DNA of 64,000 nt from a virus, in IMG/VR virus record IMGVR_UViG_3300008108_000191, positions 32,838 to 96,837 of that record; one strand, 5' to 3'. Of the stretch, positions 1 through 64,000 are shown one piece after another. Positions within the stretch are counted from its first letter, which is position 1, and each line of letters begins with the position of its first letter. Below the pieces are notes generated by a model. It was given only the letters and a program-made list of their open reading frames with translations. It was not told where the DNA came from and searched no databases. The translations under genes and the position numbers were made by a program.

Positions 1-1275
1 TTTATATTTGCAAGCGCCATACTTGTCTTTCTGATTCTTTTTATTACAAGACTTAAGACCAACAAGTCCAAGAAGTGCATCAATACCATTCCGTAGTAGA
101 CCCTCAACACTAAAGTCTTCGAAGAATTGAAGAATCTTAGATATTCCATTAATTGCTGGTAGCAATGCATTATCAATAAGACCAATAATACCATTGATCA
201 TTGCACCGACAGTTTGATCAGCAACACAATCGACAAAGTTTAGGACATTATTAGCAATAGACTTTAAAAGATCTTTTACAAGATTAAATACTTTGTCTAA
301 GATTTGATTAACAATACAAGGGATAAGATCTTGAAGTATTTTTACTGGTTGAAGCATAGCAGTTTGTGCCGCTACTCCAGCAAGGTGTGCTGCTACTGGA
401 TTTAAAGTTGCAGCGAAGACTGTAGCATATACAGAAGCATAGAGAAGATCAAGACCCTTGCTTAGAATTGGTTCAAGTTTCTTAAATAACTTATTAATCA
501 TACCACTGATCATTTTGGTTGCAGCGGTAGTTATTTGTTCTGCCCTAATATCAATCTCTCTATCTACCCAGTCTCTATAATACTCAAGTCCCTCATCAAA
601 CTGTGCCTTTAAGTCTTGGAGAAACTTAACAAATCCTTCAATAGCATTTTTGATCTTGGTAATTGTTCCTTTATTACCTTTAGTATCTTCACCTTCTGTA
701 CCACAAGGTAATCGTATCACCTTTCCATCAGAAGTTCTCTTTGCTGCTGGATTGCTTGGATCTACCTTTTTAGCATCAGAAGGACTAACACCTATTGGTT
801 GTTTTGCAGTTGCAGCATTCTGATCTCCAGACTCACTCTTTGATAGTGAGCCTTTCGCTGGTTCTTTGATATACTTATTGTATCCGGAGAATGGTGCGAA
901 TGGTAGTTTCTCACCATCCTTTACAGCGTCGATTGAATTGGCGAATGCACCCATAATAACTGGATGCTGACCATCTGCTCCATCTAGAAAGAAACCAATT
1001 ACAGTATCACCAGGGTTAAAACGAATACTCTTGAATGTATTTGCCGAACCAGTTCCATGACCTGGTGGTAGCATCACATGTGCCCATGGTAAGTCCTCAT
1101 TACTTAGTTCCGCTTCACTATAAGGATGATATCCCATAATGCGGACTTTATATCTAATGCCCCAACCTGGACCAGTTGCTTGTTGGTCCCATGATTCAAT
1201 AGGTGGAATCTGCCCTATCCACCAAACAAATCCATCTCTGCCTACAAAATTAGTTTTAAGTGAAAGATCTTCCAT
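1..1275 (-). CDS. gp5: Baseplate hub OB-fold protein, gp5-like (3' end outside window)
   Basis: The frame opens at ATG 1275 and stays open to base 1, giving at least 425 residues, so the C-terminus lies outside the window. Residues about 10-115 look like the T4 gp5 N-terminal OB domain: a GRDGFVWWIGQI start, a basic strand with 'KVRIMGYHP', then 'LPWAHVMLPPGHGTG' and 'GDTVIGFFLDG'. T4 gp5 continues into a lysozyme domain. Here a low-complexity linker (about 125-185) and then long amphipathic, hydrophobic helices follow, with no lysozyme motif in the visible part. The gene follows the gp27-like hub gene by 9 nt. By family it should form the central spike/hub; the missing lysozyme is probably replaced by the SleB-like domain two genes upstream. 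Confidence 0.75.
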   Translation of the reverse strand, partial: MEDLSLKTNFVGRDGFVWWIGQIPPIESWDQQATGPGWGIRYKVRIMGYHPYSEAELSNEDLPWAHVMLPPGHGTGSANTFKSIRFNPGDTVIGFFLDGADGQHPVIMGAFANSIDAVKDGEKLPFAPFSGYNKYIKEPAKGSLSKSESGDQNAATAKQPIGVSPSDAKKVDPSNPAAKRTSDGKVIRLPCGTEGEDTKGNKGTITKIKNAIEGFVKFLQDLKAQFDEGLEYYRDWVDREIDIRAEQITTAATKMISGMINKLFKKLEPILSKGLDLLYASVYATVFAATLNPVAAHLAGVAAQTAMLQPVKILQDLIPCIVNQILDKVFNLVKDLLKSIANNVLNFVDCVADQTVGAMINGIIGLIDNALLPAINGISKILQFFEDFSVEGLLRNGIDALLGLVGLKSCNKKNQKDKYGACKYK

Positions 1276-1284
1276 TTGTTACTT

Positions 1285-2574
1285 TTAAATATCCCTGAAT
1301 GTATCTCTAAGTAGCTTCATTGATGTTAGAGATTGTGTACCATCAAAATAATGACAGAGTTCTTTTATCATATATAGACCACTATTCTCAGGGTCAAAAT
1401 CATTACTGTTTGCTGAAATTTTAAGGAAATTGCATCGTATAACATCACCAGATCTTAAATTATTATTTAATGGAACAGTCATATTGAGTGTTTGCATGAA
1501 CAAATAATTGTATCTAAAGAAAGCGTCTCTTTGATATAACTTAGCATCATTACCAGGTTGTTTGCTCACATCTTTCTCCAACACACCAACATCGAGAACT
1601 GATGAGATAATTCTACTTGGAACAGTGTCAAAAGAGAAGTTACCAGAACCAAAAATTTTAGGAATATCTGGATCGTCACCAAGGAATGTTGCGTTCTTAG
1701 CAAAATCAGTTATTGTTCTCTTTCCTTCTTGCTGAAGACTAAACTTACTTTGATATGGATCATATTCAGTAAAGAATGATGCATACGTTCCTAGTCTAAG
1801 TTTTTCTAATAAGTCATTATTTCTATTAACAGAATAACTCAATATCCTTTGATCAGTTGACTTCTCAATATCTTGGTCCTCTTGATGATAATATTCTGCT
1901 TTTGGACTTGCTTTTCCATCAATAATAAGTTTGTCGATAGATCTGAAGTTGTATCCATCTATAGTTTCATAGAAAAAGTATCCAGGAACATTGGTATCTG
2001 GAATAGACTTTGATGCTAACCAAGTCAGAACATCGAAAGGTCTTCTCAAGTTTCCAATAAAACTATATTGATTACTAACGACATCAGATTTCAATGTTTT
2101 TTGAGATTGTAAACCTTCCTTTATAATGTTTTCTATATGATCAGTTATTTGAGCTCTTGGAAATTTTTTGTATAGTCTTGAAGTTTCATTAGTAATTGCT
2201 TCTCTTGATACTAACTTTAATGTAAATGTTTCTCTTTGACCTTCTCTGATAACATTTGTAATTTTAGAGACGTACAATGGTTCATCAACAAGATCAATAC
2301 CAGATTTATTTTTATCACTGTTACCAGCAATTTTTATGAATACTCTTTCGCCACCTCTTAACGGAAGACCACTGTAGATTGACTGCAATGAACCATCTTT
2401 TCCAGGAATTGTTCCTCCCGTATTAGATACGGTAATCTCTGCTGTGATAGTTGGTGAAAAAACATCTTCATAATATTTGATAGCAACTACACCGAGTCTC
2501 ATATCAATGGTTCTTGTACCATCACCAGACTCTATGGTAATTTGTTCGAATATTGATGCGTCTCTTGCTGCCAT
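1285..2574 (-). CDS. gp27: Baseplate hub protein, gp27-like
   Basis: This 429-residue protein abuts the gp5-like gene, the position expected for the T4 gp27 partner (391 aa in T4). The C-terminal stretch (about 365-425) 'RSGDVIRCNF' followed by 'SGLYMIKELCHYF' resembles the gp27 region that builds a tube-like domain and ends in a beta strand over the hub. The N-terminus has the 'DMRLGVVAIKYYEDVFSPT' pattern common in hub proteins of contractile tails. No signal peptide or membrane segment is visible. The assignment rests on order, length and fold-like pattern, not on strong sequence identity, so other hub subunits remain possible. Confidence 0.62.
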   Translation of the reverse strand: MAARDASIFEQITIESGDGTRTIDMRLGVVAIKYYEDVFSPTITAEITVSNTGGTIPGKDGSLQSIYSGLPLRGGERVFIKIAGNSDKNKSGIDLVDEPLYVSKITNVIREGQRETFTLKLVSREAITNETSRLYKKFPRAQITDHIENIIKEGLQSQKTLKSDVVSNQYSFIGNLRRPFDVLTWLASKSIPDTNVPGYFFYETIDGYNFRSIDKLIIDGKASPKAEYYHQEDQDIEKSTDQRILSYSVNRNNDLLEKLRLGTYASFFTEYDPYQSKFSLQQEGKRTITDFAKNATFLGDDPDIPKIFGSGNFSFDTVPSRIISSVLDVGVLEKDVSKQPGNDAKLYQRDAFFRYNYLFMQTLNMTVPLNNNLRSGDVIRCNFLKISANSNDFDPENSGLYMIKELCHYFDGTQSLTSMKLLRDTFRDI

Positions 2575-4128
2575 TTATACTACACTAGAAAGGAACTTAT
2601 TTTTTATATTATTACTATTTACCCCAGCAACTATAATAACAGAACCACTATTTGTTTCTCCACCAACATATTCTGTTTGCTTTACAGTATTATTTAAAAT
2701 TAAAGTATTTGTTCTTGGTTGTGGTTTTGCATTTTGCAAAGCCATAGCAAGTTGAGATGAATAGTCTTTTTTAGATGAACCTACCCATTCACCAATTTTT
2801 GGAGACTTAGGATCTCCAGGAATTCCGGGAGCACCCTCTTTACTCGCATCAGGCATAGCAGTATTTCGTTTTGGGGGGCTTTTTGGTGGTGGTGCTTGTG
2901 GTTGTGGTTTTGGTAGGTTAAGTGATGCTGGACCACTAAGCATCGGATCTTTGGATGGATCCACAAGGAACTGGTTATCTTGGTTTGTACCACGCCAGAC
3001 GGAACCAGGAATTATTCCATTAGCATCTGCCCGAATATTATTTCGTGGATCGCTATCACTATTAACTGCCCTAACTGTTGCTGGACTACCTCTAAACTCT
3101 AGAGCACCGCCAACAAATTTTGCTGCACTTGCTTGTCTTTTTGGATCGGATAGAAGACTAATAACTTTTAATAGAGTTGCCTGACTTTGACCAGACCATG
3201 CAGATGCTTGCCCTAAAGTACGTATTGATTTAAATGCTCCACTACCTCTAGTGTACACACCTTGAAACTGTCCGGGAGCACCAAGAACATCAGTATAGTT
3301 AGTACCATATCCAGGGTGTGCAACTCTATTAGCAACCACCTGCAGCATGTCGGCGTATCCCTGGTCACTACTACCTTCTGTGGTGAGTGCCGCAGCGATA
3401 CGATACATTTCAGCAGACTTTGGATCTGGAAGTTGTGCTGAACCTCCTCCAGGATCTACTCCACCACCTCCACCATCATCACTACCTCTATCAAATTCAT
3501 AATCCTCAATTCCAAGTAATTTCTTAACATCCTGCTTAAGTAAAAGTATTACAGAATTTATTGAATTATCCATTTGGACGAAGGAATCCTTCATTTGATT
3601 CATTCCTTTGTCTACTGCTACTCTTACAGCATTAAAATCAAATCTAACAAGACCAGAAGAAATTTCACCAACCATATCACCAAATCCTATCAAAAAGTTT
3701 TGAAGACCCTCTCTAAAATTATTGAGATATTGGAAATATGTCTTCATCCTCTCAATGAGAGCTTGAGCCATTTTAATGATATTTGGGAGATTGGTCAAAG
3801 CCCATCCAACTAGTAATGTTCCAAGAAAATCAAGTATTCTACCCAAGAAACCTCTTGTGCTATTTGCTACAGCACTAGTAGATCTTGATATTGCACCCTG
3901 AATTGATGATGCCTCTACAATATCCTCTCTTTCTTTTCTTCTTGTCGCTTCTCTTCTCTGATTAAATGCTTTTATACTCGCTGAAAAAGATTTTCTCTTA
4001 TTTGTTGTAGACTGTATAATTGTTGTTCTAACAGTTGCAGCAGATTCTCTTGTCCTAAGAAGACTTTTGTTAAGTCCAGATAAAGACTTATTAATGCTAG
4101 TTACATTTATGGAAGAACGATACGCCAT
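2575..4128 (-). CDS. Hub/tail protein with SleB-like cell-wall hydrolase domain
   Basis: The 517-residue protein has three parts. Residues 1-80 are basic, coiled-coil-like helix. About 90-215 hold hydrophobic and amphipathic helices beginning 'FLGRILDFLGTLLVGWALTN'. After a Gly-rich linker, about 240-370 form a SleB/cell-wall-hydrolase-type domain with 'RIAAALTTEGSS', 'MLQVVANRV', 'GQFQGVYTRG' and 'FRGSPATVRA'; the Glu in TTEG (near residue 252) is where SleB enzymes keep their catalytic Glu. A Pro/Lys-rich tail follows. It sits between hub genes and shares helical architecture with the next protein upstream. Inference: a virion-borne muralytic hub component that compensates for the lysozyme missing in gp5. 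Confidence 0.75.
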   Translation of the reverse strand: MAYRSSINVTSINKSLSGLNKSLLRTRESAATVRTTIIQSTTNKRKSFSASIKAFNQRREATRRKEREDIVEASSIQGAISRSTSAVANSTRGFLGRILDFLGTLLVGWALTNLPNIIKMAQALIERMKTYFQYLNNFREGLQNFLIGFGDMVGEISSGLVRFDFNAVRVAVDKGMNQMKDSFVQMDNSINSVILLLKQDVKKLLGIEDYEFDRGSDDGGGGGVDPGGGSAQLPDPKSAEMYRIAAALTTEGSSDQGYADMLQVVANRVAHPGYGTNYTDVLGAPGQFQGVYTRGSGAFKSIRTLGQASAWSGQSQATLLKVISLLSDPKRQASAAKFVGGALEFRGSPATVRAVNSDSDPRNNIRADANGIIPGSVWRGTNQDNQFLVDPSKDPMLSGPASLNLPKPQPQAPPPKSPPKRNTAMPDASKEGAPGIPGDPKSPKIGEWVGSSKKDYSSQLAMALQNAKPQPRTNTLILNNTVKQTEYVGGETNSGSVIIVAGVNSNNIKNKFLSSVV

Positions 4129-4133
4129 TTAAC

Positions 4134-5546
4134 TTATGCCCATCCAGTATTAAAGTAACGATACGAAGTATACTTGTGAAAATTATCTGGATCTGAAGTA
4201 GCAATGCTAGGCAGATAGTTAGCAGAACCTAGATCTTGTGTTGGTACATTTCTTGCACTAGCAGTAGATTCATTATTAATTACTGTTACATTACCTCCAG
4301 AGTCTGAACTTTTTAATGACTGGAGATTATCATTAGATTTTTTTGGTGGTGCATTTATTTCTGGAGATGGTGTTTTAAATAATGGTCCTTGTCCAGTAAA
4401 CGCATCTAGTAAATTAATCTCTGTATTCAAGAATGGATTATCTTTACCAATATCGCTTCCCTTATAAAATTCCTTACCAAGACCAATCAATGCTGGAATA
4501 GCAAATGTTCCAGCTATTGTTAACGGTATTGTGAATTTTGGACCTAGAACATAGTTTAATGCTGATAGAGCACCGCCAGCAGCAAAACCTGTACCAGAAC
4601 CAGCGATCATTTCACCAACAGATGATCCAAAAAGCGTATCGTATATTGCAGACGCACCTGCAGCGAATAAACCACCTTTAAGTACTGATGAACCAAAAGG
4701 ACTTCCTTTAGAACCAGATGAAGCAGGTGGAGCTCCACTAGATCCTGCTTTACCTCCAGGTGAAGTTTTTGCTGGTGGTGCTGATGGTTTTGGTTTTGTT
4801 GGAGTTGGTTTTGTTTTTGGTTTTAAACCTATTCCTGCCGCTATACCTGCAGCAGCAGTTTTAACTAAATTGAGTAGTGCAGCAACAGGTCTAATTAATA
4901 AGTTTCTAAAAATAGAACTACCCAACTTAGAAGTAAGTCTGGTAAGATAACCAAGTATAGTTCTAAATCCACCACTAAACAATAAGAAAATACCAGTTAC
5001 AACACCAATATTCTTCAAGAACTTTTGCTTAAGTTCTTCTAGTCTTTCTTTATCACCAGATATCAAGGCACTAATAGTTGATAGCGCCATATTTCCTAGG
5101 AAACCACCTAGGAGAATCATAAAGAAGCTTGATAATCTACCTAGAGTAAATCTTGCTTTATCGCCAACTTTTTTAATCGGAGTCAAAAGAGCAGACTGCA
5201 TTTTGCGTTCAACGACGCTTTCTTTACCTTCTCTGATTTTCTGCTCTGCTAAGATTTCTTCCTGTCTTATCTTCTGAGATTCTCTTGCCTGATCTAATGC
5301 AGAATCTTCTCTTACTCTTTCAGCAATACCATTCAGAGAAGCACTTAGAGCACTAACTTGATTACTAAGATTTATAAGGGAAGAATTAATATTATCAAAA
5401 GCAAGTCTATTCTGCTGCAGCGCAAGCGTAGTTCCATAATCTTCCCTTGGCTGTTGGTCTTGGGGACGATTCAGAAACGAAAAAGAGGATACTCTAGTTC
5501 TTCTTACTCTTAAACCAGTTGTGATTGGCGATGAAAACTCAGCCAT
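4134..5546 (-). CDS. Hub/tape-measure-like structural protein
   Basis: I do not recognise a named family for this 470-residue protein. Residues about 30-130 are strongly coiled-coil (Gln/Glu/Arg/Ala-rich). About 130-245 contain several hydrophobic stretches ('FFMILLGGFLGNMALSTIS', 'GVVTGIFLLFSGG'), then a Pro/Lys/Ser linker, then another Gly/Ala-rich hydrophobic region (about 290-370). The segment around 'FTLGRLSSFFMILLGGFLG' resembles the helix region of the next gene, suggesting the two arose by duplication. It directly follows gp26 and the 60-residue frame, the place where lambda-type operons carry the tape measure after the tail chaperones. Tape-measure or gp29-like hub is therefore a position-based inference. 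Confidence 0.7.
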   Translation of the reverse strand: MAEFSSPITTGLRVRRTRVSSFSFLNRPQDQQPREDYGTTLALQQNRLAFDNINSSLINLSNQVSALSASLNGIAERVREDSALDQARESQKIRQEEILAEQKIREGKESVVERKMQSALLTPIKKVGDKARFTLGRLSSFFMILLGGFLGNMALSTISALISGDKERLEELKQKFLKNIGVVTGIFLLFSGGFRTILGYLTRLTSKLGSSIFRNLLIRPVAALLNLVKTAAAGIAAGIGLKPKTKPTPTKPKPSAPPAKTSPGGKAGSSGAPPASSGSKGSPFGSSVLKGGLFAAGASAIYDTLFGSSVGEMIAGSGTGFAAGGALSALNYVLGPKFTIPLTIAGTFAIPALIGLGKEFYKGSDIGKDNPFLNTEINLLDAFTGQGPLFKTPSPEINAPPKKSNDNLQSLKSSDSGGNVTVINNESTASARNVPTQDLGSANYLPSIATSDPDNFHKYTSYRYFNTGWA

Positions 5547-5721
5547 TTAGTTCAGATTGCTGTTGTTTTAAATTTTCTTCCTCAATATATTGTTTTAGGA
5601 AAGTGAGATAAACTTCTCTTTCCCAAGGTATCATATTCTCTAGTTCAGTCAATGAGTATTTATGATGCTGCATCAAGGCAAAATTTATCTTGTAGTATGA
5701 CTCAAGATCTTCATGAGCCAT
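5539..5721 (-). CDS. 60-residue frame after gp26, probable frameshift-expressed chaperone extension
   Basis: The frame reads MAHEDLESYYKIN and ends shortly after 'WEREVYLTFLKQYIEEE', a short helical acidic/aromatic protein like the second half of tail-assembly-chaperone pairs. Its ATG lies 3 nt after the gp26 stop and has no convincing Shine-Dalgarno sequence. Its reading frame is exactly -1 relative to gp26 and stays open back through the slippery heptamer at 5736-5730. Expression as a fusion to gp26 (about 300 residues in total) is therefore at least as likely as independent initiation. It overlaps the next gene's start by 8 nt. Confidence 0.7.
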   Translation of the reverse strand: MAHEDLESYYKINFALMQHHKYSLTELENMIPWEREVYLTFLKQYIEEENLKQQQSELNG

Positions 5722-5723
5722 AC

Positions 5724-6440
5724 TTACCCGAAAAAAGCATTTAATCCCTCCAGAACAATTTCATTTTCAACCTTTGTATTTGGATTCATCACCGTAACAG
5801 TATGAGACAATTTTGGCATTGTCTCAAAGAATGTTTCAATCTCTTTGAATTGTTTTGAACTCAACTGCTCAAGAAATTCTCTAAGTTCTTTCTTAGAACA
5901 GTCCGATGCTGACCAAGACTCTTCCTCAGAATAGACTTGCTCAATGCAGGAAGAGATTAGATCAAAAGTATTATCTAAGTTTAGCTCTTCGGTGCTGAAA
6001 TTATTTTTCACAAATTCTTCCATAGATGGATACTTCATCCTCAGAATAAGATCATTATCAAGTTTGATATCTCTATTATGGTTCTTTCCAGTCTCAACTT
6101 TGATATCATCTAAGTTGATTGTTACGGGAACTTGGGTAGTTCCATCATCTGGACATGTTACAATAACTTCCACTTCTTCGCCAACAGATTTACCTCTGAT
6201 GTTCAAAAAGATATATTCAATATCAAATGTAGACAGTTGTTCGATTTTAATTCCTCTGCTTAGGATACAGTTAGAAATAACTTCCTTAACAGCATTTGTG
6301 ATTTGCTTATCATCTTCGCTTTCCATTGCGATGATAAGAATCTTTTCTTCTCTTACAAGAAAAGGGCGATATCTAATTTTCTTTCCATTAGAAGGAAGTT
6401 CCAACTCATAGGTTGGTGTAGATATTTTTGGTAAAGGCAT
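5724..6440 (-). CDS. gp26: Baseplate hub assembly protein gp26 (tail chaperone-like)
   Basis: The 238-residue protein has the layout of the T4 gp26/gp51 baseplate-chaperone family: an N-terminal 'PTYELELPSNGKKIRYRPFLVREEKILIIAMES', given here only as family context, then 'VEVIVTCPDDG', then an acidic helical C-terminus. In T4, gp26 is needed for hub assembly and has been compared with tail-tape chaperones. A late promoter box (6474-6467) lies 27 nt upstream inside the end of the preceding gene. The last codons (GCT TTT TTC GGG TAA) contain a perfect -1 slippery heptamer, so two products are predicted: 238 residues, and a fusion of about 300. Confidence 0.78.
   Translation of the reverse strand: MPLPKISTPTYELELPSNGKKIRYRPFLVREEKILIIAMESEDDKQITNAVKEVISNCILSRGIKIEQLSTFDIEYIFLNIRGKSVGEEVEVIVTCPDDGTTQVPVTINLDDIKVETGKNHNRDIKLDNDLILRMKYPSMEEFVKNNFSTEELNLDNTFDLISSCIEQVYSEEESWSASDCSKKELREFLEQLSSKQFKEIETFFETMPKLSHTVTVMNPNTKVENEIVLEGLNAFFG
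5730..5751 (-). promoter_or_regulatory. Predicted programmed -1 frameshift site (gp26 to downstream frame)
   Basis: Read on the minus strand, GGAGGG (5751-5746) is followed after 9 nt by T-TTT-TTC (5736-5730), in register with the gp26 codons GCT TTT TTC. After a -1 slip, translation continues CGG GTA AGT ATG into the 60-residue frame without a stop. The heptamer type is canonical, and an SD-like stimulator about 10 nt upstream is known from dnaX. Frameshifted tail chaperones are well known in lambda-like phages (G/GT). Confidence 0.65.
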
Positions 6441-6466
6441 AACAACCCAAAAAGTTCAGTTAAAAA

Positions 6467-6474
6467 TATTTATC
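6467..6474 (-). promoter_or_regulatory. Late promoter box GATAAATA for gp26 operon
   Basis: GATAAATA on the minus strand, 27 nt before the gp26 ATG and overlapping the 3' end of the upstream gene. It matches the T4 late consensus TATAAATA at 7 of 8 bases and is identical to the boxes before psbA, psbD and a fibre gene here. Confidence 0.6.
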
Positions 6475-7270
6475 TAGGTCCATAGGGGCTATTGTAGACT
6501 TGTCCCTTGTTAAGTGCTTCAGCATAAGTCATACCTTCAGGAATAAATCTAACTCCACCAGCCTGAGCAGCACCAGCAGAAACTGGAACATATCTCTGTC
6601 CTTCATTACCAGTTGATTGATTTGAATTATCATTTTTCTTATTATCATCAGTTCCTCTGTGAATAGAGTAACTATCACTTCTACCACAAATATATCTGTC
6701 GTAACTAAAGCGTACTGATGCTTTTAATATCTCCGATGCATCATATTTCACTACTGTTGATGAAAGATCTCTTGGAAAAAGACCCCAGAAAGTATATTCT
6801 ATATCTTCTTTATAATCTCTATCAAACTTAATAATTTTTGTTTGGTTTGATTTATAATCTTCTGGATATTCCATCCTAAAATAATAATCATCAGATGCTT
6901 TTCTATGTGCGGATCCATTAGAAATGAAGTCCATCCAATGTTCTAAGAACTTCAGAGTTTTATACTCATTATCAACATAAAACTCAAGACCTATCTCAGT
7001 AAACAATCTTGTGTGAGCCATATTTTCAACGACTCCCATAAAGTTTCCCTTAATATTCGCAGTAGCAAGAGCACTTCCAGGTAACGAAGCAGAATAGCAC
7101 AGAAGTCCTGATGTCTCAGTAATAAACCTATAACCAACTCCACGGACATTCAAATGTTGTCTTAAAGGTAATGGTAGACCACCAAAAACAACCTGATAAT
7201 GTGAAGTTTGCGCTAGATTTGTTAGTGCTGGTTTAAAATCCGATATCCTTCTTGGTCTAGGTGCTGCCAC
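6470..7270 (-). CDS. gp54: Tail-tube-like baseplate protein, gp54-like
   Basis: The 266-residue protein starts with GTG (7270). The motif 'LLCYSASLPGSALATANIKG', followed by 'LEFYVDNEYKTLKFLEHWM', is characteristic of tail-tube-fold proteins of T4-like phages (gp19/gp54/gp48 family): 'lyfsAklPGs' then a strand and an aromatic helix. The C-terminal 60 residues are polar and probably flexible. It is divergently transcribed from gp4 across only 41 bp. By fold and by its place at the head of the hub operon it is best read as the gp54 tube initiator; a tube protein of another rank is possible. Confidence 0.55.
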   Translation of the reverse strand: MAAPRPRRISDFKPALTNLAQTSHYQVVFGGLPLPLRQHLNVRGVGYRFITETSGLLCYSASLPGSALATANIKGNFMGVVENMAHTRLFTEIGLEFYVDNEYKTLKFLEHWMDFISNGSAHRKASDDYYFRMEYPEDYKSNQTKIIKFDRDYKEDIEYTFWGLFPRDLSSTVVKYDASEILKASVRFSYDRYICGRSDSYSIHRGTDDNKKNDNSNQSTGNEGQRYVPVSAGAAQAGGVRFIPEGMTYAEALNKGQVYNSPYGPR

Positions 7271-7311
7271 TCTAAATACCTTATACGAGTCTTACATTAT
7301 TAGTTATTTAG

Positions 7312-7749
7312 ATGGCATATAAGGGAAAGTATCAACCTTCTAACCCAAAAAAATACAAAGGTGACCCATCAAATATAATCTATAGATCATTATGGGAAAG
7401 AAAGTTTTGTCGTTACTGTGATAATAACCCAAATATATTAGAATGGGGTAGTGAAGAAATGTATGTGTGGTATAAGTCTCCAGTAGACAATAAACCACAT
7501 AGATATTTTCCAGACTTTTACATTAAAGTAAAAGAATCAACTGGAAACATTAAAAAGTATATTATTGAGATTAAACCTCTACGTCAAACTGCACCTCCAC
7601 CAAAACCAAAGAGACAAACTCAAGGTTACTTGCGTGAGGCATACGAGTATGCTAAAAACCAGGCAAAGTGGGAAGCAGCAAAAGAATGGTGTCTTGATAG
7701 GGGTTATGAGTTCAGAGTCTTTACTGAGAAAGAATTAGGTATCAAGTAA
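7312..7749 (+). CDS. gp4: Head completion protein gp4 (PD-(D/E)XK-like fold)
   Basis: This 145-residue protein matches the T4 gp4 (gp50/65) head-completion family of cyanophages: 'YRSLWERKFCRYCD' then 'HRYFPDFYIKVKE' and 'KYIIEIKPLRQT'. The order E...D(x)n...ExK (E30-type, 'PDFYI', 'IEIKP') is that of a PD-(D/E)XK/TnsA-like nuclease fold. In T4, gp4 is needed to make filled heads competent for tail joining. It begins the only plus-strand structural block and overlaps the next gene by 1 nt (TAATG). Confidence 0.85.
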   Translation: MAYKGKYQPSNPKKYKGDPSNIIYRSLWERKFCRYCDNNPNILEWGSEEMYVWYKSPVDNKPHRYFPDFYIKVKESTGNIKKYIIEIKPLRQTAPPPKPKRQTQGYLREAYEYAKNQAKWEAAKEWCLDRGYEFRVFTEKELGIK

Positions 7750-8156
7750 TGCCTAGAAAGACAGTCAAGCAACAAACAACAAAAAGACCCACAGATACGG
7801 ATACAAATGTAAACCGAGTCCGTGGGATAAGTGATAGTATTATTGGTATCAAAGACCCTGATGATATTATGGTAGAACTCTTAGCAGTTCTAAATGAAGG
7901 ACCTAAGATACCTGAAGCAGGTAAGATTTATATCTTTGTTTACAGCGCCAAGACAGCATCACTGAACTATGATCAAAACCCTTTTGTTGCTGTTACTGAT
8001 GTATTCCAGTGGGGTTTTCGTGGTCTGAACTTCCATTGGGGTGAGACCAGACAATATACTTGGAATGAAGTTGCTGGTGGGTTGTATGAAGTCTATCCAT
8101 CGGAAGTGAAAGATTTGCAGATGATACCTTTTGCTAATTTTCGACTAAATACTTAA
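7749..8156 (+). CDS. Conserved virion-associated protein of unknown function
   Basis: The 135-residue protein has a basic N-terminus, then a compact domain with 'KIYIFVYSAKTASLNYDQ', 'VFQWGFRGLNFHWGE' and 'QYTWNEVAGGLYEV'. I do not recognise a named family. Its place between gp4 and gp48, with a 1-nt overlap to gp4 and 9 nt to gp48, makes a structural or assembly role likely. Confidence 0.8.
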   Translation: MPRKTVKQQTTKRPTDTDTNVNRVRGISDSIIGIKDPDDIMVELLAVLNEGPKIPEAGKIYIFVYSAKTASLNYDQNPFVAVTDVFQWGFRGLNFHWGETRQYTWNEVAGGLYEVYPSEVKDLQMIPFANFRLNT

Positions 8157-8165
8157 AAAACATAA

Positions 8166-9242
8166 ATGGCGATACCCTTAGATGTAATTCCATATCAAGG
8201 AAATCAACCAAATTCACCTAAACCTGGAGAGAAAGCAACTGCTCAAAAGGACAAGGTTTTAAGGTATCCATATGCTAGAATCGATAACGACTCTGATTAT
8301 TTGAGAATTGAGATAATCAAATATGAGTCTCCAGCAATTAACTTAGATTCTCTTTTTGATGTTCCAACAGATCAGAATGTAGAAAATCCAACTGTAAAAA
8401 TAAAAGAGAAGGCAAACTTTCAATTACCTACGATATCTTCAAAAGTAGAAGAAACTAAAAGAACGAAAGGAATACTTCATACAATTTATCTACCAATACC
8501 AGAACAAATAGGTGATACCACACAAATTAGTTGGGGAGAGGGAAAATTAAATCCAGCAGAAGCCTTTGGTATTGGTTTTGGTAATCAATTTCAAGATAAT
8601 CCAACAGCAGCATTAAATGCTGCCCTAAAGGCGTTGACGGATGGAGTAAGTGGAATTGGAGCTGATTCACAAGCATTGAAAGCCATACAGAATGTTGTTT
8701 CCTCTACCGCAATTGGTGTCTTAGGTGGTAACGTAAGTGCTAATGAATTAATTTCAAGAGCAACTGGTCAAGTATTTAATCCAAACCTGGAACTATTATT
8801 TGATGGTGTTGGTCTTAGAAATTTCCAGTTTAGCTTTGAATTCTTTCCAAGAAATAAGAAAGAAGCGGAACAAGTCATTCTTATTATTCGTACCCTGAAA
8901 GCAAGAATGAGTGCTAAGAAAAACGCAAGTGGAAACTCTAAGATTCAAGGTGTCTTCATTTCCGCTCCAGATCTTTTCCAACTGACTTATATGAAAGGTG
9001 GTAAAAACCACCCAATATTGAATAAGTTTAAACCAATGGCTCTGGTAGATCTACAAGTGAACTACACAGGTTCTGGAACTTATTCAACCTTCTGGGATGG
9101 AACACCAACTCATATAACAATGTCTTTATCATTTAAAGAACTTAATCCAATATACTTTGAAGATTATAACGAGGAGCAATATAGTGGTCCATATGCTCCA
9201 GGTGAAGATCCAGTGAACCAAGGTCATGCTGTAGGTTACTAA
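8166..9242 (+). CDS. gp48: Baseplate tail tube cap gp48
   Basis: The 358-residue protein resembles cyanophage gp48. It has a long N-terminal extension (about 1-100), a helical Ala/Gly-rich middle ('AFGIGFGNQF', 'ALKALTDGVSG'), then a tube-like fold: 'NPNLELLFDGVGLRNFQFSF' and 'THITMSLSFKELNPI'. gp48 caps the baseplate and nucleates the tail tube together with gp54. The gene lies directly before gp53, one nt away from its ATG. Confidence 0.8.
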   Translation: MAIPLDVIPYQGNQPNSPKPGEKATAQKDKVLRYPYARIDNDSDYLRIEIIKYESPAINLDSLFDVPTDQNVENPTVKIKEKANFQLPTISSKVEETKRTKGILHTIYLPIPEQIGDTTQISWGEGKLNPAEAFGIGFGNQFQDNPTAALNAALKALTDGVSGIGADSQALKAIQNVVSSTAIGVLGGNVSANELISRATGQVFNPNLELLFDGVGLRNFQFSFEFFPRNKKEAEQVILIIRTLKARMSAKKNASGNSKIQGVFISAPDLFQLTYMKGGKNHPILNKFKPMALVDLQVNYTGSGTYSTFWDGTPTHITMSLSFKELNPIYFEDYNEEQYSGPYAPGEDPVNQGHAVGY

Positions 9243-9243
9243 A

Positions 9244-9894
9244 ATGAGTTACTTTAGAGAACTACCAGACTTATTCTATCAGTCCCCATTTAAAGATAGA
9301 ACTTCATCTACCGAATATGTAAGAGTAAAGAATCTTTTTAGAAGAGTCAAACTTCGTGATGACTTACAGAATGTTTTTACTCTATTCAACAAATACCAAA
9401 TCCAACAAGGAGAAAGACCAGAAACTGTCGCCAATAGACTTTATGGTGACGTATCTTATGATTGGGTTGTTCTTTTAACCGCTGGTATTGTAAATGTTAG
9501 AGACCAGTGGCCACTTTCAGATTACGAACTTTATAAGTATGCAGAAAATAAGTATGGTAGTAATCTGAATACAATTAGATTCTATGAAACAACTGAAGTG
9601 AAAGATTCTTCTGGAAGGCTTATTCTTCCTAAAGGTAAAGTTGTAGATTCAAATTTCTCAATTCCAAATCCAAATATACCAACAGCAAATTTAAATCCTG
9701 TTGGTGGTGTTACTAACTATGAGTATGAAGTAAGACTAAATGAGCAAAAGAGACAGGTCTATCTATTAAAACCAGACTACCTACAACTCTATCTTAGTGA
9801 TATGAGAAGAATTATGAAGTATGAAAAGTCTTCTCAATATATCAATAAGCAACTTGCTGCTACTGAAAATACTAGAAACACTTCACCACAGTAA
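9244..9894 (+). CDS. gp53: Baseplate wedge protein gp53
   Basis: The 216-residue protein carries the gp53 hallmark 'RPETVANRLYGDVSYDWVVL' in a LysM-like fold, followed by 'WPLSDYELYKYAENKYG'. gp53 attaches wedges to the hub in T4. The C-terminus overlaps by 12 bp the converging remnant gene on the minus strand (end 9883). Confidence 0.88.
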   Translation: MSYFRELPDLFYQSPFKDRTSSTEYVRVKNLFRRVKLRDDLQNVFTLFNKYQIQQGERPETVANRLYGDVSYDWVVLLTAGIVNVRDQWPLSDYELYKYAENKYGSNLNTIRFYETTEVKDSSGRLILPKGKVVDSNFSIPNPNIPTANLNPVGGVTNYEYEVRLNEQKRQVYLLKPDYLQLYLSDMRRIMKYEKSSQYINKQLAATENTRNTSPQ

Positions 9895-10340
9895 CTCTAA
9901 ATTCTTATCAAATATCATCACATATCGGTGTTTGCGGGAGCGTTCTTTCCATTCTCCTGCAGCACCTTTAATTTTGCCTCTAGAGTGTTTAGTTCCGTCT
10001 GCATAGTAGAAATCTTTCTTTGGGTCTGTGAGTCCGCAATACTTAAAGTTACAAGCGCGATAGATTGTACCAGAATGAAAATCACTATCAGCGTAAGAGA
10101 TGACTGCTTTAACTTCAGTATCCTTCCGTAACTGTCTAATCGCTCTTGAAACAAACCAAGAAGTGATATTATATTCTGCTCGTTGGGTTTCATCAGTGGG
10201 CTAAAATCATTGCTCTCATATAAACCGTAGTTATATCCGCTCTTAAATCCTTTAGAAAAGTCCTTAAGATAATGAAACCGCAGAAGTAACTCTGCGGCTT
10301 CGGATTTACTTACACGGTCAATGTAATAATCTGTTTTCAC
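9883..10340 (-). pseudogene. Mom-like DNA-modification gene, internally deleted and frameshifted
   Basis: An intact start at 10340 encodes 'LLLRFHYLKDFSKGFKSGYN', the N-terminus of phage Mom-like/GNAT-like adenine-modification proteins. From about 10198 the homologous C-terminal half continues in another minus frame: 'NITSWFVSRAIRQL', 'AVISYADSDFHSGTIYRA', 'DPKKDFYYADGTKHSRGKI', ending at TGA 9885-9883. The middle of the domain (roughly 40-50 residues by memory of the family) is missing at the junction near 10200, and the frame is broken there. The annotated-looking 140-residue frame (9918-10340) with a hydrophobic stretch and coiled coil is the out-of-frame read of that C-terminal half. The family name is from recall; the two-frame structure is seen directly. 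Confidence 0.65.
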
Positions 10341-10401
10341 TTGAACAGTAAATTAATGTATGCTGCTACAACTAAAAGTATTAGGCAGATTTGATTATAC
10401 T

Positions 10402-11331
10402 TCACTCTTCAGCAAGTCGTGCAAAGTAAGAAAGAGTATCATCATCCTCATCTTCGTCAGCAGAAGATACAGTGCGAGTAGGTTGAAGAGAATTCAGTTC
10501 TCCACGAAGATCTTCCGTGAGTTCACGGGAAGAACCACGAGTGTATTCTTCTTCTTCACCCTCATCAGGATCTTGATAGCGAGGAGTGCCCTTGTTACCA
10601 AGAACATAGTCAAGGCGCTTCTTCAGATCATCATAAGACTTGAACTGATCAGCAGCAACAAGTTCAGCGAGAGAATACTGCTTCTTCCAGATTGCTTCCA
10701 TCGCATCGTCATCTTCCAGAAGAGCATCGGGACGAGCAAACTCACTGGAGTCGTAGTTACGATAACCAGCAACGTTCTTTGCCTTCAGTTTGAAGTTAGC
10801 ACCCTGCCAGAAATCGAACGGATCAATTGCTTCCTCATCCTCAAACTCAGGTTGCATCGCAGCAGTGAGTTTGTCGAAGATCTTCTTACCGAACTTATAC
10901 AGGAAGACTTTACCTTCGTTAGAGGGGTTAGCGGGATCCTTGACCACATAGATGTTAGCAATGTAAGTCAGTTTACGCTTCTGTTTACGTGCCTGTTCTT
11001 TACCCACATCAGTGCCGTTGTTCCACAGCATCGTGTTGTGCTCAGACACAGGATCCTTCTGACCCAGAGTGGTCAGAGAGTTCTCAATATACCAACCACC
11101 AGGACCTTGGAATGCGTGACTGTAGAGTTTCACGAACGGAAGGTCCTCACCGTTCGGAGCAGGCAGGAAACGGATGACGGCATAACCATTGCCGCTCTTA
11201 TCACATTCTAGTTTCCACAGGCGCTCATCGCCACTGGAACCGCCATTGTTATTCATTTTTTCGACTTCCTTGACCAGTTTTGCGGTCAGGGAGCCAAGCT
11301 TAGATTGCTTCTTAAGGTCTGCGAAAGACAT
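10402..11331 (-). CDS. gp32: Single-stranded DNA-binding protein gp32
   Basis: The 309-residue protein has the gp32 order: a basic N-terminal cooperativity region (1-35), a core OB domain with 'AVIRFLPAPNGEDLPFVKLYSH', 'WYIENSLTTLG', 'FWQGANFKLKAKNVAGYRNYDSS', and an acidic C-terminal tail (after about 245) ending DDDTLSYFARLAEE. The T4 zinc site (His64 and three Cys) is absent: the protein has a single Cys, and 'HNTMLWNNG' stands where the finger lies. It coats replicating DNA and recruits gp59. A sigma70-type promoter (11403-11375) lies just upstream, giving it transcription independent of gp59/gp33. Confidence 0.95.
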   Translation of the reverse strand: MSFADLKKQSKLGSLTAKLVKEVEKMNNNGGSSGDERLWKLECDKSGNGYAVIRFLPAPNGEDLPFVKLYSHAFQGPGGWYIENSLTTLGQKDPVSEHNTMLWNNGTDVGKEQARKQKRKLTYIANIYVVKDPANPSNEGKVFLYKFGKKIFDKLTAAMQPEFEDEEAIDPFDFWQGANFKLKAKNVAGYRNYDSSEFARPDALLEDDDAMEAIWKKQYSLAELVAADQFKSYDDLKKRLDYVLGNKGTPRYQDPDEGEEEEYTRGSSRELTEDLRGELNSLQPTRTVSSADEDEDDDTLSYFARLAEE

Positions 11332-11374
11332 TTGGATTACCTCGGATTAATTGGATTCGGGGGATTACTCGGAT

Positions 11375-11403
11375 AGTATAACAGGGATGCCCTCAGTCGT
11401 CAA
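11375..11403 (-). promoter_or_regulatory. Sigma70-type promoter of gp32
   Basis: TTGACG (11403-11398), 17 nt, TATACT (11380-11375) on the minus strand, about 44 nt before the gp32 ATG. The -35 box overlaps the last codons of the DUF1825 gene. Confidence 0.7.
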
Positions 11404-11725
11404 GATATTGCTTGAGGGATTCGATTGTCTGATTCATACTGTCGAATAAAACTTGCATATCGGTCTCTGGTGGGAATCCCATCAGTGCTACCGATTTGCG
11501 AAGATTCTCTTTCATCTCAACCGCCTGTGGGTCATCTGAAAGAGACAATCTAGTATACATGATCCTTTGCTTTTCTAGCAAGGTCTGTAACTTTTCAACG
11601 TGTTCTTTCTTGGTTTCATTATCCATTACACCAAAGGTAAGGATACTTCCATAGATTTGTTCTTGAAGATTATTAATTTCTTCAAGTTCTTCTTGAATAA
11701 TATCGGATTTAAAAAATTCACTCAT
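11393..11725 (-). CDS. DUF1825 family protein (cyanobacterial-type)
   Basis: The likely start is ATG 11725 (MSEFFKSDIIQEELEEI); the frame is open further upstream into gp59, but an in-frame extension would overlap it more. The sequence 'KQRIMYTRLSLSDDPQAVEM', followed by 'KSVALMGFPPETDM', is the signature of DUF1825, a small helical family typical of cyanobacteria and their phages. The function is unknown. It sits between gp59 and gp32, overlapping the gp59 stop by 8 nt, so it is expressed with the replication genes. Confidence 0.8.
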   Translation of the reverse strand: MSEFFKSDIIQEELEEINNLQEQIYGSILTFGVMDNETKKEHVEKLQTLLEKQRIMYTRLSLSDDPQAVEMKENLRKSVALMGFPPETDMQVLFDSMNQTIESLKQYLDD

Positions 11726-12320
11726 TGATAATGGACCGCAAAATCTTTCGGTAGTTGAACACATCAATATTTAGGAATGGGGAATATTTTTTCAATTTCA
11801 AACTTACGGTTTCCCACACAGGGTCCAGAAGTTTCTTATCAAAATCGTTTGAGAAATGGAATATTTTTTCGTAGATTGTGAAAGTTTCTAGCGATAGTTG
11901 CCCGCTTAGAAACTTTTTGAGTATCGGAGGGTGACCTTTGGTACAGTTGAACAAACTCTCTAACTCGTTCTCCGATAACAATTCGTTGCTTTGCTCTTTG
12001 AATAAGTAGGTCAAACTCTGTTGACGCCTCATCCACTCTGCGTATGTTCTTTCGCCAGAATTGATAATTTCTCCAATCCATAAGTTTTGTGGGTTGTCTG
12101 CGGATACAAAATTTGCAAGTAGAAAGTCTTTGACTTCCTCATCAGAATATTTACGGCTGGTCTTCTCAAACCAGTATTTGTCTTTACGTTTATTGAAAGA
12201 AGTCACAGTTGCCCGTGACTTTCCTCCATACTTAAAAAAGTCATATTTACTGTTCGTAAAATGACTTTTCATCGAAAGATAAGTTTGATAAGTTTCAAAT
12301 GGTGACATAATAAACTTCAA
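11718..12320 (-). CDS. gp59: Helicase loader gp59
   Basis: The 200-residue protein matches gp59, which loads the gp41 helicase on gp32-coated DNA. It has an N-terminal HMG-like region with 'KSHFTNSKYDFFKYGGKSR', 'RKDKYWFEKTSRKY' and 'LWIGEI', and a C-terminal helical half with 'DPVWETVSLKLKKYSPFL' and 'FNYRKIL'. The order gp33-gp59-gp32 is conserved from T4 with two insertions. ATG 12308 (MSPFETYQTY) is an alternative start. Confidence 0.88.
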   Translation of the reverse strand: MKFIMSPFETYQTYLSMKSHFTNSKYDFFKYGGKSRATVTSFNKRKDKYWFEKTSRKYSDEEVKDFLLANFVSADNPQNLWIGEIINSGERTYAEWMRRQQSLTYLFKEQSNELLSENELESLFNCTKGHPPILKKFLSGQLSLETFTIYEKIFHFSNDFDKKLLDPVWETVSLKLKKYSPFLNIDVFNYRKILRSIINE

Positions 12321-12323
12321 AAA

Positions 12324-12839
12324 TTACTTTCCTCCCCAAGCAGTATATCTTGATTTTTCAGTATCACTCCATTGTCTAGCAACAAAGTCTTTACCAACAC
12401 CAGTTCCCTCAACTCCCTTTAGTTTTGAAAGAACTTTTGGTGGGGTATAACCACCGCCATATACAGAAGAAATGCTAAATCCAGCTCTTGCTAAATCATT
12501 GCGAATTGAGGAACTCATTGCTCTTTCTCCAATCTTATCATCAGAGAAACCTTTTTGTACCCCACCAGAAGGTCTATACATTGGGATATCAAATGCTCTA
12601 TCAGAATAGTGCCTTGATCCTTTAGAGTGCTTTCCTCCAGAGGTGGAACCAATCTCCCAACCCTGTTTTTTCATCCATGCTATAGCAGCATCTCTAGTCT
12701 TTTTATCATCAAACTCCAAATGATCATGATAATTTTTACCACCATGACTTGGATCATATCCTCCGTGAGTTTCGTCACCAGTGATATATCCAGCTTTCAT
12801 TTCGTTTATTACAGATATAAACTGATTAAACGTTTTCAT
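12324..12839 (-). CDS. Putative M15-like zinc peptidase (peptidoglycan-active candidate)
   Basis: The 171-residue protein has a G-rich core with 'GGKHSKGSRHYSDRAFDIPM', matching the SxH(x)6D zinc-ligand pattern of M15 D-Ala-D-Ala peptidases (SRH...AxDI). A second His cluster, 'YHDHLEF', lies before it at about residue 38, not after it as in standard M15 enzymes, so the arrangement looks permuted. The N-terminus MKTFNQFISVINEM resembles that of many cyanophage small proteins; no signal peptide is seen. It lies between gp33 and gp59, a place with no such gene in T4. Function is inferred from motifs only. Confidence 0.5.
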   Translation of the reverse strand: MKTFNQFISVINEMKAGYITGDETHGGYDPSHGGKNYHDHLEFDDKKTRDAAIAWMKKQGWEIGSTSGGKHSKGSRHYSDRAFDIPMYRPSGGVQKGFSDDKIGERAMSSSIRNDLARAGFSISSVYGGGYTPPKVLSKLKGVEGTGVGKDFVARQWSDTEKSRYTAWGGK

Positions 12840-12865
12840 TTGAAGTTGTCTTTTATGTATTTAGT

Positions 12866-13126
12866 TTACAGAGGAAGTTTTGCCTTCGAAGTCTTCTTCA
12901 TAAAGTTGAGACGGATAGCATCCCACTTCAATCTCTCTTTTAATGGTTTTGAGATAAGCTTCGTGACTGATTCTACCTCAAGACTGTTAATTTCACAATA
13001 GTGACAGATAGCATCAATGTAGTTGAAGTTTTCTTCAATCACAATCTTCTCAATTTCAAGAGCGAATTTAGAAGGAGTCAGAAACTTACTTTCTATTGCT
13101 TGTTCTAGTTCTTTGTTATTTTCCAT
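12866..13126 (-). CDS. gp33: Late-transcription coactivator gp33
   Basis: The start is taken at ATG 13126 (MENNKELEQ), which overlaps the upstream nuclease gene by 11 nt; the longer open frame would overlap far more. The 86-residue product has the gp33 core: 'FALEIEKIVIEENFNYIDAI', 'YCEINSLEVESVTKLIS', and a C-terminal basic tail with LPL, which in T4 binds the sliding clamp. gp33 links RNA polymerase to the clamp at late promoters, which fits the ATAAATA boxes found across this window. Confidence 0.78.
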   Translation of the reverse strand: MENNKELEQAIESKFLTPSKFALEIEKIVIEENFNYIDAICHYCEINSLEVESVTKLISKPLKERLKWDAIRLNFMKKTSKAKLPL

Positions 13127-13793
13127 AGAGTTCCAGTTTATCTCTAACAAACTTTCTAATGTATTCGCTGAGAAGTTTGATGTACTTTGATTTGTCTCGT
13201 TCTTCATAGACGACGCATTCTCCATTTTCACAAGCCATGATGATTACAAGTTTTTTAACTGAAATACCAGTCAGTTCGTACAGCATACATCCGTAAGCCA
13301 TACATTGAACAAAATAGTGTTCGATCCACTCTCGTGGTTTTGGTTTTTTAGAAGTCTTAAAGTCGATTATAGCTAACTCACCGTCATATTCAGCGATGCA
13401 GTCAACTGTCCCAGCAATACCTAGTTGCTTACTATATAGGGACCCTTCAAGGGCGTAAATATTATTTATACGATTTAAGTCTGATTTTGAAATTTTAAAG
13501 AGGAAATCAGAAATTGGTTGTACTTTTGGTAGTTCTTCATTCTTCAGATGATGTTCTACCAGAGTATGCATGTCTGTACCACGACTTGTTGCTGCCTTCG
13601 TGATACGATCTGCTTCTTCATCACCGACTTTCTTTCTCCAGTTGACGAAAATCTCCCTATTAAAATGACTGGTCACCGAAGTGATGGAGACCAGTCTAAG
13701 AAGTTCTTCTTCTGTAGGAACTCTGTAATACCTTACACCATCAATAGTCTCCCTCTCAAGTTGAGGGAGATCAATATCAACATGACTGAACAT
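13116..13793 (-). CDS. PD-(D/E)XK exonuclease-like protein (Cas4/RecB-type)
   Basis: The 225-residue protein shows a RecB-type nuclease core: 'RGTDMHTLVEHHL', then 'GIAGTVDCIAEYDGEL', 'AIIDFKTSKKP' and 'YFVQCMAYGCMLYE' (Asp, Asp-x-Lys and the QxxxY motif). Related cyanophage proteins are annotated as Cas4-like or MGME1-like exonucleases. It follows phoH with a 1-nt overlap and precedes gp33, so a role in DNA processing or recombination is likely. Confidence 0.8.
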   Translation of the reverse strand: MFSHVDIDLPQLERETIDGVRYYRVPTEEELLRLVSITSVTSHFNREIFVNWRKKVGDEEADRITKAATSRGTDMHTLVEHHLKNEELPKVQPISDFLFKISKSDLNRINNIYALEGSLYSKQLGIAGTVDCIAEYDGELAIIDFKTSKKPKPREWIEHYFVQCMAYGCMLYELTGISVKKLVIIMACENGECVVYEERDKSKYIKLLSEYIRKFVRDKLELYGK

Positions 13794-14551
13794 TAAAAAC
13801 CTGCTTCCATTTTTGCGAGAATGTATTCTTTAACAAGTCCAGAGCGGACAATATCATCAACCCCAAATTCAATTATATCAAAAGAAGGCATTTTACGCAA
13901 TACACTCATAAAATCATGAATACCATTACGCTCATTTGACTTCTGCAAATCAGACTGAACCGCATCACCACAGAAACAAATTCTAGTATTTTCACCAACA
14001 CGAGTGATAATAGAGTCTAATTCATGGAAGTTTAGGTTCTGATATTCATCAACAATAATAATAGAGTTATCAAGTGTAGTTCCACGAAGGAACGAAGTAC
14101 TCCAAAACTTGATTGTTTCTTGTGACTTGAGATTACCATAGAGCATCTCGAAATCAGCATCACTAGGCATCTGGAACATATATTTCACCATATTCTTATA
14201 AGGAATTTGGTAAATATCCGCCTTATCTTCATGAGAACCAGGAAGGAACCCAATCTCTCTGGTAGCAACTAGAGAACGAACAAGGTAAATGCGTTCATAA
14301 GGTGTATGTTCATTCAATACATCTTGAAGAGCATTATAAAGTGTGATAAAGGTTTTACCAGTACCAGCACAACCATATGCTACTAAATGTTTACCTTCTT
14401 GATAGGAATTAAATAATCTTTTTTGATTATCCGTAAGGGGATCAATATCAATAAGGTAATCGGAACTTAGAGGTTTCTTCCTCTTCATCTGCTTTGCAGT
14501 GAGACCAACCCCGATAGGTTGCTCTGCAGACGATCTTTTTCTTCTTGCCAT
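13793..14551 (-). CDS. phoH: PhoH-like ATPase
   Basis: The 252-residue P-loop protein has Walker A 'GCAGTGKT' near residue 62, 'LVRSLVATREIGFLPGSHEDK' region motifs, Walker B 'NSIIIVDEYQNL' and a sensor 'ICFCGDAVQSD'. PhoH is a widespread cyanophage auxiliary gene linked to phosphate stress in bacteria; its biochemical role in phages is unsettled (RNA helicase/nuclease activity proposed for relatives). Its ATG overlaps the upstream stop (TAATG). Confidence 0.93.
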   Translation of the reverse strand: MARRKRSSAEQPIGVGLTAKQMKRKKPLSSDYLIDIDPLTDNQKRLFNSYQEGKHLVAYGCAGTGKTFITLYNALQDVLNEHTPYERIYLVRSLVATREIGFLPGSHEDKADIYQIPYKNMVKYMFQMPSDADFEMLYGNLKSQETIKFWSTSFLRGTTLDNSIIIVDEYQNLNFHELDSIITRVGENTRICFCGDAVQSDLQKSNERNGIHDFMSVLRKMPSFDIIEFGVDDIVRSGLVKEYILAKMEAGF

Positions 14552-14799
14552 TAGATTTTGTTTACTTTAGAACCAGGCATTTTCGCTGCACGGTGCAGCA
14601 CATCGTTCCATCCAGGATTCTTCTTCCTGAGTTTGTCCTTCCACTCACCCACTTCACCAGGTTGTGGGCAGGTAGAAGGATCAGACCAGTCTCGAATCCA
14701 TTCTGGATTTTCCACTTTCCACTGGTCCCATTCGTTGACGCTCATCGTCACTTCTTTTTGTTCACCAGTTTCTTTGTGGACTACAGGATATGTTGCCAA
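14551..14799 (-). CDS. Conserved cyanophage protein, TTG start
   Basis: AGGAGG lies 8 nt before TTG 14799 (MATYPVVHKETG), which decides the start; an upstream in-frame GTG at 14808 overlaps the Shine-Dalgarno itself. The 82-residue product has 'WDQWKVENPEWIRDWSDPST' and 'GEVGEWKDKLRKKNPGW', a Trp-rich pattern conserved among T4-like cyanophages; function unknown. A late box AATAAATA (14834-14827) overlaps the stop of the upstream HNH gene. Confidence 0.85.
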   Translation of the reverse strand: MATYPVVHKETGEQKEVTMSVNEWDQWKVENPEWIRDWSDPSTCPQPGEVGEWKDKLRKKNPGWNDVLHRAAKMPGSKVNKI

Positions 14800-14825
14800 A
14801 ATTTTCACCTCCTAATGATATGAAC

Positions 14826-15404
14826 TTATTTATTGTTTAAATGAGAAGATATTTTCATAATATGATTGGTAAAATCTTCCAAAGATAAATCCCACTTCAT
14901 CACATTACAAATTTTACAGCAAGGGGTACAATTATCTTCTGTATAACCTTTAGTACTATCAATCCTATCAATTCCAGTATATAAAAAATCACCGCCAGTT
15001 TTTGATTGCGATTTTTTTACGGAAGATAATGAATCACCACAATAAGAACAAGATTTTACTACATTTTCTGTAAAAAAATTTACATCAATGTCAAAGTTTA
15101 ATCCTCTTCTATTAGCAGAAGTTCTATATGTGGAGTATAGGTCGTTTTTTGCGGCTTCACCATAAGATAATTTCCAAGGCATATTTTTTGCCCCTTTTGA
15201 TTTCCAAGTAGATACATCTCTTTGAGAACATCCACAAGAATATCTTCTTCTTATGTTAAAACTATACATTTCTTTAGTCCCACCACATATAGAACATTTT
15301 ACTTTCCCTTTAACATGATGACCTGGACCTTTTGCTGGTATTACATCCAATACGGTAAAGTTGCCTATGACATCTCCAACACTAATAGATGATTTTCTTC
15401 CCAT
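14826..15404 (-). CDS. Free-standing HNH homing endonuclease
   Basis: The 192-residue protein has an N-terminal zinc-ribbon-like half ('KVKCSICGGT', 'RRRYSCGCSQ') and a C-terminal HNH-type nuclease with 'CSYCGDSL', 'GIDRIDSTKGYTEDNCTPCC' and 'CNVMKWDLSLEDF' (D-R-I-D, N and paired Cys). It interrupts the thyX-to-phoH order as an inserted mobile gene. It has its own late box TATAAATA 25 nt upstream, and its stop codon overlaps the late box of the next gene. Confidence 0.88.
   Translation of the reverse strand: MGRKSSISVGDVIGNFTVLDVIPAKGPGHHVKGKVKCSICGGTKEMYSFNIRRRYSCGCSQRDVSTWKSKGAKNMPWKLSYGEAAKNDLYSTYRTSANRRGLNFDIDVNFFTENVVKSCSYCGDSLSSVKKSQSKTGGDFLYTGIDRIDSTKGYTEDNCTPCCKICNVMKWDLSLEDFTNHIMKISSHLNNK
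14827..14834 (-). promoter_or_regulatory. Late promoter box AATAAATA
   Basis: AATAAATA on the minus strand, 28 nt before the TTG start at 14799, sharing bases with the TAA stop of the HNH gene (14826-14828). Confidence 0.55.
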
Positions 15405-15428
15405 AGTAGTAATGTATCCAACTACTTA

Positions 15429-15436
15429 TATTTATA
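15429..15436 (-). promoter_or_regulatory. Late promoter box TATAAATA of HNH gene
   Basis: Perfect T4 late consensus TATAAATA on the minus strand, 25 nt before the ATG of the HNH gene at 15404, in the thyX-HNH gap. Confidence 0.65.
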
Positions 15437-15447
15437 ATATGGATACA

Positions 15448-16101
15448 TTACAGAACCCATTGATTTTCTACTCCCCCAAGTGCTTCTGTACAGATAGGAA
15501 ATTGCTCGGCAAAGATTTTTTTACATTCTTTAGCAATATCCATATGCTCTTTTTGCGTTCCATTTTTTTCTCGGAGTGCAATATATGTGATCCAAGACCT
15601 GCAACTACCCGCCATATAAAGACGAGTAGGAGTCGCCAGAGGAAGCACAAAGCGAGCAGACTCTTTTGCTACTCCGTGAGCAAGAAGTTCCTTGTAGAGG
15701 CGCATACCCTCCGCAAAATGGTCTTGAATCTTACTTTGTAGCGTCAGTTTTTCATATTCGCCAATATCATCAATAGAGTTTTGACGATTCTTGGTATCCT
15801 GACGACGAAGATCGGGAACGGGAATATACTCTGAAATCAGTGAAGTATCAGCATAGCGTTGTGAGAACTCTTGATATGTGAAACTACGGTGACGCAAAAT
15901 TTGAGCTGCGATACCACGATTGGTTTCAATCTCAAGAGTCATAAAACTCTGCTCAAACACAGACCAATGGTTGTGCTTGATGCAATAAGCAAGCAACTTG
16001 GAATAGTTTTCGTTGTCTTGATTTGCAGGATTACTGACTCTTGCTACATACGCCATTGTCTTTTCGGCGTCTGGAGTTACACTAACCAGTTTTACAGTCA
16101 T
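15448..16101 (-). CDS. thyX: Flavin-dependent thymidylate synthase ThyX
   Basis: The 217-residue length and the motif 'RHRSFTYQEFSQRY' (RHRxxSx7SxR type, here with T for the first S) identify ThyX. 'HWSVFEQSFMTLEIETNRGI' and the C-terminal 'RSWITYIALRE' fit the family. It makes dTMP from dUMP with FAD, NADPH and methylene-tetrahydrofolate. It is common in cyanophages, feeding phage DNA synthesis. Its ATG overlaps the stop of the small gene upstream (ATGA). Confidence 0.93.
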   Translation of the reverse strand: MTVKLVSVTPDAEKTMAYVARVSNPANQDNENYSKLLAYCIKHNHWSVFEQSFMTLEIETNRGIAAQILRHRSFTYQEFSQRYADTSLISEYIPVPDLRRQDTKNRQNSIDDIGEYEKLTLQSKIQDHFAEGMRLYKELLAHGVAKESARFVLPLATPTRLYMAGSCRSWITYIALREKNGTQKEHMDIAKECKKIFAEQFPICTEALGGVENQWVL

Positions 16102-16262
16102 TTACCAAATCCTTTTGATGTTTTCTTTTCTAAGTCTGCGAGTTGTTCTTTCAACTCACGAAGTTGCACTTTCATCTCACGAATCTTTTCATCGGTATAG
16201 AGATGGTCTTGCTTGATGAGACGCTCAAGCAACTTTACAAGTTTTTTAGATCTACTAGTCAT
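16098..16262 (-). CDS. 54-residue coiled-coil protein
   Basis: ATG 16262 to TGA 16098 encodes a Lys/Glu/Leu-rich helix ('LVKLLERLIKQ', 'MKVQLRELKEQLADLEKK'), a likely coiled coil. It overlaps the upstream stop by 1 nt (TAATG) and the thyX start by 4 nt (ATGA), so it is translationally coupled to both. No known family is recognised. Confidence 0.75.
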   Translation of the reverse strand: MTSRSKKLVKLLERLIKQDHLYTDEKIREMKVQLRELKEQLADLEKKTSKGFGK

Positions 16263-16432
16263 TAATCTGCATATCCATCATCATCGTCAAAAATTTCATC
16301 GTAGTCTTGTAGACCTACTTTTACTTCCTCATAGTTGAGATAACTCTGAGTATCAGAGTATACTTCAGCTTTGAGAGAATCTACAAGTAATTCAAGATTA
16401 CGGACGATGAGTTTAAGTTTTTCTTTGTCCAT
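16262..16432 (-). CDS. Small acidic protein
   Basis: ATG 16432 (MDKEKLKLIV) gives 56 residues with an acidic tail 'YDEIFDDDDGYAD'; a TTG at 16450 would add 6 residues. It heads the 54-residue gene and thyX, downstream of a terminator at 16463-16490. Function unknown. Confidence 0.7.
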   Translation of the reverse strand: MDKEKLKLIVRNLELLVDSLKAEVYSDTQSYLNYEEVKVGLQDYDEIFDDDDGYAD

Positions 16433-16462
16433 AAGATAGGGTTCTCTCAACTCATTTTACAC

Positions 16463-16490
16463 AAAAAAAGGGAGGTCGTCAAGACCTCCC
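16463..16490 (-). terminator. Intrinsic terminator
   Basis: Perfect 8-bp stem GGGAGGTC/GACCTCCC with loop TTGAC on the minus strand, followed by a T7 run. It ends transcripts of the 16498-16671 gene. Confidence 0.8.
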
Positions 16491-16497
16491 CATCTTA

Positions 16498-16671
16498 TTA
16501 CTCACTCAGCATATTTCTACATACCCGTTTACAAGTTTGTTGGTCATCATCACATTCTATTAGACAGTTAAAATAATCATTGACTAACTCCATTTCATCA
16601 TTACAACGGTCAACTGTTTGCTCAAAGTGTCGCCATTCTGCAAGTTGATTGTAAGAGACAAGGTTGTGCAT
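16498..16671 (-). CDS. Cys-containing small protein
   Basis: GGAGG 6 nt before ATG 16671 (MHNLVSYNQL) fixes the start; the product is 57 residues. The C-terminal half has four Cys ('NCLIECDDDQQTCKRVCRN') that could bind metal or form disulfides. It lies between two terminators as a single-gene unit. The roughly 130 bp upstream of it hold no gene that I can support. Family unknown. Confidence 0.75.
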   Translation of the reverse strand: MHNLVSYNQLAEWRHFEQTVDRCNDEMELVNDYFNCLIECDDDQQTCKRVCRNMLSE

Positions 16672-16810
16672 AATGTCCTCCACGCACAAGGATAATCATA
16701 ACAAATAATTTTCGCTCATTTGTATGACCTCATTATTCTACCATATGTATATTAGATATGTTACTTAGGATACAAAAATTTATGCCTATTAGAGAAACTT
16801 ATAGACATAA

Positions 16811-16837
16811 AAAAAGAGGGAGAGTCAATCTCCCTCA
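16811..16837 (-). terminator. Intrinsic terminator
   Basis: Stem GAGGGAGA/TCTCCCTC with a 5-nt loop of the same sequence as the previous terminator (TTGAC), then a T6 run on the minus strand. It overlaps the stop of the 51-residue gene. Confidence 0.75.
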
Positions 16838-16980
16838 AACTTAAACATTTTTTCAAACCACTCATCTAGATGAATAGTATAACAGGACCAATAATTACAA
16901 CCCCTGTATGTTAGTTGATAGCAAGCAGGAGGTCTATTGTCCTTATCCATATCATCATAATGATATTTGTAGTTGTCCAT
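16825..16980 (-). CDS. 51-residue small protein (3' end within 1 nt)
   Basis: ATG 16980 opens a frame rich in Tyr and Trp ('DNRPPACYQLTYRGCNYWSC') that ends FKFEGD just inside the terminator stem. The short homopolymer near 16850 makes the exact stop coordinate uncertain by one base. Its ATG overlaps the stop of the 28-residue gene (TAATGG). It looks like a conserved cyanophage micro-protein; role unknown. Confidence 0.6.
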   Translation of the reverse strand: MDNYKYHYDDMDKDNRPPACYQLTYRGCNYWSCYTIHLDEWFEKMFKFEGD

Positions 16981-17066
16981 TATTTGTCCAACCACTGAAC
17001 ATACATTGATAAAAATACGGTTGTTAAAGCAATCGCAGCAGTAGTTGATACCATGAACTGTACCAT
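16980..17066 (-). CDS. 28-residue membrane micro-protein
   Basis: ATG 17066 preceded by TAGGAG encodes one hydrophobic segment ('STTAAIALTTVFLSMYVQW'), a single predicted membrane helix. Start and stop overlap the neighbouring genes by 1-3 nt, forming a chain of coupled micro-genes. Confidence 0.6.
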   Translation of the reverse strand: MVQFMVSTTAAIALTTVFLSMYVQWLDK

Positions 17067-17164
17067 TACCTTGCTCCTACTAATTGTGCTAGTTGGGCTT
17101 GATGACGACGCTCTTCTTTTTGTTTTTGCTCTTTAATGATTTGCAAGAAGTTTAGTTTCTTCAT
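17066..17164 (-). CDS. 32-residue basic micro-protein
   Basis: AAAGGAGGGG lies just before ATG 17164; the product is a charged helix ('IIKEQKQKEERRHQAQLAQL'). It is coupled to the DUF4278-like gene by ATGA and to the next by TAATG. Function unknown. Confidence 0.65.
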   Translation of the reverse strand: MKKLNFLQIIKEQKQKEERRHQAQLAQLVGAR

Positions 17165-17298
17165 TTGTGCCCCTCCTTTACATACTTAACACCACGATAG
17201 GTTTCGTTGTATTGTTGGGGTTGTTGCATCATCTGTTGTTGATATGCGATACGCTTTTCGGTATCGTATTCAGCACCACGATAAACTACTTTCGACAT
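17161..17298 (-). CDS. DUF4278-like small protein
   Basis: A Shine-Dalgarno TAGGAG precedes ATG 17298. The 45-residue product has two YRG motifs ('VVYRGAEYDTEKRI' and 'ETYRGVKYV'), the mark of DUF4278, a short family found in cyanobacteria and cyanophages. Function unknown. It is first in the run of coupled micro-genes. Confidence 0.7.
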   Translation of the reverse strand: MSKVVYRGAEYDTEKRIAYQQQMMQQPQQYNETYRGVKYVKEGHK

Positions 17299-17328
17299 TG
17301 GTTTTCTCCTAAAGAAATGAGATGGTTA

Positions 17329-17358
17329 GTCCCGTTCCTTCAGTCGGCTTTTGCGTCT
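17329..17358 (-). repeat. Imperfect direct repeat, copy B
   Basis: Minus strand GACGCAAAAGCCGACTGAAG then GAACGG; it pairs with copy A at 17504-17532 (GACGCAAGTAAGCCGACTCG then GAACGG). Apart from two small indels nearly all bases match. Confidence 0.55.
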
Positions 17359-17495
17359 ATGAAACAACCTTTCTTTGTGACTTGTTCAATTTCTAATATG
17401 AGACCAATTTTTTCATGGTCAGTGACGAAGTTACTAGCATTAACTCTACTAATGAGAAGTTGTGCCTGTAAGCAAGATAAAAAGAGTTGCTCCAT
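17340..17495 (-). CDS. 51-residue small protein between imperfect repeats
   Basis: ATG 17495 to TGA 17340 encodes 'SRVNASNFVTDHEKIGLIL' and a C-terminal 'KKGCFIDAKAD'. A 28-nt imperfect direct repeat lies before it and across its stop. No strong Shine-Dalgarno is seen, and the family is unknown. Confidence 0.5.
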   Translation of the reverse strand: MEQLFLSCLQAQLLISRVNASNFVTDHEKIGLILEIEQVTKKGCFIDAKAD

Positions 17496-17503
17496 AGATG
17501 AAC

Positions 17504-17532
17504 GATCCGTTCCGAGTCGGCTTACTTGCGTC
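17504..17532 (-). repeat. Imperfect direct repeat, copy A
   Basis: See copy B at 17329-17358; the two copies bracket the 51-residue micro-gene. Confidence 0.55.
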
Positions 17533-17543
17533 CTATTCAGTTT

Positions 17544-17750
17544 TTAGCACCTTTGAACAACATCCTTTCGGAGTTCTAATAGCAATCGGTCTTCTCTTCT
17601 TTGGTCTACTACATCGTCGTTTTTAACGATGTCCATTAGTTCCCACGCTGCGTCACAACTTATAGTCACAGGATATGGATTCTGTATAAGTCGTGGCGTT
17701 GAAACAGAAAGAAGTGGAACCCATGCTAAAAGCAAAAGTGCTTTAGTCAT
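17544..17750 (-). CDS. Small secreted protein
   Basis: The N-terminus MTKALLLLAWVPLLSVSTP is a clear signal peptide; the mature part (about 45 residues) has 'ISCDAAWELMDIVKNDD' and ends in Cys. The roughly 175 bp upstream contain a TATAAT box at about 17770-17775 within an inverted repeat (TAGGGG/CCCCTA) and hold no other gene. It is likely periplasmic; function unknown. Confidence 0.7.
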   Translation of the reverse strand: MTKALLLLAWVPLLSVSTPRLIQNPYPVTISCDAAWELMDIVKNDDVVDQRREDRLLLELRKDVVQRC

Positions 17751-17847
17751 AGGATGAACGTTAGGGGATTATTATACCCCTATTCATCCTATATAGGTCT
17801 TATATGTGTGAAAACAGTAACATAAGATACTAAATGGTATCTATATT

Positions 17848-17885
17848 ATACTAAAAAGCGTGAAGATTTGTGAAAACCCTCACGC
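17848..17885 (-). terminator. Possible terminator after the DUF6433 pair
   Basis: GCGTGA and TCACGC on the minus strand flank an internal GTGA/TCAC repeat and are followed by T5. The stem is short, so this is tentative. Confidence 0.35.
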
Positions 17886-17925
17886 AAGAAAATTTTGCCG
17901 GAAAAATTATTAGCGATATTGGAAA

Positions 17926-18186
17926 CTACTTTCGCTTTTTCTTTTCAGGCACATTATAACCCCATGACTTTGGATTGACTGTACCTTGAGTCCAATCCAT
18001 TCGTCTTACATCACGATACTTATCCCAATAGTGGTCAAAGATATCAGAGCGAAGACCTTGAACTACATCAAACTTTTCTTCATCATTATCACCATAAGAT
18101 ACTAGATAAGAATCTCTTGGAAGACTCTTATCGTCAGCAAAAGAAGGATCACAATTTATGTGAATAATATTGATACCCTTTCCCAT
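17926..18186 (-). CDS. Conserved cyanophage protein
   Basis: ATG 18186 (MGKGINIIHINCDP) follows the DUF6433-like stop by 1 nt; the longer frame would overlap it. The 86 residues include 'SYLVSYGDNDEEKFDVVQGL', 'DIFDHYWDKYRDVRRM' and a basic tail. I recognise it only as a recurring partner of the upstream gene. Confidence 0.75.
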   Translation of the reverse strand: MGKGINIIHINCDPSFADDKSLPRDSYLVSYGDNDEEKFDVVQGLRSDIFDHYWDKYRDVRRMDWTQGTVNPKSWGYNVPEKKKRK

Positions 18187-18187
18187 A

Positions 18188-18802
18188 TCAAGAACGATTG
18201 CCCCACTGAATATCGGGGAATGCTTCAGCAACATCATCCTGAGTAAGATTGTATTTGTCGGTTAGTTTTTTATCTTTTACAAGACAAATAATCTCTGCTT
18301 CAAGTGGGTGTAAACCTTGGAGAAGATTGATAAACATACTTTCTCTACGAATGCTGTTCATACTATCATTACCACCTTTCACAAAGAAATAAAAGTTCTT
18401 CGCCTCTTTACGAATAGTAGTTCTAGCCTGCTGATCAGTCACTCCCATTGAGAATGAACCAGTCTCATACATTCTACGTGTCTCTTGACTGATTTTGGTA
18501 GAAAGTGTACCAGAGTTTACAGTTTGTTCATCATAAGAGGAATATGGAACTTCCCCTGGTGGAAGAACACTTACAACACTCTCATCAAAGTTCCAAATGA
18601 GGATGATCTTAAGAGACATATCCTCATATTTTTTCAGAACTTCGACTTTTTTTGCTTTGGTTTTTTGTTTCGATACTAGATCAAGAACCTCAAAAACCAG
18701 TGGATTATTAGGGAGTTCTAGTGAGGTAGAAACCTTAACAGTCCTTGGTTTTGTATTGGTAGTGTTACTCGTCGTCTTCTTCGTCGTTGATTTCGTAGTC
18801 AT
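18188..18802 (-). CDS. DUF6433-like conserved phage protein
   Basis: The start is set at ATG 18802 (MTTKSTTKK). After a Thr/Lys/Ser-rich leader (1-40), the core has 'VFEVLDLVSKQKTKAKKVEV', 'LIWNFDESVVSVLPPGEVPY', 'GLHPLEAEIICLVKDKKL' and 'AFPDIQWGNR', which is the DUF6433 pattern of T4-like marine phages. Function unknown. The low-complexity leader differs from most relatives I recall. Confidence 0.78.
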   Translation of the reverse strand: MTTKSTTKKTTSNTTNTKPRTVKVSTSLELPNNPLVFEVLDLVSKQKTKAKKVEVLKKYEDMSLKIILIWNFDESVVSVLPPGEVPYSSYDEQTVNSGTLSTKISQETRRMYETGSFSMGVTDQQARTTIRKEAKNFYFFVKGGNDSMNSIRRESMFINLLQGLHPLEAEIICLVKDKKLTDKYNLTQDDVAEAFPDIQWGNRS

Positions 18803-18995
18803 GATAGTTTTCAAAGTTAAATGCAATCACCTCATCTGGAATCAGGTTACCCTGGTTATCGAACATTTCGGGGTGAGGTCTTGGAATCTCCCGATAGTTC
18901 ATCATATATTCTCTTGCTACCCAACCACCTATAAGTCCCACAATAAGAAACAATACGGTCATGAATGAACCAAAAACTAGACTAACTGCTAACAT
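18765..18995 (-). CDS. Single-pass membrane protein
   Basis: The 76 residues begin with a long hydrophobic helix ('LVFGSFMTVLFLIVGLIGGW') and continue with a polar acidic tail ending NDEEDDE. It overlaps the DUF6433-like gene by 38 nt. The gap upstream (18996-19186) has an open frame without ATG and a strong hairpin. Conserved in cyanophages; role unknown. Confidence 0.75.
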   Translation of the reverse strand: MLAVSLVFGSFMTVLFLIVGLIGGWVAREYMMNYREIPRPHPEMFDNQGNLIPDEVIAFNFENYHDYEINDEEDDE

Positions 18996-19186
18996 TTCTT
19001 TTGCCTCGGGAAACTACTATTCTTTTCCTTGACTTAAAGGAAAATTCAAAATAGATGGTAACTTCCCGATTCAGAAAGCAAACCATCTTTTCGAAGATGA
19101 TATGGAATGGTTGCGTTTGCTTTCTCTTACCTCCATTAAGCAGTAAATCAACGCCACGGTTTACGTGACTCTTGTTTTTATTTATG
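18996..19186 (-). other. Intergenic segment with hairpin and ATG-less open frame
   Basis: A large imperfect hairpin pairs AGCAAAC with GTTTGCT and CCATC with GATGATATGG (plus strand about 19075-19125). The minus strand also has a frame open from 19233 to 18982 with protein-like content ('GVDLLLNGGKRKQTQPF', 'MVCFLNREVTIYF') but no ATG before residue 50. Either a short leader RNA or a decayed gene. Confidence 0.35.
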
Positions 19187-19429
19187 TTATGACTTGATGA
19201 CTTGTTGTTCTTTGAGGAATCTGATTGTGTCAACGGAACCTCCTAGCTTTTTATCATCACAAATAACCTGAGGGAAGGTAGAACCTTCACCAAATTCAGA
19301 ATAGAATTCTTCTCTAGTAAAGTCCTCACTAAGAGTATACACGACAAACTGAGTGTTTGTCAACTCTAAGACTTTTTTTACTTTGTCGCAATATGGACAA
19401 CCTTCTTTTGAGTAAACTGTAAAATTCAT
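19187..19429 (-). CDS. Glutaredoxin
   Basis: The 80-residue thioredoxin-fold protein has the active site 'GCPYCDKVKKVL' (CPYC) near residue 10, cis-Pro 'TFPQVI' and 'GGSVDTIRFLKE'. It could reduce ribonucleotide reductase or other thiol enzymes during infection. It follows the oxygenase-like gene by 2 nt. Confidence 0.93.
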   Translation of the reverse strand: MNFTVYSKEGCPYCDKVKKVLELTNTQFVVYTLSEDFTREEFYSEFGEGSTFPQVICDDKKLGGSVDTIRFLKEQQVIKS

Positions 19430-19431
19430 TT

Positions 19432-20070
19432 TTAGTCGAAAAAGAAAATGTGAAAGAGTCGTGAATCTTCTTTGGTTTGACCAAAGTATTTTGATGCTGC
19501 GTGAATATTTTGAGCGTCAAAGATGAATAGTCTATTGAAGACATTACCAATAGAGTCAACTAACTCAAACTTGGTTTCATCGTAAAAACCACCAGCAAAT
19601 ACATCATCCGTAAAGTTGGGGTCACCAGTTCTCCTAGCACCATTCTTACTAGCGTAAAGAGAAGTTCCTGTACAATAAGGAGCATCTGGGTTGAGATATA
19701 TCATAGCAGCCCAGGTTTGACCATCGTGATGATAGACAAGGGCATCTTGTGAGGTACAGTATTGAAAACGACCACACATTCCATGAGACTCCCATTCACG
19801 GATTTTGATACCCATGATTTTTTCAAATGCTTCTTTTGTTCCAGGAACGAAGTATTGTTCTTTTGAACGACTTCCTTTGAAATAATTTAAATCTTCAGAA
19901 AACTCTTGCTGAAGAGCAAATTCTCTTACAGCATATGGGTTAGCATAAAAATTATCAACAACCCATATAGTTTTCTGCGACTGTCTATTTATTGATGAGA
20001 CTGGAAGGTATTTCATATCAATTGCATAAGTTTTCACATACGATTTGATGAAGCGATTTTCCATAATCAC
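19432..20070 (-). CDS. DUF6445-like 2-oxoglutarate/Fe(II) oxygenase-type protein
   Basis: The protein has up to 212 residues. The core shows HxD...H...R: 'LVYHHDGQTWAAMIYLNP', 'TGTSLY', 'NRLFIFDAQNIHAASKYFG' and 'SRLFHIFFF', preceded by 'VVDNFYANPYAVREFAL'. Relatives are common in marine phages, often near tail or glycan genes; the substrate is unknown. GTG 20070 gives the longest product, while ATG 20016 (MKYLPVSS) starts 2 nt after the glycosyltransferase stop and may be the true start. Confidence 0.7.
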   Translation of the reverse strand: MIMENRFIKSYVKTYAIDMKYLPVSSINRQSQKTIWVVDNFYANPYAVREFALQQEFSEDLNYFKGSRSKEQYFVPGTKEAFEKIMGIKIREWESHGMCGRFQYCTSQDALVYHHDGQTWAAMIYLNPDAPYCTGTSLYASKNGARRTGDPNFTDDVFAGGFYDETKFELVDSIGNVFNRLFIFDAQNIHAASKYFGQTKEDSRLFHIFFFD

Positions 20071-21133
20071 CGGTATCTATATAATAGTTACTATTGACAA
20101 GGAAGTGATATGTGGGAAAAGGATTAACTCTGCTCGGATCAATCAATCTTTCCGTCTGCATCTTCATCATCTGATAATCACCTAAAGTTCTGTAGCACTC
20201 AGATAATCCCACAAGATGTTCATTTCTTGGTGGACACCATTCTTCTGCACGAATATAGCAGTCAATTGCTTTTTCAAAATTATTGCAAGTTCGATTCAAG
20301 TCTCCCATAGCACATAAAGTAAAATATGCCATCTCATCAATACCAGTTACATATCCAAGTTGATGATAATTAAATCGATAATTCAGATACTCTTCATAAT
20401 AAAATAAAGCACGACGTGCCATCTCCTGATTATGCGTTTCACCTAAAGGATAAGTACCATAAGCAGCATCATTATAACTTTTAGCAATATACCAGAAGTG
20501 ATAAACATCCTCTAGCATTGTGTTGTTGGAAATGTGTTGGTTCTCAAGTTCAACAGCATCAGTAAAGAACTTAGTTGGATTTACCCAAGTCCGACCATCG
20601 TTAATAATGATGTGTCTAAATCCTCTTGCCAGACTTATTCTTGGAAACTCTTCTCCCGTTGGAACACATCCAGGTTTCAGAATACACTCGTGCCTCTTGT
20701 CGTGCCTAAACCTCCAGGGAATTTTTGTATTCCATAGACGGCAACGATACCAAATACAATTATCAGACTGTGCCGTAACATCCCAGGCATCAATTGAAGT
20801 ATCTTCTAAAACACTCCAATCAAAGTCATCATCAACGTGTAGTTGTTCATCAGCATCAATTCTGAATAACCAGTCACAACCGTGGTCAGTCTCTGTACAT
20901 TTCTGAACCAAGTCATCACTATTCCAACCAGGATAGTGCCATTCTACATTGTAGGTAAATCCAGGAATACCTTTTTGTTGAAAAAAGTCTTCAACCATCT
21001 GTTGAGTGCGGTCGTTACCATTACACTGGATAATCCAATAGTCAATGTGCTTATAACAAGAATTAAGCATTCTCTCAACGACGTGCTCCTCATTTCCAAG
21101 CATTACATTGAGACATAGTTTAGTTTTCTTCAT
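20018..21133 (-). CDS. Family 2 glycosyltransferase with C-terminal TPR-like helices
   Basis: The 371-residue protein starts 'KLCLNVMLGNEEHVVERML', a GT2 (beta-1,4-glucosyltransferase-like) fold, with the DxD motif in 'WLFRIDADEQL' near residue 94. Residues about 265-345 form helical repeats ('FEKAIDCYIRAEEWCPP', 'LSECYRTLGDYQ') typical of TPRs in such enzymes. It overlaps glf by 4 nt and belongs to the first glycan block. Confidence 0.85.
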   Translation of the reverse strand: MKKTKLCLNVMLGNEEHVVERMLNSCYKHIDYWIIQCNGNDRTQQMVEDFFQQKGIPGFTYNVEWHYPGWNSDDLVQKCTETDHGCDWLFRIDADEQLHVDDDFDWSVLEDTSIDAWDVTAQSDNCIWYRCRLWNTKIPWRFRHDKRHECILKPGCVPTGEEFPRISLARGFRHIIINDGRTWVNPTKFFTDAVELENQHISNNTMLEDVYHFWYIAKSYNDAAYGTYPLGETHNQEMARRALFYYEEYLNYRFNYHQLGYVTGIDEMAYFTLCAMGDLNRTCNNFEKAIDCYIRAEEWCPPRNEHLVGLSECYRTLGDYQMMKMQTERLIDPSRVNPFPTYHFLVNSNYYIDTGDYGKSLHQIVCENLCN

Positions 21134-22155
21134 GGCGTTAAAATAGAATCAGATAGTCCAAGTTTCTTCAGTTTTTTAGCAGTCTTGATGATGGTTTCAT
21201 CAATCGTCAGATATTCATAAGTAGCAGTTCTTCCAGTGAATACTGTGTTCTTTTCTGCCTGCATCAGAGGTTCATACAGTCTGAACTGACTGAGATACTC
21301 ACCAAATATCATTGGATAATATGGATTGTTCACACCATCAACGTGAGGAACAGGATACTCTCTTGTGACAATTGTTGTTTCTACATCCTGTTTATACCAG
21401 TAGGAATGGTCAATTGCACGGTTCCATCCATTCTCTTTATTACATTCATTCAGTTGAATATAAAGAGTTTTAGGGCAATAGACGTGTTCAAAATTCAAAG
21501 AGCGATAAGTTAATTCGCCAAACTGATAATCAAAGTAATTATCAACCTTACCAGTATAAACCAACAGGTCACACTTGTCTTTCAGTTTTCTCCACTCATC
21601 TCTGGGTGTATCCAAATGAACGGGGATACCATCCAGAATGTTTTCAAACATCCGAACAAATCCATACTTAGGAAGACCCTGATACTTGTTATTCACAAAG
21701 TAAGTTTCTTCACCAGGATTTCTTACTGCTAGTCGTGCAAGAATACTCTGAGGAAGTTCCTCAAAGGGAGTATTCCACATCTTTTCAGAATAATCCCTGA
21801 AGACTAAATCAATAATTTCTTCATCAGAAAGTCGTCGTCCAATAATTCTATCAGACGTATCATTATAAGGAATGGGGATTTTACCCAGTTTAGTATTTGC
21901 CCAGACCTTGACTGAGAAATCATTAAACTCCGAAAACTGATGCAACCAGTTCCAGACTTTCTCACTATTAGTATGAATTGCGTGTGGACCATGTGCATGG
22001 ACAATACAACGGGTCTTTTCATCAATATAGTCGTAGCAATTACCAGAAATATAAGATCTAGTTTCAAATACTTCTACATCCCACCCATTATCTTTTAAAA
22101 TTCTAGCGGCAGTTGAACCTGCTGTTCCTGCGCCGATTACATATGCAAGTGCCAT
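21130..22155 (-). CDS. glf: UDP-galactopyranose mutase
   Basis: The 341-residue flavoprotein has a Rossmann start 'VIGAGTAGSTAARIL', then 'GGxxxx'-equivalent 'YISGNCYDYID', 'HAHGPHAIHTNSEKVW' and 'YSEKMWNTPFEELP', all UGM hallmarks, and the late Arg/Tyr strand 'VTREYPVP'. It converts UDP-Galp to UDP-Galf, a precursor for galactofuranose in glycans. Its presence with transferases points to glycan building or remodelling in the infected cell or on the virion. Confidence 0.92.
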   Translation of the reverse strand: MALAYVIGAGTAGSTAARILKDNGWDVEVFETRSYISGNCYDYIDEKTRCIVHAHGPHAIHTNSEKVWNWLHQFSEFNDFSVKVWANTKLGKIPIPYNDTSDRIIGRRLSDEEIIDLVFRDYSEKMWNTPFEELPQSILARLAVRNPGEETYFVNNKYQGLPKYGFVRMFENILDGIPVHLDTPRDEWRKLKDKCDLLVYTGKVDNYFDYQFGELTYRSLNFEHVYCPKTLYIQLNECNKENGWNRAIDHSYWYKQDVETTIVTREYPVPHVDGVNNPYYPMIFGEYLSQFRLYEPLMQAEKNTVFTGRTATYEYLTIDETIIKTAKKLKKLGLSDSILTP

Positions 22156-22160
22156 AAAAA

Positions 22161-23393
22161 TTAAATTGCAAGAATTCCAGGGAAACGTTCTTCATCCTTA
22201 ATTGCTGTCAACCAAGCAGTGACAACAGGAATATGTGGTGCCATTTCCCAAGTATTTAACCGATACGTTTGAAAGCGAATATCATAGTTTCTAATGAAGT
22301 TTGCTAGCTGTTTGTTGGTATAATACCAGAAACTATGTTCATTCCAGAAGCTAACGTGAGTTGGGTCTTGGAATGCACCCCTACCATCAGTAGAAGGAAC
22401 CTCAATCATTGCCCAACCACCGTGTGCAAGGACCCGATGAATTTCTCTCATTGACTTAACAGGGTCTCTCAGGTGCTCTAGAACATGACTTGCATTCAAA
22501 ACACCAACACTATTATCAGGAAGTGGGATGCCATCATTCAGGTCACAAGTAATATCAGCACCCTCCTGGTCAATGGTTACATAACCAGGACGAGGATAAA
22601 GTCCACCACCAATATCAACTTTCAGAAGTCCACGGTCTTCTGCATCTTTCTCTGCAAGTTGATATCCATACTCATAATAAAGGTCTACGGTCTTAGTTTG
22701 AATTTGAGCATTTCTTTCTAGGTAAGTATTGTCACCATAAACCCTATAGATGTAAAGAGGTTTTTGAATATGATACATCTTCGTATTCAGATAGGTTCTT
22801 ATCATCAACTCGTGGTCATCACATATACTTAATTGAACATTATGCCCACCGATTGATTGATAAACACTCCTTCTCCAAGATCTAACATGGTCAGGAGAAT
22901 ACCAGATGAATGATAATGCCTGACTAGTTGGACGCCAAGAGTTCATCACATAACGGTCTTTACCACGAAAATTGTAGAAGTAGTAAGACCAACCATGCTG
23001 CTCATTATAAGGAACAAAGTTATCATCATACACAGCAACATCACTGTACACAAAACCAACACTCTCGTCTTGGTATGCCTTGTTAAGTTCTTCCAGACAG
23101 TCTGGTGTGATCATATCATCATGGTCAACTTCCACAAGGACATCACCAGAACCAAGATGGAATGCCTTGCTCTTGTGAAACCCAACGTTAGGATTATTTT
23201 CATTACACTCGTAGATCTTTACCCTCCCATCATTCTCAATTTCTGGAGAGAGTTTGCTACGGTTAAACTTACCATTCAACCACAAAATCCACTCCCAGTT
23301 CTCATAAGTCTGAGCACACAGACTTTCGTAGAGTTCTTGAAGGTAGGGAGTGTTCTTGTGGGATGGCGAAATAATGCTGAACTTATAATCCAT
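22161..23393 (-). CDS. Fused glycosyltransferase (GT2) and methyltransferase
   Basis: The 410-residue protein has two parts. Residues 1-235 are a GT-A domain: 'FSIISPSHKNTPYLQELYES', 'WILWLNGKFN' and DHDD in 'LVEVDHDDMITPDCL'. Residues about 255-400 are a class I SAM methyltransferase: 'VDIGGGLYPRPGYVTID', 'SVGVLNASHVLEHL' and 'LAHGGWAMIEVPS'. Such fusions fit capped or methylated glycan synthesis. It starts about 30 nt after the truncated oxygenase-like gene. Confidence 0.85.
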   Translation of the reverse strand: MDYKFSIISPSHKNTPYLQELYESLCAQTYENWEWILWLNGKFNRSKLSPEIENDGRVKIYECNENNPNVGFHKSKAFHLGSGDVLVEVDHDDMITPDCLEELNKAYQDESVGFVYSDVAVYDDNFVPYNEQHGWSYYFYNFRGKDRYVMNSWRPTSQALSFIWYSPDHVRSWRRSVYQSIGGHNVQLSICDDHELMIRTYLNTKMYHIQKPLYIYRVYGDNTYLERNAQIQTKTVDLYYEYGYQLAEKDAEDRGLLKVDIGGGLYPRPGYVTIDQEGADITCDLNDGIPLPDNSVGVLNASHVLEHLRDPVKSMREIHRVLAHGGWAMIEVPSTDGRGAFQDPTHVSFWNEHSFWYYTNKQLANFIRNYDIRFQTYRLNTWEMAPHIPVVTAWLTAIKDEERFPGILAI

Positions 23394-23424
23394 TCAAGTA
23401 AAGGTGATATAGAAGTATTATACC

Positions 23425-23742
23425 TTATGTAGTTGGTTCAGTCAAACTATTTTTTGAAATTTTTGAAACTACTTTTTTTAACTGATCATTCACTAGATAT
23501 GGTAGTTCAGTTCCCCTCATGTTCTGAATATAAATTTTTCTACCATCAATATATTTTTTACCATTATCTGGTTTGTAAAGACCACCCACTAAAGTTATAG
23601 GTAGTTTTTCTATCTCACAATTAACCGCATCTAAATCACAATAAAAATTATCAAGTATACTAATATCAGTCAAACCATAATTTATGGTTGTGACATTCAA
23701 CTTCTCACTTAACTTAAAAACATCATTATCAAAAAATATCAT
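23425..23742 (-). CDS. Truncated oxygenase-like N-terminal domain protein
   Basis: The 105 residues contain 'INYGLTDISILDNFYCDLDA', 'LVGGLYKPDNGKKYIDGR' and 'IYIQNMRGTELPYL'. This resembles the N-terminal part of 2OG-oxygenase-like phage proteins (the 'VIDNFYENPDEVR' type) without the HxD/H core. It probably is a short paralog or remnant; no downstream frame completes it. Confidence 0.5.
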   Translation of the reverse strand: MIFFDNDVFKLSEKLNVTTINYGLTDISILDNFYCDLDAVNCEIEKLPITLVGGLYKPDNGKKYIDGRKIYIQNMRGTELPYLVNDQLKKVVSKISKNSLTEPTT

Positions 23743-23743
23743 A

Positions 23744-24259
23744 TTAATCTGGTTTAGTTGGCCAATTCTCGTGATTTAAATCATTAACCATTGGTTTTGG
23801 ATCACTAATAATAACTGGGAGATCTCGCAATATCTGACGATATGTTGCCCACTCATCTTTCTTTTCTTCTGTTAGTGGGGAATCTGGAGATTGAGTCCAA
23901 TCACATCTAGATAAAAGACTATCTCTTATATTTCTAAATTCTTTCCAGTAATTTCTTGCTGCTTCCAATGCCAATTCTTCTAAAATTTTTTTCTCCTCAT
24001 TCTCTTTATTTAATGCCTCAAGTTCAGTATCAATTCTTTCCTTTTCATTATTAAAATCCAAAACTGCCTGTTCAAAAATACCCAACTCCTCAATTCTTTT
24101 ATTGGGAGATCCATCAATATACTCAATCTCACCCCAGGTATCATACCATTGAACAGCATGAATATTTGACGGAATCCAAGAAAAATCCTGTTCAATATTA
24201 CGATAAAACTCATTATCAATTCCAATTGTTTTATCACTTGGAATAAGTGTAATTCTCAT
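23744..24259 (-). CDS. Tail fibre assembly chaperone-like protein
   Basis: The 171-residue protein ends in the tail-fibre-assembly signature 'RDSLLSRCDWTQSPDSPLTE' then 'WATYRQILRDLP' and 'HENWPTKP'. The N-terminus 'SWIPSNIHAVQWYDTWGEIE' is also typical. These proteins help fold or attach phage fibres. It has a perfect late box TATAAATA 23 nt upstream and follows the collar-domain fibre by one gene. Confidence 0.82.
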   Translation of the reverse strand: MRITLIPSDKTIGIDNEFYRNIEQDFSWIPSNIHAVQWYDTWGEIEYIDGSPNKRIEELGIFEQAVLDFNNEKERIDTELEALNKENEEKKILEELALEAARNYWKEFRNIRDSLLSRCDWTQSPDSPLTEEKKDEWATYRQILRDLPVIISDPKPMVNDLNHENWPTKPD

Positions 24260-24600
24260 TCTTCTTTACCTTCTTCTAAGATATTTATAGGTTGATTGAG
24301 TGGTGTAATTTGTGCAGGAATAATTTGTTGCTTAAGTGCTTCTTTATAAAGTTCTTGGTTTTGATAGTTTGCTCGCACAACTTCATTCCTAAAACTCTCT
24401 ACTGCTGCTCCAGTCTGATTTGATTTTTGTGCTATTTCAACTGCCATAAAAGGCATCCAAGTTACTGCACACCCCCACTCATCAACTGGTTCTCCTGTGT
24501 TTGGATTAGTACCTCTCATCTGAGTGTACCATGAACACTTAAGACCAATGCAGTCTTTCTTAATAAGTGGACAAAAGTTTCCTGGTTTAATTTTAGCCAT
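24256..24600 (-). CDS. Conserved Cys-containing phage protein
   Basis: The 114-residue protein starts 'KIKPGNFCPLIKKDCIGLKC' then 'WYTQMRGTNPNTGEPVDEWG' and Cys, a four-Cys N-terminal domain shared by many phages, possibly metal- or cluster-binding, followed by a helical tail. Its position between a fibre and a fibre chaperone suggests a tail-associated role, not proven. Confidence 0.78.
   Translation of the reverse strand: MAKIKPGNFCPLIKKDCIGLKCSWYTQMRGTNPNTGEPVDEWGCAVTWMPFMAVEIAQKSNQTGAAVESFRNEVVRANYQNQELYKEALKQQIIPAQITPLNQPINILEEGKEE
24282..24289 (-). promoter_or_regulatory. Late promoter box TATAAATA
   Basis: TATAAATA on the minus strand, inside the 3' end of the upstream gene and 23 nt before the fibre-chaperone ATG (24259). 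Confidence 0.6.
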
Positions 24601-24625
24601 ATCTAAAAATTATATTATATCAGTA

Positions 24626-25987
24626 TTAGTCTTTAGAAGCAATAATTAAGTCAACATATTGGACAGCAAAGTCCATTGCTGTACCTGTAAAAGATGCTGA
24701 ACCAGACCAAGATGGATTAGTAAATCCGTGTCCGTGAGAGTTTCCACCACCAGTTGATGTGGTATTTGGGCTGAGACCAACAATTGTACCACCACCGGCA
24801 AATCCTTGAGAACCACCTCCACCATTATCAAGCAAAAATTGCCCAGATGTTGATGAGTGGTTGTGGGATGGCATCTCTGAAGTGGTTAGTGTAGTATTAC
24901 TTACAGAACCGCCAGAGTTAGATCCAGAAACCGAAACAGAACCAGATGGTGTCCTAGAAGCAAATACACTTGTAAATGCGGTCGTACCACCAGAACTTGC
25001 AGATCCACTTACTACTCTAAGTGCTTTATTATTATGAGTTGTTTGTTTGGTCCAACCAGTAGGTGCTGCTGTCTGTTGGAATAACATCAAAGTGCCTGAT
25101 GCAAAAGTTATAGCGCCAGAAGTACCTTGAGATCCAACAGCACCCTGTGCACCTACAGCACCTTGAGCACCTGTAGATCCTTGAGCACCTTGAGTACCTG
25201 TAGATCCTTGAGCACCTTGAGCACCTATAGTACCTTGAGATCCTGATGTACCTGCGGTTCCTTGAGCACCTTGAGCACCTGTGGAACCTTGAGCACCTTG
25301 AGCACCTGTGGAACCTTGAGCACCTTGAGCACCTGTAGATCCTTGTGCTCCTACTGAACCTTGAGCACCAGTAGCACCTTGAGCACCAGTAGCACCTTGA
25401 GCACCTGTGGAACCTTGAGCACCAACTGTGCCTTGTACACCTGTAGATCCTTGAGCACCTACATCACCTTGAGCACCTTGAGCACCTACATCACCTTGAG
25501 CACCTGTGGAACCTTGAGATCCTGATGCACCTGCGGTTCCTTGAGCACCAGTAGCACCTTGAGCACCTTGAGCACCTATAGTACCTTGAGATCCTGATGT
25601 ACCTGCGGTTCCTTGAGCACCTTGAGCACCTTGAGCACCTTGAGCACCTTGAGCACCTTGAGCACCTGTAGATCCTTGTGCTCCTACTGAACCTTGAGCA
25701 CCAACTGTGCCTTGTACACCTGTAGATCCTTGTGCTCCTACTGAACCTTGAGCACCTTGAGCACCTTCAGCACCTGTAGATCCTTGAGCACCTTGATCCC
25801 CTACAGCACCTTGAGCACCTTGAGCACCTGTAGATCCTTGAGCACCTTGAGCACCTGTAGATCCTTGAGCACCTTGAGTTCCAGGTGTTCCCTGCCTAAC
25901 CCAAGATGTTCCATTCCATATCCATCTGGAGTTACTAGATGTAAAAATATCATTTACTGATGGACTATCTGGAAAGTTTAGAGCCAT
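24626..25987 (-). CDS. Collagen-like tail fibre with collar/receptor domain
   Basis: The 453-residue protein begins '[19 protein letters not shown]', a phage fibre attachment motif. Residues about 35-305 are Gly-X-Y triplets, mainly GAQ, GST, GTA and GSV, almost without Pro. From about 310, '[18 protein letters not shown]' opens a T4 gp12-type collar domain with 'MPSHNH' and 'NSHGHGF', His-x-His pairs that in gp12 bind metal. It is probably a short fibre or receptor-binding protein. Two promoters (late and sigma70) precede it. Confidence 0.88.
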
Positions 25988-26014
25988 TATCTAACCACTA
26001 TATTCCTTTCAAGT

Positions 26015-26022
26015 TATTTATC
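26015..26022 (-). promoter_or_regulatory. Late promoter box GATAAATA of fibre gene
   Basis: GATAAATA on the minus strand, 28 nt before the fibre ATG at 25987. Confidence 0.6.
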
Positions 26023-26043
26023 TTTTCTTTGAATTCTTAAAGG

Positions 26044-26072
26044 ATTATAACCAATATCATACATAAAGTCAA
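26044..26072 (-). promoter_or_regulatory. Sigma70-type promoter upstream of fibre gene
   Basis: TTGACT (26072-26067), 17 nt, TATAAT (26049-26044) on the minus strand: near-perfect boxes, placed between a terminator and the late box. Confidence 0.65.
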
Positions 26073-26105
26073 ATAAAAAAAGAGAGTATAAAACTCTCCT
26101 TTTTT
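26073..26105. terminator. Bidirectional intrinsic terminator
   Basis: GAGAGT/ACTCTC stem with a 5-nt loop, flanked by A7 on the left and T6 on the right, so it can act in both directions. It separates the 26199 gene from the fibre operon. Confidence 0.7.
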
Positions 26106-26115
26106 AACCACCAAC

Positions 26116-26175
26116 TCACCTCTCCCACCACAGAGAGGGTCTTCATTCCCAAAGATACAAGGAATCTTGAAGACC
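26116..26175. other. Structured non-coding segment (two stem-loops)
   Basis: CCTCTC/GAGAGG and the longer GGTCTTCA...TGAAGACC with inner TTCC/GGAA form two adjacent hairpins. They lie between the stop of the 26199 gene and the terminator. No gene is seen in 25988-26198. Confidence 0.5.
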
Positions 26176-26198
26176 TTAAAGAGAACGTACACCCATCA

Positions 26199-26468
26199 TC
26201 AAAGATTAGTTAACCAAATGTTTTCAGCAAGTTTTGCTTCGCCAGTTATAATTGCAGATTCTAGATCTGAAATATCTTCTCCAGAATCTACAATTTCTTG
26301 GTCAGTAACAACAAGTTTAAGGTGTCCAACATTACGATCAATATTAGATTTTAAGTCTTTGGAGGGCGTTTCTCCACCATCTAATTTTTCAATAGCATCT
26401 TCAATCACCCAAACACTATCTTTAGCTACAGTAATTGTTTGCAAAATTTGTTCTTGAGTTCTTGCCAT
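26199..26468 (-). CDS. Hypothetical helical protein
   Basis: The 89 residues ('TQEQILQTITVAKDSVWVIE', 'ESAIITGEAKLAENIWLT') look fully helical and acidic. No family is recognised. It follows the sulfotransferase gene by 3 nt in the same operon. Confidence 0.7.
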   Translation of the reverse strand: MARTQEQILQTITVAKDSVWVIEDAIEKLDGGETPSKDLKSNIDRNVGHLKLVVTDQEIVDSGEDISDLESAIITGEAKLAENIWLTNL

Positions 26469-26471
26469 TTT

Positions 26472-27386
26472 TTAAGCTCCTATAAAGTTTTTTGAATCTT
26501 CAAAGACCTGATTATTTGCATTTATATTCAATTCAATATCTTCATAATCAATTGATTCAAGATCTCTCCAAAATTCAAGTCCTTTACATCTTGATAAGAT
26601 TTCATCGGAAAGAATTTCTTTTGGAGATAAAGAAGTTTTTTTCAACTCCTTTCTAACATAATGCATATCACTTAAACCATAAGTAGAGGCATCATTTTCC
26701 TCATTAATGTTAATAAGATTATCAAATTCGTGTTCATAATATTCTTCATCAAGAAACTCATAAATTTTCTTCATTGTTTTTTCTGGAAAACTAACAAGAT
26801 CATCATATTCAACAAAATGCAAATATTTTTCCTGCCCTTTCGTTAGTACATCACGAATTCCCAAATAACTTTGTCCAAGAATTCCAGATTCACTTACAAG
26901 AAATTCACAACGATTATCATCCGTTAATAAAATATTAGATTTAACTAACATATCATCAATAAAGTTTATTTTTCCATTTACTTCATATGGATTACGACGA
27001 TGCATCGAAATAAAAGATGCTAAAATTTCATCAATGTTTCTAACAGGACAAATAATTTTTGGTGTAATTCCCAAGTAACCTTCAATGTAATGAATTCGAT
27101 TTACCCAAGATCTATTCTTGTCAAAAATTACTGGTTTTTTTACATCAAAATAATATTGATGAATAATATTGGAAATAATCATTGATGCTTGTTCTGGTTT
27201 TGGATATGCCAAAAACAACTCGTCCTGAGACAATTGTTGTTCTAACATAATCATCAACCCAGTCACAGGAGAACTAGGACCAGAATAAAACCTTGGATTT
27301 TGATTTAAAATGCTAGATAAAATTGTACTTCCAGAGCGAGGAAGTCCCGCCATAAAATAATAAGTTTTTTGCACTGGTTCTACCAT
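26472..27386 (-). CDS. Sulfotransferase family protein
   Basis: The 304-residue protein has the PAPS-binding loop 'FMAGLPRSGSTILSSIL' (5'-PSB, about residues 11-24), 'IFDKNRSWVNRIHYIEGYLG' and 'KIICPVRNIDEILASF' (3'-PB region). It would transfer sulfate from PAPS to a sugar or protein. Within a glycan/fibre region a sugar sulfation role is likely. Confidence 0.85.
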   Translation of the reverse strand: MVEPVQKTYYFMAGLPRSGSTILSSILNQNPRFYSGPSSPVTGLMIMLEQQLSQDELFLAYPKPEQASMIISNIIHQYYFDVKKPVIFDKNRSWVNRIHYIEGYLGITPKIICPVRNIDEILASFISMHRRNPYEVNGKINFIDDMLVKSNILLTDDNRCEFLVSESGILGQSYLGIRDVLTKGQEKYLHFVEYDDLVSFPEKTMKKIYEFLDEEYYEHEFDNLININEENDASTYGLSDMHYVRKELKKTSLSPKEILSDEILSRCKGLEFWRDLESIDYEDIELNINANNQVFEDSKNFIGA

Positions 27387-27395
27387 AGACTTAAT

Positions 27396-28298
27396 TTACT
27401 GAGCATCAACGGATTTAACAATTTCATTAAAATCAAACAGTTCGGTTCCCTCTTCATAAGGATACTCAACTTCATTACCATCAAAGTCAAAATCAAAAAG
27501 ATAACTCCCCGGTAATTTAAAATCATATGGAACTGTTGTGGAGATATTATCATGCAGATCATATCCAAATACTTTTGGACTAGTCCCATTCCAAAGAACT
27601 GTTGATTTTTTATTTAGTGCGGCAGCAGCATGTTGAACACAAGAATCAATTAAGATTCTTTTTTTAGCATGAAGAACAATACTAAAGTATTCCATCAAAG
27701 ATAAAGATTTTTCTGGTGTTGCAAAAATGTGCTCGACACCTTCTAGTTTTGGCGAATTAACTTTTGTAAGTTGAATAATATGATATTCAGATTTATAATA
27801 ATCTACAAGTTTTTCTGCAAGATCAAATGGCATATCTCTTGTCCAAGAATATGGTTTCGAATCAGTGGTCATAACTCCACCGTTAGTATGAATAATCATA
27901 ACTGGTTTTTTTCGTTTCCAAACTTCTCTGGATATATTTTGTTGAAGTTTATTAAATCTTATTTCTGGTCTTTCTCTAGAATATTTAATACCATACATAT
28001 CACACCAATTCTCAATTAAACGTTTACGTTTATGAATATGATTAGTTGTATAATATGGTTCATTATGAAATAGAATAGAATCTTTATCTTGAATATATTC
28101 TTGATAAAAATACTGCGTTGTTCCTATGGTATAAACTCTATGAACATAAGGAAGATTTATAAAAATATCTGCATATGCACAGACTATAACTAATTTACGA
28201 TCTGGGTGATTTGCTTTAATTGCTTTTGCTACTGCGGTGGCCGCAATATGTTTTCCAATACCACCCTGCACATGAAAAATACTATATTTTGATTTCAT
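27396..28298 (-). CDS. GT9-like (heptosyltransferase-type) glycosyltransferase
   Basis: The 300-residue protein opens 'YSIFHVQGGIGKHIAATAVA', the GT-B 'GGIGD/K' start of GT9-like enzymes. Further on are 'RKLVIVCAYADIFINLPYVH' and a C-terminal 'RILIDSCVQHAAAALNKKST' plus 'VLWNGTSPKVFGYD', which is the ADP-heptose-transferase nucleotide region. The sugar donor is unknown. Confidence 0.78.
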   Translation of the reverse strand: MKSKYSIFHVQGGIGKHIAATAVAKAIKANHPDRKLVIVCAYADIFINLPYVHRVYTIGTTQYFYQEYIQDKDSILFHNEPYYTTNHIHKRKRLIENWCDMYGIKYSRERPEIRFNKLQQNISREVWKRKKPVMIIHTNGGVMTTDSKPYSWTRDMPFDLAEKLVDYYKSEYHIIQLTKVNSPKLEGVEHIFATPEKSLSLMEYFSIVLHAKKRILIDSCVQHAAAALNKKSTVLWNGTSPKVFGYDLHDNISTTVPYDFKLPGSYLFDFDFDGNEVEYPYEEGTELFDFNEIVKSVDAQ

Positions 28299-28358
28299 AA
28301 ATGAATGATTAACTTGAATGGGTCTACTTATAAAATATTATTATCAATTTATGGTGCA

Positions 28359-29657
28359 TTATATTATATCATCTCTTTTTAAAACTGTCAATCCATTATT
28401 GTTTGTTTTATACTTATAAAATTTCCAGTGTGGATTCTTCATTACAAACTCAATAACCGCAGATAACAATCCTTTATCATCTTTTCCATCTTCTCCTTTA
28501 AGACCAAATGTATATGTGTCATGAAATACAATATATTTTTGTGCCTTGTTTCCGTGAAGATTTAATTCCCGTTTAAGTTGATCATATATGTGAAAAGTAT
28601 CAATAAACAATAAATCAGTCTCTTCAATTTCTATATCGAGAACATCTGCTTGAATATATTCCGCAGATTTTCCTTGTCGTTTAGCAAGATCAAAAAGTTT
28701 TTGAACATTTGAATCTAATATGATATCAAAGGAAAAAAGTTTAGCATTAGTGTTTAAAAATGCTCTAGTACTAACTCCTGTTCTAACTCCCATTTCCACT
28801 ACGGTCTTACATTCTTTTGCTAATTCATAAAGTTCATGAACATTTTCGTTGATATCACTTGGTATTTTCCTTGCTCTTTGATACTCTAAATCAAATACAC
28901 CTGATTTTATATTTTTATCTTTACGTTGATGTTCATAAAGTTTTATCATATTGTGTGGGATTTCCCAATTTTTTCCATTGATAAAATGATCATATGATAT
29001 CAAGTTTTTTGAATCTAATTCAATTCTTTTTGAAATATCACTGTCGGGGTCTTCAAACTTTGTAAGTGTTTCCGAAATAGTTCCTTTAATTTTATTTGAA
29101 TTAATCGCGTAAATGTTTTTTGCATATTGTACAAAAAAATCATCACCATACCAAACTTGATATAGAGATGGTATAACTTTATATGATTCTCTTAACATAA
29201 ACATACAGATTCCGAATGCCCACGACTGACCTCCAATAGGTTTTGTGGGATCATAATTTAATTTTACAATCTCTTCTTTTGTATCAATATAATCATCAAT
29301 TTTATAATTATTTTGCCTTCCCTGTAAATTTACACCAATCAAATCTCCATTTGAAAGATTAAAATCAATAATCATATCAAATATTTCTGATGACACTTTA
29401 ATATCATCATTTAATATTCCAATAATTTTAGATTTTGATCGAAAATATCCCTCATTCCAAGCAGGATTTACAAAAATATTTTTACCATATGAAATAATTT
29501 CAATTTTTGAGTGATTTAAAATCTCATAAGATGGTCTTTTTAATTTATTATTGTCAACGATAATAATTTTGTTAATTGAGTTATGACTTACATAAGTTTG
29601 CAAAGATTCTTCAAATTTATTTGCAAACCACATTGTTGGAATAATGAGATCGATCAT
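28359..29657 (-). CDS. Fused glycosyltransferase and methyltransferase-like protein
   Basis: The 432-residue protein has two parts. The N-terminal 1-210 is a GT2-like domain ('LIIPTMWFANKFEESLQTYV', 'IIGILNDDIKVSSEIFD', with DD as the metal site). About 285-425 form a Rossmann domain: 'CKTVVEMGVRTGVSTRAFL', 'AKLFSFDIILDSN', 'DLLFIDTFHIYDQLKRELN', 'YIVFHDTYTF', similar to Methyltransf_24/cephalosporin hydroxylase-like enzymes. It overlaps the next GT gene by 4 nt. Confidence 0.78.
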   Translation of the reverse strand: MIDLIIPTMWFANKFEESLQTYVSHNSINKIIIVDNNKLKRPSYEILNHSKIEIISYGKNIFVNPAWNEGYFRSKSKIIGILNDDIKVSSEIFDMIIDFNLSNGDLIGVNLQGRQNNYKIDDYIDTKEEIVKLNYDPTKPIGGQSWAFGICMFMLRESYKVIPSLYQVWYGDDFFVQYAKNIYAINSNKIKGTISETLTKFEDPDSDISKRIELDSKNLISYDHFINGKNWEIPHNMIKLYEHQRKDKNIKSGVFDLEYQRARKIPSDINENVHELYELAKECKTVVEMGVRTGVSTRAFLNTNAKLFSFDIILDSNVQKLFDLAKRQGKSAEYIQADVLDIEIEETDLLFIDTFHIYDQLKRELNLHGNKAQKYIVFHDTYTFGLKGEDGKDDKGLLSAVIEFVMKNPHWKFYKYKTNNNGLTVLKRDDII

Positions 29658-30295
29658 AAATTATAACTCTTTTCAAAATTTCCTTTATATATTTTATTTC
29701 CAATATGTGATACTGTGTGTTTTGGATTTAACCAAATATCATATCCCAATTCCTTTATTTTTCTAGTTAATGCGACATCCTCTCCGATAAAACTTCCATT
29801 TTCAAAGGTATATTCACAAATATTTTTTAAAGGACTGTTACGAAATAGTAATTCTGTGTTTGTATTCCACAAATCAATAATAACCTTACGAGTCAATTTA
29901 AGAAATCCTGTCCCACATTTTTCAATTTTAATATATCCATCGGTATCTTTTTGAATGTCATTATTTAACCATACATTATATTTAATTTTTTTATCTTCCT
30001 TATTCACAACAGGTATTGTTATAACATCCTTTTCAGATTGAATAATTTCAATTAATGCTTTTTCATCCCAATATTCATCATCATCAATAAACACCATTAC
30101 ATCATAATTATCAGTATAAGATAATTTAAATAACTCATTTCTAGCCATTGGAAGAATACTTTCATTAGCTAAAAAAACACATCTAATATCTAAGTCATTT
30201 TTGATTCCTAATTTAATAGATTCACATAAACTGTGAACAAAATAAGCATCAACTTTTTGATCAAGGCATGGTGTAGCAATTAAAACTTTTTTCAT
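29654..30295 (-). CDS. Family 2-like glycosyltransferase
   Basis: The 213-residue GT-A protein has 'VLIATPCLDQKVDAYFVHSL', 'ESILPMARNELFKLSYT', the DxD-type 'VMVFIDDDEYWDEKALIEII' near residue 90, and 'FIGEDVALTRKIKELGYDIW'. It lies directly downstream of the giant fibre gene, so fibre glycosylation is one possible role (inference). Confidence 0.85.
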   Translation of the reverse strand: MKKVLIATPCLDQKVDAYFVHSLCESIKLGIKNDLDIRCVFLANESILPMARNELFKLSYTDNYDVMVFIDDDEYWDEKALIEIIQSEKDVITIPVVNKEDKKIKYNVWLNNDIQKDTDGYIKIEKCGTGFLKLTRKVIIDLWNTNTELLFRNSPLKNICEYTFENGSFIGEDVALTRKIKELGYDIWLNPKHTVSHIGNKIYKGNFEKSYNL

Positions 30296-30335
30296 ATATT
30301 CTCACGTATCATACAGTATGTATGAGACTATTATA

Positions 30336-33300
30336 TCACGAATTTTCCAATATATCCAATCTTGATTTTAATACATCAACTTCCTCTGATAATTCCTTCA
30401 CTGCATTTACAAGAACTGGAATCATATGATCTGATGTCAGTTTGAGATGCTCTGGATCATTTGAGTCTACAATAACAGGATTTTCTCCTTCTGCTTCAAG
30501 GACATTCTGGGCACTGAATCCATACCTACGCTTTCCTTCTATGTCCTTTAATTCATCAGTATCACGGTCCTTAAAGGCATATTCAATTGGAGTAATATTA
30601 TGAAGGAAACCTCTACCATGAGGAACAGGTCCAAAAATGCACTTGTCACGGCAATCAGAAACTGCTGTCCAAGCAACCTGGATAAGAGCACATGCATGAC
30701 TGTTGTTACCCATAATGATGTAATTGGATTCTGTTGTAACATTACAAAGTCCTGTAGAACCCGTTCCAGCATTTTGTCCGAAGAAAAGATTATTAGTTCC
30801 AGTGGTGTTGCAGTAACCAGCATTACGTCCAATAAAGGTGTTGTTGCATCCACTGGTGTTGCAGATACCAGTATAAGCTCCAATGAAGATGTTAAAGGTT
30901 CCACTGGTGTTGCGGAATCCAGCACATTGTCCAATGAAGTTGTTAAAGGCTCCAGTGGTGTTGCATTGACCGGCACTAAATCCAATAAAGTTGTTATTGG
31001 ATCCAGTGGTGTTGCTGAAACCAGCACATCGTCCAGCAAAGAAGTTAAAGGATCCACCGGTGTTGCAGTAACCAGCACTAAATCCAATAAAGTTGTTATT
31101 GGATCCAGTGGTGTTGCCGAAACCAGCATAAGCTCCAATGAAGGTGTTATTGGATCCAGTGGTGTTGTTGGATCCAGCAAGTCGTCCAATGAAGTTGTTG
31201 CAGGTTCCAATGGTGTTGGATTGACCAGCATTAGATCCAAAGAAGTTGTTGTTGGCTCCACTGGTGTTGCATCGACCAGCAAATCGTCCAAAGAAGTTGT
31301 TGTAGGATCCACTGGTGTTGCTGAAACCAGCACATTGTCCAGCAAAGAAGTTATGAGTTCCACTGGTGTTGCATCGACCAGCATTAGATCCAAAGAAGTT
31401 GTTGTTGGCTCCACCGATGTTGGATTGACCAGTATAAGCTCCAATGAAGTTGTTATTGGATCCAGTGGTGTTGCTGAAACCAGCACATCGTCCAATGAAG
31501 TTGTTGCAGGTTCCAGTGGTGTTGCTATAACCAGCACTAAATCCAATGAAGTTGTTGTTAGTTCCAGTGCTGTTGTATCGACCAGCATAATTTCCAATGA
31601 AGTTGTTGTAGTTTCCAATGGTGTTGCGGAATCCAGCAAATCGTCCAAAGAAGTTGTTGTTAGTTCCAGTGCTGTTGCATCGACCAGCACATTGTCCAAT
31701 GAAGTTGTTGAAGGATCCAGTGGTGTTACAGGCACCAGCACCTTGTCCAATAAAGTTGTTATTGGATCCAGTGGTGTTACAGGCACCAGCACATTGTCCA
31801 GCAAAGAAGTTAAAGGATCCACTGGTGTTGGATTGACCAGCACAATAACCAGCAAAGAAATTATTGAGTCCAGTGCCACCAGTTCCTGCTTCTGAACTGT
31901 AAATGGTCCCACAAGAACCACTTAAAATGAATTCTCCACCGCCACCGACACCCCCTCCTGCAGGTCCTTGAGCACCTTGAGCACCAGTAGCACCAGCGGT
32001 TCCTTGAGCACCTTGAGCACCAGATCCAGTGGCACCTTGAGCACCTGTAGATCCTTGAGCACCTGTAGATCCTTGAGCACCTTGAGTACCTGTAGATCCT
32101 TGAGCACCTGTAGATCCTTGAGCACCTTGAGCACCTTGAGCACCTTGAGCACCAGATCCACTGCCACCCTCTCCTGCAGGTCCTTGAGCACCTTGAGCAC
32201 CAGTAGCACCTGTAGATCCTTGAGCACCAGTAGCACCTGTAGATCCTTGAGCACCAGATCCAGTGGCACCTTGAGCACCTGTAGATCCTTGAGCACCAGT
32301 AGCACCTGTAGATCCTTGAGCACCAGATCCAGTGGCACCTTGAGCACCTGTAGATCCTTGAGCACCTGTAGATCCTTGAGCACCTTGAGCACCTGTAGAT
32401 CCTTGTGCTCCTACTAAACCTTGAGCACCAGTAGCACCTTGAGCACCTTGAGCACCAGATCCACTGCCACCCTCTCCTGCAGGTCCTTGAGCACCTTGAG
32501 CACCTTCAGCACCAGCGGTTCCTTGAGCACCTTGAGCACCAGATCCAGTGGCACCTTGAGCACCTGTAGATCCTTGAGCACCTTGAGTACCTGTAGATCC
32601 TTGAGCACCTATAGATCCTTGAGCACCTGTAGATCCCTGAGCACCTTGAGCACCAGATCCAGTGGCACCTTGAGCACCTGTAGATCCTTGAGCACCTTGA
32701 GCACCTTCAGCACCAGCGGTTCCTTGAGCACCTTGAGCACCAGATCCAGTGGCACCTTGAGCACCTATAGATCCTTGAGCACCTGTAGATCCCTGAGCAC
32801 CTTGAGCACCAGATCCAGTGGCACCTTGAGCACCTTGAGCACCTTCAGCACCAGCGGTTCCTTGAGCACCTTGAGCACCTGTAGATCCTTGAGCACCTAC
32901 ATCACCTTTATCACCAGTCCTAGCAAAGGTGATGATAACGTCTTCACTATCACTGAATGAAGAAGCACTACCAGATACATATCCACAACTGACTGTGAAG
33001 TATCCAGTGTTCTCAGTCACACTAGAGATAGTGAACAGAGCAAAGTCGTCAGCATTCAGTCTATTAGAAATTCTAAAGTGACCCTTAATAGTAGAAGTAG
33101 AGTCATCAATAGTTCTTAAGAATGACTGAATATCTGTAGAGTTATCGTCAACATCATCAATGTATAGAACCGTAGCAGATGAAACTGTAGCGTTATTGAG
33201 CTTTAGTATTCCAGTTCCTGGGTCACTAGCAGTAATGTTTGTAGAGAAAGTATAGTCAAATGTAGCGCCACCGAAGTTACCATCAGCTCCTTGTGCTCCA

Positions 33301-36300
33301 ACAGCACCCTGTGCACCTTGAGCACCAGCAGTTCCTTGAGCACCAGCGGTTCCTTGAGCACCTTCAGCACCAGTAGCACCTGTGGAACCTTGAGCACCTT
33401 CAGCACCAGTAGCACCTGTGGAACCTTGAGCACCAGCAGTTCCTTGAGCACCAGCGGTTCCTTGAGCACCTTCAGCACCAGTAGCACCTGTGGAACCTTG
33501 AGCACCAGCAGTTCCTTGAGCACCAGCGGTTCCTTGAGCACCTTCAGCACCTGTAGATCCTTGAGCACCTTCAGCACCTGTAGATCCTTGAGCACCAGCA
33601 GTTCCTTGAGCACCAGCGGTTCCTTGAGCACCTTCAGCACCCTGAGCACCTTCAGCACCTTGAGCACCTGTGGAACCTTGAGCACCAGCGGTTCCTTGAG
33701 CACCTTCAGCACCCTGAGCACCTTCAGCACCTTCAGCACCTTGAGCACCAGTAGAACCTTGAGCACCAGTGACACCAGTAGAACCTTGAGCACCGGTGGC
33801 ACCTATTGAACCTTGTGCTCCATCAGCACCTTGAGCACCTGTGGCACCTGTGGAACCTTGAGCACCAGTGGCACCTGTGGAACCTTGAGCACCGGTGACA
33901 CCAGTAGAACCTTGAGATCCATCAGCACCTTGAGCACCAGCAGTTCCTTGTGCTCCAGTGGAACCTGTAGATCCTTGTGCTCCAGTGGAACCTGTAGATC
34001 CTTGTGCTCCAGTGGAACCGGTAGAACCTTGTGCACCTGTATCTCCTTTATCACCAGTTCTAGCAAATGTGATAATTACATCAAGGTTATTGGTAAATGA
34101 TGTCGTAATACCAGAAACATAAGAAATAGGAACTGCAAAGTAATTTGTATATTCAGTATGAAGACCTACAATTGAAAATAATCCAAAATATGCAGTATTT
34201 CCTTTTTGTGCAATTGTGAAATGTCCCTTAATATTAGAAGTTGAATCATCAATTGTTTGTAAATAACTTGTAATATCTACATTATTATCATCATCATTAT
34301 GAATATAAAGATAACTTGCTGTTGTTATTCCAACTTGATTTAATCTTAATTTACCTTGTGTTGGATCGCTATCTACTGTTGAACTATCAAATGTGTAATC
34401 AAAAGCAGCACCACCAAAGTTTCCATCAGCACCTTGAGCACCTGTAGAACCTGTAGATCCTTGTGCTCCTGCCGTACCTTGTGCACCAGCAGTTCCTTGA
34501 GATCCTTGTGCTCCTGCTGTACCTTGAGCACCTGTAGAGCCTGTAGATCCTTGTGCTCCATCAGCACCTTGAGCACCTGTGGAACCTGTGGAACCTTGAG
34601 CACCTATAGAACCAGTAGAACCTTGGGCACCAGCATTACCTTGTGCTCCAGTGACACCTGTGGAACCTTGTGCTCCAGTGGCACCTGTGGAACCTTGTGC
34701 TCCATCAGCACCTTGAGCACCTGTGGAACCTGTGGAACCTTGAGCACCTATAGAACCTTGTGCACCGGTAGCACCTGTGGAACCTTGGGCACCAGCATTA
34801 CCTTGTGCTCCAGTGACACCTGTGGAACCTTGAGCACCAGTAGAACCTTGAGCACCAGTGACACCAGTAGAACCTTGAGCACCGGTGGCACCTATTGAAC
34901 CTTGTGCTCCATCAGCACCTTGAGCACCAGATCCAGTGGCGCCTTGAGCACCTTGAGCACCTTCAGCACCAGCGGTTCCTTGAGGACCTTGAGCACCAGC
35001 GGTTCCTTGAGCACCAGCGGTTCCTTGAGCACCAGCGGTTCCTTGAGCACCTTGATCCCCTACAGCACCTTGAGCACCAGCGGTTCCTTGAGCACCTTCA
35101 GCACCAGCGGTTCCTTGAGCACCTTGAGCACCTTCAGCACCAGCGGTTCCTTGAGCACCTTGAGCACCTTCAGCACCAGCGGTTCCTTGAGGACCTTGAG
35201 CACCAGTAGCACCTGTGGAACCTTGAGCACCAGCGGTTCCTTGTGCTCCAGTATCACCCTTATCACCAGTTCTAGCAAAAGTAATAATAACGTCTTCACC
35301 ATTGGAGAATGATGTAGCACTTCCTGAAACGTATGAAGAACTTACATCAAAATATCCAGTGTTCTCTGTTACTGAAGAAATAGTAAACAGAGCAAAGTCT
35401 GAGGCATCAAGTCGGTTTGAAATTCTAAAGTGACCCTTAATAGTAGAGGTAGAGTCATCAATAGTTCTCAAGAACGACTGAATATCAGTTCCATTGTCGT
35501 CAGTATAATCAATATAAAGGTTTAGTGCTCCAGAGAAAGGAGACTCACTAAACTTCAGAGTTCCTGTTCCTGGGTCGCTATCGGTAGTATTTGTAGAAAA
35601 TGTATAGTCGAAGGTAGCACCACCAAAGTTTCCATCAGCACCCTGAACTCCTTGAGCACCAGTAGCACCTGTGGAACCTTGAGCACCTTCAGCACCTTGA
35701 GCACCAGCGGTTCCTTGAGCACCTTGAGCACCTTCAGCACCTTGAGCACCAGCGGTTCCTTGAGCACCTTGAGCACCTGTAGATCCTTGAGCACCTTGAT
35801 CCCCTACAGCACCTTGAGCACCTTCAGCACCTGTAGATCCTTGAGCACCTTGAGCACCTGTAGATCCTTGAGCACCTTGAGCACCTGTAGATCCTTGAGC
35901 ACCTTGAGCACCTGTAGATCCTTGAGCACCTTGAGCACCTTCAGCACCTGTAGTTCCTTGAGCACCAGCGGTTCCTTGAGCACCTTGAGCACCTTGATCC
36001 CCTACAGCACCTTGAGCACCTTCAGCACCTGTAGATCCTTGAGCACCAGCGGTTCCTTGAGCACCAGCGGTTCCTTGAGCACCAGCGGTTCCTTGAGCAC
36101 CAGCGGTTCCTTGAGCACCTTCAGCACCTGTAGATCCTTGAGCACCTTGAGCACCTGTAGATCCTTGAGCACCTTGAGCACCTTGATCCCCTACAGCACC
36201 TTGAGCACCTTCAGCACCTGTAGTTCCTTGAGCACCTTCAGCACCTTGTAAAGCCGCAGTTTCAATTGATTCCCATTTAATTCCAGACCCCGTTGAAATT

Positions 36301-37574
36301 AAAACAGAAGAAGCTGCACCAACATTACCAAAATAATCTTTTAAAGTTGAATTAAATTTAACACTATCAACAAATGTAGAGACACCTGTTATATTAATCC
36401 CGCCATTAGATACACTAATCCCACTATCCGAAGTAATAATACCGGATGAATTAATATTTCTAACAGAAATTAAATCTCTTTCAGTAAATTGGACTGCTCC
36501 AGCAGCAAGTCTAACACCATTAGGAACTTGCGTAGAACCAATACCAACGGCATAGTTTGATAACCAAGCATCAGTTCCAAGTCCAGAAAATTCACCCGCC
36601 TTGAACCACATAATCTTTTTATATGTGGTAGGCGTAGTTTCAATACCAGCAATAAAAAGATTAACTAGTGGAGAACCTTCAGTTGATGCAACAGCAATAC
36701 CACCATGATTTGCAGTATTATCATTAGAAGCATCATTACCAAATGCATCAGTTCTAAAACCAAGAACAATATCTGGATCATAAATTTTTAATTCACTTGT
36801 AAGTAATGTCGCTGTTGTTCCACCAATAGTAATGTTTCCGTTAACATTTAAATTACGATTGACTTGAAGATCTCTTGTAACTTCTATATCCTGTGGTACT
36901 GTGAATTGATTTGGAATACTTAATGTTGGTGTCGAACCTTCACCAGTGCCACCAGTTATGGTAATTTGATTTGCAGTTCCTGTAATATCTCTTACATAAT
37001 CTCCAGTCGTATCGGTTCCCAATCCAACTGAATTTGGTTGAATAGTTGCCGCTAATGAAACATTTCCAGTTCCATCAAAACTGATCGCTGATGCAACAAC
37101 GTCTCCTGTAATTTCAAATGTTCTTGAGTTCTGAAGTGCTGTTGCAATACCCGCAGTAGTTGCATAAGTTGCTATACCTGCTGATGTGGAATATGTAGAA
37201 ATACCCGATACATCAGCATAATCTGCAGTTGCAGCATTGCCACTTATATCAATATCATAAGATCCAGATAATCTAGAGGCATTAATAGTTCCAGTAGTAA
37301 TATTTGCAGCATCAGAAAGATTTGTTGCTGTTGTTGCAGTTCCAGTTAAATTACCTACAAAACCACCTGCTGAAGTGGTTACTCCTGAAACATTAACTTG
37401 CTGAAATTCAGCATTTCTATTTGTTCCTATTCCTAGCGATACAACACTACTACTAGATGTCCATTCTACAGAAGATCCTGTAGAAACTAAAACGGATCCA
37501 GCTACTCCAACCTGATTATTATAATCGTAAACCTTACCACGAAGTCTTTCTGGTTTCTTACCGAAATATGCCAT
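30336..37574 (-). CDS. Giant collagen-like tail fibre with S74 intramolecular chaperone
   Basis: The 2412-residue protein has, in order: an attachment/Mtd-like N-terminal region (1-440, '[13 protein letters not shown]', 'GITTSDSG'-type strands); four collagen-like Gly-X-Y tracts (about 443-650, 775-1048, 1176-1428, 1556-1871) separated by three copies of a ~120-residue beta module ('LRTIDDST', 'GHFRISNRL', '[12 protein letters not shown]'); about 25 tandem 16-residue repeats of type '[17 protein letters not shown]' (1885-2281); and a Peptidase_S74 tail (about 2295-2412) with 'SDCRDK', '[15 protein letters not shown]' and a final coiled coil. S74 domains trimerise the fibre and then cleave before the Ser. 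The protein is a long tail fibre and likely host-range determinant. Confidence 0.9.
30730..31920 (-). repeat. Tandem 48-bp repeats coding for the fibre beta-helix region
   Basis: About 25 diverged copies of a 48-bp unit encode 16-residue steps (NxxGxxNNFxGxxAGxx). The regularity makes long spurious frames on both strands. Confidence 0.85.
31960..36250 (-). repeat. Four collagen-like GXY repeat tracts in the giant fibre gene
   Basis: Highly repetitive 9- and 18-bp words (plus strand CCTTGAGCACC, CCTGTAGATCCTTG and the like) fill 36250-35640, 35250-34430, 34045-33290 and 32905-31960. The same words occur in the fibre gene at 25070-25890, giving a substrate for recombination. Confidence 0.85.
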
Positions 37575-37585
37575 CTATCTTACCC

Positions 37586-37915
37586 CTAAGTTTGTTCTAG
37601 AATACTCAACATTACATCAATACTGGAAGATATATTGGAAAATACCTGCAATTTATCACCGGTCTCTAAAATGATTTTATTGCCACCATTAAACTCATAA
37701 AGAGATCCATCTGAAAGTTCTAAACTTTTAGCAAGATAAACTGTATCAGAAGCACCTGCCTTGTCTACAAGAACATTAGCATTTATAGGATATTCTACTG
37801 TGTTTACCAAACACAGTCCCACAATTACGGATGTAGTCGCGCCGGGAACAGTGTAAATATCACTTGCAGCAGTTCCTACATTTGCTTTAGTATAACTTTT
37901 AAATAAATTTGCCAT
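37586..37915 (-). CDS. Small fibre-associated structural protein
   Basis: The 109 residues ('KSYTKANVGTAASDIYTVPG', 'SVIVGLCLVNTVEYPINANV', 'LETGDKLQVFSN') form an all-beta pattern seen in small virion proteins beside cyanophage fibres. It lies 11 nt upstream of the giant fibre gene. Exact role unknown. Confidence 0.72.
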   Translation of the reverse strand: MANLFKSYTKANVGTAASDIYTVPGATTSVIVGLCLVNTVEYPINANVLVDKAGASDTVYLAKSLELSDGSLYEFNGGNKIILETGDKLQVFSNISSSIDVMLSILEQT

Positions 37916-37920
37916 TTTTA

Positions 37921-38622
37921 TTATCCTAGTGCGATTGCAAGTGCAAGTGCATCATTACTTGCTGTGGTAAGAACACTAATTCCATCAATTTTAAGATCTG
38001 TCGAACTATTTATATCTCCACCAACATCTAATTTATATGTAGGTACAGTGGAATTTATTCCAACTTCACCACCAATAGATGTGGTAATAACTGTCCCAGC
38101 TGCTCCAACATTTAAAGTCCCTTCAATAGTACCAATACCACTATAGGAAACATTAGTACCAGATAAGTAATCAATAGTACCAGTTGTTACATCTAAAGTG
38201 CTTATGGTTACAATACCAGAAACACTTAACTGGTTGAGAGTACCAACAGATGTAAGTGAAGAATTAACTATACCAGAACCAAGTGTATTTGATGAAAGAA
38301 CATCTGTTCCATTGATTTTAATAGTGCTAGTATTAATTCCTATTCCACTGACTCCACCAATTTTAAGATCCGAAGTGTTTTTATCGAATGTGAAGTTAGA
38401 AGATGCTCCAAGAGTTAAATTATCATTGAAAATAACTTCAGTATTAGATCCAGCAGATGCAGTACCGTACCGATAATCAAGATAATTCCATGATGTGGTT
38501 CCTAAACCAACTTTAATTCTTCCAGTATCTAATTCTAAACCCAACTCACCTTCAGCAAGCACTGGATTGGCATTTGTCCAGTCTGCAGAACTTCCTCTTC
38601 TAATTTGAATTCTAGTTGCCAT
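37921..38622 (-). CDS. Tail fibre protein with Mtd-type N-terminal domain
   Basis: The N-terminus 'RIQIRRGSSADWTNANPVLA' then 'EGELGLELDTGRIKVGLGTT' is the major-tropism-determinant N-terminal domain, which anchors receptor-binding proteins. The remaining 170 residues are beta-rich, Ser/Gly/Ile-rich repeats ('VGINSTVPTYKLDVGGDI'). Probable accessory fibre segment joined to the giant fibre. Confidence 0.8.
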   Translation of the reverse strand: MATRIQIRRGSSADWTNANPVLAEGELGLELDTGRIKVGLGTTSWNYLDYRYGTASAGSNTEVIFNDNLTLGASSNFTFDKNTSDLKIGGVSGIGINTSTIKINGTDVLSSNTLGSGIVNSSLTSVGTLNQLSVSGIVTISTLDVTTGTIDYLSGTNVSYSGIGTIEGTLNVGAAGTVITTSIGGEVGINSTVPTYKLDVGGDINSSTDLKIDGISVLTTASNDALALAIALG

Positions 38623-38627
38623 TTTTT

Positions 38628-39401
38628 TTAAATGCCTCCTCCATTAACATTTTCTATTCCACCATAATTTGATGATGGCGATCCACCATCAAGATTTCCT
38701 TGCAAATCTATAACAACTTCTGTTATATTACCTACAATAAACGCAGAAACACCAGTTCCAACAAAATTAAGAGTCGTACTTGCAGATCCAACTTGTATTC
38801 CTTCATCTTGAATTGCAATACCAGACCCAACAGCAACAATCCCAGTTAGTCCAGATCCATCACCGACAAATGCACTAGCTGTTACTACTCCACTTACATT
38901 TACATCACCAGAAACAGTCAGTTTTGATGTTGGAATTTCAGTTCCTATACCAACATTAGAAAGAGTATGTATTCCTAATACGGTAGATGACCAATAGGAT
39001 TCACTACTTCCACCAGAACCAGCAGAAGGTGTAGTCCAACTAACTCCAATTCCAGTTGAAGTAAGGATTGATCCGGCAGCACCTACAACATTATTACTAT
39101 CATATAATGCACCACGAATTCTTATTCCCCCATCAATGTCCAATCTTTGTGTTGGATTTGTTAATCCAAGACCGACATTACCTGAGGTAAAATAAGTATT
39201 ATATGCAGTGCTGCCAATCCCAACACTCCAAGGATTAACTGCTATTACGGTGACACCTAATCCTGTTGATGTCTGATCCTGCTCAAGATAAAGTTTACCG
39301 TCATATGTGTTAATAGCTAACTCACCAAGAGATAGCTGACTTTCAGTAGGAACTTTACCAGGCGTAGCACTACGCCTAATTATAATCTTAGGATCTGCCA
39401 T
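38628..39401 (-). CDS. Tail fibre proximal protein
   Basis: The 257 residues begin 'IIIRRSATPGKVPTESQLSL' then 'GELAINTYDGKLYLEQ', again an Mtd-N-like anchor, followed by 'NPTQRLDIDGGIRIRGALYD' and 'GSILTSTGIGVSW', a motif repeated in the giant fibre. It ends in a Gly/Asn tail. It is first in the fibre operon, with a late box 47 nt upstream. Confidence 0.8.
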   Translation of the reverse strand: MADPKIIIRRSATPGKVPTESQLSLGELAINTYDGKLYLEQDQTSTGLGVTVIAVNPWSVGIGSTAYNTYFTSGNVGLGLTNPTQRLDIDGGIRIRGALYDSNNVVGAAGSILTSTGIGVSWTTPSAGSGGSSESYWSSTVLGIHTLSNVGIGTEIPTSKLTVSGDVNVSGVVTASAFVGDGSGLTGIVAVGSGIAIQDEGIQVGSASTTLNFVGTGVSAFIVGNITEVVIDLQGNLDGGSPSSNYGGIENVNGGGI

Positions 39402-39447
39402 TACTAGATTCGGTATTTACCTTAATAGCAGTATATACTGCTCCTTA

Positions 39448-39455
39448 TATTTATT
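39448..39455 (-). promoter_or_regulatory. Late promoter box AATAAATA of fibre operon
   Basis: AATAAATA on the minus strand, overlapping the TAA stop (39456-39454) of the HNH gene and 47 nt before the fibre ATG (39401). Confidence 0.55.
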
Positions 39456-39825
39456 AAGAAAAATTATTTCTTCTCGGACGATATTTAAATAGGTTTACTG
39501 GTGGATCTGGTTTCATCCACTCTTCTATTTTATTGATCCTTTCTTCACTATAAAATTCTTGCTGAACATACCACAGTTTCCAATGCTCGTACCCCTTATC
39601 TTGATTACAGGAGTGACAGCAGCAAACTACATTCTTTGTGAAGTCCATTCCACCTTTGGACTGTGGAACAATGTGGTCTATTGTGAGATTTTCTCCTGAT
39701 CCACAATAAGCACATTGATGATTCCATTGCTCTTTTATATGTTTCTTCCACATTCGTTTTGCCTCTCCAGAACTTGTTGTGTATAGATTAAACAAGTATT
39801 CTTTTGGAGAGTGTAGAGGTCCCAT
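39454..39825 (-). CDS. Free-standing HNH endonuclease
   Basis: The 123-residue protein carries a compact HNH: 'HQCAYCGSGENLTIDHIVPQ', 'GGMDFTKNVVCCCHSCNQDK' (CxxC, DH, N, CxxC). It has a late box 21 nt upstream and ends inside the late box of the fibre operon. Likely a mobile homing-type nuclease. Confidence 0.88.
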   Translation of the reverse strand: MGPLHSPKEYLFNLYTTSSGEAKRMWKKHIKEQWNHQCAYCGSGENLTIDHIVPQSKGGMDFTKNVVCCCHSCNQDKGYEHWKLWYVQQEFYSEERINKIEEWMKPDPPVNLFKYRPRRNNFS

Positions 39826-39828
39826 AAA

Positions 39829-39978
39829 TTACTGCGACTTATCTATATTTATTCTCTTACATGCTCCTCGTGCCCATGCCCGTGCCATACTATCTACATG
39901 AGAGCAAAGTTTACCAGACTCACCACAATAAGGACACTTGGAATCCTTTGGGTCATTAGGGTACGAAAACTTTGGCAT
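39829..39978 (-). CDS. Zinc-ribbon micro-protein
   Basis: ATG 39978 opens a 49-residue frame: 'MPKFSYPNDPKDSKCPYCGE' then 'GKLCSHVDSMARAWARGACK'. CPYC plus C..H could bind one zinc. It overlaps the upstream gene by 23 nt and ends 3 nt before the HNH start. It is too short for standard gene calling. Confidence 0.65.
   Translation of the reverse strand: MPKFSYPNDPKDSKCPYCGESGKLCSHVDSMARAWARGACKRINIDKSQ
39846..39853 (-). promoter_or_regulatory. Late promoter box AATAAATA of HNH gene
   Basis: AATAAATA on the minus strand, 21 nt before the HNH ATG, inside the 3' end of the zinc-ribbon micro-gene. Confidence 0.55.
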
Positions 39979-40279
39979 CGCTCTGGTTTAATTGTTTTTG
40001 ATTTTCAACACCAAACGCATCATCAAATTCTTCATATATTTCCTTCCAAGAACCACCAACACCACCATCCATATTGACGACAATCTCATTGGTTGGAAGT
40101 GCCTTTGGAGTTTCAATATCTATTACCTGGTCCATCAGCACCTTGTTTTTTACAATCTCACGATTTGGTCCGTCCAGACTCATCATCATTCTTGCATCTT
40201 CAAAACTACCACAGTCACAAATTTTTTTATGAGTTCTTCTTTCTCTTACTGTAAAGTGCTCGTCATTATACTTTTTCAT
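39956..40279 (-). CDS. Conserved cyanophage protein
   Basis: The 107 residues begin 'YNDEHFTVRERRTHKKICDC' then 'GSFEDARMMMSLDG', a pattern that I recall in many T4-like cyanophages, and end with a helical acidic region. Function unknown. It overlaps the upstream gene by 14 nt. Confidence 0.75.
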   Translation of the reverse strand: MKKYNDEHFTVRERRTHKKICDCGSFEDARMMMSLDGPNREIVKNKVLMDQVIDIETPKALPTNEIVVNMDGGVGGSWKEIYEEFDDAFGVENQKQLNQSDAKVFVP

Positions 40280-40514
40280 TATTAGGTTGCGAAGGAACTA
40301 CTGGACTTCTACTTTTATTTTTAATTACAATGAAGGCATCATTCTGATAGGAAATTGTTCCGTATGGTTTTGACCACTTTGGATTTGCACTTTCGGTTTG
40401 CTTAATACCACTGAAAGCAACTCCACCGATTTCAACAGCAATATCATCATCAGCAGTCCATTTCAATTTTTGAAGAGCACTATTAAGATGTTCTACCCAA
40501 TCAGCACTTCTCAT
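40266..40514 (-). CDS. Hypothetical protein
   Basis: GAGGA lies 7 nt before ATG 40514 (MRSADWVEHL), which sets the start; an upstream ATG at 40547 adds 11 residues. The 82 residues contain 'KWTADDDIAVEIGGVAFSGI'. No family is recognised. Confidence 0.7.
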   Translation of the reverse strand: MRSADWVEHLNSALQKLKWTADDDIAVEIGGVAFSGIKQTESANPKWSKPYGTISYQNDAFIVIKNKSRSPVVPSQPNNEKV

Positions 40515-40570
40515 TACATTTTCCTCAGGTTCAAGGTTTCCGATCATCTGGTTTTTCTAGTCTCTCTTCA

Positions 40571-40825
40571 TTATACTTCTTTTTTGGCGGTCTGTAAAGA
40601 TTTGGCCAAGTATCCCGTATTATCTCTGCGAGTTTGTATGGTGTTTCCGTTGTTATCATTCCAGTGTCTTATTGCGTTTGCTACGATTGCGATATTTGTA
40701 ATCAGGTATGTGATAAAAATAAGGGTGCGTATAATAGCAATAGTATCAGACTCTCTATCGTTTTTACCTGACTTCTCGCCAAGTGCTTTTGCCCACAAAC
40801 GCCAGAGTGTTTTTTGTTTCTTCAT
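40571..40825 (-). CDS. Conserved single-pass membrane protein
   Basis: The 84 residues start 'KQKTLWRLWAKALGEKSGKN' then one membrane helix ('IIRTLIFITYLITNIAIVAN') and a polar tail. It is a widely conserved cyanophage hypothetical. It lies between the psbD terminator and the tail of the fibre region. Confidence 0.8.
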   Translation of the reverse strand: MKKQKTLWRLWAKALGEKSGKNDRESDTIAIIRTLIFITYLITNIAIVANAIRHWNDNNGNTIQTRRDNTGYLAKSLQTAKKEV

Positions 40826-40831
40826 AGAGTT

Positions 40832-40860
40832 AAAAAAAGACCCCTTTGAGGGGGGGTCTT
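40832..40860 (-). terminator. psbD terminator
   Basis: Minus strand GACCCC...GGGGTC hairpin followed by T7, 17 nt after the psbD stop. Confidence 0.8.
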
Positions 40861-40876
40861 GTATTATACGACATAT

Positions 40877-41938
40877 TTAGAGAGCATTCCCTCTTGGGAG
40901 AACCTCATCTGGAAATACAAAATTTTCATGAATCTGATCCACAGGAGCCATCCAAGCACGCAAGCCCTCGTTTAATAATATATTCTTCGTGTAGAAAGTT
41001 TCAAACTCTGGATCTTCTGCCGCTCTAACTTCCTGAGATACAAAATCATAAGCTCTTAGGTTAAGAGCAAGACCAATGATGCCGATAGAAGAAGTCCAAA
41101 GGCCCATAACGGGTACAAAAAGCATAAAGAAATGCAGCCAACGTTTATTAGAAAAAGCAATACCAAAGATCTGGGACCAAAATCTGTTGGCAGTAACCAT
41201 TGAATAAGTTTCTTCTTCTTGGGTAGGCTCAAACGCTTTGAAAGTATTTGATTGATCACTGTCTTCATAAAGTGTGTTCTCAACTGTTGCACCGTGAATA
41301 GCACAGAGTAGTGCTCCTCCTAGTATACCAGCAACTCCCATCATATGGAAGGGGTTTAGCGTCCAATTGTGGAAACCCTGAAGGAACAGAAGGAACCTGA
41401 AGATAGCAGCAACACCAAAGGAAGGTGCGAAGAACCAACTGGATTGACCCAGAGGATACATCAGGAATACGCTGACGAACACAGCAATAGGACCTGAGAA
41501 TGCGATTGCGTTATAAGGTCTGATACCAACCAGGCGAGCAATCTCAAACTGGCGAAGCATGAAACCTATAAGGGCAAAGGCTCCGTGGAGCGCCACAAAA
41601 GTCCAGAGTCCCCCAAGTTGGAACCAACGGACGATATCTCCCTGAGACTCTGGACCCCAAAGTAAAAGAAGAGAATGACCCATAGAATCTGCAGGCGACG
41701 ACACAGCAGCTGTAAGGAAATTAGCGCCCTCAAGGTAACTAGACGCCAACCCGTGGGTGTACCAGCTTGTAACAAACGTCGTGCCAGTAAGCCAGCCACC
41801 AAGGGCAAGATAAGCAGTGGGAAAAAGTAGTAGTCCAGACCAACCCACAAATATGAAGCGATCGCGTTTAAGCCAGTCATCAAGGACATCGAACCAACCT
41901 CTCTGTGAAATGGGCGGTGAAAGAGTTGAAGAAGTCAT
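40877..41938 (-). CDS. psbD: Photosystem II D2 protein
   Basis: The 353-residue protein is full length and clearly D2: '[20 protein letters not shown]', '[20 protein letters not shown]', '[20 protein letters not shown]' (chlorophyll/quinone/iron His), '[20 protein letters not shown]'. It would replace host D2 turned over during infection. A composite sigma70/late promoter (41993-41960) sits just upstream, with GGAGG before the ATG, and a terminator follows, so psbD forms its own transcription unit. Confidence 0.97.
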
Positions 41939-41959
41939 AACCTCCTGTATCGTTTCTCA

Positions 41960-41993
41960 TATTTATCTTAACATTCCTTAACAAAGAAGTCAA
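41960..41993 (-). promoter_or_regulatory. Composite sigma70/late promoter of psbD
   Basis: TTGACT (41993-41988), 17 nt, TAAGAT (41970-41965) which runs straight into the late box GATAAATA (41967-41960). Confidence 0.7.
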
Positions 41994-42006
41994 TGGGTGT
42001 TTGTGC

Positions 42007-42129
42007 TCATCCCCAATAAATGACGCTAAGAGTGAACGCAACGAAAATAATAACTGTGAATATCATCATACCTACACCTGCCCAGATGACCCAGTTAGGC
42101 ATAGGTTCGTTTTCGGTATTATGAGACAT
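42007..42129 (-). CDS. 40-residue single-pass membrane protein
   Basis: ATG 42129 to TGA 42007 encodes 'PMPNWVIWAGVGMMIFTVII' and ends VIYWG: a short polar N-terminus and one membrane helix. It lies between the GIY-YIG gene and psbD; a role in the thylakoid is possible by context only. It resembles no photosystem subunit that I can name. Confidence 0.6.
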   Translation of the reverse strand: MSHNTENEPMPNWVIWAGVGMMIFTVIIFVAFTLSVIYWG

Positions 42130-42137
42130 TAGTTTTA

Positions 42138-42716
42138 TTACAAACAACTATTAGCATATTCTATGATTTCTTGTATTGGAAGTTCTTTTACAAAATGCTC
42201 TGACCCTCCTATTATACCATCAATCTTTTTTTGATACTGCTTATAAGTATCCAAGATATATCTTTCACACTCAAATACTTTTTTGTGGGACGCTTTCCAT
42301 TCGCCAAGTTCTTTTACAGTTTCAGTAAAGCGATATTTTATTCCGTGAAAAGACCTACCTATTTTATAAGTTCCGTATATGGTTTCAATAAAATATAAGT
42401 AATCTTCTCTATCAGACCATTCCTCCTTAAAACCGAAAAATCCATAACTTTTTGATATACCAACCGTTCCAGCATTCCAAGTTGGTTTCCCAAATGCTGG
42501 ATTATTTTTACCAAGTTTTGATTTTCTTTTGCAACAAAATGCTTCTCCACCTTTTTCATAGGTGAAAATAAAGTTTCTTATACTCATATTTCTCTGTCCT
42601 GTGCAAGGGCATTTAACCACTACATCGGTTGAGCGACGCACAAGTCTTTCAGGAAGGTAGATAAGTTCTAAACCCCGTCTTTCACATTCAGATATTACTA
42701 ATTCGTGGAGGTCCAT
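42138..42716 (-). CDS. GIY-YIG-like homing endonuclease with NUMOD3-type motif
   Basis: The 192-residue protein has 'LGKNNPAFGKPTWNAG' (about 69-84), the NUMOD3 DNA-binding motif of homing nucleases, and about 105-165 'YLYFIETIYGTYKIGRS', 'GIKYRFTETVKE', 'VFECERYILDTYKQY', a GIY-YIG/T5orf172-type core (Y...KIG, R, E). It sits directly 3' of the intron-containing psbA, as a free-standing endonuclease does in phage S-PM2, and may promote spread of the intron or exon. A perfect late box lies 27 nt upstream. Confidence 0.75.
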   Translation of the reverse strand: MDLHELVISECERRGLELIYLPERLVRRSTDVVVKCPCTGQRNMSIRNFIFTYEKGGEAFCCKRKSKLGKNNPAFGKPTWNAGTVGISKSYGFFGFKEEWSDREDYLYFIETIYGTYKIGRSFHGIKYRFTETVKELGEWKASHKKVFECERYILDTYKQYQKKIDGIIGGSEHFVKELPIQEIIEYANSCL

Positions 42717-42742
42717 AAAGGTTGCTCATAACTTTCCAAAAC

Positions 42743-42750
42743 TATTTATA
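42743..42750 (-). promoter_or_regulatory. Late promoter box TATAAATA of GIY-YIG gene
   Basis: TATAAATA immediately after the T run of the psbA terminator and 27 nt before the endonuclease ATG. Confidence 0.65.
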
Positions 42751-42774
42751 AAAAAAGGACCCTTTTGGGGTCCC
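42751..42774 (-). terminator. psbA terminator
   Basis: Minus strand GGACCCC-AAAA-GGGTCC with T6, about 28 nt after the exon-2 stop. Confidence 0.8.
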
Positions 42775-42802
42775 TTAATTATATCATATATTTGGTTTTA
42801 TA

Positions 42803-44077
42803 TCAACCAATTGCAGGTGCGGTGAGTGCAACAGGAGTTGACTCGGCAGCAGCAAGATCAAGTGGGAAATTGTGCAAATGTGTTATCGTAAAGACTCTTT
42901 ATTCTTTACTTCTTACTGTCGCCAGTAAGTTCAGACTATCTCTTCATCCTTATGTTTATTAAGGAGTCGGGCATTCGTGGGTAGATTATTGTTGGGACTC
43001 ACTACCTAGTCGTTAGACCTAACCCGATTTTACTAATGCCTATTACTAGGCAAGAACACCAACAAGTCTAGCGTTCCTTTCGTGCATTACCTCCATGCCC
43101 AGTCCAGCACGGTTGAGAACATCAGCCCAAGTGTTAATAACTTTTCCTTGACTATCAACAATAGACTGGTTGAAATTAAAGCCGTTGAGGTTGAAAGCCA
43201 TCGTGGAAACACCAAGAGCGGTGAACCAGATGCCTACAACAGGCCAGGCAGCAAGGAAGAAGTGCAGCGAACGGGAGTTATTAAAGGAAGCATATTGAAA
43301 AATAAGGCGACCGAAATAACCGTGAGCGGCTACAATGTTGTAGGTCTCTTCTTCTTGTCCGAACTTGTATCCATAGTTCTGTGACTCATTCTCTGTCGTC
43401 TCGCGGACAAGAGAAGAGGTGACAAGAGATCCATGCATAGCAGAGAAAAGAGAACCACCGAAGACCCCAGCAACTCCCAGCATGTGGAAAGGATGCATAA
43501 GAATGTTGTGTTCTGCCTGGAAAACAAGCATGTAGTTGAAAGTGCCTGAAATCCCCAGAGGCATCGCATCAGAGAAGGATCCTTGACCGAAGGGATAGAC
43601 CAGGAACACTGCGCTAGCAGCAGCAACGGGTGCAGAGTAGGCAACACAAATCCAAGGACGCATACCGAGTCGGTAAGAAAGTTCCCATTCGCGTCCCATG
43701 TAAGCATAGATGCCGATCAGAAAGTGGAAGACGACCAGTTGGAAAGGTCCTCCATTATATAGCCACTCATCTAGGGAAGAAGCTTCCCAGATGGGGTAAA
43801 AGTGCAGTCCAATAGCATTGGACGAAGGAATAACAGCACCAGAGATGATGTTGTTTCCGTACATGAGTGAACCAGCAACGGGTTCACGGATTCCATCAAT
43901 GTCCACAGGGGGAGCACCGATGAAGGCGATGATGAAACAAGTCGTAGCAGCAAGCAGGCAAGGAATCATCAGGACTCCGAACCAACCGACATAAAGACGA
44001 TTATCGGTTGAGGTGACCCAGTTGCAGAATTGTTCCCAAGTATTCGATTGTCGTTGTTGTGCAATAGAAGCAGCCAT
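42803..44077 (-). CDS. psbA: Photosystem II D1 protein, split by a group I intron
   Basis: Exon 1 is 44077-43070 (336 codons) and exon 2 is 42874-42803 (23 codons and stop). Joined, they give a normal 359-residue D1 ending '[18 protein letters not shown]' and APAIG. Unspliced, the frame ends after 7 intron codons at 43046 and lacks the C-terminus. Exon 1 ends in T and the intron ends in G, the group I rule. The junction falls before His337, a Mn4Ca ligand; Asp342 and Ala344 are also in exon 2, so splicing is required for water oxidation. Glu130 ('[11 protein letters not shown]') is the high-light D1 form. A composite promoter and structured leader precede it. Confidence 0.95.
42875..43069 (-). 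other. Group I intron in psbA (195 nt)
   Basis: It starts AGACTTGTTGG after exon T and ends in G before CAC. The element 'AAGAGATAGTCTGAAC' (42944-42929) matches the P7/R-S core of group I introns. No ORF lies inside. A similar small psbA intron is known in cyanophage S-PM2; the boundaries here come from D1 conservation and the U/G rule. Confidence 0.85.
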
Positions 44078-44092
44078 TTTTTTAAAAAGATA

Positions 44093-44240
44093 GTAAGACC
44101 ATCAGGGAAATGGTGGAGATACTATGCTCCCCGCACCCTTAGCGGGGATATGAGAGACGGATTGGTAACCCTGCCTAGTCTCGGTCAAGCGGCAGGAGTG
44201 TTACAACTTGTTTCGGAAAGTTACATTCCGTAACGTTGTT
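44093..44240 (-). promoter_or_regulatory. Structured psbA 5' leader
   Basis: Three hairpins occur in the leader: CGGAA/TTCCG (44230-44214), CCTGCC/GGCAGG (44196-44170) and CCCCGC/GCGGGG (44147-44129). They lie between the promoter and the ATG at 44077. No gene is seen in 44078-44274. Confidence 0.5.
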
Positions 44241-44244
44241 GATG

Positions 44245-44278
44245 TATTTATCATACTACGGTTTTGGAGTGGCGTCAA
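44245..44278 (-). promoter_or_regulatory. Composite sigma70/late promoter of psbA
   Basis: TTGACG (44278-44273), 17 nt, TATGAT (44255-44250) fused to GATAAATA (44252-44245). The -35 box overlaps the stop of the upstream micro-gene. Confidence 0.75.
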
Positions 44279-44439
44279 GCCCTATATTCCTCTATCTTGT
44301 CCAGGACCTTATTGAGATACTCGTGAGCAAGATACTTGGGATCATGGCAAGGTTTATTCATCCACTCATTATCCAAGTCTCTTTTGATTTTGAGGACCTC
44401 ACATTTTATGGTCTCCTTTGTAAGTTGTCCTCTAGGCAT
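44275..44439 (-). CDS. 54-residue conserved cyanophage protein
   Basis: ATG 44439 to TGA 44275 encodes 'MPRGQLTKETIKCEVLKIKR' and 'DPKYLAHEYLNKVLDKIEEY', a basic helical protein conserved among T4-like cyanophages as I recall. It sits between the peroxiredoxin terminator and the psbA promoter; its TGA is part of the psbA -35 box. Confidence 0.75.
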   Translation of the reverse strand: MPRGQLTKETIKCEVLKIKRDLDNEWMNKPCHDPKYLAHEYLNKVLDKIEEYRA

Positions 44440-44443
44440 ATAC

Positions 44444-44477
44444 AAAAAAACTCTGCTGCTTATTTAGCAACAGAGTT
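44444..44477 (-). terminator. Terminator after peroxiredoxin
   Basis: AACTCTG/CAGAGTT stem with inner TGCT/AGCA pairing and a T7 run on the minus strand. Confidence 0.75.
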
Positions 44478-44497
44478 AAGTATTATTACTTATTCTA

Positions 44498-45025
44498 TCA
44501 AACTGGTGCGGTTTCCCTCACAGTTGTCTTTACATACTCAAGAACGTTTTCTGGTGTCGATACTTCGTATGGATCGGTGTCTGCGTTGTCACGGAAACCG
44601 TCTTCAAGGAATAGTTTTTCGATGATTCCGTTATCCACAACCGCAGCATAACGCCAAGAACGCTGACCGAAACCAAGGTTAGACTTGTTGACCAGATAAC
44701 CCATGCTTCTGGTGAAATAGGCATTTCCATCGGGGATAAGTTTTACTTTTTCAATATTTTGATCTTGTGCCCAGGCATTCATAACAAAGCCGTCATTAAC
44801 AGCCAAGCAGTAAATAGCGTCGATGCCAAGAGCAGCAAATTCATCGTAGTTTTCCTCGAATCCTGGGAGTTGATAAGCACTACAAGTAGGAGTGAATGCA
44901 CCAGGCAGACTGAAAATAACGACTCGCTTGTTATCAAACAGTTCTGAAGTAGTGCGGGTTACAAACTCACCGTTCTCACGGAAAACAAATTGGACTTGTG
45001 GGACTTGAAAATCTTCTTTACGCAT
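44498..45025 (-). CDS. Peroxiredoxin (Prx5-type)
   Basis: GGAGGTAAAG before ATG 45025 (MRKEDFQVPQVQF) sets the start. The 175-residue protein has the peroxidatic Cys in 'SLPGAFTPTCSAYQLPGFEE', 'GIDAIYCLAVNDGFVMNAW', and 'GQRSWRYAAVVDNGIIEKLF'. It would remove peroxides made when photosynthesis runs during infection. It is the last gene of the hli-petF-hli group before a terminator. Confidence 0.93.
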   Translation of the reverse strand: MRKEDFQVPQVQFVFRENGEFVTRTTSELFDNKRVVIFSLPGAFTPTCSAYQLPGFEENYDEFAALGIDAIYCLAVNDGFVMNAWAQDQNIEKVKLIPDGNAYFTRSMGYLVNKSNLGFGQRSWRYAAVVDNGIIEKLFLEDGFRDNADTDPYEVSTPENVLEYVKTTVRETAPV

Positions 45026-45038
45026 CTTTACCTCCATC

Positions 45039-45146
45039 TCACCACACACCCGGAATCACTTGACCAGTCAGGGCATAGGACCCCATTGCGGCAACGATTC
45101 CGATCATTGCGAACCAACCGTTAATGCGTTCTGCTCTTTCGTTCAT
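45039..45146 (-). CDS. hli: Short high-light-inducible protein
   Basis: ATG 45146 to TGA 45039 gives 35 residues: 'RAERINGWFAMIGIVAAMGS' then YALTGQVIPGVW. ExxNGxxAMxG is the Hli chlorophyll-binding signature. It would bind pigments and protect photosystem II. It is coupled tightly to the peroxiredoxin gene. Confidence 0.88.
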   Translation of the reverse strand: MNERAERINGWFAMIGIVAAMGSYALTGQVIPGVW

Positions 45147-45163
45147 TGTTTTACTCCTAAAAA

Positions 45164-45454
45164 TTAAAGGTTTTCTTCTTGCTCGGTAAGAATCACACAG
45201 TCGCTAGTAGGATAAGCGGTACAGGTGAGAATCCAACCGTCTGCTACTTGATCGTCATCCAGGAATGACTGCTCTTCATTATCTACGGTTCCTTCTACGA
45301 GTTTACCAGCACAGGCGGAACAAGCGCCAGCACGGCACGATGCAGGAAGGTCAATACCTGCCTCTTCTGCCGCTTCAAGAATATACTGATCGCTCGCACA
45401 CTGAATGGTGGTTTCGGAGCCGTCGGGAGAGCGGAGAGTAACATTGTAAGTCAT
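45164..45454 (-). CDS. petF: Plant-type [2Fe-2S] ferredoxin
   Basis: The 96-residue protein has the cluster loop '[15 protein letters not shown]' (C-x4-C-x2-C) and a fourth Cys in '[14 protein letters not shown]'. It carries electrons from photosystem I. Cyanophage ferredoxins can feed bilin reductases or other enzymes. It sits between two hli genes, a tidy photosynthesis cassette. Confidence 0.95.
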
Positions 45455-45466
45455 AGGTAGAAATAC

Positions 45467-45661
45467 TTAGAAAATACCAAAGAACAGTTTACCAGTAGTT
45501 GCGTAAGAAATCAAGCCTGCTACGATACCCATCATTGCCCAGCGACCATTGGTGCGCTCCTTGACCATGTTAGGGGTAATCTGCCCGTAGTTTTCATAAT
45601 ACATTACAGGTTCTTTGGCAAACATGTTCTGCTGCCCATACTCATTAGTTGTTACAGTCAT
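45467..45661 (-). CDS. hli: High-light-inducible protein with N-terminal extension
   Basis: ATG 45661 (MTVTTNEYGQQN) is preferred over the longer frame. The 64-residue protein ends with 'VKERTNGRWAMMGIVAGLIS', the Hli motif in one membrane helix, and YATTGKLFFGIF. It probably binds chlorophyll/carotenoid with PSII assembly complexes. It heads the hli-petF-hli-peroxiredoxin operon. Confidence 0.93.
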   Translation of the reverse strand: MTVTTNEYGQQNMFAKEPVMYYENYGQITPNMVKERTNGRWAMMGIVAGLISYATTGKLFFGIF

Positions 45662-45699
45662 TGTAGTTTTGTGAAGAACTGTTACAACATTATATAGCA

Positions 45700-45726
45700 A
45701 AAATAAAGGGGACGCAATCCCCCTGT
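45700..45726 (-). terminator. Terminator of the second glycan block
   Basis: AGGGGGA/TCCCCTT stem with 5-nt loop, then TATTTTT on the minus strand, 34 nt after the GT25 stop. Confidence 0.65.
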
Positions 45727-45759
45727 GTTACGGTTTCCCGATATATTGAGTATAAATGC

Positions 45760-46557
45760 TTACTTTCCTTCAAATCCTGGAGGTAATGTTCCAAAATAAG
45801 GATCATAGTCAAATATAACATTCCAATCTGGAATATCAATAGCTTGAGTTTTCCAGAAGTTCCAAAGACCATCATGACTACTTCTATGAAAAATATCTAC
45901 ATGAATGTCATGAATATCAGAACCAAGTTCTACCTTGTAAAGGAACAGGGGAATAGCAAAAGTATTTCCAGAATTATAGATTAAGTCATCAGCTACTGCT
46001 CTGGGTTTAACACCTTGATCTAACTTATACTTGTCTTCACGACAATGCAAATCGATAAGTTTCTGGGCATGATGTCTTGTAATCATATAGCAGGCAGTAG
46101 AAAAGTCATTTACGAACCTCCGATGGAGTTTCATATGAACTTGTGCTGGGTTGATAATAGCGAGTTGAATAACATCATAGTCATAAGGAACCTTAGAGTA
46201 AAAGTCCCTCCATTTAAATGGCCAATGCGATGCTGTAGAAATATCACAGTCATCTTCCATCACCAAAGCACATGGTGCATCTGATGTTTCTAGAAAATGC
46301 TTCATTGCCTTAAGATGAGATGTTACACATCCAACCTCACCAGAAGTCATGTTATCAGGATACCTACCCTTGATAATATCACTCAGGTCATCTTCTCTAC
46401 CATCATATGCTGAGATACGAGTGTAGTCTTCTATCTCCCAGTATTTGAACTGGTCTTCCATATACTTCCACCTATCAGGTTTTCCATCAAGGTTGATACA
46501 ATAAATGGGAGGAAGTCCTTTAAGTTTGAATGCTGCCTTATTCTTGTCCATCAACAC
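45760..46557 (-). CDS. Family 25 glycosyltransferase
   Basis: The 265-residue protein has 'IYCINLDGKPDRWKYMEDQF' near the start, 'SGEVGCVTSHLKAMKHFLE' and 'PCALVMEDDCDI', the GT25 (LPS galactosyltransferase-type) pattern with EDD as metal-binding site. It probably adds a hexose to a surface glycan. Last gene of the second glycan operon, coupled by 1 nt to the GT4 gene. Confidence 0.9.
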   Translation of the reverse strand: MLMDKNKAAFKLKGLPPIYCINLDGKPDRWKYMEDQFKYWEIEDYTRISAYDGREDDLSDIIKGRYPDNMTSGEVGCVTSHLKAMKHFLETSDAPCALVMEDDCDISTASHWPFKWRDFYSKVPYDYDVIQLAIINPAQVHMKLHRRFVNDFSTACYMITRHHAQKLIDLHCREDKYKLDQGVKPRAVADDLIYNSGNTFAIPLFLYKVELGSDIHDIHVDIFHRSSHDGLWNFWKTQAIDIPDWNVIFDYDPYFGTLPPGFEGK

Positions 46558-47501
46558 TATCGTCCAATAATTTCTCTTACAGCAGGAATATAGTATTTCC
46601 CAATAACTGAAGTCCAGTCAAATTCTTTGGAATATTCTATAATATCATTTCTATGAGAAATAGAGTATTCTCTATTCTTTATTATAGCATCTTCAACATA
46701 TTGAATGTCGTTTATCTTTGACTCAGGAATAACTGTAATGAACTCCTTGTTGATATCAAGGTTTGCTTTACCCCACTCACAGACAACCACACCAAGTCCA
46801 GCAGCAAGTGCTTCCATACAAACTAGAGGATGTGCCTCACCATCAGACAGAAGAACCAGGTTTCCATACTCAGTTAGTTCATTAAATAATTTACTCTTTG
46901 TCCACTCACCTAAGTAATTTTTACCTGTATCAAATCGTGGATCTGCATTGTTACCAGCAAACCACAAACTGCTGATAGACTGAAACAAATGCTGCCTCTT
47001 ACGATAATCAATCTTTGCTAGGTAGATGCTACGGTCAGGATACTTTGGTTCTTGCACTACTCTAAACTTAGAGGTATCGACACCGTTAGGGGTCACAAAC
47101 AACCTTTCACTAGGAATACCAGACATAACCTTATAAACGTTCTTAATGCCCTCAGAGAGGCAGAAAACGTTTGGTTTAATCTGAGTAAAGGCATTCAGGA
47201 TATTGATGTATCCATTGAACATCTCTGGGCGTTCAAGATATCCAAAATGACTAGTAATAGCATTTGGATATTGAATATAAGGAACGATGGGAATGAACTC
47301 ATCGTAATGAACATGAACAAAATCAGGTCTAAAGGTGTTTATCTCATCAATGATCTGCCTACCGTCTTTGGTATTCACAATATGAACTTCATGTCCAAGT
47401 TGCTCTAATGCGTTCTTAGTATCCCATATCAGGATCTCAACAGCACCCCACCCTGTTGGTGGGATAGGCATAATACCAGGTCCTATTAATACAATTCTCA
47501 T
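46557..47501 (-). CDS. GT4-like glycosyltransferase
   Basis: The 314-residue GT-B protein opens 'RIVLIGPGIMPIPPTGWGAV' and has 'HVHYDEFIPIV', 'FVTPNGVDTSKFRV' and the donor motif 'EAHPLVCMEALAAGLGVVVC'. The donor sugar is unknown. Overlaps its neighbours by 1 and 4 nt. Confidence 0.88.
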   Translation of the reverse strand: MRIVLIGPGIMPIPPTGWGAVEILIWDTKNALEQLGHEVHIVNTKDGRQIIDEINTFRPDFVHVHYDEFIPIVPYIQYPNAITSHFGYLERPEMFNGYINILNAFTQIKPNVFCLSEGIKNVYKVMSGIPSERLFVTPNGVDTSKFRVVQEPKYPDRSIYLAKIDYRKRQHLFQSISSLWFAGNNADPRFDTGKNYLGEWTKSKLFNELTEYGNLVLLSDGEAHPLVCMEALAAGLGVVVCEWGKANLDINKEFITVIPESKINDIQYVEDAIIKNREYSISHRNDIIEYSKEFDWTSVIGKYYIPAVREIIGR

Positions 47502-48304
47502 TGCTTACCAAGTTCAGTGAACAGTTCCATATGCTTACCATTATACCTCTCAAACACAGAAAAGTCATCAGGATATTTCTTAACCAAATATCCAAAGGCA
47601 ATTTGTTCGTTATTTACATAACCATTACCTATCATTTCATCAACAAAGATCTCATCCATATACTTAGAAACTTTCTTGATAGATTCTGGACCACCACCAA
47701 ACATGGAACCCAGAACGTAAGAGCGATTATCTAACAGATATTCTTTTGGAAGTTCATCGGCACCAGCGAGATCTTTATAATACTCCATATTCATCTGAAT
47801 AAGGAAACTATCACCCATCTCATTCAGAGACTCAATAGCACTAGCACTTGGATAGTCATTGGATAGATCATATCCATCAAAGAAGCGAGAACCACCAGCA
47901 TCTAACCAGAAGAAATGCTTACTACCATGTGGGTTTTCTTCAATTGCCTGCTCTAACCACTTGAACTTAGAATACTGAACAATAGAGTAAAGTGAATGCT
48001 TACATTCAATTCTATCTGGATCAGAAATCTTATTAATATATTCCTCAGACTCGATAATAGTATCAATCTTATCTTTCAGATAATAATAAGGAATCTCTTC
48101 TACAGTTTGAACGTTAATAGAAGTTGGTACAGAAAGCCGCCGCTCTTCAATAAACTCTCGAACATCTTCAGTCACAAAAAGAACCATAGGGCACTTGAGT
48201 TTGAGCATAATATCAAACCACTCTAAGTACTCTTCCCAATTTCTACCATCCATACCCTCACGCGCAATATTGAAAAGGGCAGATACAATAGTTACGTCTT
48301 TCAT
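47498..48304 (-). CDS. HtrL/YibB-like glycosyltransferase
   Basis: The 268-residue protein matches the HtrL (WbbJ-neighbour YibB) family: 'VTIVSALFNIAREGMDGRNW', 'YLEWFDIMLKLKCPMVLF', 'HFFWLDAGGSRFF' (metal site WLDAG) and 'SMFGGGPESIKKVS'. These are LPS-related putative transferases. Coupled by 4-nt overlaps on both sides. Confidence 0.85.
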   Translation of the reverse strand: MKDVTIVSALFNIAREGMDGRNWEEYLEWFDIMLKLKCPMVLFVTEDVREFIEERRLSVPTSINVQTVEEIPYYYLKDKIDTIIESEEYINKISDPDRIECKHSLYSIVQYSKFKWLEQAIEENPHGSKHFFWLDAGGSRFFDGYDLSNDYPSASAIESLNEMGDSFLIQMNMEYYKDLAGADELPKEYLLDNRSYVLGSMFGGGPESIKKVSKYMDEIFVDEMIGNGYVNNEQIAFGYLVKKYPDDFSVFERYNGKHMELFTELGKQ

Positions 48305-49263
48305 AGCAAACTCATAATAGATTTAATTCTGTTAACGTATGTATGGTTTTCTTGAACATACATCATAGCATTTTTAATGTACTCATAATCCGTTCTTTTT
48401 TCCATAGAATCATAGAACAGTTGTGCAGTATCTTCTTGAAGAATACAATTACCATCAAGTTCTGCATAAACTTCTGGAGAATTTGTAGTCCCAAGATGAC
48501 CCCAACTAATAGACTTGAATACCCTACAAGGAACATATCCATTACGAAGATGTTCTGGTCCACGAATATCAACACCGATAATTGACTTCTTGGTTCTCGA
48601 TATAACCTCATCCTCACTTAGAGGATTTGAAAATGGGTCGTTATGAATAAAATCTATTCCATTCTTCTCACATTCCAAGATAAAAGGTTTGAATGTACTG
48701 AAGTTTTCACATCTACCATGAGCAGAAATATTTCCACTGAAATAGATTTTATTTTCTCTAGGGTGGATAATATCCTCAAAGTTAAATTCGTGTGGAAGAA
48801 TATTAGTTGCCCAAGTCACATAAAACTTATCATAGTCTTCAATCCAGTACTGATGATAGTTGTTTAAAACTTGAACTCGATGATTTTTCTTTGGTTGAAG
48901 ATAGCAACAAGGTCCAACTTTTTCAACTTTAGTTTTATCTAAAGTATAATCATAGTTGTGATCTTTGTGCCACAAATGATTATAGCGAACGTCAATAAAC
49001 TTCTTCACTCCAGCATTGATATACTTTGATGGATCTGGACAGACATGAACAAAGTAGGTACTGGTTTTGTTTAGCGGAATATTTTTATCAGCAAATCCTT
49101 CCGTCCAAAATACACAGTCATCCCAATTAAAGTTATCGGGATATTCACCATCATGGAACCAATATGTTTCATATCCCATATAAGTAAATGCTTTATAAAA
49201 AGCAGCATGGATATATGAATGTGTATGAGAATGGAGCGGATATCCCCAAATAATAATTTTCAT
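48301..49263 (-). CDS. GT-B glycosyltransferase-like protein
   Basis: The 320-residue protein starts 'IIIWGYPLHSHTHSYIHAAF' and has a C-terminal 'GYVPCRVFKSISWGHLGTTN' (CgeB/GT1-like nucleotide-sugar region with RxFK). Acceptor and donor are not evident. It lies in the second glycan operon. Confidence 0.75.
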   Translation of the reverse strand: MKIIIWGYPLHSHTHSYIHAAFYKAFTYMGYETYWFHDGEYPDNFNWDDCVFWTEGFADKNIPLNKTSTYFVHVCPDPSKYINAGVKKFIDVRYNHLWHKDHNYDYTLDKTKVEKVGPCCYLQPKKNHRVQVLNNYHQYWIEDYDKFYVTWATNILPHEFNFEDIIHPRENKIYFSGNISAHGRCENFSTFKPFILECEKNGIDFIHNDPFSNPLSEDEVISRTKKSIIGVDIRGPEHLRNGYVPCRVFKSISWGHLGTTNSPEVYAELDGNCILQEDTAQLFYDSMEKRTDYEYIKNAMMYVQENHTYVNRIKSIMSLL

Positions 49264-49275
49264 TCTTGTTTAATT

Positions 49276-50025
49276 TTAAAATCTAGGTACTGATAAAGCA
49301 ATAGGGTGTCTCTCAATATTCACCATCATTTGATCTAAGAGTTGAACATGAAGTGTTTCATTATCCCATGCGCCATCACGATGATGCTTAGTCAAATCAA
49401 AAACTCTTTGGAAGACGGGAAAAACTCCCATACACACATCCATTATATCAGATCCACCGAAACAAATCCAGTCATTAATATGTGGTGGTTGCTGCATTAA
49501 GGATGTGCAGTTGAGAGAACTTTGGTTATAGGTAGACAAATTTATTTTTGTATGGACATTTACATCTGTTCTTATTTTAAATACCCAATCATACTTAAAT
49601 CTATTTTTATATTCATGCTTTAGTTTGAGTCTATTAACTTCACTCATACTATAAAAGTTAGACAAAGTATTTTTAATTTGCCTTTCCTTATAGTTTGGTT
49701 CATTTAATGATCCTTTCCAATATCTGTTTTGAGATATTTCAAAGTCTTCTTCCATATATGGATCATAAAAATCACAACTCTCTTCAACTATCATTTTAAC
49801 AGGGTTGTATATTCTTTTAAAATCATCAATCGCGGTTTCAGAAATTCTCTGGTCTTTCCATCCACCAGATCCACCATACTTATATGGTTTTGTTAAAAGA
49901 TTTTCATCAAACCACAGATGCCCAAAAACATCAACAGAATAATTCCCAAATACATTTTCCAGGATACTAGGAGAACACTCATTTACAAAACGAGGTTGCC
50001 CAGAAAAGCAAACCGCAACTTTCAT
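49276..50025 (-). CDS. Putative glycosyltransferase, paralog 1
   Basis: The 249-residue protein begins 'VAVCFSGQPRFVNECSPSIL', has 'DVFGHLWFDENLL' and the DxD-like 'DWVFKIRTDVNVHTKINL', the pattern of small capsular/LPS transferases. It resembles the next gene along its whole length, suggesting tandem duplication. They overlap by 4 nt. Confidence 0.75.
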   Translation of the reverse strand: MKVAVCFSGQPRFVNECSPSILENVFGNYSVDVFGHLWFDENLLTKPYKYGGSGGWKDQRISETAIDDFKRIYNPVKMIVEESCDFYDPYMEEDFEISQNRYWKGSLNEPNYKERQIKNTLSNFYSMSEVNRLKLKHEYKNRFKYDWVFKIRTDVNVHTKINLSTYNQSSLNCTSLMQQPPHINDWICFGGSDIMDVCMGVFPVFQRVFDLTKHHRDGAWDNETLHVQLLDQMMVNIERHPIALSVPRF

Positions 50026-50828
50026 CGTATAAACTTTGGATAAGTTTCTCTATCTATACTATCTCTCGTAATGAGATAACTGGTTGATAATTTATTGATA
50101 TAAAAATTATTGACTTCAAAGTGCTTACCCAATACTATCTCTTGAATGAAGTCAACTCCATAGATAAAGTAATAGGTGGATAAGAATAAGAAGCATTCTC
50201 CATACAAATCAAGGAGTTTTGATGATGAACAAGCAAAGTGATCATTAACAGTTAAATTAGTTCCTTTATGATATGGTGCATCGAATATATTCATATAGGA
50301 CATATTCAATGAGTTCAAATCTATTTGTTCGTTCAGATAAACATCAGGTCGTATTCGAATAACACAGTCATATTCAAATCCGTTGTTCTGTTCATATATC
50401 TTCTTCAGGTCAATCGCTTTATAAAAGGAGTAGAACTGAGATAAAAAGTTATAAGGAAAACTACTATAATATCCAAACTTTACAACTTCAAGATCTTTGT
50501 TAAAGTCAAAATTATTTTCCTTAGATGGTTTCTCAAAAAATTTTTTATCTTCTCCAGAAGACTTAAGATCATTTAGATACTGCTCTGGAGTTGTGTTGCA
50601 GTTTATAAATCCATAAGGATTTTTTTCAAATGCTTTCTGCTCTTCAACCAAGATTAACTTGGGACATATTGTGCTTTTTGAATAAAAGATTTCTTCAGAA
50701 TATTCTGGAACGTTCCATGTATGAATGAAAAAGTCAACGTCATGACCCTTTAGCATTTGCTGTGATATGTTTGGGAATGTTTTTTGTATATTCCTCAGAA
50801 ACCCACTATAACAAACTGCTACTCTCAT
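50022..50828 (-). CDS. Putative glycosyltransferase, paralog 2
   Basis: The 268-residue protein shares with its neighbour the start 'VAVCYSGFLRNIQKTFPNIS', 'VDFFIHTWNVPEYS' and 'YDCVIRIRPDVYLNEQIDLN'. The R-x-D-V motif is the likely metal/nucleotide site. Substrate unknown. Confidence 0.75.
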   Translation of the reverse strand: MRVAVCYSGFLRNIQKTFPNISQQMLKGHDVDFFIHTWNVPEYSEEIFYSKSTICPKLILVEEQKAFEKNPYGFINCNTTPEQYLNDLKSSGEDKKFFEKPSKENNFDFNKDLEVVKFGYYSSFPYNFLSQFYSFYKAIDLKKIYEQNNGFEYDCVIRIRPDVYLNEQIDLNSLNMSYMNIFDAPYHKGTNLTVNDHFACSSSKLLDLYGECFLFLSTYYFIYGVDFIQEIVLGKHFEVNNFYINKLSTSYLITRDSIDRETYPKFIR

Positions 50829-51281
50829 TTACCCCATTCTCCCAACATAGTCACTGCATATTCCATAACAGTCATACTCACTAGCAGAAAATTTGAACGT
50901 TTCTGTATTTTCTGGTAAAACTACAATAGAGTTAGAACTGTGTGGTTGTCCAGGATAACTCCAGATATACCCCTTACTGGTAAGAGTATGATCATCTGTA
51001 TCATGCCAGAAATAGTTGAAATCAGTATCACACTTTGAAAGAAATTCAAGAGAAGCAAAGTCTTTGCAATGTATCCAAAGATTATTTTTTCTTTCTACCA
51101 ACCATTCCATGAAGACATGGTACTGAGATTCGTCATGTCCAAGATAAAAATCATTAGATTCACATCTAAGATCAATCTCAACATCGTAACCAAGATTTAT
51201 AGCAGTATCAATATAATCTAGACTATTTTCTACTGAAGGATCTGGTCCATTCACATTTCCTCTATGTGCTATCAGTCTCAT
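50829..51281 (-). CDS. Glycerophosphodiester phosphodiesterase-like protein
   Basis: The 150-residue protein begins 'MRLIAHRGNVNGPDPSVENS' then 'NLGYDVEIDLRC' and 'YLGHDES', the GDPD TIM-barrel signature (HRG, EN, ExD, GHD). It is about 100 residues shorter than typical GDPDs and probably forms a reduced barrel. In this operon it may act on a phospho-sugar or lipid-linked glycan. Confidence 0.75.
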   Translation of the reverse strand: MRLIAHRGNVNGPDPSVENSLDYIDTAINLGYDVEIDLRCESNDFYLGHDESQYHVFMEWLVERKNNLWIHCKDFASLEFLSKCDTDFNYFWHDTDDHTLTSKGYIWSYPGQPHSSNSIVVLPENTETFKFSASEYDCYGICSDYVGRMG

Positions 51282-52648
51282 GGATTGTAATGCTCCAAGA
51301 AGTAGTTAAGGTCTTCTGGAGTTCCAATACCCCACATCCTTTCAATCTCCTTAACTCTCACCTTCTTATTATCAAGAATAGCCTCATTAAATGCTGGGCA
51401 GATATAAAACTCATTATTAGTTCTAATATCTTTCTCAATCATCTGCTCTGCGTACTTAACATAATCAGAACCTTTCTTCCAGAAGTAGACGCCAACAGTA
51501 GCATCATTACTGATAGGTTTCTTCTCAGCAACTTCAGATACGAAACCATCTTCACCAACTTTTGCATAAGACCACTTTGGATGAGTTGCCTTAAAGGTTA
51601 GAATTCCAGCATCAATACCATCTGCATTAAATGCATACAAACATTCATTACTGTTCCACTCCATGAATTGGTCGGAGTTTGCTAGTAGCAGCGGATGGTC
51701 GTTATCAATATATTCTTTTGCTAAAAGTGTCGTGCAAGCAGAACCTTCTGTAAGACCATCTACCTGAACAATGTTACATCCAGGTACAATCAGCGTCAGT
51801 AGATACTGTAGACTATACTTCTCATAGTGCTCTTTACGAACAACGAAAGTATAGTTTGCATCAATATTCAAGTTTTCAATAACAACCTGAATCATTGGTT
51901 TCCCATTGACCTCAATCAAAGGTTTGGGGAATGTATATCCAGCAGAAGAGAATCTATTGCCTGCACCAGCCATGGGAATAAGAACATTCATTTTTTCAGA
52001 CTTCCAAGGAATATGTGATACTTTTTGAGATGAGAATATTTTAAATACTTTATCAATTTTACTCTGGTTAAGGTCATACCTATTTTCAATAGGTACAAGG
52101 TGTGAACCACTATCTAAAGCACCTTGTCTACCAATATGACTATCTTCGAAGATTACTGTATCCTTAGGAAGGGCATTACATGCAGTCATACACTTCCAGT
52201 ACATTTCTGGAAATGGTTTGTTCTTGACTACATCTTCATTACTCACATAGTAATCAATGAACTCTAGAAGTCCAAGTTTAAGGAGAACTAGTTTAACAGT
52301 ATTGCGAATACTATTACTAGCAACAGCAACTTGATAGTCTTTACTTTTGAGTTGTTGGAAGTAGTGCATCAACTCATAATCATGCTCAAGATGTGAGAAG
52401 ATTTCAAGAGTTGCTTTTTGCTTATCTTCCCAAACCTGCTGATGCTTTTCTACAGGAAGATCTTTACTTTCAGTCAACATCGCCAACTTTCTAGAAGTTG
52501 GAAGTCCATCATAGGAACTTAGATGCTCATCTTTACTTATTTTATATTTTGGATCTACTTTTTCGAGAGCACAATTAAGTGCTTCGTAATGCATATCTCT
52601 ACTATCAATCAATACACCATCAAGATCAAAAATTACAAGTTTATTCAT
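51278..52648 (-). CDS. Fusion of HAD phosphatase and nucleotidyltransferase
   Basis: The 456-residue protein has an N-terminal HAD domain (1-215: 'LVIFDLDGVLIDSRDMHYEA', 'VAVASNS', 'VIFEDSHIGRQGA') and a C-terminal sugar-1-P nucleotidyltransferase domain (about 225-456: 'LIPMAGAGNRFSSAGYTFPK', 'PLIEVNGKPMIQ', 'LLANSDQFMEW'). The GxGxRF...PK signature binds NTP. The pair could make an activated sugar in two steps, dephosphorylation and NDP activation. The fusion is unusual. Confidence 0.88.
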   Translation of the reverse strand: MNKLVIFDLDGVLIDSRDMHYEALNCALEKVDPKYKISKDEHLSSYDGLPTSRKLAMLTESKDLPVEKHQQVWEDKQKATLEIFSHLEHDYELMHYFQQLKSKDYQVAVASNSIRNTVKLVLLKLGLLEFIDYYVSNEDVVKNKPFPEMYWKCMTACNALPKDTVIFEDSHIGRQGALDSGSHLVPIENRYDLNQSKIDKVFKIFSSQKVSHIPWKSEKMNVLIPMAGAGNRFSSAGYTFPKPLIEVNGKPMIQVVIENLNIDANYTFVVRKEHYEKYSLQYLLTLIVPGCNIVQVDGLTEGSACTTLLAKEYIDNDHPLLLANSDQFMEWNSNECLYAFNADGIDAGILTFKATHPKWSYAKVGEDGFVSEVAEKKPISNDATVGVYFWKKGSDYVKYAEQMIEKDIRTNNEFYICPAFNEAILDNKKVRVKEIERMWGIGTPEDLNYFLEHYNP

Positions 52649-53343
52649 GGCTTAACAACATATGCAGATGGGGCAAAAAAGTTTAATGAATTAATTTTAA
52701 CATCATGATCGGAGAAAAACTTATCAACTCCTTTCGACTCAGACCAGTTATGATAAGCGTATTCATCAAAGACTACTATTCCACCACTACTTACTCTATC
52801 CCATAAAGAAACTAAAGTATTGTATGTTGGTACTTCCAAATCCAAATCAAGGTATAGCAATGAAATTTTTGCACCTGGTCTATTCTCTACATATTCTACT
52901 ACAGTTTTAGAAATATCACCAGGTATTAACTCATATTCATGATCCTGAAAACCAGAAGAACGAATACTGAGATCTAGTTTTTGTTTAAAGTCTGAGTCAT
53001 GCTCAAAATTTCTACCATCAAACAAAGTCTTCATGGCAGTTTGATCTTGATTCTTTAGAGTAGATGTAAGTTCATCAGAATTAAAAAAGTCAAATCCAAT
53101 TACCTTTTTATAAGTATTTGGACAAAAATATCTTTTCAATTTAAGAAAAGTAAAAAGACCAGTTCCTTTAAAAACACCACACTCTACAATATCTCCAGGA
53201 ACATCCTTGACTTTTTCAAATAATTGTGTTCTAGCTAAAAGTTTTCCAAACACTTTCAAGTCAGAACTAATCATGAAAGTATTAAAACTATCATAAAAGT
53301 TTTGGTCAAGTGCAGTAACAAGTTCTAAATCTTTAAGGTTCAT
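52645..53343 (-). CDS. TylF-family O-methyltransferase
   Basis: The 232-residue protein has 'VPGDIVECGVFKGTGLFTFL' (SAM site), 'KVIGFDFFNSDEL', and the metal-site region 'ISLLYLDLDLEVPTYNTLVS' and 'GGIVVFDEYAYHNWSES'. These match TylF/MycF macrocin O-methyltransferases that modify sugars. Likely methylates a glycan residue. Confidence 0.88.
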   Translation of the reverse strand: MNLKDLELVTALDQNFYDSFNTFMISSDLKVFGKLLARTQLFEKVKDVPGDIVECGVFKGTGLFTFLKLKRYFCPNTYKKVIGFDFFNSDELTSTLKNQDQTAMKTLFDGRNFEHDSDFKQKLDLSIRSSGFQDHEYELIPGDISKTVVEYVENRPGAKISLLYLDLDLEVPTYNTLVSLWDRVSSGGIVVFDEYAYHNWSESKGVDKFFSDHDVKINSLNFFAPSAYVVKP

Positions 53344-53349
53344 TTTATA

Positions 53350-54075
53350 CTATTGGTGATACTTAGAGTTTTCTTTTGCAAGGTGAACTATTTTTGGTTC
53401 AAAATTACAATATTCTGAAAATAGTTCTGGGTAAGCAAATGATGGACTAAGGATATGGACATCATCTACTCTTTCGGAATAAAATTTATTGAGATGACTC
53501 TCATCGTGCCAGACTGCTATTACATTCCTTAAAAGATCATCTTCAGTTCTTTTTTGAAGTTCTTTCATCATATCTATCACATCTGGAACTCTGCCTCCCC
53601 ACAAACATCCTTGAAAATAAGTAGTTGTATCATCTTCATCTGTAATACATGCCGATGAATCTGAATTAGTTTCAAATGCTCCTGGAAACTTTGTATGTGG
53701 ATTCATTCCCAGAAAATGACAAGGGTGATGAACACCAATATAAGGTTTATCAGTTAATATCTCTTCTGGTTTTACAGTGTCCACCAAACGCATATCGGCA
53801 TCAAGGAATAGAAGATAATCATACTTACAAATGTCCTCATACGCTTTCAGAATAGTAGAAAATCTGTAGAGTGTAATATATGGCCAAGGAAGGTGCTCCT
53901 GATGATAAAGTGAAATATTATCAGGAAGTTCATCTAACTCACCATCCGTAAAAACAAAGTATTGCTTCTTATGTCCTGGTAGAAGATACTCTTCACAAGA
54001 TTCATACCATGATGGGAGAAAGTTTAGATACTTGTTAGTCCCAATAAAAACAACTGCTAAGTCTGCAAGTTTCAT
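53350..54075 (-). CDS. Family 6 (ABO-type) glycosyltransferase
   Basis: GGAGGTAA before ATG 54075 (MKLADLAVVF) fixes the start, overlapping the upstream TAA. The 241-residue protein has 'VVFIGTNKYLNFLPSWYESC', the metal motif 'YLLFLDADMRLVD', and 'VWHDESHLNKFYS' plus 'HILSPSFAYPE', all GT6 hallmarks (alpha-1,3-GalNAc/Gal transferases). GT6 enzymes are mostly animal, with a few in bacteria and phages, so this one is notable. Confidence 0.85.
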   Translation of the reverse strand: MKLADLAVVFIGTNKYLNFLPSWYESCEEYLLPGHKKQYFVFTDGELDELPDNISLYHQEHLPWPYITLYRFSTILKAYEDICKYDYLLFLDADMRLVDTVKPEEILTDKPYIGVHHPCHFLGMNPHTKFPGAFETNSDSSACITDEDDTTTYFQGCLWGGRVPDVIDMMKELQKRTEDDLLRNVIAVWHDESHLNKFYSERVDDVHILSPSFAYPELFSEYCNFEPKIVHLAKENSKYHQ

Positions 54076-54872
54076 TAAATTACCTCCCAAGTTTCGGGAT
54101 ATAGATCTTTAGTGTCCTTATCATTTGAAGGAAACCATTTCTTTGGTGCAATAACTTTTCCCCTATTTCCCAACCACGCTGCCCACCAAGAGAATGAAGA
54201 GTTAGCAATAATATATCCACTACACATACTCATTAAACACATATCAATATATCCATTCTCATTCTCAGAAACCATAAAACGGTCATCTGCAAATATTTCT
54301 TGTTCCATACACCATTGTGGTTCATCCGAAAACACAATGACCTGAGCATCATCAGGGAACTTCATCAATGCCTTTTTATAATATTCAATATCAAGAGCAC
54401 AATGGTTTGGGTTGGTCAGATAGTCTTTTCTACGGATATGGAGACCAACTGCCTGCCCAATGCCTTCCATCATATCTGCACAAGGTTCAAGTATTTCACT
54501 CTTAAATGTGAAGTCCTTGCGAATAGTATCTTCTACATTCTTAAAATACTTTTCAGACTGAAAGAACCCATATAAACTAATCCAGTCAAAAGAGTTAGAG
54601 AATAGTTCTTGGTTGAAGTTGAATGTATTTTCACCAATAATAGGTCTATCAATATCAATCATTTGAATATTCAATGGAGTTACCGTCTCCATTGTGAAGC
54701 AGTCAAATAGTTCTGTTCTGTTTGGATTTCCCAGACCATCATCAACTGCTTCTTTATAAAGTGGAAGGCAATAGTTGACTTCCTGCTTAGCAGCAATACC
54801 GCGTAGAGCAGCATATTGAAACATTTGGTTTCCCAAGCGTCCAAGTCTTCCTAAGTGATTAAAACCAATCAT
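54075..54872 (-). CDS. Family 11 fucosyltransferase-like enzyme
   Basis: ATG 54872 (MIGFNHLGRLGRLGNQMFQY) is the likely start. The 265-residue protein has the GT11 motifs 'GRLGNQMFQYAALRGIA', 'VGLHIRRKDYLT', 'QVIVFSDEPQWC' and 'ANSSFSWWAAWLG'. GT11 enzymes are alpha-1,2-fucosyltransferases using GDP-fucose. The gene leads the second glycan block, just after a terminator. Confidence 0.9.
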   Translation of the reverse strand: MIGFNHLGRLGRLGNQMFQYAALRGIAAKQEVNYCLPLYKEAVDDGLGNPNRTELFDCFTMETVTPLNIQMIDIDRPIIGENTFNFNQELFSNSFDWISLYGFFQSEKYFKNVEDTIRKDFTFKSEILEPCADMMEGIGQAVGLHIRRKDYLTNPNHCALDIEYYKKALMKFPDDAQVIVFSDEPQWCMEQEIFADDRFMVSENENGYIDMCLMSMCSGYIIANSSFSWWAAWLGNRGKVIAPKKWFPSNDKDTKDLYPETWEVI

Positions 54873-54896
54873 TATACCTTTTTTTATTATTATACT

Positions 54897-54924
54897 AAAA
54901 AAGGACGACTCGCGCAAGCCGTCC
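54897..54924 (-). terminator. Intrinsic terminator
   Basis: GGACG...CGTCC hairpin followed by T6 on the minus strand; it ends the transcripts of the 55055-55793 operon. Confidence 0.7.
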
Positions 54925-54935
54925 TCATTAGGTCT

Positions 54936-55064
54936 TTACATGCACGCCACTTGCTCTTTGTCCAGAAGCAAGAAACTGGGCGGGGTATACCCCATCCGCA
55001 CCAGGGTTTTTATCGTGTCTCCATCACGGGCATATTGGGGATTGACTCCACCACCTAGTTTGAA
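54936..55064 (-). pseudogene. Possible gene fragment without start codon
   Basis: An open minus frame contains 'RDGDTIKTLVRMGYTPPSFL' and ends LLDKEQVACM, protein-like, but no ATG/GTG lies upstream before the stop at 55067. Only an internal GTG would give 17 residues. It may be a remnant of a small gene. Confidence 0.3.
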
Positions 55065-55288
55065 TTAACTAGGAAAAGTTGGACTAGTTTTGGTATCTCA
55101 ATAGCGGCATAAAAACCACACAAGAAAAGAATATCCCAGAACTTATATTTGATAGCAAAGGGAACGACAAAGACATTCCCAATACATTTTACAAATAGTC
55201 CGATTTTCATATCTCCCCATAACAGGAAAAAATAACCAGATAAGAGGAGGATATTACCAATGTATCTGAATACATTAGACTTAGACAT
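55055..55288 (-). CDS. Conserved multi-pass membrane protein
   Basis: ATG 55288 (MSKSNVFRYIGNILLL) is the likely start. The 77 residues hold about three hydrophobic helices ('NILLLSGYFFLLWG', 'VKCIGNVFVVPFAIKY', 'FWDILFLCGFYAAIEI'). It is a common cyanophage hypothetical of unknown role. Confidence 0.78.
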   Translation of the reverse strand: MSKSNVFRYIGNILLLSGYFFLLWGDMKIGLFVKCIGNVFVVPFAIKYKFWDILFLCGFYAAIEIPKLVQLFLVNSN

Positions 55289-55314
55289 AAGGGGTTTGCT
55301 CCCGACCAGTACTT

Positions 55315-55578
55315 TTAAAGACTCTCCGTGTCTTCGTCGTCTTTCACATATGCAGGAACCATATCTGGGTCTAACCAACAAGTATAATCGTGGTCATCCA
55401 TAGCGGTCATAAGTTGCATTTCATTGTCGCAAAGATACATATCACGGTAACGACCAGTATATGCGTCTACTTTTTGAATGCGACAATCAGGTTTTCCATT
55501 GATTTCCAAAGTACCGACCTGAACATAACGATAAGGAAACCGCTCAAGAAGAACAGTAGGTTTTTTGACGACTTTCAT
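55315..55578 (-). CDS. Hypothetical protein
   Basis: The 87 residues include 'VLLERFPYRYVQVGTLEING' and an acidic tail 'YVKDDEDTESL'. It overlaps the upstream stop by 1 nt. No family is recognised. Confidence 0.7.
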   Translation of the reverse strand: MKVVKKPTVLLERFPYRYVQVGTLEINGKPDCRIQKVDAYTGRYRDMYLCDNEMQLMTAMDDHDYTCWLDPDMVPAYVKDDEDTESL

Positions 55579-55793
55579 CAGGCAACCTCAATCGTTTCAA
55601 GATCCTGATAGAGATAATCCATCAGCATTTCATAGTCATCAAGGGGATCTCCAGAAAACACGACACCATTATTTTCATAATAGCGGCGAACTTTCTTATA
55701 AAGTTTCGGACTCTTTACATCAAGGTAGATATCCCCGTTAGCAGCAGAACGCAAAGTGCTAACATCTTTCTTGAATTTTTCGATCAGAGACAT
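55578..55793 (-). CDS. Conserved cyanophage small protein
   Basis: The 71 residues ('LIEKFKKDVSTLRSAANGDI', 'SPKLYKKVRRYYENNGVVF') form a recurring small phage protein. A strong sigma70 promoter lies about 25 nt upstream, making it first in its operon. Confidence 0.75.
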   Translation of the reverse strand: MSLIEKFKKDVSTLRSAANGDIYLDVKSPKLYKKVRRYYENNGVVFSGDPLDDYEMLMDYLYQDLETIEVA

Positions 55794-55816
55794 TGTTGTG
55801 TAATGAATACCTGAGT

Positions 55817-55845
55817 ATTATAAGTGTTTGACTTTATATAGTCAA
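55817..55845 (-). promoter_or_regulatory. Sigma70-type promoter
   Basis: TTGACT (55845-55840), 17 nt, TATAAT (55822-55817) on the minus strand, 24 nt before the ATG at 55793. The -35 region is part of a TTGACT/AGTCAA inverted repeat. Confidence 0.75.
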
Positions 55846-55868
55846 GGTGCCAGTGTTTAAACTGGCTA

Positions 55869-55941
55869 TCCGAGATGCAGGATTCGAACCTGCGACCCCT
55901 TCAGCCCAAGTGAAGTGCGCTACCAAACTGCGCTAATCCCG
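55869..55941 (-). tRNA. tRNA-Pro(UGG)
   Basis: The cloverleaf is complete: acceptor CGGGAT/ATCTCG, D arm with AGTTTGGTAG, anticodon loop CTTGGGC (TGG), T loop GTTCGAATC. No CCA is encoded. It reads proline codons ending in A/G/U. Confidence 0.9.
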
Positions 55942-55982
55942 GTTGCGTTGAGTGGTCTTGCCTCTCAACAGAAGTAATTATA

Positions 55983-56135
55983 CTACTTCTTGTGCCCTTT
56001 GTCAAATGGAGCCCAGTGTTGCCAGTCGTATTTGTGGACTGCCCAGATGCCCAAGATAGGCACAAAGACCATTATGTAACAAATGAATCCAAGAAATAAA
56101 TCATTGTTGAGTGCTGCTGCTGCGAAATGTCCCAT
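55983..56135 (-). CDS. 50-residue membrane protein
   Basis: ATG 56135 to TAG 55983 encodes 'NNDLFLGFICYIMVFVPILG' (one membrane helix) and a basic, aromatic tail 'YDWQHWAPFDKGHKK'. It is one of several tiny membrane proteins in this region; function unknown. Confidence 0.65.
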   Translation of the reverse strand: MGHFAAAALNNDLFLGFICYIMVFVPILGIWAVHKYDWQHWAPFDKGHKK

Positions 56136-56136
56136 A

Positions 56137-56343
56137 TTAATCCCATTCCTCGTAATATCTTCTAAAGTAAGAATCTACTTTTTTTAAATCATCTAGGTGG
56201 ATATTACATGTATAGTTATTATCATCACACCATTGTAGAGCCATCCAATGAAAGTTTTCCTCTCTCATCACTCTTTCCACACCATAACTTCTAGCAAAAG
56301 AAGACATAACGAAGTTCCAACACTGACTAGTGTGCTGTTCCAT
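56137..56343 (-). CDS. Hypothetical protein
   Basis: ATG 56343 (MEQHTSQCWNFV) after AAAGGA gives 68 residues with 'FHWMALQWCDDNNYTCNIHL'. A longer frame to TTG 56412 would overlap the 43-residue membrane gene more heavily. No family is recognised. Confidence 0.6.
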   Translation of the reverse strand: MEQHTSQCWNFVMSSFARSYGVERVMREENFHWMALQWCDDNNYTCNIHLDDLKKVDSYFRRYYEEWD

Positions 56344-56458
56344 TTCCTTTATAATCCTCTGAGTCGTAATAACTCCCTTTCTTTGATCCAACATATAAAG
56401 TAGCAACCACAAAAGGGATTGCTAATACAACAAGAAACCTTCCTAATAAATGGGGCAT
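56327..56458 (-). CDS. 43-residue membrane protein
   Basis: GGAGG lies 6 nt before ATG 56458. The N-terminal helix 'LLGRFLVVLAIPFVVATLYV' is one membrane segment; a polar tail follows. It overlaps both neighbours and is coupled upstream by TAATG. Confidence 0.65.
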   Translation of the reverse strand: MPHLLGRFLVVLAIPFVVATLYVGSKKGSYYDSEDYKGNGTAH

Positions 56459-56580
56459 TACATTCCTCCGTTTCTAAATCCAACTAGGTATCCAATAATA
56501 AGTCCACACATAAATGCTACAAACATATAGAGCATATGTGAGAAAAAGTCAATGAAAATAAACCACTCTTCAGTCGTCAT
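56458..56580 (-). CDS. 40-residue membrane protein
   Basis: ATG 56580 to TAA 56458 encodes 'FSHMLYMFVAFMCGLIIGYL', one membrane helix. It overlaps the upstream gene by 11 nt and shares its stop with the next start. Confidence 0.65.
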   Translation of the reverse strand: MTTEEWFIFIDFFSHMLYMFVAFMCGLIIGYLVGFRNGGM

Positions 56581-56755
56581 CTTGGTTCATTAACTCCTCT
56601 ATTCGTTTTCTCATATTGGTCATTTTTTGTTTCTCGTGGTCCATATGAGTATATCCACGATGCCCTTTCATTATCATTGTGCCTTGATAGAACATCGTGG
56701 CAGCAAAGATAAGAAGCAGAACTATACCTATTATTTCAGGGTAATGTTGAGCCAT
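56570..56755 (-). CDS. 61-residue membrane protein
   Basis: The N-terminal membrane helix 'IIGIVLLLIFAATMFYQGTM' is followed by a charged tail with 'NMRKRIEELMNQDDD'. Member of the small membrane-gene array 55983-56934; role unknown. Confidence 0.7.
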   Translation of the reverse strand: MAQHYPEIIGIVLLLIFAATMFYQGTMIMKGHRGYTHMDHEKQKMTNMRKRIEELMNQDDD

Positions 56756-56934
56756 GGTAGTAAGGGTGGAATGACGCCTATAAGCCTTAGCAGTCCTTCA
56801 GCAAATAAAGCAAGGACAACCCAACCAACGCACATAGAAATAATGGAAGCATTTCGATTGTGCCTTCGTATAGCAGCATCAATCATCTCCTGGCATTCAG
56901 AGCGAGTGATTAACTCTTCTTGTTCGTGTATCAT
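56731..56934 (-). CDS. 67-residue membrane protein
   Basis: A charged N-terminal helix ('EEELITRSECQEMID'-like) is followed by one membrane helix ('SIISMCVGWVVLALFAEGLL'). It overlaps both neighbours by a few nt (ATGA with the upstream gene). Confidence 0.7.
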   Translation of the reverse strand: MIHEQEELITRSECQEMIDAAIRRHNRNASIISMCVGWVVLALFAEGLLRLIGVIPPLLPWLNITLK

Positions 56935-57080
56935 TTTTCATCACCAAGAAACTTCGCCAGAGGGTCTCTTCTGGTCTTTACAATTTCTACTGCTCTCTTG
57001 TAGAACATATTGTCTGTGTTACCAGACTCTTCGAAGGTCGCCTTGATCTTCACCCAATTCTCGTAGGTGTGCTGATCCAT
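56931..57080 (-). CDS. Conserved 49-residue cyanophage protein
   Basis: ATG 57080 (MDQHTYENWVKIKATFEESG) is the likely start; the product continues 'NTDNMFYKRAVEIVKTRRDP'. It is a well conserved cyanophage micro-protein; role unknown. A sigma70-type promoter lies about 30 nt upstream. Confidence 0.78.
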   Translation of the reverse strand: MDQHTYENWVKIKATFEESGNTDNMFYKRAVEIVKTRRDPLAKFLGDEK

Positions 57081-57108
57081 ACGGGTTTTAAATTGAATAC
57101 TACTAGCT

Positions 57109-57136
57109 ATAATAGCAAGTAGTTTCAACCCGTCAA
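57109..57136 (-). promoter_or_regulatory. Sigma70-type promoter
   Basis: TTGACG (57136-57131), 16 nt, TATTAT (57114-57109) on the minus strand, ahead of the small membrane-gene operon. Confidence 0.6.
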
Positions 57137-57189
57137 CTTTGTGTTGATTTCAAAAAAGTGTTGAAGAAATTATTAAATCTTAAATAAAA

Positions 57190-57274
57190 CGGAGAGAGTA
57201 GGATTCGAACCAACGGAAGCTTTCACTTCGGCAGTTTTCAAGACTGCTGCCTTAAACCACTCGGCCATCTCTCC
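57190..57274 (-). tRNA. tRNA-Ser(UGA)
   Basis: Type II tRNA with perfect acceptor GGAGAGA/TCTCTCC, anticodon loop CTTGAAA (TGA), a long variable arm and T loop GTTCGAATC. Confidence 0.92.
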
Positions 57275-57280
57275 AAATTT

Positions 57281-57538
57281 TCAGCGAACTTCAAAGTCCA
57301 GTTTACGAACCTTGCGTTGCTTTCTTTGTTCTTGCCACAGGATATCTTCTTGTGTAAGAACACCCTTTTTATTTTTGGGTTGATAAGAGTTTAGCATAAT
57401 AACATTAGATAAGTCAAGTGCTGAAATCTTATCACCACGAATAGTCGCCATATTAGGGCAACCACAAGTCACCGTTTTATTCTGATGCCCCTCTAACTCC
57501 TTACCACAGGAGCGGCATCTTATCTTAATGTTATCCAT
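57281..57538 (-). CDS. Conserved zinc-finger-like protein
   Basis: The 85 residues start 'IKIRCRSCGKELEGHQNKTV' then 'TCGCPNMATIRGDKISALDL', giving CxxC...CxC zinc ligands. It is conserved across cyanophages; function unknown. It has a late box 29 nt upstream. Confidence 0.82.
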   Translation of the reverse strand: MDNIKIRCRSCGKELEGHQNKTVTCGCPNMATIRGDKISALDLSNVIMLNSYQPKNKKGVLTQEDILWQEQRKQRKVRKLDFEVR

Positions 57539-57561
57539 TATAAGTTAACTGTATTCAGTTT

Positions 57562-58098
57562 TCAGTTATTTATATGAAACTTCGGATGTTGCTTGTCCTT
57601 ACTATAACGCCCACCTTTACTCTTCTGGGGCGGTAAAGTTTTTTGTGCGTGACAATTAGGACAGACCACTTGTAGGTTTTCAGGAGAATGGTTAAAAGGG
57701 TCGTCGTCTATGTGGTCCACCTCAAGGCAGATTCGTCCTGTATGGATGTTTGTGCCAGACCAACCACAAAGAGAACACTTACCCCCGCTCGCTTCCAGTA
57801 GATAGTTTCTTATGTATCCTGGCGTATCCCCCCTATCAGTTGATAATGCGTTGCCCGCCAACCAGTTCTCTACTTTTAGTTTCTTCCTACCAGCGGCACT
57901 ACACTCATTGGAGCAAAACTTACCAGTGCTCTTCTTGGTCTGGTAGTCAAACTCCACACCACAGTGTTGGCAAGTGGCAGTCTTCCAGGCGGTTCTCTTA
58001 CGCTTGGGCGTATTTTTGTTATTATAAATGGCGGCACAGGATCGGGAGCAGAACTTAGGTTTATCGTGCTCGCATCCGCAGTTTAGACAACTATTCAT
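57562..58098 (-). CDS. HNH endonuclease with N-terminal zinc fingers
   Basis: The 178-residue protein has two Cys-rich fingers ('CLNCGCEHDKPKFCSRSCAA', 'CQHCGVEF'...'FCSNECSAAG') and a C-terminal HNH: 'KCSLCGWSG', 'LEVDHIDDDPFNHSPENLQV', 'CPNCHAQK'. A homing-type nuclease; it has its own late box and ends in the late box of the next gene. Confidence 0.9.
   Translation of the reverse strand: MNSCLNCGCEHDKPKFCSRSCAAIYNNKNTPKRKRTAWKTATCQHCGVEFDYQTKKSTGKFCSNECSAAGRKKLKVENWLAGNALSTDRGDTPGYIRNYLLEASGGKCSLCGWSGTNIHTGRICLEVDHIDDDPFNHSPENLQVVCPNCHAQKTLPPQKSKGGRYSKDKQHPKFHINN
57567..57574 (-). promoter_or_regulatory. Late promoter box TATAAATA
   Basis: TATAAATA on the minus strand lies within the last codons of the HNH gene, 29 nt before the ATG at 57538. 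Confidence 0.6.
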
Positions 58099-58120
58099 AA
58101 TAGAAACAAAGACCTATTAT

Positions 58121-58128
58121 TATTTATA
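58121..58128 (-). promoter_or_regulatory. Late promoter box TATAAATA of HNH gene
   Basis: TATAAATA on the minus strand, 23 nt before the HNH ATG at 58098. Confidence 0.6.
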
Positions 58129-58172
58129 ACATAAGTCTCCGTTTCTATTAAGTTGTCAGTAAACTCTAATAA

Positions 58173-58245
58173 TGCCCGATACAGGTAACGCTCCCGTCAA
58201 TGTCTGAGTGTAAATCAGGTCCCTTCACTTGCTGGGTCATCGGGC
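58173..58245 (-). tRNA. tRNA-Val(UAC)-like cloverleaf with non-canonical D and T loops
   Basis: The 73-nt element folds with exact tRNA spacing: acceptor GCCCGAT/ATCGGGC, anticodon stem CTGA/TCAG around TTTACAC (TAC, U33 and A37 correct), T stem ACGGG/CCTGT. The T loop is AGCGTTA, not TTCRANY, the D arm is CCC/GGG without GG, and position 8 is G. Either a divergent or decayed tRNA-Val or a tRNA mimic. Confidence 0.5.
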
Positions 58246-58267
58246 AGGTCTATTACACCTGAGTGTA

Positions 58268-58429
58268 TCAACATTGTAGCATATACTCTACAGTTTTGGC
58301 AACATCTTCCATAGCCAGTCTCAAATCTTCCCTCTGCCCAGATTCTTGTCTGCAGATAGGGCGTCGGTCATCAACAAGAGTCCAACGCCATTGATTCATA
58401 TCAGCACAATACCACAGATTAATTTTCAT
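58268..58429 (-). CDS. 53-residue conserved cyanophage protein
   Basis: ATG 58429 to TGA 58268 encodes 'MKINLWYCADMNQWRWTLVD' and 'RREDLRLAMEDVAKTVEYML'-type helix. I recall close relatives in many cyanophages. It overlaps the 58419 gene by 11 nt. Function unknown. Confidence 0.75.
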   Translation of the reverse strand: MKINLWYCADMNQWRWTLVDDRRPICRQESGQREDLRLAMEDVAKTVEYMLQC

Positions 58430-58622
58430 TCTTCTGATATTCTAGTTTGATCCAGTTTAAAAGAGCATAAGTTTCTGATAGTTCTAACTTATGATCTTGG
58501 TAGTCAGTATCTTCCAACATACCCTCTCTTTCATAAAACTCAATCTCACTAGAAAGATAATCAATATAATGATTGATGGCGGTGATAGTAAGTTGCCTAT
58601 CCCGTTGTGAAATAAGAGACAT
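58419..58622 (-). CDS. Hypothetical helical protein
   Basis: The 67 residues ('SQRDRQLTITAINHYIDYLS', 'DHKLELSETYALLNWIKLEY') look like two helices. No named family. Coupled to the 53-residue gene. Confidence 0.7.
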   Translation of the reverse strand: MSLISQRDRQLTITAINHYIDYLSSEIEFYEREGMLEDTDYQDHKLELSETYALLNWIKLEYQKNEN

Positions 58623-58641
58623 AAGACTTCTCAGTATACTA

Positions 58642-58797
58642 CTATCTATTCAGGCAAGTATCTCCCACTTGCCCATCAAGTTTTTTATGTTCTGCTGTAT
58701 GAATTCCTTGTATCAACACAAAAGTGACTAAAAGAACTGTAGGCACTGCCCACATTTCATTTCCAATTGCTCTAAGGATCTTTAAAAGTTTAATCAT
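58642..58797 (-). CDS. 51-residue single-pass membrane protein
   Basis: ATG 58797 to TAG 58642 encodes a basic start, then 'MWAVPTVLLVTFVLIQGIHT' as one membrane helix and a short tail with one Cys. It begins inside the T run of the upstream terminator. Function unknown. Confidence 0.6.
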   Translation of the reverse strand: MIKLLKILRAIGNEMWAVPTVLLVTFVLIQGIHTAEHKKLDGQVGDTCLNR

Positions 58798-58820
58798 AAA
58801 AAAGGGGTCCGAAGACCCCA
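58797..58820 (-). terminator. Intrinsic terminator with TTCG loop
   Basis: GGGGTC-TTCG-GACCCC followed by T6 on the minus strand: a very stable tetraloop hairpin, 16 nt after the beta-barrel-like gene stop. Confidence 0.85.
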
Positions 58821-58835
58821 GTATTATAGCATAAA

Positions 58836-59219
58836 TCAGAAGCTATAACGAACTTTAACTTCACCACCAAGATCAAGGACCTCAGAACTCATACCATACT
58901 CACCAGCAACTTTCCCTTTGAGGGAAACTTTCTTAGCAAGAGGATAAGAGAAACCTACTTCACCAACGGCAACACCTTCACTCTTAGTTTTACCAGTGTT
59001 GAACTCATAACCAGGACCGATTTCGCCATAGACTTTCAGACCAGACTTACCAACCTTTTCATCATAACCAACACGAAGTTCGGTTTGAGAACCTTTGTAG
59101 GTGCTCTTATCACTGGTAACAGAGATACCAGAGGTGGTCTTACTTTCTACATATGGACCAGCAAGGGCAGGTGCCGCAATCATCGGAAGTGCCATTGCGG
59201 CAAGAGCGATTGCTTTCAT
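58836..59219 (-). CDS. Secreted beta-barrel-like protein, paralog 1
   Basis: The 127 residues start with a signal peptide 'MKAIALAAMALPMIAAPALA' then GPYVES and alternating strands ending 'EVKVRYSF' with C-terminal Phe, as in outer-membrane barrels. It shares plan and the 'AGPYV' start with the gene at 59353. Likely inserted in or released to the envelope; small for a porin. Confidence 0.7.
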   Translation of the reverse strand: MKAIALAAMALPMIAAPALAGPYVESKTTSGISVTSDKSTYKGSQTELRVGYDEKVGKSGLKVYGEIGPGYEFNTGKTKSEGVAVGEVGFSYPLAKKVSLKGKVAGEYGMSSEVLDLGGEVKVRYSF

Positions 59220-59255
59220 AAAAATCTCCTTTTATAAACATTAAATGTCTTCAAT

Positions 59256-59290
59256 AAAAAAGACCCCTATATTCTAACAGGGGTCTTTAA
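59256..59290 (-). terminator. Intrinsic terminator
   Basis: GACCCC...GGGGTC stem around a 12-nt loop with A/T runs on both sides, T6 on the minus strand. Confidence 0.7.
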
Positions 59291-59352
59291 GTTTGTCGTT
59301 AAGGTTTAGTTAACAATCAATGTGGACAGTTAGGTTCCACAAACCTTCTATT

Positions 59353-59712
59353 TCAGAAGGTGTACTTCACACCAGCCTTGATGTTGCTGGTCAGGTCATC
59401 ACCAGTCAGGAACCAGTACTCACCATAGACGCTCAGGTTGTCGGTAGCGGCAACAGAAGCACCTGCCTTACCAGAAACCTTAACGGTTGCGTCACCACCT
59501 TCAGGAGTGGACAGTGCAGGACCAACCTGAACATAACCGTTAACGGTAGGAGACAGAGCACCTTCATAACCAAGATGTGCTTCGGTCAGAGTACCGATGT
59601 AGTCAGAACCAACGACACCAGCGTTAGATTCTACATTAACATAAGGGCCAGCGAACGCAGCCGAAGCAAGGAAAGGAGCAGCAGCAACAGCTGCGATTGC
59701 GGATTTAAACAT
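59353..59712 (-). CDS. Secreted beta-barrel-like protein, paralog 2
   Basis: The 119 residues have a signal peptide 'FKSAIAAVAAAPFLASAAFA' then GPYVNVES and strands ending 'NIKAGVKYTF'. It is a paralog of 58836-59219. It has a long leader (about 107 nt) after a composite promoter similar to that of psbA and psbD. Confidence 0.72.
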   Translation of the reverse strand: MFKSAIAAVAAAPFLASAAFAGPYVNVESNAGVVGSDYIGTLTEAHLGYEGALSPTVNGYVQVGPALSTPEGGDATVKVSGKAGASVAATDNLSVYGEYWFLTGDDLTSNIKAGVKYTF

Positions 59713-59819
59713 AATAGTACCTCTAAGTTTCTCGCAGAATTATACCTGCGGATGTAAGGAGAATCGACTTTCTCCGTTTCAGTGACTCAACGAGTATTTG
59801 AGGTTTTATCACTTGAACA

Positions 59820-59854
59820 TATTTATTTTAACATTCGCTTAACCTTTTTGTCAA
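59820..59854 (-). promoter_or_regulatory. Composite sigma70/late promoter
   Basis: TTGACA (59854-59849), 18 nt, TAAAAT (59830-59825) fused to AATAAATA (59827-59820) on the minus strand. Confidence 0.6.
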
Positions 59855-59882
59855 GGGGGTGGTTAACCGAATCTTTTAAAAA

Positions 59883-59953
59883 GCGGAGTATCGGATTCGA
59901 ACCGACGACGAACTGCTTGGAAGGCAGCCATTCTACCACTGAATTAACTCCGC
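59883..59953 (-). tRNA. tRNA-Gly(UCC)
   Basis: Acceptor GCGGAGT/ACTCCGC, anticodon loop CTTCCAA (TCC), T loop GTTCGAATC; no encoded CCA. Confidence 0.93.
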
Positions 59954-60028
59954 AGGCGGTGGGAGATTGCTCTCCCAAACACTTGCCCACACGGAAGGGA
60001 TTATAAGACGGAGTTTTATTTCCGTCAA

Positions 60029-60100
60029 GCCCCCGCTCGGAATCGAACCGAGAATCTTCCGCTTACAAGGCGGATGCAGTAACCGTTATGCTACAAGGGC
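60029..60100 (-). tRNA. tRNA-Thr(UGU)
   Basis: Acceptor GCCCTTG/CGGGGGC (two G-U pairs), anticodon loop CTTGTAA (TGT), T loop GTTCGATTC. A GACGGA/TCCGTC hairpin (60007-60026) lies between it and tRNA-Gly. Confidence 0.92.
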
Positions 60101-60103
60101 AGG

Positions 60104-60177
60104 CTCCTGCTGCTGGGCTCGAACCAGCGACATCCGGATTAACAGTCCAGCGCAACTACCAACTGTGCTAAGCAGGA
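60104..60177 (-). tRNA. tRNA-Asn(GUU)
   Basis: Acceptor TCCTGCT/AGCAGGA, anticodon loop CTGTTAA (GTT), T loop GTTCGAGCC. It is 3 nt from tRNA-Thr and abuts the stop of the gene upstream. Confidence 0.93.
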
Positions 60178-60345
60178 TTACAGGGGTTTAACACCCTGTT
60201 CCTTACAAAGTTTGAAGTAGAGTTTATAATACCTCTGCTTCATCTCAGCAAGGATTTTATTGTCCTCTTCAAAACCCAATTTCTTGGTATGGGCATAACA
60301 CCCCTCAAGTTCTCCAATTAATATTAGAATTTTTATTGGGTCCAT
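60178..60345 (-). CDS. 55-residue small protein among tRNAs
   Basis: ATG 60345 to TAA 60178 encodes 'IKILILIGELEGCYAHTKKL' and 'MKQRYYKLYFKLCKEQGVKP', a helical basic protein. Its stop ends exactly where tRNA-Asn begins. Family unknown. Confidence 0.65.
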   Translation of the reverse strand: MDPIKILILIGELEGCYAHTKKLGFEEDNKILAEMKQRYYKLYFKLCKEQGVKPL

Positions 60346-60361
60346 AATGAAGAAAGGACAA

Positions 60362-60434
60362 CAGGCACGGCTGGACTCGAACCAGCAATCGGCAACTTAG
60401 AAGGTTGATGCATTATCCATTATGCTACGTGCCC
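60362..60434 (-). tRNA. tRNA-Arg(UCU)
   Basis: Acceptor GGGCACG/CGTGCCT, anticodon loop CTTCTAA (TCT), T loop GTTCGAGTC. First gene after the strong promoter at 60443-60471. Confidence 0.93.
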
Positions 60435-60442
60435 ATAAGAGT

Positions 60443-60471
60443 AGTATACACTACTCAGTTTTGTTTGTCAA
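60443..60471 (-). promoter_or_regulatory. Sigma70-type promoter of the tRNA cluster
   Basis: TTGACA (60471-60466), 17 nt, TATACT (60448-60443) on the minus strand, 9 nt before tRNA-Arg. Confidence 0.8.
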
Positions 60472-60473
60472 GA

Positions 60474-60845
60474 TCAGTCCCAAGAAACATTTTGAACAAG
60501 GAAACCAGGCATTACATAAGTCCAAGCACCCAAGTCATTATGACCACCAACCTTGTAGTCCCACTTGTATTCAAACTTATTGTGACTATCCCAAGTCATA
60601 TATCCCTGCTCCTTATCAAAGCGACCCTTGATAGTGAGAGAGTGCTTATTAGAGAAGATGTTACGAGTGCGAAGTGCTCCACCCTTTTCACGGGTTTCAA
60701 CTACTACACAAGTATCAGGATAGGTTTGAATACCTTGCTCCAACAAACAAGGAGTTTCATAACGAAATGGGCGATAAGTTTGCTCTGGTGTTGCAAGTGC
60801 AGGAGCACCAGAAAGAATCAGAGCAAGAGCAATGAGTTTTTTCAT
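60474..60845 (-). CDS. Secreted protein of unknown function
   Basis: ATG 60845 (MKKLIALALILSGAPALA) gives a clear signal peptide; the mature ~105 residues have two Cys ('YETPCLLEQGIQTYPDTCVV') likely forming a disulfide. It overlaps the RlpA-like gene by 4 nt (ATGA). Probably periplasmic. Confidence 0.8.
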   Translation of the reverse strand: MKKLIALALILSGAPALATPEQTYRPFRYETPCLLEQGIQTYPDTCVVVETREKGGALRTRNIFSNKHSLTIKGRFDKEQGYMTWDSHNKFEYKWDYKVGGHNDLGAWTYVMPGFLVQNVSWD

Positions 60846-61156
60846 CCTACAACCCTCCAGCATACAGTAGCGTTTCCTTTTCTTGTAGATTCGATGTGAG
60901 CAAAAGCAGAATAAGAAAGGTCTAAATCTGCGTGGGAGTAAGGACCACGATCATTCACTCTTACAATCACTTGTTTGAGATTGTCTTGATTCGTCACCCG
61001 AATTTTTGTACCCATAGGTAGATAAGGATGAGCTGCAGTCCAACGATAAGCATCAAACCTTTCGCCGTTTGCAGTAGTTTGACCATGAAATCCATCTCCT
61101 AAACCATAGAAAGTAGCAATACCACAGGTAAGACCAGCAATTACAGTTTCAATCAT
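60842..61156 (-). CDS. RlpA-like double-psi beta-barrel protein
   Basis: ATG 61156 (MIETVIAGLTCGIATFYGLG) is the likely start. The 104-residue product has the RlpA/DPBB motif 'GIATFYGLGDGFHGQTTANG', 'TAAHPYLPMGTKIRVTN' and 'VIVRVNDRGPYSHADLDLSY'. RlpA proteins are septal lytic transglycosylases; this compact form may help lyse or remodel peptidoglycan. Confidence 0.85.
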   Translation of the reverse strand: MIETVIAGLTCGIATFYGLGDGFHGQTTANGERFDAYRWTAAHPYLPMGTKIRVTNQDNLKQVIVRVNDRGPYSHADLDLSYSAFAHIESTRKGNATVCWRVVG

Positions 61157-61541
61157 TAAGGCAATTTTCAGTCCAAGGAGCACAAAGGCGCATCTCACCA
61201 CCAAGCAGTTTCTGCGCCTCACTACCGTCAGGTGGTCTCTCAACCAACTTCGGTCTAGGTATTATAGGGTCTTCTGGGTTTTCCGTCAAGTACTTCTCAA
61301 TGGCGACGTCAACGTCCATGGTGACCCGCCTCTCGGTCTTCTCAGGGTCTCTGATGATAAGTTCATTGAGAATACCAAGTGGAAGATATTTTCTCTGTAA
61401 CTCATCCAACATATCCCAGAGTTTGGTTTCACTTATCCCAGTAAATGTTGAGAGTGCTGCGATAAGAAGTGATACGATAATACTTACTTTTATTATCTCT
61501 CGTTTATCTGGTTTTTTATTTCCAAACTGAAAGTTAATCAT
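61149..61541 (-). CDS. Conserved single-pass membrane protein
   Basis: The 130 residues have one membrane helix (about 18-38, 'VSIIVSLLIAALSTFTGI'), then 'LWDMLDELQRKYLPLGIL' and a Pro-rich tail ending APWTENCLND. It overlaps the RlpA-like start by 8 nt. A spanin-like or envelope role is possible but not shown. Confidence 0.75.
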   Translation of the reverse strand: MINFQFGNKKPDKREIIKVSIIVSLLIAALSTFTGISETKLWDMLDELQRKYLPLGILNELIIRDPEKTERRVTMDVDVAIEKYLTENPEDPIIPRPKLVERPPDGSEAQKLLGGEMRLCAPWTENCLND

Positions 61542-61572
61542 AAGGGAGAGTAAGCAGCACTCCCCTTATATA

Positions 61573-61761
61573 TCACTCTTCAGTCACTTCTTCAGTCACT
61601 TCTTCAGTCACTTCTGGTTCTGGAAGGGTTACGCCGATTTGAGCCAAATACTCAATTGCTCCCTGAATTTTCCAAAGCAGTTCCCGATTTGTAGTCATTT
61701 GTTGGTCTAGATTATTTCTTTGCTCTAAAAGATTTGCTAGATGTTGTTGTTGTTCGGTCAT
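61573..61761 (-). CDS. Coiled-coil protein with EVTE repeats
   Basis: ATG 61761 (MTEQQQHLANLLEQRNNLDQ) starts a 62-residue helix, then 'IQGAIEYLAQIGVTLPEPE' and a C-terminal EVTEEVTEEVTEE. The tail comes from three 12-bp direct repeats (61579-61614). It is conserved in its middle part among cyanophages; function unknown. Confidence 0.75.
   Translation of the reverse strand: MTEQQQHLANLLEQRNNLDQQMTTNRELLWKIQGAIEYLAQIGVTLPEPEVTEEVTEEVTEE
61579..61614 (-). repeat. Three tandem 12-bp repeats (TTCAGTCACTTC)
   Basis: Three exact copies of TTCAGTCACTTC on the plus strand code for the acidic C-terminal repeat and can vary in copy number by slippage. Confidence 0.85.
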
Positions 61762-61830
61762 TTCTGTTCCCAATCTATAGAATAAAAAGTAAAGGGGAAG
61801 TAAATCCCTCCCCCTATATATTCAGTTTTT

Positions 61831-62469
61831 TTAAACCTCTACCGTGATCAGTCGGTTAGCATAATCATGTGCATAATGTGTGCGAGCACCATGATGCCCC
61901 CAACCAATCCAACTATACGCATAGTCCATGTAACGATTGATAGACTTACCAGGAGTTTTCATCCTGTCCTCAATTCGTTGCCATTGAACCTCAGTCGTTA
62001 GATAACGAAGTTGCGTGTGTAAGTCTGATGGTTTCCCACCATACTTATTAGCAAAAGCACCCAATCCATAATAACGGTTGGCAGATGTCCATTGAATCAG
62101 TCCGTAACCGCGTCCGCAGTTACTCCAACTGGTTCTGCTACCACCTTCGCAGATATTAGGCACGAATGTTGATTCCTGTCTAATATTGCCCATGATAGTA
62201 GCAAGGGCGTTTCTGTCTGTAATACCACGCTCCTGGAAGTATGCCAGGGTAGCATTCTCATTTTCATTACACCCTTTACAAATTAGCCTTATCTCTTTTG
62301 GCTTTTCGGGAGCAACCTCTTTGGTCGCTGTCTTCTCATCTACAAGATTCAATACATCAGTAATAAATGGGGGAGGACCCTGCATCTTGTAGTTTACGAA
62401 TGGCAGTGTTGCCGCATTGGTTGTAACCGTTGCCAGAAGGGGCAGGGCTACAGTAAAGAAGTTTTGCAC
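61831..62469 (-). CDS. Secreted phage-tail-lysozyme-domain protein
   Basis: GTG 62469 (MQNFFTVALPLLATVTTNAA) is the likely start with a signal peptide; TTG 62517 is an alternative. After a linker, about 95-205 form a phage tail lysozyme domain: 'DRNALATIMGNIRQESTFVP' (catalytic Glu), 'NCGRGYGLIQWTSANRYYGL'. It is a plausible endolysin exported by signal peptide or a virion lysozyme. Confidence 0.8.
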   Translation of the reverse strand: MQNFFTVALPLLATVTTNAATLPFVNYKMQGPPPFITDVLNLVDEKTATKEVAPEKPKEIRLICKGCNENENATLAYFQERGITDRNALATIMGNIRQESTFVPNICEGGSRTSWSNCGRGYGLIQWTSANRYYGLGAFANKYGGKPSDLHTQLRYLTTEVQWQRIEDRMKTPGKSINRYMDYAYSWIGWGHHGARTHYAHDYANRLITVEV

Positions 62470-62571
62470 TAAATTTAATTGAACTCTACATCCGAATAGA
62501 AGGGGGGTATACCACAACCATCTCTGGGGGCACCTTCCTCGGCTCTAATGTCACTTCAATGACTCATAATA

Positions 62572-62593
62572 AAAAACCCAACCAGAAGTTGGG
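62572..62593 (-). terminator. Terminator-like hairpin in the leader of the lysozyme gene
   Basis: CCCAAC-TTCTG-GTTGGG followed by T6 on the minus strand, sited just after the promoter pair and about 100 nt before the GTG start. It may be an attenuator or a 5' stabilising hairpin. Confidence 0.55.
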
Positions 62594-62600
62594 TCTACAC

Positions 62601-62629
62601 ATAATAAGTGATTATTTATCTTTTGTCAA
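62601..62629 (-). promoter_or_regulatory. Sigma70-type promoter with embedded late box
   Basis: TTGACA (62629-62624), 17 nt, TATTAT (62606-62601); the late box GATAAATA (62620-62613) lies inside the spacer. Both point left into the hairpin. Confidence 0.6.
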
Positions 62630-62685
62630 GAATTTGATTTTAAAGGCAGTTTCACTAAATACTTTTAGTGTTTATCGCAACTCAA

Positions 62686-63180
62686 ATGAAAAGACTATTT
62701 CTAGCCTTTTCGTTATTCTTAACAACTCCAGTCTTTGCAGGGGAAATCACCCATAAGATTGTTGATTCGGTACAACTGACTGTTGATGGTGCTGCTTCTG
62801 CCGCAACCAGAATCGGTTCTTCATATGCTGTAACTGGAAGCAACATTTCCGCTACAACTTTCGGTGGTCTTACCGCTCCAGCAAGCACCACTGCTGCTGC
62901 TACCCAGATTCAGGGTTCTTATGATGTAAACACCGCTGGTCAAGCATTCAGTTTCTCTGAATCCTTTACTGCTGGTGATGCTATTCCAAGTGGTACAACA
63001 GTAACCTCTGGTGTTGTTGGTTCTCTTCCTTCTTTCGGAAGCGTTACCACTTCTTCTGGTGGTGTTGCTGGTTCCCTTGCTGGTTCTCTTTCTGGTACTG
63101 GTGTTCCTACGGTTACTGCTGGTGGTGCTGGTACTCAAGCAGTCGGTCAAAGATCCATTGAGTTAAGCGTATTTAAATGA
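62686..63180 (+). CDS. Secreted Ser/Thr/Gly-rich protein
   Basis: ATG 62686 (MKRLFLAFSLFLTTPVFAGE) carries a signal peptide; the mature part is rich in Ser, Thr, Gly and Val ('SVTTSSGGVAGSLAGSLSGT'). An 18-bp palindrome CACTAAA...TTTAGTG (62652-62669) lies upstream. It overlaps the next gene by 4 nt (ATGA). Probably an extracellular or envelope protein; family unknown. Confidence 0.75.
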   Translation: MKRLFLAFSLFLTTPVFAGEITHKIVDSVQLTVDGAASAATRIGSSYAVTGSNISATTFGGLTAPASTTAAATQIQGSYDVNTAGQAFSFSESFTAGDAIPSGTTVTSGVVGSLPSFGSVTTSSGGVAGSLAGSLSGTGVPTVTAGGAGTQAVGQRSIELSVFK

Positions 63181-63539
63181 GACTTATAAATCCCGTCTTG
63201 CTAGTAGCGACGGGATTTATATCCCCCGCTCTAGCAGTGCCCGTTACGCCTAACTTCACCAGCGGCACAATGACTTCACACACGGAGTCCACAACAACTG
63301 TAAATGAAACTATTCGCCAAATTGATTATCAGACAGGATGGAGTTACACAGTTACAGGGACAAACATCAATATTCCCGCAACACCAAAAGTAGGAACACC
63401 CTATACCATTATGGAAAATGGTGCTCCATTCCAGTTCACGGAAACTTATTCGGGACCAGGAATGATCAAAGACACAACTGTGAATCGCAGCACAACCATA
63501 ATGTCGGTTACAGATACAACAAGTGTCTTCACACAATAG
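63177..63539 (+). CDS. Secreted Thr-rich protein
   Basis: The 120 residues start 'RLINPVLLVATGFISPALAV', a signal peptide, and continue beta-rich ('YQTGWSYTVTGTNINI', 'GAPFQFTETYSGPGMI'). It resembles its upstream neighbour in plan (SYxVTGxNI, FxFxExF). The two may form a pair of paralogs. Confidence 0.75.
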   Translation: MRLINPVLLVATGFISPALAVPVTPNFTSGTMTSHTESTTTVNETIRQIDYQTGWSYTVTGTNINIPATPKVGTPYTIMENGAPFQFTETYSGPGMIKDTTVNRSTTIMSVTDTTSVFTQ

Positions 63540-64000
63540 CATCCGCCCTTGTTCTCACTGCCTTTGCGACCCCTGTATATGCGGAAGGGGATACTCCAAT
63601 CACTGCGGTTGCAAATCCACAGGCAACCTCAACAGGAAGTGTAACAAACCAGGCGGTTCAGGTCTTACAAGGTCCATACGTTACCAACTCATACGGTGGT
63701 GGCGTAAGTTGTCAAGGACCAACCTTTAACCTGACACCATTTCTTACTACTACAAATAGTGGTCAAAGACCATTTGAGGAACTTGCGAATATTGATAATG
63801 ATCCTACCACTCCTTTAGAAAGAACTGGACAGAAGGACAACTGGGCAAAGAACTTTGGAATCTCTGGGACCATCTCCATTCCTTTGGATGGTGGTCTACA
63901 AGCACGCTGTAAGGAAGCAGCAGAGACTTGGACTAATCGCCAGAAGGCGGAGACTGATAAGGCTCGTTTGGACTTTGAGCTCGTCCGCCTCTTAAAATGC
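63536..64000 (+). CDS. Secreted protein without a canonical start codon (3' end outside window)
   Basis: A signal peptide reads 'HTIASALVLTAFATPVYAEG', then 'LQGPYVTNSYGGGVSCQGPT', 'NWAKNFGISGTISIPLDGGL' and a Cys/Lys helical part open to the window end. The frame stays open far upstream but has no ATG/GTG/TTG; the first possible codon near the signal peptide is ATA 63536. The start is uncertain. Confidence 0.7.
   Translation, partial: MASALVLTAFATPVYAEGDTPITAVANPQATSTGSVTNQAVQVLQGPYVTNSYGGGVSCQGPTFNLTPFLTTTNSGQRPFEELANIDNDPTTPLERTGQKDNWAKNFGISGTISIPLDGGLQARCKEAAETWTNRQKAETDKARLDFELVRLLKC

Follow-up and report, generated by a model that had tools for sequence, protein, structure and literature searches.

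The gene for gp26 and the short reading frame that follows it very probably form a single tail-assembly-chaperone gene, which would give rise to a short protein and, by a -1 ribosomal frameshift, to a long form of 300 amino acids. The locus lies in a stretch of 64,000 nucleotides from a T4-like cyanophage, hereafter called the window (positions 32,838 to 96,837 of IMG/VR record IMGVR_UViG_3300008108_000191). At the sequence level, a conserved signal, a fixed codon register, uninterrupted frames and domain homologies are all present. The features of the locus are collected in Table 1.

Table 1. Features of the gp26-gp51 junction and of its neighbours, in window coordinates
Feature	Position	Strand	Remarks
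Tail tube protein, upstream of gp26	6470..7270	-	PF23849 E 5e-17; phrog_45 E 4.6e-39
gp26, predicted short form (TAC-N), 238 aa	5724..6440	-	PF12322 E 4.3e-76; phrog_150 E 3.9e-83
SD-like GGAGGG	5746..5751	-	ends 9 nt 5' of the heptamer
Slippery heptamer T TTT TTC	5730..5736	-	read in the sequence; kept across relatives
-1 frame, predicted C-terminal tail of the long form (TAC-C, gp51)	5539..5729	-	phrog_634 E 4.1e-27; open from the heptamer
gp26 stop TAA	5724..5726	-	between heptamer and stem
Stem-loop	5694..5724	-	5' arm 5724-5714, loop 5713-5705, 3' arm 5704-5694
ATG of the gp51 frame, annotated-style start	5721-5719	-	inside the stem
470-aa protein, downstream; candidate tape measure from position alone	4134..5546	-	no convincing family match

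On the minus strand, gp26 ends with CTG GAG GGA TTA AAT GCT TTT TTC GGG TAA. An initial annotation of the window had pointed to a heptamer in slippery register at this end, to a GGAGGG element 9 nt upstream and to a -1 frame that stays open through a 60-residue frame whose ATG has no close Shine-Dalgarno sequence, and each of these was found in place. A -1 step would yield ...AFF-RVSMAHEDLESYYK..., open down to position 5539, and the fusion would count 237 + 63 = 300 aa, in agreement with the length of about 300 residues proposed at that time. Two features go beyond the initial annotation, namely a stem-loop of 10-11 bp after the heptamer and the identity of the 60-codon frame, which is gp51, the 'baseplate hub assembly catalyst' (residues 1-57 align with positions 60-116 of the phrog_634 profile). 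Membership of gp26 in its family is clear, with a PF12322 match over the whole protein (255.9 bits, cut-off 24.5), and PF12322 was matched only once in the record of 96,837 bases, which may be incomplete. The gp51 frame of the window also matches columns 239-278 of phrog_150, which indicates that this gp26 profile includes proteins with both parts.

Searches of phage records returned 710 matches for gp26 (E <= 1e-3) and 662 for gp51 (E <= 1). Relatives were gathered from IMG/VR contigs in scans that kept the best 80 of 589, the best 80 of 596 and the best 80 of 280 matches, and in two further scans that contributed 2 and 11 loci. The resulting set of 271 junctions, all with a readable gp26 end, consists of the window and 270 loci, including 18 from named phages; two additional scans, which gave 6 and 18 loci, stand apart from it, and two T4-type loci that were examined apart (L092 and L100) and one in which gp26 runs off the contig (L198) were excluded. 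As the 271 rows contain near-copies, counts are also given for 216 distinct junctions, and since the loci are related these counts do not represent independent events.

A run of the form TTTTTT[CATG] in slippery register, within 30 nt of the gp26 stop, occurs at 269 of the 271 readable junctions, window included; it is absent in Vibrio D504 (L091) and Salmonella UTK0005 (L099). The T run begins at a third codon position in every distinct junction (216/216), and T6 runs in that register are rare elsewhere in these gp26 genes (12 in 49,634 codons). All 216 place a T at the end of the codon that precedes Phe-Phe, whichever of Ser, Ala, Asp, Asn and Gly it encodes. For the first Phe, the same 216 use TTT, against 1560/2330 elsewhere in gp26. 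The stop codon that follows is variable (TAG in 117, TAA in 63 and TGA in 36). On these counts the in-register T run is more than chance, and the bias in codon and register exceeds what the gp26 protein needs.

A homopolymeric run could also act on RNA polymerase, and some mRNAs would then gain a T and give the fusion by normal translation. The T run itself, 6 T long at 198 of the 216 distinct junctions, 7 T at 2 and 8 T at 16, speaks for this reading; such slippage is, however, independent of codon register. Because the register of the run is fixed, and with an SD-like element and a stem that fit ribosomes, we regard this source of the fusion as extremely unlikely. Six Ts are also short for polymerase slippage.

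An SD-like core lies 8-10 nt 5' of the heptamer in 213 of the 216 distinct junctions, and the Glu of the EG motif in this region is coded by GAG in 156/205 cases, compared with 1748/5401 elsewhere. When pairing energies were set against synonymous shuffles, the gain was modest, with a median z of -0.80 and z < -1 in 98/216.

The gp51 profile, searched in all three frames, matched the -1 frame in 269 of the 271 loci examined; no frame was matched in D504 and in a contig that ends 25 nt past the stop. In all 268 loci having both heptamer and gp51, no stop codon interrupts the -1 frame on the way from one to the other. Together with the aligned heptamer and SD-like core, this supports the programmed -1 frameshift that the initial annotation had predicted from the window. 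The outcomes in relatives that the annotation had named as refuting it, a heptamer or -1 register that is not conserved or a separate gene with its own ribosome binding site, did not come to light. An ATG does follow the gp26 stop in many relatives, window included, and a second, free gp51 may be made at such loci. Conversely, 55/268 loci (47/216 distinct junctions) have no ATG, GTG or TTG ahead of the gp51 core, so that with the usual starts gp51 would be reachable only from gp26. The latter include Syn33, ACG-2014b and Melnitz-3.

These starts bear on the reading of gp26 and gp51 as two ordinary genes, in which translation of gp51 would be coupled to termination of gp26 and would start at an ATG close behind its stop. 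The ATG lies 2 nt 3' of that stop in the window and its clade, stop and start overlap as TAATG in KVP40 and Vibrio 6E35-1b, and gp51 is annotated as a gene of its own in public records. A free-standing gene is nevertheless disfavoured by the 55 loci devoid of ATG, GTG and TTG starts (rarer ones such as ATT are outside this count). Moreover, coupling needs no in-register heptamer, yet one is kept almost throughout; the ATG is buried in the stem in the window's clade; and the two parts form a single protein in T4-type phages (see below). We therefore consider two coupled genes very unlikely, and a frameshift from gp26 into gp51 is retained as the preferred reading.

Public records treat the frame unevenly. 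The gp51 frame is not annotated in the ACG-2014d and ACG-2014b records examined, and in those of S-SM2 (L083, 3732-3905) and Syn33 (L084, 2262-2399) gp51 is started well 3' of the gp26 stop; with these starts, the tail that the -1 frame predicts would be incomplete.

Downstream of the heptamer, the window has a stem of 10-11 bp that starts 5-6 nt 3' of it and carries the gp51 ATG within its 5' arm, while the outer A-U pair (5724/5694) overlaps the gp26 stop codon. This stretch folds at z -4.13 relative to shuffles. In an alignment of 46 distinct sequences, all from the window's clade, 99.1% of the cells are paired, against 28-38% in slid controls, and RNAalifold recovers the same helix. Neither the paired cells nor the score was reached by any of 500 shuffles. 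Covariation is confined to one pair, in which both sides changed in 8 sequences, the other pairs being nearly invariant; the count of pairs with changes on both sides is no better than in shuffles (391/500 reach it).

Beyond this clade the structure is less regular. Short contigs were omitted, which left 210 of the 216 distinct junctions in the shuffle-fold test and 214 in the stem-length test. In the former, 131/210 loci fold better than synonymous shuffles (z < -2). In the latter, stems of at least 9 bp starting 4-7 nt 3' of the heptamer occur at 82/214 sites versus 35/1278 control windows, and 132/214 sites have no stem of 9 bp at all. The stem is thus missing or weak in many lineages: a different one is found in MA10 and its kin, and none stands out in Syn33 (z 0.2), ACG-2014b (z -0.7) or Melnitz-3 (z -1.0). 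Both stimulators, the upstream SD-like element and the downstream structure, are present in the window and its clade and are not universal in relatives.

T4-type phages offer a natural comparison, from a small sample of 7 loci (L277 and L279, pieces of one contig, are not among them). Their gp51 is a protein of about 250 aa (Moon, T4). In Moon gp51, residues 1-200 match PF12322 (E 1.1e-56), and the terminal part is recognised by the gp51 profile. A gp26-like domain and a gp51 tail are likewise seen in the alignment with T4-type gp51. In the T4 group, this architecture makes gene 51 the source of the long form and gene 26 that of the short form. Gene 26 of these phages keeps Phe-Phe, and in all 7 loci the in-register heptamer is absent and the -1 frame leads into the following gene instead of a gp51 tail. 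On one T4-type contig (L278, 2076-2121) the Phe-Phe of gene 26 is still written with six Ts, GAG TTT TTT AAA, off the slippery register. The record of Citrobacter phage Moon (L092, 2120-3758) annotates a joined gp27-gp28 'GT-like fusion protein'; judged by domain content, the long chaperone form in this phage would be gp51 instead.

A single PF12322 gene was found in 22 of 25 named genomes, and 19 of those 22 have the heptamer. The three with two such genes (T4, Moon and Klebsiella W15-2) lack the heptamer altogether (0/3). In a tree of 25 rows, T4-type gp26 and gp51 were grouped (99/97), as a gene duplication would predict, although the long T4-type gp51 branch means that long-branch attraction could have helped this grouping.

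The heptamer is fixed and the stem varies or vanishes between lineages, so that the chaperone genes of T4-like phages would form a series with swapped stimulators. We propose, tentatively and with somewhat more doubt than confidence, that the shift signal of the window's clade has three parts, namely the SD-like element, the T6C heptamer and a stem-loop that buries the gp51 ATG, and that the lineages represent a natural series in which one shift site has been served by exchanged stimulators and was lost after gene duplication in the T4 group. The stem-loop and the start-less gp51 frames may be new details; the literature matches listed, as far as their excerpts extend, make no mention of swapped stimulators or of the stem-loop.

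A distinct arrangement was noticed in Ackermannviridae and their relatives (L099, L280-L297 and L302). Here gp26 is directly followed by a gp51-like tail in the -1 frame in 20/20 loci, counted by eye with near-copies included. An X XXY YYZ heptamer is absent at the end of gp26 in this group, and the sequence ATTTTCAT[TC]TAAT is invariant. Three loci (L294-L296) have TAATG; an ATG is absent at this point from most of the others. The tail may be reached here by a non-canonical shift or from an unusual start.

In the mechanism that we propose for the window, most ribosomes would terminate at the gp26 stop and release the short form, TAC-N. The GGAGGG element and the stem-loop would hold up a fraction of them, and these would slip back by one base at the heptamer, whose T TTT TTC sequence would let both Phe tRNAs re-pair, and would read on into gp51 to produce the 300-aa long form, TAC-NC. 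Slippage itself, its rate and the partners of the two proteins are what we infer. If the two forms act as those of lambda G/GT do, the tape measure would be coated by the short form, and the long form would use its tail to recruit the tail tube protein.

A tail tube gene lies 5' of gp26, as the tail tube gene of lambda likewise precedes its chaperone gene, and the 470-aa gene lies after gp51. The latter was considered as a tape measure; it has no convincing family match. Between it and a phrog_350 tail protein, a 517-aa protein (window 2575-4128) matches the cell wall hydrolase family PF07486 at E 4.3e-4, below the curated cut-off.

Fold comparisons are suggestive. The gp26 model (mean pLDDT 88.1, built from 65 aligned sequences) gave as first PDB match in Foldseek 2ob9, the HK97 tail assembly chaperone (E 1.2, prob 0.75), with no PDB match at E <= 0.001. 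On re-alignment, 3fgx (Z 8.0), 2ob9 (Z 7.9) and 3klu (Z 7.2) came out ahead over approximately residues 1-95, the next row being at Z 5.0; 3fgx and 3klu are presumably relatives of phage chaperones. A sequence search of gp26 against solved structures returned nothing of weight (best E 0.22), and a search of NCBIfam found none above the curated cut-off. At these modest scores, gp26 may have an HK97-like chaperone fold. The lambda G/GT logic invoked in the initial annotation is carried by the upstream tail tube gene, by the long form of T4-type phages and, at modest scores, by the fold; the 470-aa gene after gp51 is a candidate tape measure from position alone.

As in lambda G/GT, the short and long forms would share an N-terminal domain, here known from sequence alone. 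The lambda slippery sequence is G GGA AAG, unlike T TTT TTC in the window, and gp26 is longer than lambda gpG. The signal of E. coli dnaX places an SD-like element, a heptamer and a stem-loop in the same order as here; its heptamer is A AAA AAG, and there the shift shortens the protein, whereas here it would extend it. The article by Vladimirov, Gautam and Davidson in Virology 566:9-15 (2022) reportedly describes frameshifting that is kept in several T4-like groups, T4 itself using genes 26 and 51. T4 gp26 belongs to the same family and T4 gp51 carries the same C-terminal tail; unlike in the window, genes 26 and 51 of T4 are two separate genes on opposite strands, with no heptamer.

The work of Vladimirov, Gautam and Davidson (2022) is cited in an excerpt of the Adele paper (PMC12846349) for -1 frameshift signals of the poly-T kind in the TAC-N genes of T4-like phages, and in one of the PRFect paper (PMC10885494) for the T4-like arrangement of one short gene and one longer fusion gene. 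As conveyed by these citing passages, the genes and the idea, a short TAC-N and a long TAC-NC, are the same as ours. The initial annotation knew of no description of such a shift for relatives of T4 gp26. Its mechanism stands, but its novelty does not, since the idea has been published for phages of the T4-like kind (Vladimirov et al., 2022, via the citing papers). A 2016 review, in the part available, describes G-T frameshifting as widely conserved 'except T4' (PMC5009743). There is also a likeness to both lambda G/GT and P2 E/E+E', in which a short protein and a -1 frameshifted long form are encoded beside tail tube and large tail genes. Sections of a T4 review (PMC3004832) list gp26 and gp51 as hub assembly chaperones and report that the particle lacks gp51; for gp26 they note genetic support for a place in the hub, in contrast to lambda gpG, and this speaks against the reading preferred here.

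A frameshifted long form would fit the account that the available sections of that review give of T4 gp51, an essential protein that is not part of the particle. For cyanophage genomes, it would mean that the gp51 tail has been overlooked or begun at a doubtful codon in some records. The family would also present an evolutionary contrast, with a frameshift site in most sampled relatives versus a T4 group that has two genes and lacks a slippery site, and T4-type cyanophages would be placed on the same tail-building logic as lambda.
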